This document shows positions 1-22,220 of a stretch of DNA of 22,220 bases, in pieces (positions within the stretch are counted from its first letter, which is position 1; every line of letters starts with the position of its first letter). The position numbers and the translations under genes were made by a program. Source of the stretch: a virus; the IMG/VR virus record IMGVR_UViG_3300027749_000512, positions 1-22,220 of that record. One strand, written 5' to 3'. Under the pieces are notes generated by a model, which saw nothing but the letters and a program-made list of their open reading frames with translations, was not told the origin of the DNA and searched no databases.

Positions 1-2193
1 AACACCTGGAATTAATTTTGGCACAAAAAGCCCTAAAACGTATGTTCCTGTGGTGGGAATACTAAAAGATGAAGTTAGACAAACATTCAATACAGTATTA
101 AAAGTTACGCTGCTTGGGTCACCATCTTCAATAATAAAATTTGCATCCCATTGCGCTGGCCAACTTATATTACCAATCCCAATATTATTAGCGTTATAAC
201 CTGCATCTGTTGGTTGGCATATCAAAGTATTTTTTTGCCAAATTCCGTCTTGTGGAGTTGTGCCAAAATAAATTGTTCCAGCATTTTTAAACACATTATT
301 TGACGCAATAATTTTACCTGTGCCATTGACGTATATACAAGCGCAATTGTTAACACTAATTGACCATTTGCCATTAGCTAATCGTTGAGCCTGAACGTTA
401 TAAGGGTCTATATTAAAATTGTTTCCTGACAACCTAACAATGCCAGGACCATCTATTTTTACGCCGTAATTTGATGCAGCATGGCTTATATCAATAATAT
501 TATTGTTTGATATGTTTACGTTTTCACGGTAATTAATAGTTGCTGCGTTACTACCTACCAAATAAATGGCAGTTACAATTCCACCGGAAATAACATTATT
601 TGCAATGTTCAAACCATTAGTATAGTTTGTAGCAATAATTTGGTTATCATCAAAAGATGAGTACAAAATTTGTGGATCAACCGGCCCTTGTCTGCCTAGC
701 CTTACGCCATAACCATAATCTGAGTATTTTGTAACTGGGTCTAAAGTTCTAGCGCAAGTGTTGCCAACAATATTTAAAAACCAATTTCCTGCATTTTCAG
801 TAGATGCACTTAACGGATTGTTGTACAAATAAGGATAAGGTTGTACAACGCCACCGCTTCCATTGCCGTATGTAACATAACCAACTCCGCTGCTATTAAG
901 AGGCAATCCCGCAATTTGAATGTACCCACCACCGTTTCCTGATACAGTACTAAACGTAGAACCGTTAAATACATCAGTTATTACGTTTCCGGTAATTGTT
1001 ATGGCAGCGACAGATGTTACGCCTTCGGTATCAGTAATTGTTGAATTGCCAACATAAATTCCTCTGCTTTGAACACGAGTTAAAACGTTGCCTGTGATTG
1101 AAACGTGCTTGCCACCAAGAACACCAATACCTTGGCCATTAGTAATCTTGTTATTTGCAATAACTATATCAGCTTTAGCTGGAAAACCATCAGAGTTTAG
1201 TGTGTGTACGGAAATAGAATCATCGTTAATATTGTTAAATTGGTTGTTAGTCACTATGACGTTTTGTGAACCAATAATTCTGCAACCATCACCAACACCG
1301 TCATTAAAAACACAAGAATTAACCGTAATAGAATTAAAATTTTGTAAAATTAAAGTTGAAAATCTGCTATTTGTAAATCTGCAATTTGTTACTATGGCAT
1401 TGCTAGTAGTGGCAGTTGTTACTAATTGGATTAATTGAGAATTAGTTGCATAATTTGCATCAAGCCCCCAATTGCTGCTAATGCACAAATTATCAAAAGT
1501 AATATTGCCCGCAGCGGTAGACGTAAAGAAATCACGCCTTGATGCGCTTACGCTATCGTTGTAAAACAAAACTGAGTTGTACATACCATCGCCGTACATC
1601 GTAAGGTTACCTGTAAAAGATAACGATGTACTGTTGTTTGGTACATAGTATGTACCTGTCGGGATATACAAAGCCACATTATTTAAAGTGGCGTAAGTAA
1701 TGGCAGCTTGCAGCGCATTGCGGTCATTTGTTGTGCCATCACCTACCGCACCAAAATCTTTGACGCTAACTGACTCTTGCAGTTTTTGATGTACTGTTTT
1801 GCCAACAGCGCCAGTTAAATTACCTGACGCATTAGATTGTCTAAACCCAACAAGCGCATCGCCTAGTGCAGGGTCTGTGGTATTGGCAAAACTTGAAAAG
1901 TCGTTGACGCTACAAATATTGTCGTAAGTTCTAATCGTTACGTCAGTAGATGTCTTAACAACAAACTTATAACTTACGCCAGAGGTTAGCCATACTTCTT
2001 GAGCGGGGCGACCCGCAGCGTCCAAAATAATAGGGTTTGCGTTAGCAGTTAAGCCTGAAAGGCTTGTATAGGTAACGGCGGGTGTAGTAGTGCCCGCAAG
2101 GTATGTGTATAACTTGCCACCCGACAAAGGACTGCCATTGTCGTCAAAGAATTGCCAACCAGCACCAGCAAAATATGAAAGATTAACTGTCAT
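1..2193 (-). CDS. Tail spike with beta-helix (partial, C-terminus beyond left edge)
   Basis: An open frame runs from the ATG at 2193 to the left edge without a stop, giving 731 codons. Residues 1-95 resemble the N-terminal module of many phage spikes (GGKLYTYLAGTTTPAVTYT, then a stretch ending in YDNI), which usually attaches the spike to the virion. Residues 143-180 hold the Pectate_lyase_3 entry motif (VKDFGAVGDGTTND, then LYIPTGTYYVP). The rest is rich in Asn, Gly, Ile and Val with recurring NN-x-I/F turns such as ITGNVI and ISNNNI, typical of a right-handed parallel beta-helix. Such spikes bind and often cut host surface polysaccharide; enzyme activity here is inferred only. The start overlaps the upstream stop as ATGA, with GAG a few bases upstream. 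A 116-aa plus-strand frame at 1088-1438 is its shadow. Confidence 0.9.
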   Translation of the reverse strand, partial: MTVNLSYFAGAGWQFFDDNGSPLSGGKLYTYLAGTTTPAVTYTSLSGLTANANPIILDAAGRPAQEVWLTSGVSYKFVVKTSTDVTIRTYDNICSVNDFSSFANTTDPALGDALVGFRQSNASGNLTGAVGKTVHQKLQESVSVKDFGAVGDGTTNDRNALQAAITYATLNNVALYIPTGTYYVPNNSTSLSFTGNLTMYGDGMYNSVLFYNDSVSASRRDFFTSTAAGNITFDNLCISSNWGLDANYATNSQLIQLVTTATTSNAIVTNCRFTNSRFSTLILQNFNSITVNSCVFNDGVGDGCRIIGSQNVIVTNNQFNNINDDSISVHTLNSDGFPAKADIVIANNKITNGQGIGVLGGKHVSITGNVLTRVQSRGIYVGNSTITDTEGVTSVAAITITGNVITDVFNGSTFSTVSGNGGGYIQIAGLPLNSSGVGYVTYGNGSGGVVQPYPYLYNNPLSASTENAGNWFLNIVGNTCARTLDPVTKYSDYGYGVRLGRQGPVDPQILYSSFDDNQIIATNYTNGLNIANNVISGGIVTAIYLVGSNAATINYRENVNISNNNIIDISHAASNYGVKIDGPGIVRLSGNNFNIDPYNVQAQRLANGKWSISVNNCACIYVNGTGKIIASNNVFKNAGTIYFGTTPQDGIWQKNTLICQPTDAGYNANNIGIGNISWPAQWDANFIIEDGDPSSVTFNTVLNVCLTSSFSIPTTGTYVLGLFVPKLIPGV

Positions 2194-2552
2194 GATAAAA
2201 ATCTCAATTTATACAGCGTTGACAAATACAACCCGATAATTTCGTCAATTATATTTTGCAAAGGTGTATAAGATTTCTCGCAAATATCGTAGCGTTCATC
2301 TTCGATTTGTTTAAGTTGATCTTCTAAAAATTCAGTAATGTTTGACGTTTTTTTAGCCGATTGCAACGTAACCGATCCAATCAAGCCATTTTTACCTTGA
2401 TAGGCTTCGGCAAAATTATCCGCAAGATCAATAACATTTTCGTAAAATTTTTGCAGTGCTTTGTGTTTAGCATACGACCGAGTGTTCAAGTGAACACTAT
2501 GAGCCACGTCGCGGGCTAAAAATAATTGACCGACGAAATCTGCGGCTTTCAT
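2190..2552 (-). CDS. Small DUF5856-like helical phage protein
   Basis: This encodes 120 aa. The region LFLARDVAHSVHLNTRSYA with the following HKALQKFYENVIDLADNFAE and YQGKNG resembles the phage family DUF5856 from memory; function is unknown. The pattern of spaced His, Glu and Asp on predicted helices recalls ferritin- or Dps-like bundles, but no iron site can be claimed. It begins with ATG inside the end of the portal gene (4-bp ATGA overlap) and has GGAG eight bases upstream. Its stop overlaps the tail-spike start in the same way, so it is translated as part of the late operon. It may be a structural accessory, but nothing in the sequence proves that. Confidence 0.8.
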   Translation of the reverse strand: MKAADFVGQLFLARDVAHSVHLNTRSYAKHKALQKFYENVIDLADNFAEAYQGKNGLIGSVTLQSAKKTSNITEFLEDQLKQIEDERYDICEKSYTPLQNIIDEIIGLYLSTLYKLRFLS

Positions 2553-4696
2553 TGTGGTTGCTCCATCATTGGGGGCGGTTGCATCTGTTCGGGAGGTGGC
2601 TGTTGCATACCTTGATCTTCTTGGGTTTCGGCTTGCCCACGCATGGGCATTTCGCTAATCAGATCGCCCGAGGTAATCATGCCATGCACCGTACCCAAAA
2701 CAATGTCTTGAATTTGTTCGGGCGACATAGATGCTTGGATTGCAGAAATACGCTTGGTTTCAGCATCAAAGGCTTTGATCAAGTTAGCGTTTTCTTTAAT
2801 CTCAATGTCTTTCATTTCCATTGATTTGGACACGTTTTGCAGCATTTGATGCATCTGCTCCATTTCTTGGCCCATGGCTTGCATCTGCTGTTGAGCGGCT
2901 TGGAGCGCGGGGTCAACATCATCGGTGGATAAGAGTTTAGGATCGATCGTCTTGGCAAAACGCTTGGCCATCTCTTGAGCGCCTGGCCAATCCATGTTCT
3001 TGATAAACAGATCGCCCGCAACTGCCCACAACTGTGGATTGCCTTGCAACAATTGCCCCATTGACTCCAACGCCTCTTGGCGTTTGGTCATGTAGCTCGG
3101 GCCGGTCGTAACCATCACGTCATAGGTGCCCACGCCTAAGTTATAAATCTTCTCAATTGCGATACCGTTTTGGTCAACGATTTTATTGACCGGCATTGGT
3201 TGATTGGGGTTGATCTTGGCTTGATCGGTTTCACCGTCTTCGCCCACGATGCGCGCGACCCGCTCGGTGTCGTAAATCTTAGGTGCCAAGTCGATAATCT
3301 GACGGGTAATGTAGCGCACCGCACGGGCTAAGTTATCAACATAATGATAAGTGCCAGTATCAGTCTGACGCTCGCGCGCCATGATAGCCTTGCCAGAACG
3401 CTCATTAGAGGTCGCACCAAGGCTAGAGTCATATTGTCCTGTCGTGCCCTTAATATCGTCACTAGCACCCGCTTTGGCTTGCAGTAAGCCACTTGACGCC
3501 ATAGGCGGTTGAGCTCGGGTCGGCAACGGCAAGGGTGACCCCGCACCGTCGCTTACATCGGGATTAATCTCTAGGTATGGCCAGTTGGTGGTGTTGGCGG
3601 TCTTCCATTGCTGCTCGTAGCCTTCAAACTGACCACCGTAGCCAATAAATGGCGCTTTGGGTGCCAAAGCGATCATTTCTGCCTCTTGGCTTACCCAATA
3701 GTTGTACATACGTTGGGCATCTTTGGCGTTACGCACAATGCCCGACACATACAAGCGCCCATCGACTTCAAATTCGTTGCCCACCACACGCACAACAGGA
3801 ATCCATTTACCTGCCCAATCACGTTCTTCAAGTATCTCAAAGCCGTTAATTTTGCACCATTTAACCCGCCGCACATCTACAATCCGTGTCTTGATGGGCT
3901 TCATGCCCCGCATGACCATGTCTTTGTCTTCAGGTGAGCCTTTGATGGCGCTTACGTTGCCGTAGTACAGGTTTAGAGTCTGTTTCTCATGCTCAACGTA
4001 AAAGTATTCGGCAATCCTGACCGTATCTTCGTTGATCCATTGGGCAAGCGAGGCATCGCCCACGCCTTGCTGTTGCAAAGAGGAGACCGGTTGAGCGTCG
4101 GGAAACATCCGCTCGTACTCATCTTTCATCAAATCTTCAGTGATAAAGCACCACTGAGCGTCCGAACCACAAGGGTCTTGGATCGTCGGATCCATGTAGA
4201 CAGAGAATGAATTACGAATACGCCCAATCTTAATGTCTTGGTCAAACGACTGATCGTTGGTGTATTCGGTCAAAAGCCTGATATAGCCCTCGCCGTAAGA
4301 CACTTGGTTCTCACAAGCGGTGTCGTAAGCGACATCCGCATCGGACATATACTCAATGTGGCGCACAAGCCCGTTGAAAATCTCAGCCACTTCCACATCC
4401 GCTTTATCATCGACGGGGATTACTTTTCCACTTGGTCGGTTTTGGCGTTGATCGTTAGTAACTTGGCGGACGTGCTGGGGAAGTTTGTTGATGGTAAGGC
4501 AGGGGCGCGCATTGATGGTCTGACCCTGAACTGAGCCCCGAGTAGCCAACACGTCGGCTGGCCATTGCCACTGATTGTCGGGGCTTGCGGCAAAGAAGCG
4601 TAGATCATCAAGTTCATCCTCGCGGCTTTCAGAATATGCCGCAATCGCTAACGTCATGCGATGACGTGCGGTTTCGAGGGTGTCTTTTTCGCTCAT
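2549..4696 (-). CDS. Portal protein, P22-like
   Basis: This encodes 715 aa, close to the 725 aa of the P22 portal. The dodecameric portal sits at one capsid vertex and is the channel and motor-docking ring for DNA packaging. Visible hallmarks are the acidic N-terminal start (DELDDLRFFAASPDNQW), INKLPQHVRQVTNDQRQNRP, the segment VSYGEGYIRLLTEY and the SVYMDPTIQDPCGSDAQWCF block, which are conserved in P22-type portals. Residues of about 600-665 form a Gln/Met-rich coiled coil, as in the barrel region. The last 25 residues are a Pro/Gln/Met-rich tail. The start overlaps the GroES stop as ATGA. No good Shine-Dalgarno site is visible, so translation is probably coupled to the GroES gene. Confidence 0.92.
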   Translation of the reverse strand: MSEKDTLETARHRMTLAIAAYSESREDELDDLRFFAASPDNQWQWPADVLATRGSVQGQTINARPCLTINKLPQHVRQVTNDQRQNRPSGKVIPVDDKADVEVAEIFNGLVRHIEYMSDADVAYDTACENQVSYGEGYIRLLTEYTNDQSFDQDIKIGRIRNSFSVYMDPTIQDPCGSDAQWCFITEDLMKDEYERMFPDAQPVSSLQQQGVGDASLAQWINEDTVRIAEYFYVEHEKQTLNLYYGNVSAIKGSPEDKDMVMRGMKPIKTRIVDVRRVKWCKINGFEILEERDWAGKWIPVVRVVGNEFEVDGRLYVSGIVRNAKDAQRMYNYWVSQEAEMIALAPKAPFIGYGGQFEGYEQQWKTANTTNWPYLEINPDVSDGAGSPLPLPTRAQPPMASSGLLQAKAGASDDIKGTTGQYDSSLGATSNERSGKAIMARERQTDTGTYHYVDNLARAVRYITRQIIDLAPKIYDTERVARIVGEDGETDQAKINPNQPMPVNKIVDQNGIAIEKIYNLGVGTYDVMVTTGPSYMTKRQEALESMGQLLQGNPQLWAVAGDLFIKNMDWPGAQEMAKRFAKTIDPKLLSTDDVDPALQAAQQQMQAMGQEMEQMHQMLQNVSKSMEMKDIEIKENANLIKAFDAETKRISAIQASMSPEQIQDIVLGTVHGMITSGDLISEMPMRGQAETQEDQGMQQPPPEQMQPPPMMEQPQ

Positions 4697-4938
4697 ACAA
4701 GCCCAATTATGTCTTTATCTTTCATAATTAAAAGACCCTCATGCAATTTATCAATTGTGCCGCTGTACATGACATGATCGCCAACCTTAACCATCAACGG
4801 TCGCTTGGAGTCGGGCTTGCCTGGCCCCGTTGCCACAACCACGCCTGTGCGGGTGTCCTCTTCAGGCATAATAATTAGCCCGCTTTGCACAAACGGGTCG
4901 GGACGTACCGCAATGTTGTCGTGTAAGGGTCTGATCAT
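4693..4938 (-). CDS. Phage GroES-like co-chaperonin
   Basis: This encodes 81 aa, shorter than bacterial GroES (about 95 aa). The N-terminus MIRPLHDNIAVRPDP matches the first GroES strand (family pattern IRPLHDRVIVK). SGLIIMPEE lies where the GroES mobile loop hydrophobic tripeptide contacts GroEL, followed by TRTGVVVATGPGK (family: RGEVLAVGNGR). KVGDHVMYSG and the final LLIMKDKDIIGLV match the C-terminal half. Phage GroES homologues such as T4 gp31 replace host GroES so that GroEL can fold the phage capsid protein. Its place directly before the portal in the head operon fits that role. It overlaps the 43-aa gene and the portal gene by ATGA on both sides, and GAGGAAG precedes the start. Confidence 0.88.
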   Translation of the reverse strand: MIRPLHDNIAVRPDPFVQSGLIIMPEEDTRTGVVVATGPGKPDSKRPLMVKVGDHVMYSGTIDKLHEGLLIMKDKDIIGLV

Positions 4939-5066
4939 TTCTTCCTCGCCGCCGCACGTTTAACCGAATACGCAATCGCCACCGCTTGCTTGATCGGCTT
5001 GGTTTGCGCTTCAGCCTTTACGTTTGCGCGGAAGGCTTCCTTACTGGCTGACTTTTTCAGCGGCAT
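4935..5066 (-). CDS. Small basic conserved phage protein, 43 aa
   Basis: This short gene runs from the ATG at 5066 to TGA at 4935 and encodes 43 aa. The protein starts MPLKKSASKEAFRANVKAE and ends QAVAIAYSVKRAAARKK. The pattern (MPL-KS-S-AF--N---E, KP-KQAVAIAYS-KR) is very common in small phage proteins next to head genes. The function is unknown. It is strongly basic (about 12 Lys or Arg in 43 residues), so nucleic-acid or capsid binding is possible. It starts two bases after the stop of the upstream gene and overlaps the GroES start as ATGA, so it sits in tight operon context. It is easily missed because of its size. Confidence 0.82.
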   Translation of the reverse strand: MPLKKSASKEAFRANVKAEAQTKPIKQAVAIAYSVKRAAARKK

Positions 5067-5068
5067 GA

Positions 5069-5470
5069 TTACTGACCGTGAAAAATTGCGTAATTCAATA
5101 CCACGGCTTCTGACAACGAACCCGCTGACAAGTTACGCAAGGTCAAGACTGCTGAACCCGCAGCCAAACTTGATACATAGGCGGTGTAGGCTGCCGCAGT
5201 AGCACCACTAGACACGTTGACAACCATTGTGTCGTTAACACCTAACAGATTGTTAGTCAGCGTAAAGGACACTGCTACACCGTTAGCAAGTGCTGCGCCG
5301 TTCATTGTGATGCGACCCATTGACTTGTTTAGCGTGACGCCAGTTGATTTGTCAGTCGCTTGAGTTACTGTGCCTTGGGCAGCAGTTGAGTAACCAATCT
5401 CTTGGGTTGCGTAACAAGTTGTAAATTCAGGATCGGCAAAAGCGACACCGATTGGTTGTGTATTTGACAT
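5069..5470 (-). CDS. Predicted beta-rich structural protein, 133 aa
   Basis: This encodes 133 aa of mostly small and beta-prone residues. It contains GTVTQATDKSTGVTLNK, GRITMNGAAL, VSFTLTNNLL and LRNLSAGSLSEAVVLNYAI, a combination common in phage hypothetical proteins near the terminase and head genes. No signal peptide or membrane segment is visible. By composition it could be a head decoration or head-fibre-like beta-sandwich protein, but the family has no function I can name. The ATG lies one base after the large terminase stop, with GGAG seven bases upstream inside the terminase 3' end. Its stop lies two bases before the 43-aa gene. Confidence 0.75.
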   Translation of the reverse strand: MSNTQPIGVAFADPEFTTCYATQEIGYSTAAQGTVTQATDKSTGVTLNKSMGRITMNGAALANGVAVSFTLTNNLLGVNDTMVVNVSSGATAAAYTAYVSSLAAGSAVLTLRNLSAGSLSEAVVLNYAIFHGQ

Positions 5471-5471
5471 T

Positions 5472-6992
5472 TTAAGCTCCTAACCAAGAAGTAGATAAGC
5501 CTTGCGGCGAATAATTGCGACGTTTAGTTTCTGAATACTCACGGTGCGCGACAGGATACGCAAACGTCACGCAAATAGCATCTGCGGCGTCCGGAGAAGC
5601 CAACCCCCTCGCCTTCATGTCTTTCTTAGACTCCAAAAAGATAGTTCCTTTTGAATCCGGCTTCATTATTGGTGATATTAAATCAGTTTTAAGCACTCTG
5701 TCACTAGGAATCGACGCGGTTTTGAGCCATTGTCGCATATCACCCCACATTTGTGCCCTTAAATTACCATACATTAACGTGTTTTTGGACTTATTTCCAA
5801 AATTAACCCCCCGAATCTTGTAGCGTTGCTCTTTTAATCGATCTACCACGCCCCCGCCCACGCCACCTTCGTCGATCACTACCAAAGCAGGTTTATACTC
5901 CTCAATTGCTTCAATAACGTGCCCAACCACCGTCATCGTATCGTCGCCCTTGAACCGTTTGATGCCAATAATGTCACGCCCTTGGCGTACGGCAATCACG
6001 GTCGAGTCAGACCCGAACCGCGCAGGGTCAACGCCTACAATAATAGGGGCGGATAGGTCTTTGTACTTGGCGCGCTTCATGGCCTCATCCACAATTGATG
6101 AGGATATGAACTGATCATCACCCGCCGACGGAAAGTCACCGTAGACTTCAACCGCTGCCTGGCTAGAATCGGCGCCATATTCGTCAATAATTTGCTGATA
6201 CACCGCCTTGTCCGTACCCTCGACCGTGCGCGCATCCACAATCTTGGTATTCCAAAAGTCACGCTTGGAGTTGTGGCATTCGTAGAAGTAACCGGTGTTG
6301 CGCCGAGGGTTAGAGAACGCCAGCCAAAAGCGGTTAGGCGTGTTCTCTGTGAAGAAACCCGCAGTCACCGCCCAAATGGCATCGTCAATACCGGACGCCT
6401 CATCAAAGATCACCATCACGCCGTCGTAGTTGTGAACCCCCGCGTACGCATCAGGGTTCTCGCTTGACCACAGCCTGCCCTCCACCGACCAATAGCGTGT
6501 GCCTTTCTTTAGATCACGCTCGACCAACTCTGTGATCCACTTAGCGGGCATGAGGCGTGTGGCTGAGACTTCAAACCAATGTGAGTTGAGAGACATTGCC
6601 AGCCACTTGGTAATCTCTGCCCAGGTGACCGATCGGAGTTGGCTTTCGCTGTTGGCAGAGATAATGGTTGTGGAGCCGATTCGGGTGGAGAGCATCCATA
6701 GCGTTAGCCAACTGACTAACGCTGACTTGCCAATACCGCGACCGGAAGAGGTAGCCATCCTGAAGGTGTCGAAATCAATCTTGCCGCCGTTCTGCTTAAT
6801 GTGGGCGGTCAGGTCGGACAGGACTTCGCGCTGCCATTTGCGTGGGCCTGTGAAGTCAGCCAAGGGCGTACCTTTTTGACCCCAAGGGAATGTTAGTAAG
6901 ACAAAAGACAACGGATCATTGGCAATGCGGGGCGACCAAAGCTTGCTCATAAGAGCCATTTCGTCTGAGGCGCTGTAGATGGTGGTTTGCAT
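5472..6992 (-). CDS. terL: Terminase large subunit
   Basis: This encodes 506 aa, the DNA-packaging motor and genome-cutting nuclease. The N-terminal ATPase has Walker A GRGIGKS (residues 84-90) and Walker B VMVIFDE (192-198), followed by a coupling-type SNPR motif (227-230). The C-terminal RNase H-like nuclease shows VGVDPARFGSDSTV (Asp322), VVIDEGGVGGGVVDRL (Asp374) and SPDAADAI (Asp468, Asp471), the three acidic motifs of the active site. The length is normal for the family. The start codon overlaps the previous stop as TAATG. It would work with the small terminase at 7392 to cut concatemers and with the portal at 2549 to fill heads. Confidence 0.95.
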   Translation of the reverse strand: MQTTIYSASDEMALMSKLWSPRIANDPLSFVLLTFPWGQKGTPLADFTGPRKWQREVLSDLTAHIKQNGGKIDFDTFRMATSSGRGIGKSALVSWLTLWMLSTRIGSTTIISANSESQLRSVTWAEITKWLAMSLNSHWFEVSATRLMPAKWITELVERDLKKGTRYWSVEGRLWSSENPDAYAGVHNYDGVMVIFDEASGIDDAIWAVTAGFFTENTPNRFWLAFSNPRRNTGYFYECHNSKRDFWNTKIVDARTVEGTDKAVYQQIIDEYGADSSQAAVEVYGDFPSAGDDQFISSSIVDEAMKRAKYKDLSAPIIVGVDPARFGSDSTVIAVRQGRDIIGIKRFKGDDTMTVVGHVIEAIEEYKPALVVIDEGGVGGGVVDRLKEQRYKIRGVNFGNKSKNTLMYGNLRAQMWGDMRQWLKTASIPSDRVLKTDLISPIMKPDSKGTIFLESKKDMKARGLASPDAADAICVTFAYPVAHREYSETKRRNYSPQGLSTSWLGA

Positions 6993-7405
6993 TACTTAAC
7001 GCCCATAAACTGCCTTAACTTAGTTACATATTCTTGTTGATCGGGCGTAACGTCGCCCGCCGAAGGGTCGCCTGACAATATACGCGCGGCAATAGTTTGC
7101 TTTACATCGTTTGGGTCTTTAGAGTAAGACTCAAATTGTTTAGCTTGCGTGGGGGTTAAATCATAATTAGGCGGTTCAATTAACTTGTTACGCATATGAA
7201 CGCGCGCGGCTTCGTTCATCATTACGGCAGACTTTTCTTTATCCGTTAACGTACTAAACGGGTTCATAATAATTTTGTCGTCTTCAGCCGCCATGCCCGC
7301 AACGTGCGGGTTTGCTTTGAAATACTCATCTTCCCCAGGGTATAGTTGGTCGCGTACGCCTATGCCGTACACACCGTTTGGAAAACCTGCGCTAAGTAAT
7401 GGCAT
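6992..7405 (-). CDS. Conserved phage protein between terminase subunits, 137 aa
   Basis: This encodes 137 aa of unknown function. The central motif DKIIMNPFSTLTDKEKSAVMMNEAARVHMR followed by a Tyr-Asp-Leu-Thr stretch is a pattern I associate with phage proteins beside the terminase. A Glu-Ala-Ala-Arg helix (residues 65-72) and a C-terminal helical tail with VTPDQQEYVTKLRQFMG are visible. There is no membrane segment. The first 14 bases overlap the end of the small terminase gene, and the stop shares a base with the large terminase start, so all three are translated together. A role in packaging is suggested only by position. Confidence 0.75.
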   Translation of the reverse strand: MPLLSAGFPNGVYGIGVRDQLYPGEDEYFKANPHVAGMAAEDDKIIMNPFSTLTDKEKSAVMMNEAARVHMRNKLIEPPNYDLTPTQAKQFESYSKDPNDVKQTIAARILSGDPSAGDVTPDQQEYVTKLRQFMGVK

Positions 7406-7814
7406 TGGTGGGTTCCATATCTATAGTTAACCGCTGTTCGGCTTGCTCAAGCGCTGTAATGATACTGATCTGTTGCGTCACATCGACTTGCACTTGTTGC
7501 TTGGCCACCCAATCATGTTTGTGTCGCAAGAACTCTAGCGCCATCTTAGCGTCGCCACCAAGCGCTGCGTCGCGCACAACTTGCGACATCTCGGCTTCTG
7601 AATCCGCACGGCCTTGCTCAATCGCCATCTCGACCACAGGGTCTAGCTGGCAGAGCTTACGAAACTCCTCGGGCATCATGCCGGCACGGATTGCTAAAGC
7701 GTTTTGCGACAACCCTAAACGTGCAGCCTCATAGACGCGCAACAAACGCGACTCGGTGGCGCGGACTTCGCGAGGTGTGAAGTGTAGAGATAGCATTTTG
7801 CAATTGTAGGTCAT
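7392..7814 (-). CDS. terS: Terminase small subunit (probable)
   Basis: This encodes 140 aa. Residues of about 23-60 (RLLRVYEAARLGLSQNALA followed by AGMMPEEFRKL) read as a helix-turn-helix like those of small terminases, which bind the packaging start site. An acidic helical centre (AIEQGRADSEAEMSQVVRDAA) and the segment MALEFLRHKHDW, a signature seen in many small terminases, precede a helical C-terminus. It is the first gene of the leftward late operon, upstream of the large terminase. No clear ribosome site precedes the ATG at 7814, and an in-frame ATG at 7796 is an alternative. A TATAAT-like box (7831-7826) lies very close upstream of either start. Confidence 0.78.
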   Translation of the reverse strand: MTYNCKMLSLHFTPREVRATESRLLRVYEAARLGLSQNALAIRAGMMPEEFRKLCQLDPVVEMAIEQGRADSEAEMSQVVRDAALGGDAKMALEFLRHKHDWVAKQQVQVDVTQQISIITALEQAEQRLTIDMEPTNAIT

Positions 7815-7825
7815 GTAGGCAATTT

Positions 7826-7831
7826 ATTATA
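7826..7831 (-). promoter_or_regulatory. Possible -10 box for the late operon
   Basis: The minus strand reads TATAAT, a perfect -10 match, ending about 12 bases before the ATG at 7814. No good -35 lies 16-18 bp upstream, as expected if an activator is needed for late genes. The leader would be only a few bases if 7814 is the start codon, which slightly favours the internal ATG at 7796. Confidence 0.3.
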
Positions 7832-7834
7832 TAA

Positions 7835-7867
7835 AAAAATGTTGGTGGCCGTGTTGCAAACATTTTT
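7835..7867. repeat. AT-rich inverted repeat upstream of the late operon
   Basis: The arms AAAAATGTT (7835-7843) and AACATTTTT (7859-7867) are perfect inverted copies around a 15-base GC-richer loop. It lies just upstream of the late-operon -10-like box, so it could be an operator or a hairpin at the edge of the control region. Confidence 0.45.
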
Positions 7868-7982
7868 ATAAAAAAATTTTGAGTGTGAACCCTCCGCTAG
7901 CTAGGGCTCCCCGCAGGGCCCTACCCCCCCCTCAAGGAATGCTTAATGCCACACGGCCGAGTGCCTGGTCGCAAGCCGGTGG

Positions 7983-8167
7983 CTCACTAAGTCTTAGCCA
8001 CTCACTAAGTCTTAGTGGCTCACTAAGTCTTAGGTTGTTGGACAACCTACAAGCTCACTAAGTCTTAGCCATACTCACTAAGTCTTAGCCATACTCACTA
8101 AGTCTTAGCCACTAAGATTTAGTGAGTGGCTCACTAAGTCTTAGGACAAATACTCACTAAGTCTTAG
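7983..8167. repeat. Iteron-like array: nine copies of CTCACTAAGTCTTAG
   Basis: Eight exact direct copies of the 15-mer CTCACTAAGTCTTAG start at 7983, 8001, 8019, 8054, 8074, 8094, 8130 and 8153. One inverted copy with a single change occupies 8112-8126. A half-site ACTAAGT follows at 8180-8186. Start-to-start spacing is 18, 18, 35, 20, 20, 36 and 23 bp. The last 11 bases, CTAAGTCTTAG, form a near-perfect palindrome (CTAAG-T-CTTAG), as expected for a site bound by a protein dimer. Such an array between divergent operons is typical of phage and plasmid origins (iterons) or of a cooperative operator cluster. Copies are identical while spacers vary, which points to selection on the 15-mer itself. 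Confidence 0.93.
8031..8049. repeat. Perfect inverted repeat inside the iteron array
   Basis: TAGGTTGTTGGACAACCTA has perfect 8-base arms (8031-8038 and 8042-8049) around TGG. It occupies the enlarged gap between the third and fourth direct copies and begins within the last bases of copy three. It could be a second protein site or a cruciform at an origin. Confidence 0.7.
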
Positions 8168-8205
8168 GGAAATAGCCAGACTAAGTTATCCTTGAAGGCA
8201 ATGTG

Positions 8206-8227
8206 GGCACTTTTAAAGTGCCTTTTT
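8206..8227 (+). terminator. Rho-independent terminator, rightward
   Basis: GGCACTTTTAAAGTGCC (8206-8222) is a perfect inverted repeat and is followed by five T at 8223-8227. The T run exists only in the rightward direction. No plus-strand gene lies upstream within the region, so it either ends a non-coding transcript crossing the repeat array or insulates the early operon from upstream transcription. Confidence 0.72.
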
Positions 8228-8244
8228 AGGTCGATAGCTTACTG

Positions 8245-8390
8245 TTTGCGCGTTTGCGTATTTGCGCGACACATATACACCTATATATATATACATTTAA
8301 AATTCTAAATGCTATTAGGATATTTTGATTATTACCCTTCAAGTTAACTAACATGTTAATTTTAAAAGGTTTTTGCGTAAGCACTTTGCG
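8245..8390. repeat. TTTGCG short repeats and AT-rich tract
   Basis: TTTGCG occurs at 8245, 8253 and 8261 in exact 8-bp steps, and again at 8372 and 8385. A TA-step run (8281-8293) and generally AT-rich sequence lie between them. Short regularly spaced motifs beside an easily melted tract recall the DnaA-box or 13-mer side of replication origins, although TTTGCG is not a canonical DnaA box. Confidence 0.5.
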
Positions 8391-8493
8391 CGTTTTAACC
8401 CCTAAAATACTACCCAAAACACTACCTTACTGATACCCTAATCGTTGCCCTCATTTAGCAAACCTCACAAAACCTCGCAAAAAGCTTTTTATT

Positions 8494-8522
8494 TTGCACA
8501 ATGCTATAAATTCATGTACAAT
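8494..8522 (+). promoter_or_regulatory. Sigma70-like promoter of the rightward early operon
   Basis: A -35-like TTGCAC (8494-8499) is separated by exactly 17 bp from a -10 TACAAT (8517-8522, five of six consensus bases). Transcription would start near 8529 and give a leader of about 27 bases to the ATG at 8556, with AAGG at 8544-8547. The block from 8516 to the start codon is nearly repeated in the promoter of the leftward replication operon. Confidence 0.65.
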
Positions 8523-8555
8523 TAAATCTCTCTCAACTAAATTAAGGTAAACAAA

Positions 8556-8921
8556 ATGGACATTCATAGCATATACCACCAGGCGCGCGCAGCTGGATTA
8601 TTTGCTGCGCAGGCCGCGCAAGTAACACCAATGATAGTCAACGCGCACGCAAACCCTCTCGACGCTAATAGCGAGATAACTCAGTCTTACTTCGTTAGTG
8701 ACGGCGTTTGTGGCTTTGCTAGTGTCGTCATTAAAAACGTGAAATTTGCCAACGGCCTTAAAAAGATGAACATCGGCCGCAAAAATTACGGCGGTGGTTA
8801 TTGTATTAGCGTGCACGACTTTAATCAGTCGTTAACGCGCAAGGAAGTTTACGCGCACGCGTTTGCTGACGTGTTACGCGCCAACGGCGTCGACGCGTAT
8901 GTCGATAGCAGAATGGACTAA
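8556..8921 (+). CDS. Conserved phage hypothetical protein, 121 aa
   Basis: This is the first gene of the rightward operon and encodes 121 aa of unknown function. The core SDGVCGFASVVIKNVKFANG is followed by LKKMNIGRKNYGGGYCISV, NQSLTRKEVYAHAFADVLR and GVDAYVDSRMD. I recognise the pattern D-G-x-C-G-F-A, Y-G-G, NQS and a final R-x-D as recurring in small phage proteins of Gram-negative hosts, without a known role. No membrane segment or metal motif is visible. The start is well placed: AAGG eight bases upstream and a promoter directly before it. First position after an early promoter suggests an early host-interaction or regulatory role, but that is inference. Confidence 0.78.
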   Translation: MDIHSIYHQARAAGLFAAQAAQVTPMIVNAHANPLDANSEITQSYFVSDGVCGFASVVIKNVKFANGLKKMNIGRKNYGGGYCISVHDFNQSLTRKEVYAHAFADVLRANGVDAYVDSRMD

Positions 8922-8927
8922 TCAACC

Positions 8928-8945
8928 GGCCCGCGCAAGCGGGCC
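8928..8945 (+). promoter_or_regulatory. Intercistronic hairpin with GCAA tetraloop (copy 1)
   Basis: GGCCCGC-GCAA-GCGGGCC is a perfect 7-bp GC stem with a GNRA-class loop, six bases after a stop codon and about 20 bases before the next ATG. No T run follows, so it is not a standard terminator. An identical hairpin recurs at 9956-9973 and a variant at 9277-9294. Confidence 0.75.
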
Positions 8946-8964
8946 ATAACTCAAGGTAAACAAA

Positions 8965-9207
8965 ATGAAAATCACATTAACTGACTACAAAACCGGCGCA
9001 GTTATCACGTCGCGCAAAATAACCCCTACTAAATTCGGTTATGTTTATCGTGGCGTACCTAAAACATGGTTTGACGAATTCGAGCAAGCGCTTTACGCGC
9101 TTAATAACGGCGAGCCCGCCGGCATACTTGCGGACAATTGGTCCGACGATTACAAAACGCCTATTAACCCTTATATGCGTTTTGCGAGCGAGTTAACCGA
9201 TGAATAA
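8965..9207 (+). CDS. Hypothetical protein, 80 aa
   Basis: This encodes 80 aa that I do not recognise. The sequence begins MKITLTDYKTGAVITSRKIT, has VYRGVPKTWFDEFEQALYAL in the middle and an acidic end. It has no membrane segment or catalytic motif. The ATG is preceded by AAGGTAAACAAA, the same 12 bases that precede the first gene at 8556, and by the GCAA hairpin. The first five codons (ATGAAAATCACATTA) are almost identical to those of the clamp gene at 9318, so leader plus start appear to have been copied. It is followed directly by a tiny overlapping membrane-peptide frame. Confidence 0.7.
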   Translation: MKITLTDYKTGAVITSRKITPTKFGYVYRGVPKTWFDEFEQALYALNNGEPAGILADNWSDDYKTPINPYMRFASELTDE

Positions 9208-9271
9208 AATTCACGACGTTATTGCCGCGTTACTTATGTGCCTGGCTTTGCTAGTTGCCTGTTTTCTGTAA
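9200..9271 (+). CDS. Tiny hydrophobic peptide, 23 aa (possible)
   Basis: An ATG at 9200, inside the end of the previous gene (8-bp overlap), opens a 23-codon frame: MNKIHDVIAALLMCLALLVA, then CFL. Residues 6-23 are a single hydrophobic segment long enough to span the membrane, and LVAC resembles a lipobox end but lies at the C-terminus. The frame ends just before a hairpin leader, as the other genes in this operon do. Ribosome-site support is weak. A second frame of the same type at 10935 raises the chance that both are real membrane micropeptides. Confidence 0.45.
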   Translation: MNKIHDVIAALLMCLALLVACFL

Positions 9272-9276
9272 TGCCA

Positions 9277-9294
9277 CGGCCGCGCTTGCGGCCG
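9277..9294 (+). promoter_or_regulatory. Intercistronic hairpin (variant, GCTT loop)
   Basis: CGGCCGC-GCTT-GCGGCCG is a perfect 7-bp stem with a GCTT loop. It is followed by ATAAACTTCACTAAGGTCTT and then the ATG at 9318. The stem differs from the 8928 and 9956 copies in several paired positions while pairing is kept, which argues for selection on structure. Confidence 0.72.
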
Positions 9295-9317
9295 ATAAAC
9301 TTCACTAAGGTCTTAAA

Positions 9318-9947
9318 ATGAAAATTACATTACCCTTAAGCGCCATGCGCGCCATGATTCACACCAGCGCTGATGCCGATATACGTTATTACTTAAACGG
9401 CGTACACGTTATAGCCACTAAAACGCATACGCGCCTTGAATCGACCAATGGCCACTATTGTGGCATTTTCGTGCACGAAGTAACCGAAGGCGATAATGAG
9501 CTTGAAGGCCTGGTTGATTTTATTGTGCCGCTCGACGAAGTCAAAATGTTAAAACCGAGTTCTGCTAAGTCACTTGACGCGTTGACGATCGAATATGACG
9601 CGACGACTAAAACCGGCACCTTAAATGTGCTCGCCGGTATGAGCGTGCGTTTTAACGCTATCGACGGGAAATTTCCTGACCTTGAGCGCGTAACACCTAA
9701 AACGGCGACTAGCGGCGCGGCCGCACAATTCCAAGTCGAATATTTCGGACAATTTGCTAAGGTTGCCAAGATATTAACGCCCAAGAAAAAGCAAGACGTC
9801 AAAATATGGCACAACGGCGACGACGTGGCCCTTATAACCTTGAGCGACGAACCACGCTATTTAGGTTTGCTCATGCCGCTAAATTCGCGCGTCGTGGGCG
9901 AGTCTAACGGTTTAGTGGCGTCGCCACGTTTTAACACTCTCAAGTAA
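9318..9947 (+). CDS. Shortened DNA polymerase III beta-clamp-like protein
   Basis: This encodes 209 aa. DIRYYLNGVHV (21-31) and STNGHYCGI (42-50) match the second domain of bacterial beta clamp (E. coli VRYYLNGM and ATDGHRLAV). IVPLDEVKML (69-78) matches its end. VRFNAIDGKFPDLERVTPK (110-128) matches the third domain (SKLVDGRFPDYRRVLPK), and LLMPL (184-188) corresponds to the C-terminal VMPM strand. The E. coli protein is about 366 aa in three domains; here only the equivalents of domains II and III are present and domain I is absent. The clamp tethers the polymerase to DNA, so its likely partner is the polymerase at 13611. AAGG precedes the ATG, after a hairpin leader. Confidence 0.82.
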   Translation: MKITLPLSAMRAMIHTSADADIRYYLNGVHVIATKTHTRLESTNGHYCGIFVHEVTEGDNELEGLVDFIVPLDEVKMLKPSSAKSLDALTIEYDATTKTGTLNVLAGMSVRFNAIDGKFPDLERVTPKTATSGAAAQFQVEYFGQFAKVAKILTPKKKQDVKIWHNGDDVALITLSDEPRYLGLLMPLNSRVVGESNGLVASPRFNTLK

Positions 9948-9955
9948 ACCCTACG

Positions 9956-9973
9956 GGCCCGCGCAAGCGGGCC
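9956..9973 (+). promoter_or_regulatory. Intercistronic hairpin with GCAA tetraloop (copy 2)
   Basis: This is an exact repeat of the 8928-8945 hairpin, nine bases after the clamp stop, followed by ATAAACTTCACTAAGGTAGA and the ATG at 9999. No T run follows, so termination is unlikely; a role in mRNA stability, processing or translation is more plausible. Confidence 0.75.
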
Positions 9974-9998
9974 ATAAACTTCACTAAGGTAGAAAAAA

Positions 9999-10262
9999 AT
10001 GCAACGCATAACAGATAAACAACTCAACTCACTTTGTGAGTATCTCAACACCATTACAAACAGCCCGTTAGAGCCCTGGGCCAACGGCCGCGCGGCCGTG
10101 GGTAATTATCATATCTCGCACGCGTACGGCGGCGTTTGTTTGATGCGTCACGTTAACGAGTCTGGCGGCGCGACGTGCCCGCTCGGTCATGGCCACGGCA
10201 CAAAGCGCGAGCTCTACAACGAGATGCACGCATACATCAAGGGTTTAGAGGTGACGATATGA
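9999..10262 (+). CDS. Conserved phage hypothetical protein, 87 aa
   Basis: This encodes 87 aa of unknown function. The body EYLNTITNSPLEPW, then NYHISHAYGGVCLMR and CPLGHGHGTKRELYNEMHAYI, is a pattern seen in many small phage proteins. Several His and Cys residues (His at 38, 41, 51, 63 and 65; Cys at 47 and 61) might bind metal, but no standard motif is complete. It begins after the second GCAA hairpin, with CTAAGGT as ribosome site about ten bases upstream, and ends in an ATGA overlap with the next gene. No membrane segment is present. Confidence 0.75.
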   Translation: MQRITDKQLNSLCEYLNTITNSPLEPWANGRAAVGNYHISHAYGGVCLMRHVNESGGATCPLGHGHGTKRELYNEMHAYIKGLEVTI

Positions 10263-10732
10263 TTGAAAACCTAAAAGCAATTGAGCGGTGGGTATTGCCT
10301 GAGTCATACGGCGGCGCGCATTGGCCCGAGTATTTTGTTTTTCTCGGCCAACACCGCGATTCTGACGCGCTTGCGCGTTCTAATTTTGAGCAAGGCTTGG
10401 CCGCGCTAGGCGGCGAATCCGACACGGTGTTAGTGGTACATGAGCGTCATTGGGCCGTGGGCTGGGTTGAATGGATAGCGGTACACGAAAGCGACACGGC
10501 CGCGCTAATTGAGGCCGACGCTATGCTTTGCGCGTTGTCGGATTATCCCGTACTCGACGAAGAACACCATAGTGAACTTGAATACGACGAAGTTTCAGAG
10601 CGCTGGACTGGTATGAGCGTGCGCGACAGGATGGAATTATGCGCCAAGCATGGTTTAAGCATATTTGCCGCGCGGCGCGATTATTTGCCGCCTGACGATA
10701 GCGGTTCACTTTTTGACAGCTTAAGAGGTTAA
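10259..10732 (+). CDS. Conserved phage hypothetical protein, 157 aa
   Basis: This encodes 157 aa from the ATG at 10259. The frame is open further upstream, but this start overlaps the previous stop as ATGA and has GAGGTGA a few bases before it, so it is preferred over an upstream ATG at 10175. The sequence contains IERWVLPESYGGAHWPEYFV, FLGQHRDSDALARSNFEQGL, HWAVGWVEWIAVH and LSDYPVLDEEHHSELEY, a well-conserved phage pattern with no known function. It is acidic and rich in Trp, with no membrane segment. I cannot assign a role. Confidence 0.8.
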   Translation: MIENLKAIERWVLPESYGGAHWPEYFVFLGQHRDSDALARSNFEQGLAALGGESDTVLVVHERHWAVGWVEWIAVHESDTAALIEADAMLCALSDYPVLDEEHHSELEYDEVSERWTGMSVRDRMELCAKHGLSIFAARRDYLPPDDSGSLFDSLRG

Positions 10733-10734
10733 TT

Positions 10735-10938
10735 ATGAAATATAAAAATGGCCAGCCGGTAGAGCACGGCGATATTGTGCACGTCCGTAACCGCGCCTAT
10801 ACAGTCTATTCAATAGGCGACACGGTTACCCTGCGCTCCATGTGCGAGCGTGGGTATATTAAGCGTGTATTTCCGGCCGATATAGGGGCCTATATCCCCC
10901 GCATACACCCAATATTTGCCGGATTGATGCCGCTATGA
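10735..10938 (+). CDS. Small beta-barrel-like hypothetical protein, 67 aa
   Basis: This encodes 67 aa. The first half, NGQPVEHGDIVHVRNRAYTVYSIGDTVTLRSM, reads as short alternating strands with GD turns, like KOW or SH3-type small barrels, but I do not recognise the family. AAGAGG lies eight bases before the ATG, and the gene starts two bases after the previous stop. Its stop overlaps a tiny membrane-peptide frame as ATGA. Confidence 0.7.
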   Translation: MKYKNGQPVEHGDIVHVRNRAYTVYSIGDTVTLRSMCERGYIKRVFPADIGAYIPRIHPIFAGLMPL

Positions 10939-10997
10939 CCTATTCACTAATCGCGGCCGCGCTTGTTATTTTACTTATCCTGGTATTCGACCTCTAA
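10935..10997 (+). CDS. Tiny membrane peptide, 20 aa (possible)
   Basis: A 20-codon frame, MTYSLIAAALVILLILVFDL, starts with an ATGA overlap at the end of the previous gene and ends 11 bases before the next ATG. Residues 4-18 are hydrophobic and could span or lie in the membrane. The ATGA junction matches the way real genes are joined in this genome, which supports translation by coupling. No function can be stated; very small phage membrane peptides are often ignored by annotation. Confidence 0.5.
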   Translation: MTYSLIAAALVILLILVFDL

Positions 10998-11008
10998 AGG
11001 ATTTAATC

Positions 11009-11233
11009 ATGCGTTTTTATTCGATCATGTGGCAGGAAGGCAATTATCACTCAACCGCTACCGTGTTAGCTTTTGACAACAAAAAAGCGCGCGCAGCATA
11101 TCCATTACACTGCGCGCGGCGAGTTGAACCGATTAACGTAAAATCAAAAAATGAGTTTATGCGCGAAGGGTTTCCGGTTTGGTTAATGCTTTGGGATTCG
11201 GAAAACCCATCAAAATTTTACGCACGCAAGTAA
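11009..11233 (+). CDS. Hypothetical protein, 74 aa
   Basis: This encodes 74 aa that I do not recognise: MRFYSIMWQEGNYHSTATVL, then FDNKKARAAYPLHCARRVEP and EFMREGFPVWLMLWDSENP. It is slightly basic with several aromatic residues and no membrane segment. AAAGGA lies eight bases upstream of the ATG. It is the last gene of the rightward operon: a terminator begins 20 bases after its stop. Confidence 0.7.
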   Translation: MRFYSIMWQEGNYHSTATVLAFDNKKARAAYPLHCARRVEPINVKSKNEFMREGFPVWLMLWDSENPSKFYARK

Positions 11234-11252
11234 TCCCCACGCAAGCCTTCAG

Positions 11253-11275
11253 AGCCCGCTTAGGCGGGCTTTTTT
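11253..11275 (+). terminator. Rho-independent terminator of the early operon
   Basis: AGCCCGC-TTAG-GCGGGCT (11253-11270) is a perfect 7-bp GC stem followed by five T at 11271-11275. It ends the rightward operon. The convergent primase gene reads through it on the other strand, and its stop codon (11262-11260) lies in the loop, so the two functions share the same bases. Confidence 0.85.
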
Positions 11276-13560
11276 ATGGGTGTAACACTAGCAAGCGGTG
11301 TACCGGCCCGAACTGTCAAACCCTCCGCCATTGTGCGCAGCTCGCTTTTTTTATAACCTACCATCTCGGGGGCACAATAAACTTGCTTTTTAGTGGTCAA
11401 GTCACGCGTGGCCAAGCGCCCACAGTCGAACCATTGGCACTCTAGCAAAGCGTGCAATAGCGCGCCTTGGCTGACCTTATAGGTGCCTGGCGCGTTGAGC
11501 GAAAGCGTGTCACAGATAACGTGAAAGGGGCTCGCTATCACGCCACCGGCAAACACGCCCACGCGGGCCTTGATTAGGTCGACTAGGTACGATTCATTAG
11601 CACTCATACCTTGCTCTACTAGGGTAAGTTTAAATTCAGTCACAGGGGGCGCGGCCGACGGATTGAAGGCCGATACATCACGCGCGGCTAGCCATGCCGC
11701 GCAGGCGCTTAAACCACCTCGGGCAAACCATCGCCATATCTCGGAGCTCGCCTCGGGCGTCATGCGGGCGACATTCGAACTCAGAGCAAACCAACGACGG
11801 TCCTGACTATCCAAGGTTATTGGGACCGCGTCGTTACTGAACGCGAGCACCAAGCACCTATTGACCATGTCATAAGGTTTTAGGCCCTTACGGTTAATGC
11901 TCAGATACTCGGGGGGTGCTGCGATAATTGGCTTTAATTTGTTCGCCAGAGCTCTACGGTCGCGCGCGTCGGGCTCGCGGAGCTCATTCAATATCAGTAT
12001 TTCAGATTCCAACGCGTAATTAAATTGGCTGTTCATGGTATCCGAGTCTAACAAGCCACGGTTGACCGCGTTCGGGCCGCAAACGGCCTCAATAAACGGG
12101 GCCCACATTGTGTCTTTACCTATCCCTTGGGGGCCTTTGTGTAGCACTGCGTGGTTGATCTTGCGCTGGGGGTACTGTAATTTGTACGCCATCACGTTAA
12201 AGCAATGCTCAAGCGCCTCGGGCTCGGGCACCAAATGCCGGCAATGGTTAAGCCAGGGGGTTACGTCACCGGCCACGCCCACGGGGCGCGCGTCGCGCCA
12301 ACGGTTGCCATATACGTCACCACCGCGCGACACTAAAACCGTTTCACCGGCGGCATACGTTATCCCCACCAATGCGGGGGCTCCGTTCTCTTGGCGTAGT
12401 TCGTCAAAACTGACTGATGCCTCGACGTGGCGACCGGTACGGATCGACTTACAAGTAATATGACGGTACAAAGCGTTAAACGTGCCGCGCGAGATCTCGC
12501 GCCTATCTTGCAAGTCAAAGTACGCGTCATCGGATTGAATGTAGGCAAACCGCCCGAACCACTCGCGCTTCTGTACGCGCCCGAGCTCGCGGTGCTCGAT
12601 CTCGGTTTGGCGCTTTTTAACGTCATCAGGGTACGCCTCGGTAGGTGCGATAATTGAGTAGGTCTTGGCCATTGTCTTGGCAAGCAGTTCATCGCGCAAT
12701 CCTGGTGCCGCACTCGGGCCGCCCTGCCCCTCGACCCATTCAAGAAAAATATGGCTATCCAGTTGCAAGCAATGGCTATGCAAACAGCAGTACGCCCGCA
12801 TCGCGGGGTTATACCGGCCTTGGGGGTTGCCATCGGTATGCTCATGGGCGTTGGGGCAAACAACGCCCGCCCAACCCTCGCTGTTGGGGCGCGAGATGAC
12901 AAGGCTATTTTCGGCCAACCACGCAAAAATCGTATCGGTGCCGTCGTCGTCAATGTGGATAGGTTTGTAGACCGACTCGACGGGGCCGGATTTGACCCCA
13001 AACGCGCTCATGATCTGGGGCAAGCTAAACTCACGCTCTGGGTAAAACTCGGTTAACACCGATTTAAACCCCGCCCGTTCGGGCTTGAGGTTAACGCTGC
13101 CTGGTATCCTAAAGTTGCGTACGGCGTTACACGCGCCCTTGTCCGTGAACCCAGCCTCGGCTATCGCCTTGATGGCTGCGCTAAACACCTCATGTGTGGG
13201 TTGATCGTCAAGCGCAAACGCGTAGCCCCATTGAAAGTTATCGGGGGAGGTTTCGATCTTCCATGTCGGCTCTAAGGGCGGCGCTTTGGATTTTGTGCCC
13301 ACGTCATCTAACACTAAGAACGCAACGTGTGTGCAGTTGTGAATACTAGCGCTTGGGCGCTTGCCTAACCTGTCGGTAATGAATGAGGCGGTGTTGCAGT
13401 ACCACGCCCCACCCTCTTTGTACTCATTAGGGTAGAAGGCTGGCCATGTCGCCTTAATCGTGCCGTCAGCGTGTTGTTCATTTCCAACAGGCTTTTGCTT
13501 AACTAATAGACAAGTTTCACCCTCGGGGGCTTTTTTACTGATAAAATCGACGAAGTCCAA
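11260..13560 (-). CDS. Primase-helicase (RepB-type primase plus D5/DUF5906-like helicase)
   Basis: From a TTG start at 13560 it encodes 766 aa. TTG is preferred because AAGGAG lies seven bases upstream (13573-13568); a frame extension to GTG at 13593 would place the start in a hairpin. Numbered from TTG, the N-terminal primase shows LVLDD (82-86, catalytic Asp pair) and NFRIPGSVNLKP (149-160). A Cys/His cluster follows (CPNAHEH at 235, then CCLHSHC at 258-264), as in zinc-binding segments of such proteins. The helicase has Walker A GPQGIGKDT (476-484), a Walker B-like EILILNE (520-526) and a sensor Asn in LAFSND. It would prime and unwind at phage forks for the polymerase encoded just upstream in the operon. 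Last gene of the leftward replication operon. Confidence 0.88.
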   Translation of the reverse strand: MDFVDFISKKAPEGETCLLVKQKPVGNEQHADGTIKATWPAFYPNEYKEGGAWYCNTASFITDRLGKRPSASIHNCTHVAFLVLDDVGTKSKAPPLEPTWKIETSPDNFQWGYAFALDDQPTHEVFSAAIKAIAEAGFTDKGACNAVRNFRIPGSVNLKPERAGFKSVLTEFYPEREFSLPQIMSAFGVKSGPVESVYKPIHIDDDGTDTIFAWLAENSLVISRPNSEGWAGVVCPNAHEHTDGNPQGRYNPAMRAYCCLHSHCLQLDSHIFLEWVEGQGGPSAAPGLRDELLAKTMAKTYSIIAPTEAYPDDVKKRQTEIEHRELGRVQKREWFGRFAYIQSDDAYFDLQDRREISRGTFNALYRHITCKSIRTGRHVEASVSFDELRQENGAPALVGITYAAGETVLVSRGGDVYGNRWRDARPVGVAGDVTPWLNHCRHLVPEPEALEHCFNVMAYKLQYPQRKINHAVLHKGPQGIGKDTMWAPFIEAVCGPNAVNRGLLDSDTMNSQFNYALESEILILNELREPDARDRRALANKLKPIIAAPPEYLSINRKGLKPYDMVNRCLVLAFSNDAVPITLDSQDRRWFALSSNVARMTPEASSEIWRWFARGGLSACAAWLAARDVSAFNPSAAPPVTEFKLTLVEQGMSANESYLVDLIKARVGVFAGGVIASPFHVICDTLSLNAPGTYKVSQGALLHALLECQWFDCGRLATRDLTTKKQVYCAPEMVGYKKSELRTMAEGLTVRAGTPLASVTPIKKPA

Positions 13561-13581
13561 TGTAATACTCCTTAGTTGTTT

Positions 13582-13612
13582 AAGCCTCGGCACCCACCGA
13601 GGCTTTTTTTTT
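13582..13612 (+). terminator. Strong rightward terminator inside the leftward replication operon
   Basis: AAGCCTCGG (13582-13590), loop CACCCA and CCGAGGCTT (13597-13605) make a perfect 9-bp stem, and T continues without break to 13612. The T run is present only in the rightward direction, opposite to both flanking genes. In leftward mRNA it is a stable hairpin between the polymerase stop and the primase ribosome site, without a U tail. Confidence 0.8.
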
Positions 13613-15506
13613 AGCCTTTACCGTATCTGCTCATTGTGCTGATCTCAACGTCTAGGGGTAGCCCCTGCGCCCACGGCGGGGGCGTACACATGACTTTTCT
13701 TAACTCATCTTCGACCTTTTCGGGCTGATCTGTTTCGATAACAATTTCGTCGTGGACGTGTAGGACGACATTATCCAACTGGCGAAGGGCGTAGCGCAAA
13801 ACGTCGTTGGCGCACGCTTGGGTAATGTTCTCACACGCAAGCCCCCGCCAAAGTCGTGCGCGTGGCCATTCTCTGGCGTCAGCGGCGGGTTTCCATGCTG
13901 CTTTGGCGTAACTGATTCCATCTTCTTCTATTTTTGCGAATGGGTAACAGAGGATGCGACCCGAGGGTAAAGCGTACCATAGATGCTGACCATCAAACAT
14001 ATAGGTGACACGCCCTGCGACGATTTCTTTGCTCTTATTTCGCATAGCGATCATGTAGCCGGTTTCTAGCTCTTGCCAATACCTGACGGCCCATTGGTTA
14101 GCACGGCGCCAGGCGTCAACCGTGCGCTGCGCGTCCGACTCGGTCATGGTCAACCCGTAGGCTCGACCCATAGCAGAAAACGCGCCTATACCACCACCAA
14201 ACCCGCACGCAAGAATTGCGACCTTACCGATCTGACGCTGATCAGGGGTAACGTCCGACTCGGGTATCTTATACATGGCAGCGGCTTCACGCACATAAAT
14301 GTCGCGGCCCGATCGGAACACGTCTAGCACGTCATCGCCTCGGCCTGACAACCACGGGGTCATACGCGCCTCAATCTGACTCCAATCGGCAACGACTAAG
14401 GACTTGCCCTTGGCCGGTATGATCGCGGGGCGGAGCATCCCTTTCAGGACGTCTGTGACCCTTTTACCAAACTGGGGAACGATGGGGTGTCCTTGAACCA
14501 TGCTCGCTCTAACAGACTCGGGCGCTTTGGCGCACTTGCGCGTGAAGTTGTGTACTTGGGCACCGTAGGACGACGCGCGACCTGTTGCGCTGCCTCCCGC
14601 AAAGACGAACGCGCCTCGGACTCGAAAGTCCTCCATATCTGCCAGATCGCGTAAACGTGAGAACTTTGCGACCGACGACGCCCATAGATCGTCGGCACAT
14701 TGGATAACCTGCTCAACGTCGGGCGGTAGGTCTGCCGCGAGTAAGTTTGCGCGAACGCGCTTGTCAATCGAATACTTTCCATCTTCTATCTCCATTAGTT
14801 TTAAAGTTTGGGAATCCAACCGTTCTTTGACCCATTCACGCATTTTCGGGCTGCGGACTGACGTGATTTCGCCATTGGTGACGTCTCGGACAATGGACTG
14901 AATTTCCTTGAGTTCCGTTGCCGCGTAAAGGATAGCTGCGCGGGCAAGAGGCACGTCCACCAAGACGCCTCGATCGTTGATCCTTTCGTTAATTTGGTAG
15001 TCATGTAATTCCTCATCTGATAAAGGTCTAAGGCTTTGGCTGACGGCGCGCATTGCACGGACGTCTTGCTCACAGTATTGCACCATTTCACGCATCAATG
15101 CGGGGTCATCTTTAAAGGGCGGCACACACAATGCCCTAATTAACTGCGCGCCGCGGTAATCCTTACGCATACTGGCACCGGCAAAGCGTCCTGCGTCTTC
15201 AAGGCTACCAGGCGCACAGTTCGCTCGGGCTTGTGTTGCGGTGCAGTAAAACTGCTCAAGCTCAAAGTTGATCTGTAAGACGTACCAAAAAATCAGGCGC
15301 TCAAAGGCTGCGTTGTGGGCGTAGATCAGACCGGTATGGTTGCGTACACGTTGGGGGAAGGGGCCGTTAACCCAAGTCTGTACGTCTTCATCATCGAAGG
15401 CGTAACTCATGCACAAGACATCGGTCGTTGCGTCTTGCGCGTAGTTGTACACGCCATGCTTCTTTAGGTCACAATGACTACGCGTTTCAAAGTCAACCCA
15501 TAGCAT
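13611..15506 (-). CDS. Family A DNA polymerase with proofreading exonuclease
   Basis: From the ATG at 15506 it encodes 631 aa; a GTG at 15527 adds seven residues and is an alternative. The 3'-5' exonuclease shows DFETRS (Asp5, Glu7), HNAAFE (from His64; Asn65, Glu69) and YCEQD (Tyr144, Asp148). The polymerase has motif A DWSQIEAR (Asp374), motif B RQIGKVAILACGFG (Arg424, Lys428) and motif C HVHDE (His585-Glu587 with Asp586). Leu432 stands at the place of E. coli Pol I Phe762 and Taq Phe667. No 5'-3' exonuclease domain is present, as usual in phages. The start lies inside the end of the 260-aa gene (14-bp overlap), so translation is probably coupled. It should copy phage DNA with the primase-helicase downstream and perhaps the clamp at 9318. 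Confidence 0.93.
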   Translation of the reverse strand: MLWVDFETRSHCDLKKHGVYNYAQDATTDVLCMSYAFDDEDVQTWVNGPFPQRVRNHTGLIYAHNAAFERLIFWYVLQINFELEQFYCTATQARANCAPGSLEDAGRFAGASMRKDYRGAQLIRALCVPPFKDDPALMREMVQYCEQDVRAMRAVSQSLRPLSDEELHDYQINERINDRGVLVDVPLARAAILYAATELKEIQSIVRDVTNGEITSVRSPKMREWVKERLDSQTLKLMEIEDGKYSIDKRVRANLLAADLPPDVEQVIQCADDLWASSVAKFSRLRDLADMEDFRVRGAFVFAGGSATGRASSYGAQVHNFTRKCAKAPESVRASMVQGHPIVPQFGKRVTDVLKGMLRPAIIPAKGKSLVVADWSQIEARMTPWLSGRGDDVLDVFRSGRDIYVREAAAMYKIPESDVTPDQRQIGKVAILACGFGGGIGAFSAMGRAYGLTMTESDAQRTVDAWRRANQWAVRYWQELETGYMIAMRNKSKEIVAGRVTYMFDGQHLWYALPSGRILCYPFAKIEEDGISYAKAAWKPAADAREWPRARLWRGLACENITQACANDVLRYALRQLDNVVLHVHDEIVIETDQPEKVEDELRKVMCTPPPWAQGLPLDVEISTMSRYGKG

Positions 15507-16275
15507 ATTGCTTACGGATTTTGCCACCCGCCCCTGCGTTAATGACCGCTGCGTTCACCCATATTTTGCTGCCAGTTGACAGACGTCTTATATGACCCCG
15601 CCGCAAGTGTTCGCGCGGGCTGCGGTGACTACCTCCCGCGTGGCCGTTGCCGGTGCCCGCTGGGCGGTCAATGGTCAGCACATGGTACTCATCAAAGGGT
15701 AACGCACCAAGCGTTTTGCTAGGTTTGCGAATAGGTAATTTTTCGGTGTGTACATTGCTACACGCCAACGCGTTAAGAAAATTAAGTAATGTACTGGCGG
15801 CGACCCCCGACAATACCCCCGTAAATTCTTTATGTTCATCTTCCGTTACGTCAAGACGTTGTAAATTAAAACTTACCTCGCCATCCGCGTCATAACGCAT
15901 AAAATTTGTTTTAGGTAGCGTTACAATTCCAAGAGGCATCCAAAGTTCATCTACGCCTGCCCAAACACATACAACTAACTTTGTTTCAAATTCCACCGCA
16001 TAGACAACCATTTTTTTTATTTGGGCGTGGATAAGAGCAAATTCTAAAACAATAGATTCATAGGGCAAATGTAATTCGGTAATATCATTAAGTCCTTTTA
16101 ATTTTGGGTCTTCTATAATTTTGCCGTCTACAGGTAAAGTAAATTTAACGGCTGAATTTAAACCCTTTAGCAGCACATCTAAAGGCATTTTAGGAAATTC
16201 TTTTTTGGTGTAATCGCGCCAAGACGATTTGGCATATGATTTTTTAATCTGACGACAAAAATTTAATGGTTCCAT
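15493..16275 (-). CDS. Two-part conserved phage protein of unknown function, 260 aa
   Basis: This encodes 260 aa. Residues 1-185 are Lys-rich and encoded by clearly AT-rich DNA; they look like a mixed alpha/beta domain that I do not recognise. Residues of about 190-260 are encoded by GC-rich DNA and contain PFDEYHVLTIDRP, then GSHRSPREHLRRGHIRRLSTG and IWVNAAVINAG. That His/Arg-rich module (H-x-S-P-R-x-H-x-R-R-G-H) recurs at the C-terminus of varied phage proteins in my experience, with no defined role, though nucleic-acid contact is plausible. CTAAGGT lies upstream of the ATG. The 3' end overlaps the polymerase gene. The position beside polymerase suggests a replication-linked role. Confidence 0.75.
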   Translation of the reverse strand: MEPLNFCRQIKKSYAKSSWRDYTKKEFPKMPLDVLLKGLNSAVKFTLPVDGKIIEDPKLKGLNDITELHLPYESIVLEFALIHAQIKKMVVYAVEFETKLVVCVWAGVDELWMPLGIVTLPKTNFMRYDADGEVSFNLQRLDVTEDEHKEFTGVLSGVAASTLLNFLNALACSNVHTEKLPIRKPSKTLGALPFDEYHVLTIDRPAGTGNGHAGGSHRSPREHLRRGHIRRLSTGSKIWVNAAVINAGAGGKIRKQYAMG

Positions 16276-16299
16276 TTGACTCTACCTTAGTTTATAGGT

Positions 16300-16373
16300 G
16301 GGGGCGTTGATTTGGCCGTTACTAACTGTGCGCCCAAAGAAAACGCGCGCTTACGGCATCCTCAACCGCCCCC
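16300..16373. repeat. Nested inverted repeats in the intercistronic gap
   Basis: GGGGGCGTTGA (16300-16310) pairs with TCAA-CGCCCCC (16362-16373) with one bulged base. Inside it GCCGT (16315-16319) pairs with ACGGC (16353-16357), and an inner GC-rich pair lies at 16328-16333 with 16345-16350 (one weak pair). The 103-base gap holds no gene, so a folded RNA leader for the 260-aa gene, or a protein site, is possible. Confidence 0.45.
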
Positions 16374-16378
16374 TAACC

Positions 16379-17017
16379 TTATGCGCCGCGACGACGACGT
16401 GCGGGTGGTGCCTCAACAGCAGATGCTACAGGTGAAGTGTCAGGCTCAACTTCAGCCTCCTCACCATCCATTGACACCCAAGACTGAATGTCAAACAACG
16501 GTGTGAAGATACGGCCATAAGACTTGTGTTGGTAGTGTTCCTTTTTGAGCAACACCACGGGCACAGGTTTGCTCGGGTCTTTGTCTACGGCCTCTGCGAT
16601 GGCCACAGCCAAGGTCTGTACGCCACGCTTACCACCCGCTGATGTGGTGGTATACCGCGCTTCCAAACCCTTGTCTTCGCCTGACAAACACTTAATAGAC
16701 ATACCGACTTGCGTTTCCCAACCTTTCTTGGCTTGGGGTGGCGCATCATCAGTTTCAGGCAATGGGTCGCTTACGCTCACCATCTTTTCGCCGAGAACTT
16801 CCCCATCACCCCACGCAATATAGCCGTGGACAAACGAGAAAGGATTGACTGCCCACGTCGAACCTTCTTCGACTTCGGTTTGGTCAGCACCAAAGACCCA
16901 GTGGCCGGTCTTGTCCATCTTGACGATCACAACACCGGTCGGGCCCACTTCGGCTTGGATAGTACGCAGAGCTGTACTGAGAGACTTTACTTGCGGTAGA
17001 TTAGCTAAGTTAAACAT
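16379..17017 (-). CDS. Replication-module protein, possible single-strand DNA-binding protein, 212 aa
   Basis: This encodes 212 aa. Visible segments are GPTGVVIVKMDKTGHWVFGAD, WAVNPFSFVHGYIAWGDGEV, AKKGWETQVGMSIKCLSGEDK and VVLLKKEHYQHKSYGRIFTP. The many short strands and aromatic or basic residues would suit an OB-type fold. In related phage replication cassettes the gene between the DUF2800 nuclease and the polymerase is a single-strand-binding protein (DUF2815), and this gene occupies that slot; that is the only basis for the idea. Unlike bacterial SSB it ends in a basic ARRRRGA tail, not an acidic tip. AAGG lies about eight bases upstream of the ATG. Confidence 0.65.
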   Translation of the reverse strand: MFNLANLPQVKSLSTALRTIQAEVGPTGVVIVKMDKTGHWVFGADQTEVEEGSTWAVNPFSFVHGYIAWGDGEVLGEKMVSVSDPLPETDDAPPQAKKGWETQVGMSIKCLSGEDKGLEARYTTTSAGGKRGVQTLAVAIAEAVDKDPSKPVPVVLLKKEHYQHKSYGRIFTPLFDIQSWVSMDGEEAEVEPDTSPVASAVEAPPARRRRGA

Positions 17018-17029
17018 TTAGAGTACCTT

Positions 17030-18112
17030 TTAGAGTAGTTTTAGGTTAGCGAGTTGCTTACCTAGGTCGACAAGCGCTGGCCGTGGATCAGACTCCGCAG
17101 CCAACGTACTGCCCGAACTGACCGATACAGCAAGGTCAGACGGAAATTTCTTTTTGCCGATTAACTTCTCGGCTTGAGCGACAGAGATTAACTTACTTTC
17201 GTAAGCCTTGTCACCCAATAATTCAACTGCGTATTCGTCTTTGATCCATTGACGGGTGCCGCGCTTGGCAACCAACTTCCAACCAGGCACTTTTACATTT
17301 TTCTCAAGCATATCATGTGCGAGCACGCGCACACTATCAATCCACTCTTCAAGCAATTCAATCTGCGACAAATAATCGCTTAATTGAGTTGCATCAACAC
17401 GCGCAAGCGCAGTTTTCAACGCACGATCAACAGCACCGGTGACCATCGGGCAAGTAGGCTTGGCCGCGCACCATCGGCAATGCTCACCACTTGACATCTT
17501 AGTGCGTGGGCCGTTAACCGCAGCGATCAAGTCAAATTCAAACTCGGCAATGCGTTTAGGCGTTGTTACCCAACGCTTAATCATCGGCGGTTGGACAATG
17601 ATGATTTCAATTTCGTCAACATCATCAAACACCCACGCAGTTTCCGGTGTACGCATGGCGGCAGCAGCGTAAAACATCCCTTGGTAATTCTCAGTTGCCT
17701 CGACAGCCACGCCGTTGCCAAACTTCCAATCTAAGACAATGGCTCGATTACCAATCCGACCAAGCAAATCAGCACTACCAAACACGCCTGGCAGCAGATC
17801 GCCAAAGTTGACGCTACTTTCCACAGCAAATTCCATTTCTTTGGTTGGGTCAATTTCATCCAATGCCGCAAGCGCCACAGCAATCTTATCATCGTACAAC
17901 TCCTGAGTAAGCGTGATGCCTTCGTGGATCATACCAATGACGTCAGTCGTTTTGCAGTCAAGGATTTGGCTAATGGCGTCGTGTAGCAACGTGCCTTCGT
18001 CAGCAAACTTACTAGACGGCAGTTTGGGCATCTTGGCAACCAAGTCAATTGAGGCTGGGCAGTTAATGACGCGCTTGGCGGTCGAGCCGCCGACGATAGT
18101 TGAGTGATTCAT
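17030..18112 (-). CDS. DUF2800-like Cas4/RecB-family nuclease
   Basis: This encodes 360 aa. The PD-(D/E)XK nuclease signature is visible: EGTLLH (Glu39, His44), FGSADLL (Asp115), IVLDWKFG (Asp128, Lys130) and ENYQ (Gln144). Cys18 in VINCPAS together with Cys212, Cys215 and Cys221 (HCRWCAAKPTCP) forms the one-plus-three Cys layout that holds a 4Fe-4S cluster in Cas4 and AddB nucleases. DUF2800 proteins are regular members of phage replication and recombination cassettes, where they probably trim DNA ends. The start overlaps the previous stop as ATGA. A metal-cluster claim rests on the Cys pattern only. Confidence 0.87.
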   Translation of the reverse strand: MNHSTIVGGSTAKRVINCPASIDLVAKMPKLPSSKFADEGTLLHDAISQILDCKTTDVIGMIHEGITLTQELYDDKIAVALAALDEIDPTKEMEFAVESSVNFGDLLPGVFGSADLLGRIGNRAIVLDWKFGNGVAVEATENYQGMFYAAAAMRTPETAWVFDDVDEIEIIIVQPPMIKRWVTTPKRIAEFEFDLIAAVNGPRTKMSSGEHCRWCAAKPTCPMVTGAVDRALKTALARVDATQLSDYLSQIELLEEWIDSVRVLAHDMLEKNVKVPGWKLVAKRGTRQWIKDEYAVELLGDKAYESKLISVAQAEKLIGKKKFPSDLAVSVSSGSTLAAESDPRPALVDLGKQLANLKLL

Positions 18113-18417
18113 TTTGACACCTCAATAGCCAACAGGCTTTGTAATTGATCTTCAAGGCGTTGCACTTTAACTTGCGCGTCAGCTTTGACGCCTTGCAATT
18201 CTGCGCGTAACGATACGATTTTGTTGTCAATCAACTGGTCGCGGTTGATCAGATCAAACTCGATCGTTGCCGTGCCGATCTTGGTATAGCCATTAGATGC
18301 CATGTCAAGGTTCGTAAACGATACGCTATCAACAAGCTGTTCGCCTGTGGCGTTTACTATTTCTTCTGGTGAGAGGCGGCTGTGCTTGGTGAGCCAAGCA
18401 ATGATGGTAACTTTCAT
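18109..18417 (-). CDS. Hypothetical protein with C-terminal coiled coil, 102 aa
   Basis: This first gene of the leftward replication operon encodes 102 aa. Residues 1-55 have mixed strands (MKVTIIAWLTKHSRLSPEEI, then TKIGTATIEFDLI). Residues 57-100 read as a coiled coil with regular Leu, Ile and Val spacing (QLIDNKIVSLRAELQGV and RLEDQLQSLLAIEV). I do not recognise the family. It follows the shared promoter leader with a start codon at the same distance as the 8556 gene. No strong ribosome site is seen (GGAC in the leader). The end overlaps the nuclease gene by ATGA, suggesting linked production. Confidence 0.75.
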   Translation of the reverse strand: MKVTIIAWLTKHSRLSPEEIVNATGEQLVDSVSFTNLDMASNGYTKIGTATIEFDLINRDQLIDNKIVSLRAELQGVKADAQVKVQRLEDQLQSLLAIEVSK

Positions 18418-18450
18418 TTTGTGTAGTCCAATTTAGTTTAGAGAGATTTA

Positions 18451-18456
18451 ATTGTA
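18451..18456 (-). promoter_or_regulatory. -10 box of the leftward replication operon
   Basis: The minus strand reads TACAAT, followed by a leader that matches the 8516-8558 leader at 37 of 43 positions. The -35 region is weak, with TAGCAC 15 bp upstream as the nearest relative of the TTGCAC seen in the other promoter. It overlaps the -35 of the rightward promoter. Confidence 0.6.
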
Positions 18457-18481
18457 CACGATTTTTTGCTTGTGCTATACT
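18452..18481 (+). promoter_or_regulatory. Rightward promoter for the PAPS-like/VRR-NUC/SNF2 operon
   Basis: TTGTAC (18452-18457), an 18-bp spacer and TATACT (18476-18481, five of six consensus bases) precede the ATG at 18505. AAAGGAG (18492-18498) is a strong ribosome site six bases from that start. The -35 overlaps the -10 of the leftward promoter, so polymerase binding on the two strands should compete. Confidence 0.6.
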
Positions 18482-18504
18482 TTTTTACATCAAAGGAGAA
18501 ATAA

Positions 18505-19269
18505 ATGCGAAAACTAGTTTGGTTTAGCTGCGGCGCGGCATCAGCGGTAGCTGCCAAGATGGCTGTCGATAAGTACCCCGACTGCGAGGTGTTGTACTGC
18601 GACACGTTGGCTTACGAACACCCCGACAATATGCGCTTTCTGAACGACGTTGCCAAGTGGATCGGTAAAGAAATTAAGTTATTGAAATCAGCCAAGTACG
18701 CTGACATTTTTGATGTGTTTGATAAGACAGGCTGGCTGATCGGCGTGGGTGGTGCGCGTTGCACAACTGAACTTAAAAAGAATGTGCGCAAACTGTACGA
18801 GCGTCCTGATGACTTGCACATTTTTGGGTTGACCAAAGACGAAGCTGTGCGCATAGACCGCTTTGAAGACCAAAACTCAGACGTCAAAGTCGAGTGGATA
18901 TTGAACGACACCACTAAGAAAGATTGTTACCGCATCATTCAAGAGGCCGGTATTGAACTGCCTACGATGTACAAGTTGGGATACAACAACAACAATTGCA
19001 TTGGCTGCGTCAAAGGTCAAGCGGGTTACTGGAACAAGATTCGTGTGGACTTTCCAGAGGCGTTTGACCGCATGGCCAAGCAAGAACGCAAGATGGGCGT
19101 GGCGATTAACAAGTCATACGCCGGTGACAAGAAACGCAAACGTGTGTTCTTAGACGAACTAGACCCCAAAGCGGGGCGTGATGTGCCATTGCCAGACATT
19201 GAGTGCGGTGCTATTTGCATTACGCCTGAGCAGAAGTTTGAGACGGTGTCGCGCTATGAAGGAATCTGA
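18505..19269 (+). CDS. PAPS-reductase-like PP-loop protein
   Basis: This encodes 254 aa. The PP-loop SCGAASA (8-14) binds the phosphates of ATP or an adenylyl group in PAPS reductases and N-type ATP pyrophosphatases. VLYCDTL and the EHPDN segment follow as in this family. GARCTTELKK (83-92) and NCIGCVKGQAGYWNKIR (Cys165, Cys168) are typical of phage PAPS-reductase-like proteins, and two more Cys lie near the end (ECGAIC). The real reaction is unknown for the phage group. Options include sulfur transfer or adenylation, and relation to DNA phosphorothioation (DndC) is only a family-level possibility because no other dnd gene is here. AAAGGAG precedes the ATG. It heads an operon with a nuclease and a helicase. 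Confidence 0.85.
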   Translation: MRKLVWFSCGAASAVAAKMAVDKYPDCEVLYCDTLAYEHPDNMRFLNDVAKWIGKEIKLLKSAKYADIFDVFDKTGWLIGVGGARCTTELKKNVRKLYERPDDLHIFGLTKDEAVRIDRFEDQNSDVKVEWILNDTTKKDCYRIIQEAGIELPTMYKLGYNNNNCIGCVKGQAGYWNKIRVDFPEAFDRMAKQERKMGVAINKSYAGDKKRKRVFLDELDPKAGRDVPLPDIECGAICITPEQKFETVSRYEGI

Positions 19270-19534
19270 GGTTGAGCATTATTTTAAATGGGCGGTCGAA
19301 CGCGCAGGGGGCAAGACGTACAAGTTTACGTCGCCAAGCCACCGAGGCGTAGCTGATCGTATAGCGTGTTTGCCCAATGGGGCGACATGGTTTGTAGAGT
19401 TAAAAACCAAGGGGGGTCGATTGTCAGAATTACAAAAAATTTTTGCCGCCGACATGGCTAAATTAAATCAAAACTACACAACACTATGGACTAAGGAACA
19501 AGTAGATGCTTACATTACGACCTTATCAGACTGA
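19256..19534 (+). CDS. VRR-NUC domain nuclease
   Basis: This encodes 92 aa from the ATG at 19256; the frame is open upstream, but earlier starts would lie deep in the previous gene. The whole protein is one VRR-NUC domain: SEVEHYFKWAVERAGG (conserved first Glu helix), HRGVADRIACLPNG (Asp34), FVELKTKGGRLSELQ (Glu48, Lys50, Gln60). These are the PD-(D/E)XK catalytic residues. Stand-alone phage VRR-NUC enzymes act as structure-selective nucleases and may resolve branched DNA before packaging. It overlaps the PP-loop gene by 14 bp and the helicase gene by 29 bp, so the three are tightly coupled. Confidence 0.9.
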   Translation: MKESEVEHYFKWAVERAGGKTYKFTSPSHRGVADRIACLPNGATWFVELKTKGGRLSELQKIFAADMAKLNQNYTTLWTKEQVDAYITTLSD

Positions 19535-20822
19535 GGCAGCAGCCTTCCTCGGCACACACGACCGCGCTATGGTATTAGCGCCTGTGGGCGCGGGTAAGAC
19601 GGCGATTACATTGACCGCTATGCAAGCCTCACCCGTGCGCCGTTGGCTTGTACTAGCGCCCAAGCGGGTCGCCACAAGCGTATGGCCAGCCGAGGCGCGT
19701 AAGTGGGCACCCGACCTTGACATAGCCGTGTGCGTGGGTACGCCTATGCAACGCTTACTGGCGCTTAATTCTGACGCGCGCGTTGTGGTAACCAATTACG
19801 ACAATCTGCAATGGCTGGCTCAAGAGTATTTAGACTTTGACGGGATTGTGTTTGACGAACTGACACGGCTAAAGAACCCCTCGGGCGCACGGTTCAAGGC
19901 GCTGCTTAAAGTTATTGAGCCCATGACTGTGCGGTGGGGCCTGACCGGATCGTTTACCTCTAACGGCTTAGAAGACGTATTTGGGCAATGCAAGATCGTT
20001 GACCAATCGCTGCTCGGGCGTAGCAAGGGTGCCTTTATGCAGACCTACTTTGTGCTGATAAACCCCGAGTACGGCGAGTGGATGCCAAGGCCACACGCGC
20101 TACGCAATGTGATGGAGCGTATCAAACCGGCGACTTACTTGCTTGAGGCAGGTGAGTACGCTGACAAGTTGCCGCCCTGCCACACCGTTGAGATGCGCTG
20201 TGACATGGACATGACGCAGTACAAGGAAATGAAGAAAGAGTTTGTGCTGCGCTTTGGTGATGTACAGATCGCCGCAATTAACGCAGGTGTCGTGACAGGC
20301 AAACTGCAACAGATGGCGTCAGGCTTTATCTATCACACCGACACATGGGCGGGTGAGAAGAGTTTTATCACCACGTCCACCGGCATCTGGATGAGCCACC
20401 ACAAGTTTGATTTGTTAGATGATTTACTAGAGGAGAACCAACGTGCCAACACCATCATTGCCTACACCTACAAAGAAGAACTTGCTGAACTCAAGCGCAG
20501 ATACCCCCACGCCATCACCCTTGACGACGCAAACGCAATTGAGCGCTGGAATGCGGGAAAAGTGGAGTTGCTACTTGTCCACCCCAAGTCAGCAGGCCAC
20601 GGGCTTAACTTGCAACACGGCGGTTGCCGGATGGTCTTTTTGTCATTGCCTTGGAGTCTTGAACTCTACGAACAGACCGTAGGGCGTATCCACCGCTCGG
20701 GGCAACAGCACGACGTGTGGGTCTATGTACTACTCACCGACGATACCGTCGATGAGAAAATTTGGTCAGCGTTGCACGACAAGCGTGCGTTGTCTGACAT
20801 AGCCTTGGAGGCGTTGAAATGA
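19506..20822 (+). CDS. SNF2-family DNA helicase/translocase
   Basis: This encodes 438 aa. The superfamily 2 motifs are in order: PVGAGKT (Walker A, 26-32), VLAPKR (motif Ia), FDELTRLKNP (motif II, 116-125, with DELT in place of the usual DEAH), LTGS (motif III, 146-149), GHGLNLQ (motif V) and QTVGRIHRSGQ (motif VI, 390-400). The QxxGRxxRxGQ form is typical of SNF2 proteins. It lacks accessory domains and is of the short phage type, usually found right after VRR-NUC in phage replication cassettes. It probably moves along duplex DNA to help replication or recombination. AAGGA precedes the ATG, which lies within the VRR-NUC gene end. Confidence 0.92.
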   Translation: MLTLRPYQTEAAAFLGTHDRAMVLAPVGAGKTAITLTAMQASPVRRWLVLAPKRVATSVWPAEARKWAPDLDIAVCVGTPMQRLLALNSDARVVVTNYDNLQWLAQEYLDFDGIVFDELTRLKNPSGARFKALLKVIEPMTVRWGLTGSFTSNGLEDVFGQCKIVDQSLLGRSKGAFMQTYFVLINPEYGEWMPRPHALRNVMERIKPATYLLEAGEYADKLPPCHTVEMRCDMDMTQYKEMKKEFVLRFGDVQIAAINAGVVTGKLQQMASGFIYHTDTWAGEKSFITTSTGIWMSHHKFDLLDDLLEENQRANTIIAYTYKEELAELKRRYPHAITLDDANAIERWNAGKVELLLVHPKSAGHGLNLQHGGCRMVFLSLPWSLELYEQTVGRIHRSGQQHDVWVYVLLTDDTVDEKIWSALHDKRALSDIALEALK

Positions 20823-21019
20823 ATCAATATCAAAAAGGTTTTCAAGATTGTAAAGCGCAAGTTAAAAAAGCAATGGTTCCTGCTATTGAGGAAGCCATTC
20901 TGATGGAGCGCGAGGCTTGTGCGCGGTTGGTAGAAGAGATGGCCGCTAGAACAGAAGACATTCGCCGCGCGGTGCTTGAAGTGGCTGCGGAGAACATTAG
21001 AGCGAGGGTGCAGAAATGA
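20819..21019 (+). CDS. Small helical protein, 66 aa
   Basis: This encodes 66 aa, almost entirely predicted helix. The segment AIEEAILMEREACARLVEEMA followed by RTEDIRRAVLEVAAENIRAR shows regular hydrophobic spacing, so a coiled coil or helical hairpin is likely. A MEREACA motif is common in small phage proteins of this kind. It overlaps the helicase stop as ATGA and the next gene in the same way. Function unknown. Confidence 0.7.
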   Translation: MNQYQKGFQDCKAQVKKAMVPAIEEAILMEREACARLVEEMAARTEDIRRAVLEVAAENIRARVQK

Positions 21020-21192
21020 AAGAAGCCCGAGAACTCCAGACGTTGATTGAGCAACTTAACAGCTACATCAAAATTCAAGACGCTAAGATTGATTTTATGC
21101 AAAACAAGATGCGTGGGGCTTTGGCTGCCTTACAAACAGGTCACGACATCGACGTAGTCGCTGCGATTCAAATATTGAGGGGATTGGAATGA
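21016..21192 (+). CDS. Small coiled-coil protein, 58 aa
   Basis: The ATG at 21016 (ATGA overlap with the previous stop) opens a 58-codon frame ending at 21192, which overlaps the next ATG. The protein reads MKEARELQTLIEQLNSYIKI, then DAKIDFMQNKMRGALAALQ and a short final helix. Leucine and isoleucine spacing suggests a coiled coil. It is too short for many gene finders, but the two exact ATGA junctions strongly support it. Function unknown. Confidence 0.7.
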   Translation: MKEARELQTLIEQLNSYIKIQDAKIDFMQNKMRGALAALQTGHDIDVVAAIQILRGLE

Positions 21193-21374
21193 ACGCTTTA
21201 GAGATGGGGCTAGAAGCCCTGACAAACCCAAGCACGATTGCAACTATGCACGCAATTTACTTATTGCGTAAGGCTGTAACGCCCTATCTTTATTTTCACC
21301 CAAACCTGCTGCAAACCTCAACGTACCCTCAAGAGGGTTACATACCACTTTATAGGCTAGAAAATGAAACTTGA
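21189..21374 (+). CDS. Hypothetical protein, 61 aa
   Basis: This encodes 61 aa that I do not recognise: MNALEMGLEALTNPSTIATM, then LLRKAVTPYLYFHPNLLQ and a Tyr-rich end. It has GAGGGG upstream within the previous gene and an ATGA start overlap. Its last 11 bases overlap the next gene. No motif or membrane segment is clear. Confidence 0.62.
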   Translation: MNALEMGLEALTNPSTIATMHAIYLLRKAVTPYLYFHPNLLQTSTYPQEGYIPLYRLENET

Positions 21375-21525
21375 ACTATGCCAAGCGCAACTGGCAGCGG
21401 CTAAGTCAGCTTTACGGCATCGCCAGAAGATGATGAACGCCGCAACACGCGCGTACAACCGTGTATTTAAAACCGTAATTCAACTGGAGTTAAAAATTGC
21501 AGATCACATGGCGAAAGTTAAATGA
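21364..21525 (+). CDS. Small basic helical protein, 53 aa
   Basis: A 53-codon frame from the ATG at 21364 ends at 21525. The protein MKLELCQAQLAAAKSALRHR, then MMNAATRAYNRVFKTVIQL, is basic and predicted to be helical along its length. It fills the only gap between the two neighbouring small genes and overlaps both, in line with the packing of this operon. No ribosome site stands out. Function unknown. Confidence 0.58.
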   Translation: MKLELCQAQLAAAKSALRHRQKMMNAATRAYNRVFKTVIQLELKIADHMAKVK

Positions 21526-21688
21526 GAACATGGCCTCGCTTACGGAAGACGAGATCATGGGTATGCTTGAGTATGAACGCACCCATGAACGAAGGGTGAA
21601 GATGTTGTTGCGCTTGCATCAGCGGGCGAACTCTTTGCGTGTTGCGCGTGAGCGTATTGAATTGCTTAAAGAGGGGTTGAGGCCATGA
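21497..21688 (+). CDS. Small helical phage protein, 63 aa
   Basis: This encodes 63 aa if the TTG at 21497 is the start; GGAG lies seven bases before it. An ATG at 21530 (52 aa) is the alternative but has a poor ribosome site. The core SLTEDEIMGMLEYERTHERR and LLRLHQRANSLRVARERIEL is a pattern I know from small phage proteins of unknown function. Its stop overlaps the next ATG. Charged helices suggest a protein-binding or coiled-coil role. Confidence 0.65.
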   Translation: MQITWRKLNENMASLTEDEIMGMLEYERTHERRVKMLLRLHQRANSLRVARERIELLKEGLRP

Positions 21689-21948
21689 GCAAAATTGATT
21701 TGATCATTGACGCGTTACTGGTAACACCGCCGTCTGTGTGGTCTGCAAGAAGAGACGAAGCCTTGTTTGCCGCCCGTGAGTTAAAAGCAGACGTCACACA
21801 ACCCTTGGCTAATAGCCAATTGTACAAACAGATTGTTGAGCGGCTTGCCGAGATCGACGATGACATTGCACGGCTACGTCAACAGCACCTTATGCTGCGG
21901 GTGGACATTCAGATGTTATTGGAGAAGCGATGCTTACCGAAATCATGA
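21685..21948 (+). CDS. Helical hypothetical protein, 87 aa
   Basis: This encodes 87 aa. The N-terminus MSKIDLIIDALLVTPPSVWS is followed by helices DEALFAARELKAD and QIVERLAEIDDDIARLRQQH, with a likely coiled coil at residues 48-80. It has an ATGA overlap with the previous gene, and the next gene starts within its last 19 bases. GAGGGG lies upstream of the start. I do not recognise a family. Confidence 0.68.
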   Translation: MSKIDLIIDALLVTPPSVWSARRDEALFAARELKADVTQPLANSQLYKQIVERLAEIDDDIARLRQQHLMLRVDIQMLLEKRCLPKS

Positions 21949-22124
21949 TGTGGGTTTACGCATCAATTGCGTTGATGATTGCCGTCTTGCTTTTTATGCG
22001 GTGGGCAAGACCAAAGCCCCTGCCAACATTCCCGCCCGAGTTGATCTGCGATGGGTGTGGTCAAGTGTGTAGTGATCTTTTAGGAGGGTATTGTGAATAC
22101 TGCGTCAAAAAACTGGCCAAATAA
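21930..22124 (+). CDS. Membrane-anchored zinc-ribbon-like protein, 64 aa
   Basis: This encodes 64 aa. Residues 6-24 (MMWVYASIALMIAVLLFMR) form one membrane helix, followed by a basic and Pro-rich link. CDGCGQVC with a later YCEYC give two CxxC pairs, the spacing of a small zinc ribbon. The positive residues after the helix place the zinc part in the cytoplasm by the positive-inside rule. GGAGAAG precedes the ATG. Its role is unknown; a metal-binding domain tied to the membrane is unusual for such a small phage protein. Confidence 0.7.
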   Translation: MLTEIMMWVYASIALMIAVLLFMRWARPKPLPTFPPELICDGCGQVCSDLLGGYCEYCVKKLAK

Positions 22125-22220
22125 CACCAACTACGGCAGCGCCAACTGGACAGGGCGCACGACCCGTGCGCTCCCTCGCTACAACTACGTCTGCCCTTAC
22201 ATCCCGCTATGGCGCAGGGT
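22093..22220 (+). CDS. Gene start with GTG codon, cut by right edge (partial)
   Basis: A GTG at 22093 is preceded by AGGAGGG five bases upstream, the best ribosome site in the window. The frame stays open to the edge for 42 codons: MNTASKNWPNNTNYGSANWT, then RTTRALPRYNYVCPYIPLWRR. It overlaps the previous gene by 32 bases. The Asn, Trp and Tyr content is like small phage proteins, but the family cannot be named from this fragment. Confidence 0.6.
   Translation, partial: MNTASKNWPNNTNYGSANWTGRTTRALPRYNYVCPYIPLWRR

Follow-up and report, generated by a model that had tools for sequence, protein, structure and literature searches.

What purpose is served by a dense cluster of near-identical 15-bp words placed between the early and late genes of an environmental phage, and what reads it? 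We addressed this question in a stretch of viral DNA of 22,220 nt (positions 1 to 22,220 of IMG/VR record IMGVR_UViG_3300027749_000512), which we refer to as the window. The original prediction, made from the letters of this stretch, described a nine-copy array of protein-binding sites and interpreted it as either the iterons of a phage origin or a many-site switch controlling late and early transcription. Here, we compare the array and its surroundings with those of related phages and weigh the explanations that have been or can be offered for it.

Results

The array and its genomic setting

The array lies upstream of a presumed terminase small subunit (TerS) gene, between early and late genes (Table 1). 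The name TerS rests on gene position and on a structural model whose structural matches are weak. Leftward of the array, a P22-type portal accompanies the terminase large subunit, and the replication module is marked by a family-A DNA polymerase, a DUF5906 primase-helicase (VapE-like) and a DUF2800 exonuclease, with an SNF2-type helicase beyond. An 81-aa GroES-like protein encoded between portal and terminase (4693-4938) is a second marker of the array-bearing clade. No recognised lysogeny gene was found in ten near-complete genomes (no integrase or HTH_3 repressor match), and the source is most likely a lytic podophage of ~39 kb. The matching ends of five related contigs are consistent with overlaps of 123-127 nt, hence with circular closure. 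All relatives are metagenomic contigs; no cultured close relative of these podophages was present among the records searched, and no confirmed match to this phage's TerS was found in the bacterial genomes searched. We considered one contig of 92,900 bp (G015) as a prophage in host DNA and rejected this, as the part checked beyond ~40 kb is a second podophage; the contig is probably a chimeric assembly of this phage type and that second podophage, which brings a VapE and a terminase of its own.

Table 1. Coordinates of the array and of associated features in the window.
Feature	Position	Strand	Remarks
Exact 15-mer copies	7983-7997, 8001-8015, 8019-8033, 8054-8068	+	motif search
Exact 15-mer copies, continued	8074-8088, 8094-8108, 8130-8144, 8153-8167	+	motif search
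Inverted 15-mer copy CTCACTAAATCTTAG	8112-8126	-	1 mismatch, at central base
Palindrome GGTTGTTGGACAACC in the 35-bp spacer	8033..8047		second repeated word in L036, L055, L012
Related palindrome CTCAAGGAATGCTTAAT, left array border	7931..7947		
CTAAG-N5-CTTGA site, right array border	8181..8195		member of degenerate CTAAG-N5-CTTAG family
GC-rich element ending GGGCCCTACCCCCCC(C)	7885..7932		kept beside TerS in relatives
9-mer-type repeats GTAGGTCAT-GTAGGCAAT	7806..7823	+	over TerS start codon
Left 9-bp-period repeats GAAGGCAATGTGGGCA	8194..8209	+	candidate origin iterons, degenerate in window
AT-rich tract between the two 9-mer sets	8270..8330		candidate melting region
Right inverted 9-mer-type repeat ATTACCCTTCAAG	8331..8343	-	degenerate in window
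Sigma-70-like early promoter ahead of 121-aa gene	8493..8522	+	kept in relatives
Terminase large subunit	5472..6992	-	leftward of array
Presumed terminase small subunit (TerS), 140 aa	7392..7814	-	position; modelled three-helix HTH-like N-terminus
e67, 67 aa	10735..10938	+	gene marks array-bearing clade; modelled small SH3/Tudor-like barrel
Primase-helicase (DUF5906, VapE-like)	11260..13593	-	candidate reader of 9-mers

The array is a real feature: within 7983-8167, the word CTCACTAAGTCTTAG occurs in eight exact copies on the plus strand and in one inverted copy. At up to three mismatches, 0.21 matches are expected by chance, whereas 11 were listed (two of them the palindromic core read on the reverse strand), and none of 100 shuffles reached 11. 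This bears out the predicted nine-copy array, including its description as multi-copy, near-invariant and dense between divergent modules. Beyond the array, the word has no further copy in the window or in G001, a contig of 39.3 kb from this phage or one almost identical to it, in agreement with the view that the copies are clustered rather than spread genome-wide, and the 15-mer was not found in a literature search, as anticipated for a motif without described precedent. Of the dimer-type core that had been proposed, the palindrome itself stands (CTAAG-T-CTTAG), yet the conserved unit is the whole asymmetric 15-mer, in which the left CTCA is invariant and its right-hand mirror is not. Start-to-start spacings in the window are 18, 18, 35, 20, 20, 18, 18 and 23 bp, and those of 18 and 20 bp had been taken to place adjacent copies on one helical face. 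This does not hold in relatives, where 149 adjacent spacings range from 17 to 49 bp with a concentration at 10.5 bp of just 0.23. The terminator suspected nearby (8205-8223) is near chance (1 found, 0.7 expected). Spacer words recur among relatives.

Conservation and loss of the 15-mer

A scan of viral contigs found the exact 15-mer in 77 of them. All 45 viral contigs with at least two close copies, as returned by a paired-site scan, are among these 77 and belong to this phage family. Arrays of three to nine copies recur in relatives, and the array lies upstream of the same presumed TerS gene in every family locus that includes TerS. Outside the family there were 14 single matches, 12 of which are inside ORFs, in line with chance. 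The array is without a match in the plasmid collection, and the bacterial genomes searched give no sign of a host regulon, as none has two close copies.

Across 101 non-redundant TerS-upstream regions, we counted 187 exact copies and 20 copies with one change, 18 of which differ at the central base (to A in 13, to C in 4 and to T in 1) and 2 at the last base. No copy in these regions has two changes, and matches with three mismatches mostly result from reading the palindromic core on the opposite strand. The flanks are also constrained, with A or G before 182 of the 187 exact copies and never an A after one. Part of this set was collected via the exact word; a TerS-based subset, unselected for the word, shows the same pattern. 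Relatives have exact copies or none even at up to two mismatches, and no lineage has decayed copies alone. Because near copies are missing where exact ones are missing, the word is exact or absent, with no decay.

The 15-mer is almost confined to one part of the VapE tree. Among array-bearing members, VapE falls to 55-60% identity with that of the window while the word is unchanged, and copy number, orientation and spacers vary freely. Each genome has one cluster, the orientation of which is opposite in different lineages. Members of the L053 clade have six to seven copies and carry an extra exact copy whose placement would be that of an operator, with an early-type promoter on one side and the first early gene's start codon on the other. 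The array is also dispensable: it had been expected in close relatives with the same gene order, but L102, L103 and L110/L213 are without it despite the same gene order and a TerS that is 89-92% identical. L102 equals L019 up to the first site, after which CTCACTAAGT jumps to TTACCTTGAAGG and both copies are cleanly lost, by recombination at CACTAAGT.

Neighbouring elements and the putative origin

In relatives, the array belongs to a control hub in which, from left to right, the TerS start with a 9-mer repeat is followed by a GC-rich C-run element, the repeat zone, a CTAAG-N5-CTTGA border, 9-bp tandem repeats, an AT-rich tract, inverted 9-mers and the early promoter. In every lineage the 400 bp upstream of TerS are a hotspot, with repeats covering a median of 35% and 27% versus 0% in the background, and the repeat zone of some relatives holds other repeated words instead of 15-mers. 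GC-rich tandem repeats of 8 bp (GAGCTGTC and GCCTGCCC) are seen in this zone in L041, L111, L132 and L147. A loose pattern for the GC-rich C-run element matches 59 of the 101 regions, and we regard the element as a candidate packaging signal or late-promoter element.

When the 15-mers are masked, the related site CTAAG-N5-CTTAG, whose half-sites are 10 bp apart, is over-represented in the repeat zone of the clade that bears the e67 gene (69 seen versus 13 expected), at spacer 5 only and in this clade only (1 seen versus 4.8 expected outside it). In register, the site and the 15-mer agree at 10 of 15 positions (p 0.006 by permutation), and L117 and L118 have no 15-mers but 11 and 10 such sites. 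Counts of the two sites are negatively correlated among relatives, though not significantly (rho -0.28, p 0.12). That one reader, or related readers, might serve both sites is suggestive only. Many relatives also carry LexA-type boxes (CTGT-N8-ACAG) upstream of the early promoter, often in the AT-rich tract; there are up to four per region, in L023, L030, L036, L069 and many others, and these are apparently lytic phages. No such box was found in the window's phage.

Tandem repeats of 8-10 bp are nearly universal in the 69 relative loci: a short-period tandem repeat is present in 68 of 69 regions, and 44 have inverted copies, often beyond the AT-rich tract. The 9-mer word is lineage-specific (GTAGGTCAT, TTTGGGTCA, TGTGGACAA, TGTCAGCAA) and varies with VapE (Mantel r 0.60, p 0.001), with a partial Mantel value of 0.29 for VapE versus 0.07 for TerS. 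The origins described for PICIs have an AT-rich region with an iteron set on either side (PMC6092414). At sequence level, the 9-mers of most relatives have this P4/PICI-type layout, which is degenerate in the window. By this analogy, the replication origin would lie at the 9-mers and AT-rich tract, which make a better candidate than the 15-mers. The turn in GC skew that had been predicted at the array is not seen in five circular genomes, in which skew follows gene direction.

Candidate readers

The e67 gene is found in 29 of 30 array-bearing loci versus 3 of 39 others (Fisher 6e-15), an association that is confounded by phylogeny, as it largely reflects one clade. Its product is the sole clade-restricted small early protein; it has no family match, and its model has no significant PDB match and no site-specific DNA-binding fold. 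We rejected e67 as the reader on the grounds that the association comes mostly from one clade, that e67 is missing in the L053 clade and that the model is a small barrel. TerS is an unlikely reader as well, as no residue position separates array-bearing from array-lacking phages in a co-variation analysis. The 15-mer and the T3 RNA polymerase promoter share CTCACTAA. We did not retain the 15-mer as a phage RNA polymerase promoter, as no polymerase was found in a search that was without a working control and does not prove absence.

Discussion

We give slightly less than an even chance to the reading that the copies are clustered, asymmetric, operator-like sites at which one sequence-specific protein tunes early and late transcription. 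Protein-binding sites, as originally predicted, are the simplest reading of dense, near-invariant copies, and the word keeps its identity while number, spacers and orientation change, as a binding site would. The protein would read the asymmetric word to the left and right of a central base at which changes are tolerated; two contact patches of this kind would select a word that is invariant except at its centre. The array would thereby sit in a cis-control hub, with the conserved GC-rich element by the terminase genes on one side and the putative origin and early promoter on the other, and the bound protein would tune the transcription leaving this hub, early rightward and late leftward. It might also affect the adjoining origin, as multi-copy phage operators do. 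We favour clustered operator-like sites on account of their likeness to L5-type sites (see below) and of the L053-clade copy between promoter and start codon. The array may act as the many-site switch of the original prediction. The opposite orientations in different lineages do not suit a stoperator or another block that depends on the strand. Counting against operators are the lack of an HTH_3 repressor in the ten genomes, the barrel model of e67, the relatives without an array and a strictness of sequence that is unusual for operators. As the word does not change while the 9-mers, which are specific to each phage, drift, we consider a protein of the host, or else an extremely conserved one, a likelier reader than a phage regulator that evolves fast. 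The LexA boxes in relatives are sites for a regulator of the host, and their presence suggests that the hub engages such proteins. It is improbable, in our estimate, that the array instead titrates a regulator as a decoy, its many exact sites soaking up a host or rival-phage regulator on infection, or that a phage DNA-binding protein of a new type reads it, such as e67 with a partner.

Several other explanations were weighed. The array could be a pac region, with the repeats bound by the small terminase and packaging initiated nearby. Its constant position directly upstream of the presumed TerS gene, the repeat-rich 400 bp there in every lineage, the P22-type portal, and the circular closure of five contigs, which is compatible with headful packaging, all speak for this, as does the pac of SPP1, which spans promoters and the start of the TerS gene and holds direct repeats (PMC4737164). 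Nevertheless, we consider a pac region unlikely: TerS diverges to 53% identity while the 15-mer is unchanged, none of its residues separates phages with and without the array, and close relatives with nearly the same TerS are without it. Moreover, SF6 TerS binds without sequence preference (PMC4737164), so an exact word is not expected, and the GC-rich C-run element, nearer to TerS, is the better pac candidate. Origin iterons, through which a replication initiator would bind the 15-mers and open the nearby AT-rich tract, suit a dense multi-copy array beside replication genes, but have become quite improbable. The copies are not phased and skew does not turn at them, and the 9-bp repeats that flank the AT-rich tract and track VapE fit an origin better. 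That the array can be lost in relatives also makes an essential origin unlikely.

Alternatively, the words might be selfish or recombinational repeats, multiplied by slippage and exchange in a spacer that tolerates them, without a dedicated reader. A zone that is repeat-rich in all lineages, with interchangeable words and recurring spacer words, is what such a process would leave, and so is the loss in L102 by recombination at CACTAAGT. Neutral copies should, however, show scattered changes, whereas here nearly all variation falls on the central base and decayed copies never stand alone in a lineage, and we find this account decidedly improbable. That the array is transcribed and works as an RNA, through its structure or by base-pairing, is extremely improbable: the window's array does fold better than shuffles (z -7.6 and -6.5), but a strong fold needs inverted copies, most arrays with a single orientation reach z values of about -1 to -3.4, and no credible Rfam family was found.

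A word that is letter-perfect when VapE is this divergent and the surroundings are rearranged implies a very demanding reader. Identifying this reader would name an unknown regulator in environmental podophages, and the same 400-700 bp offer candidates for the origin, packaging signal and early promoter of the phage group.

The hub combines features of several known systems. The iterons of lambda O and of plasmids are clustered repeats near an AT-rich tract, for which regular phased spacing and essentiality are expected; the 15-mers are clustered near an AT-rich tract too, but are neither phased nor essential. With the Pri-Rep origins of the PICI/P4 type, the hub shares 9-mers that lie on both sides of an AT-rich tract and vary with the lineage of the primase-helicase (PMC6092414), although the 15-mers, unlike the iterons of these origins, lie outside the 9-mer/AT-tract unit. 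As in the pac regions of SPP1 and SF6, a repeat-bearing region with promoters is found just upstream of the small-terminase gene; the pac repeats, however, are moderately conserved and read non-specifically, whereas the 15-mer does not vary and is absent from near relatives (PMC4737164). Finally, the repressors of L5-type mycobacteriophages read an asymmetric 13-mer that is most variable in its middle, and their operators and stoperators share with our array a short asymmetric word, many near-identical copies, a variable middle and restriction to a phage group (PMC9283540). The L5-type sites are distributed genome-wide, follow the direction of transcription and have a known repressor as their reader, whereas the sites described here form one cluster at the hub, in either orientation and with no HTH_3 repressor gene found in ten genomes.
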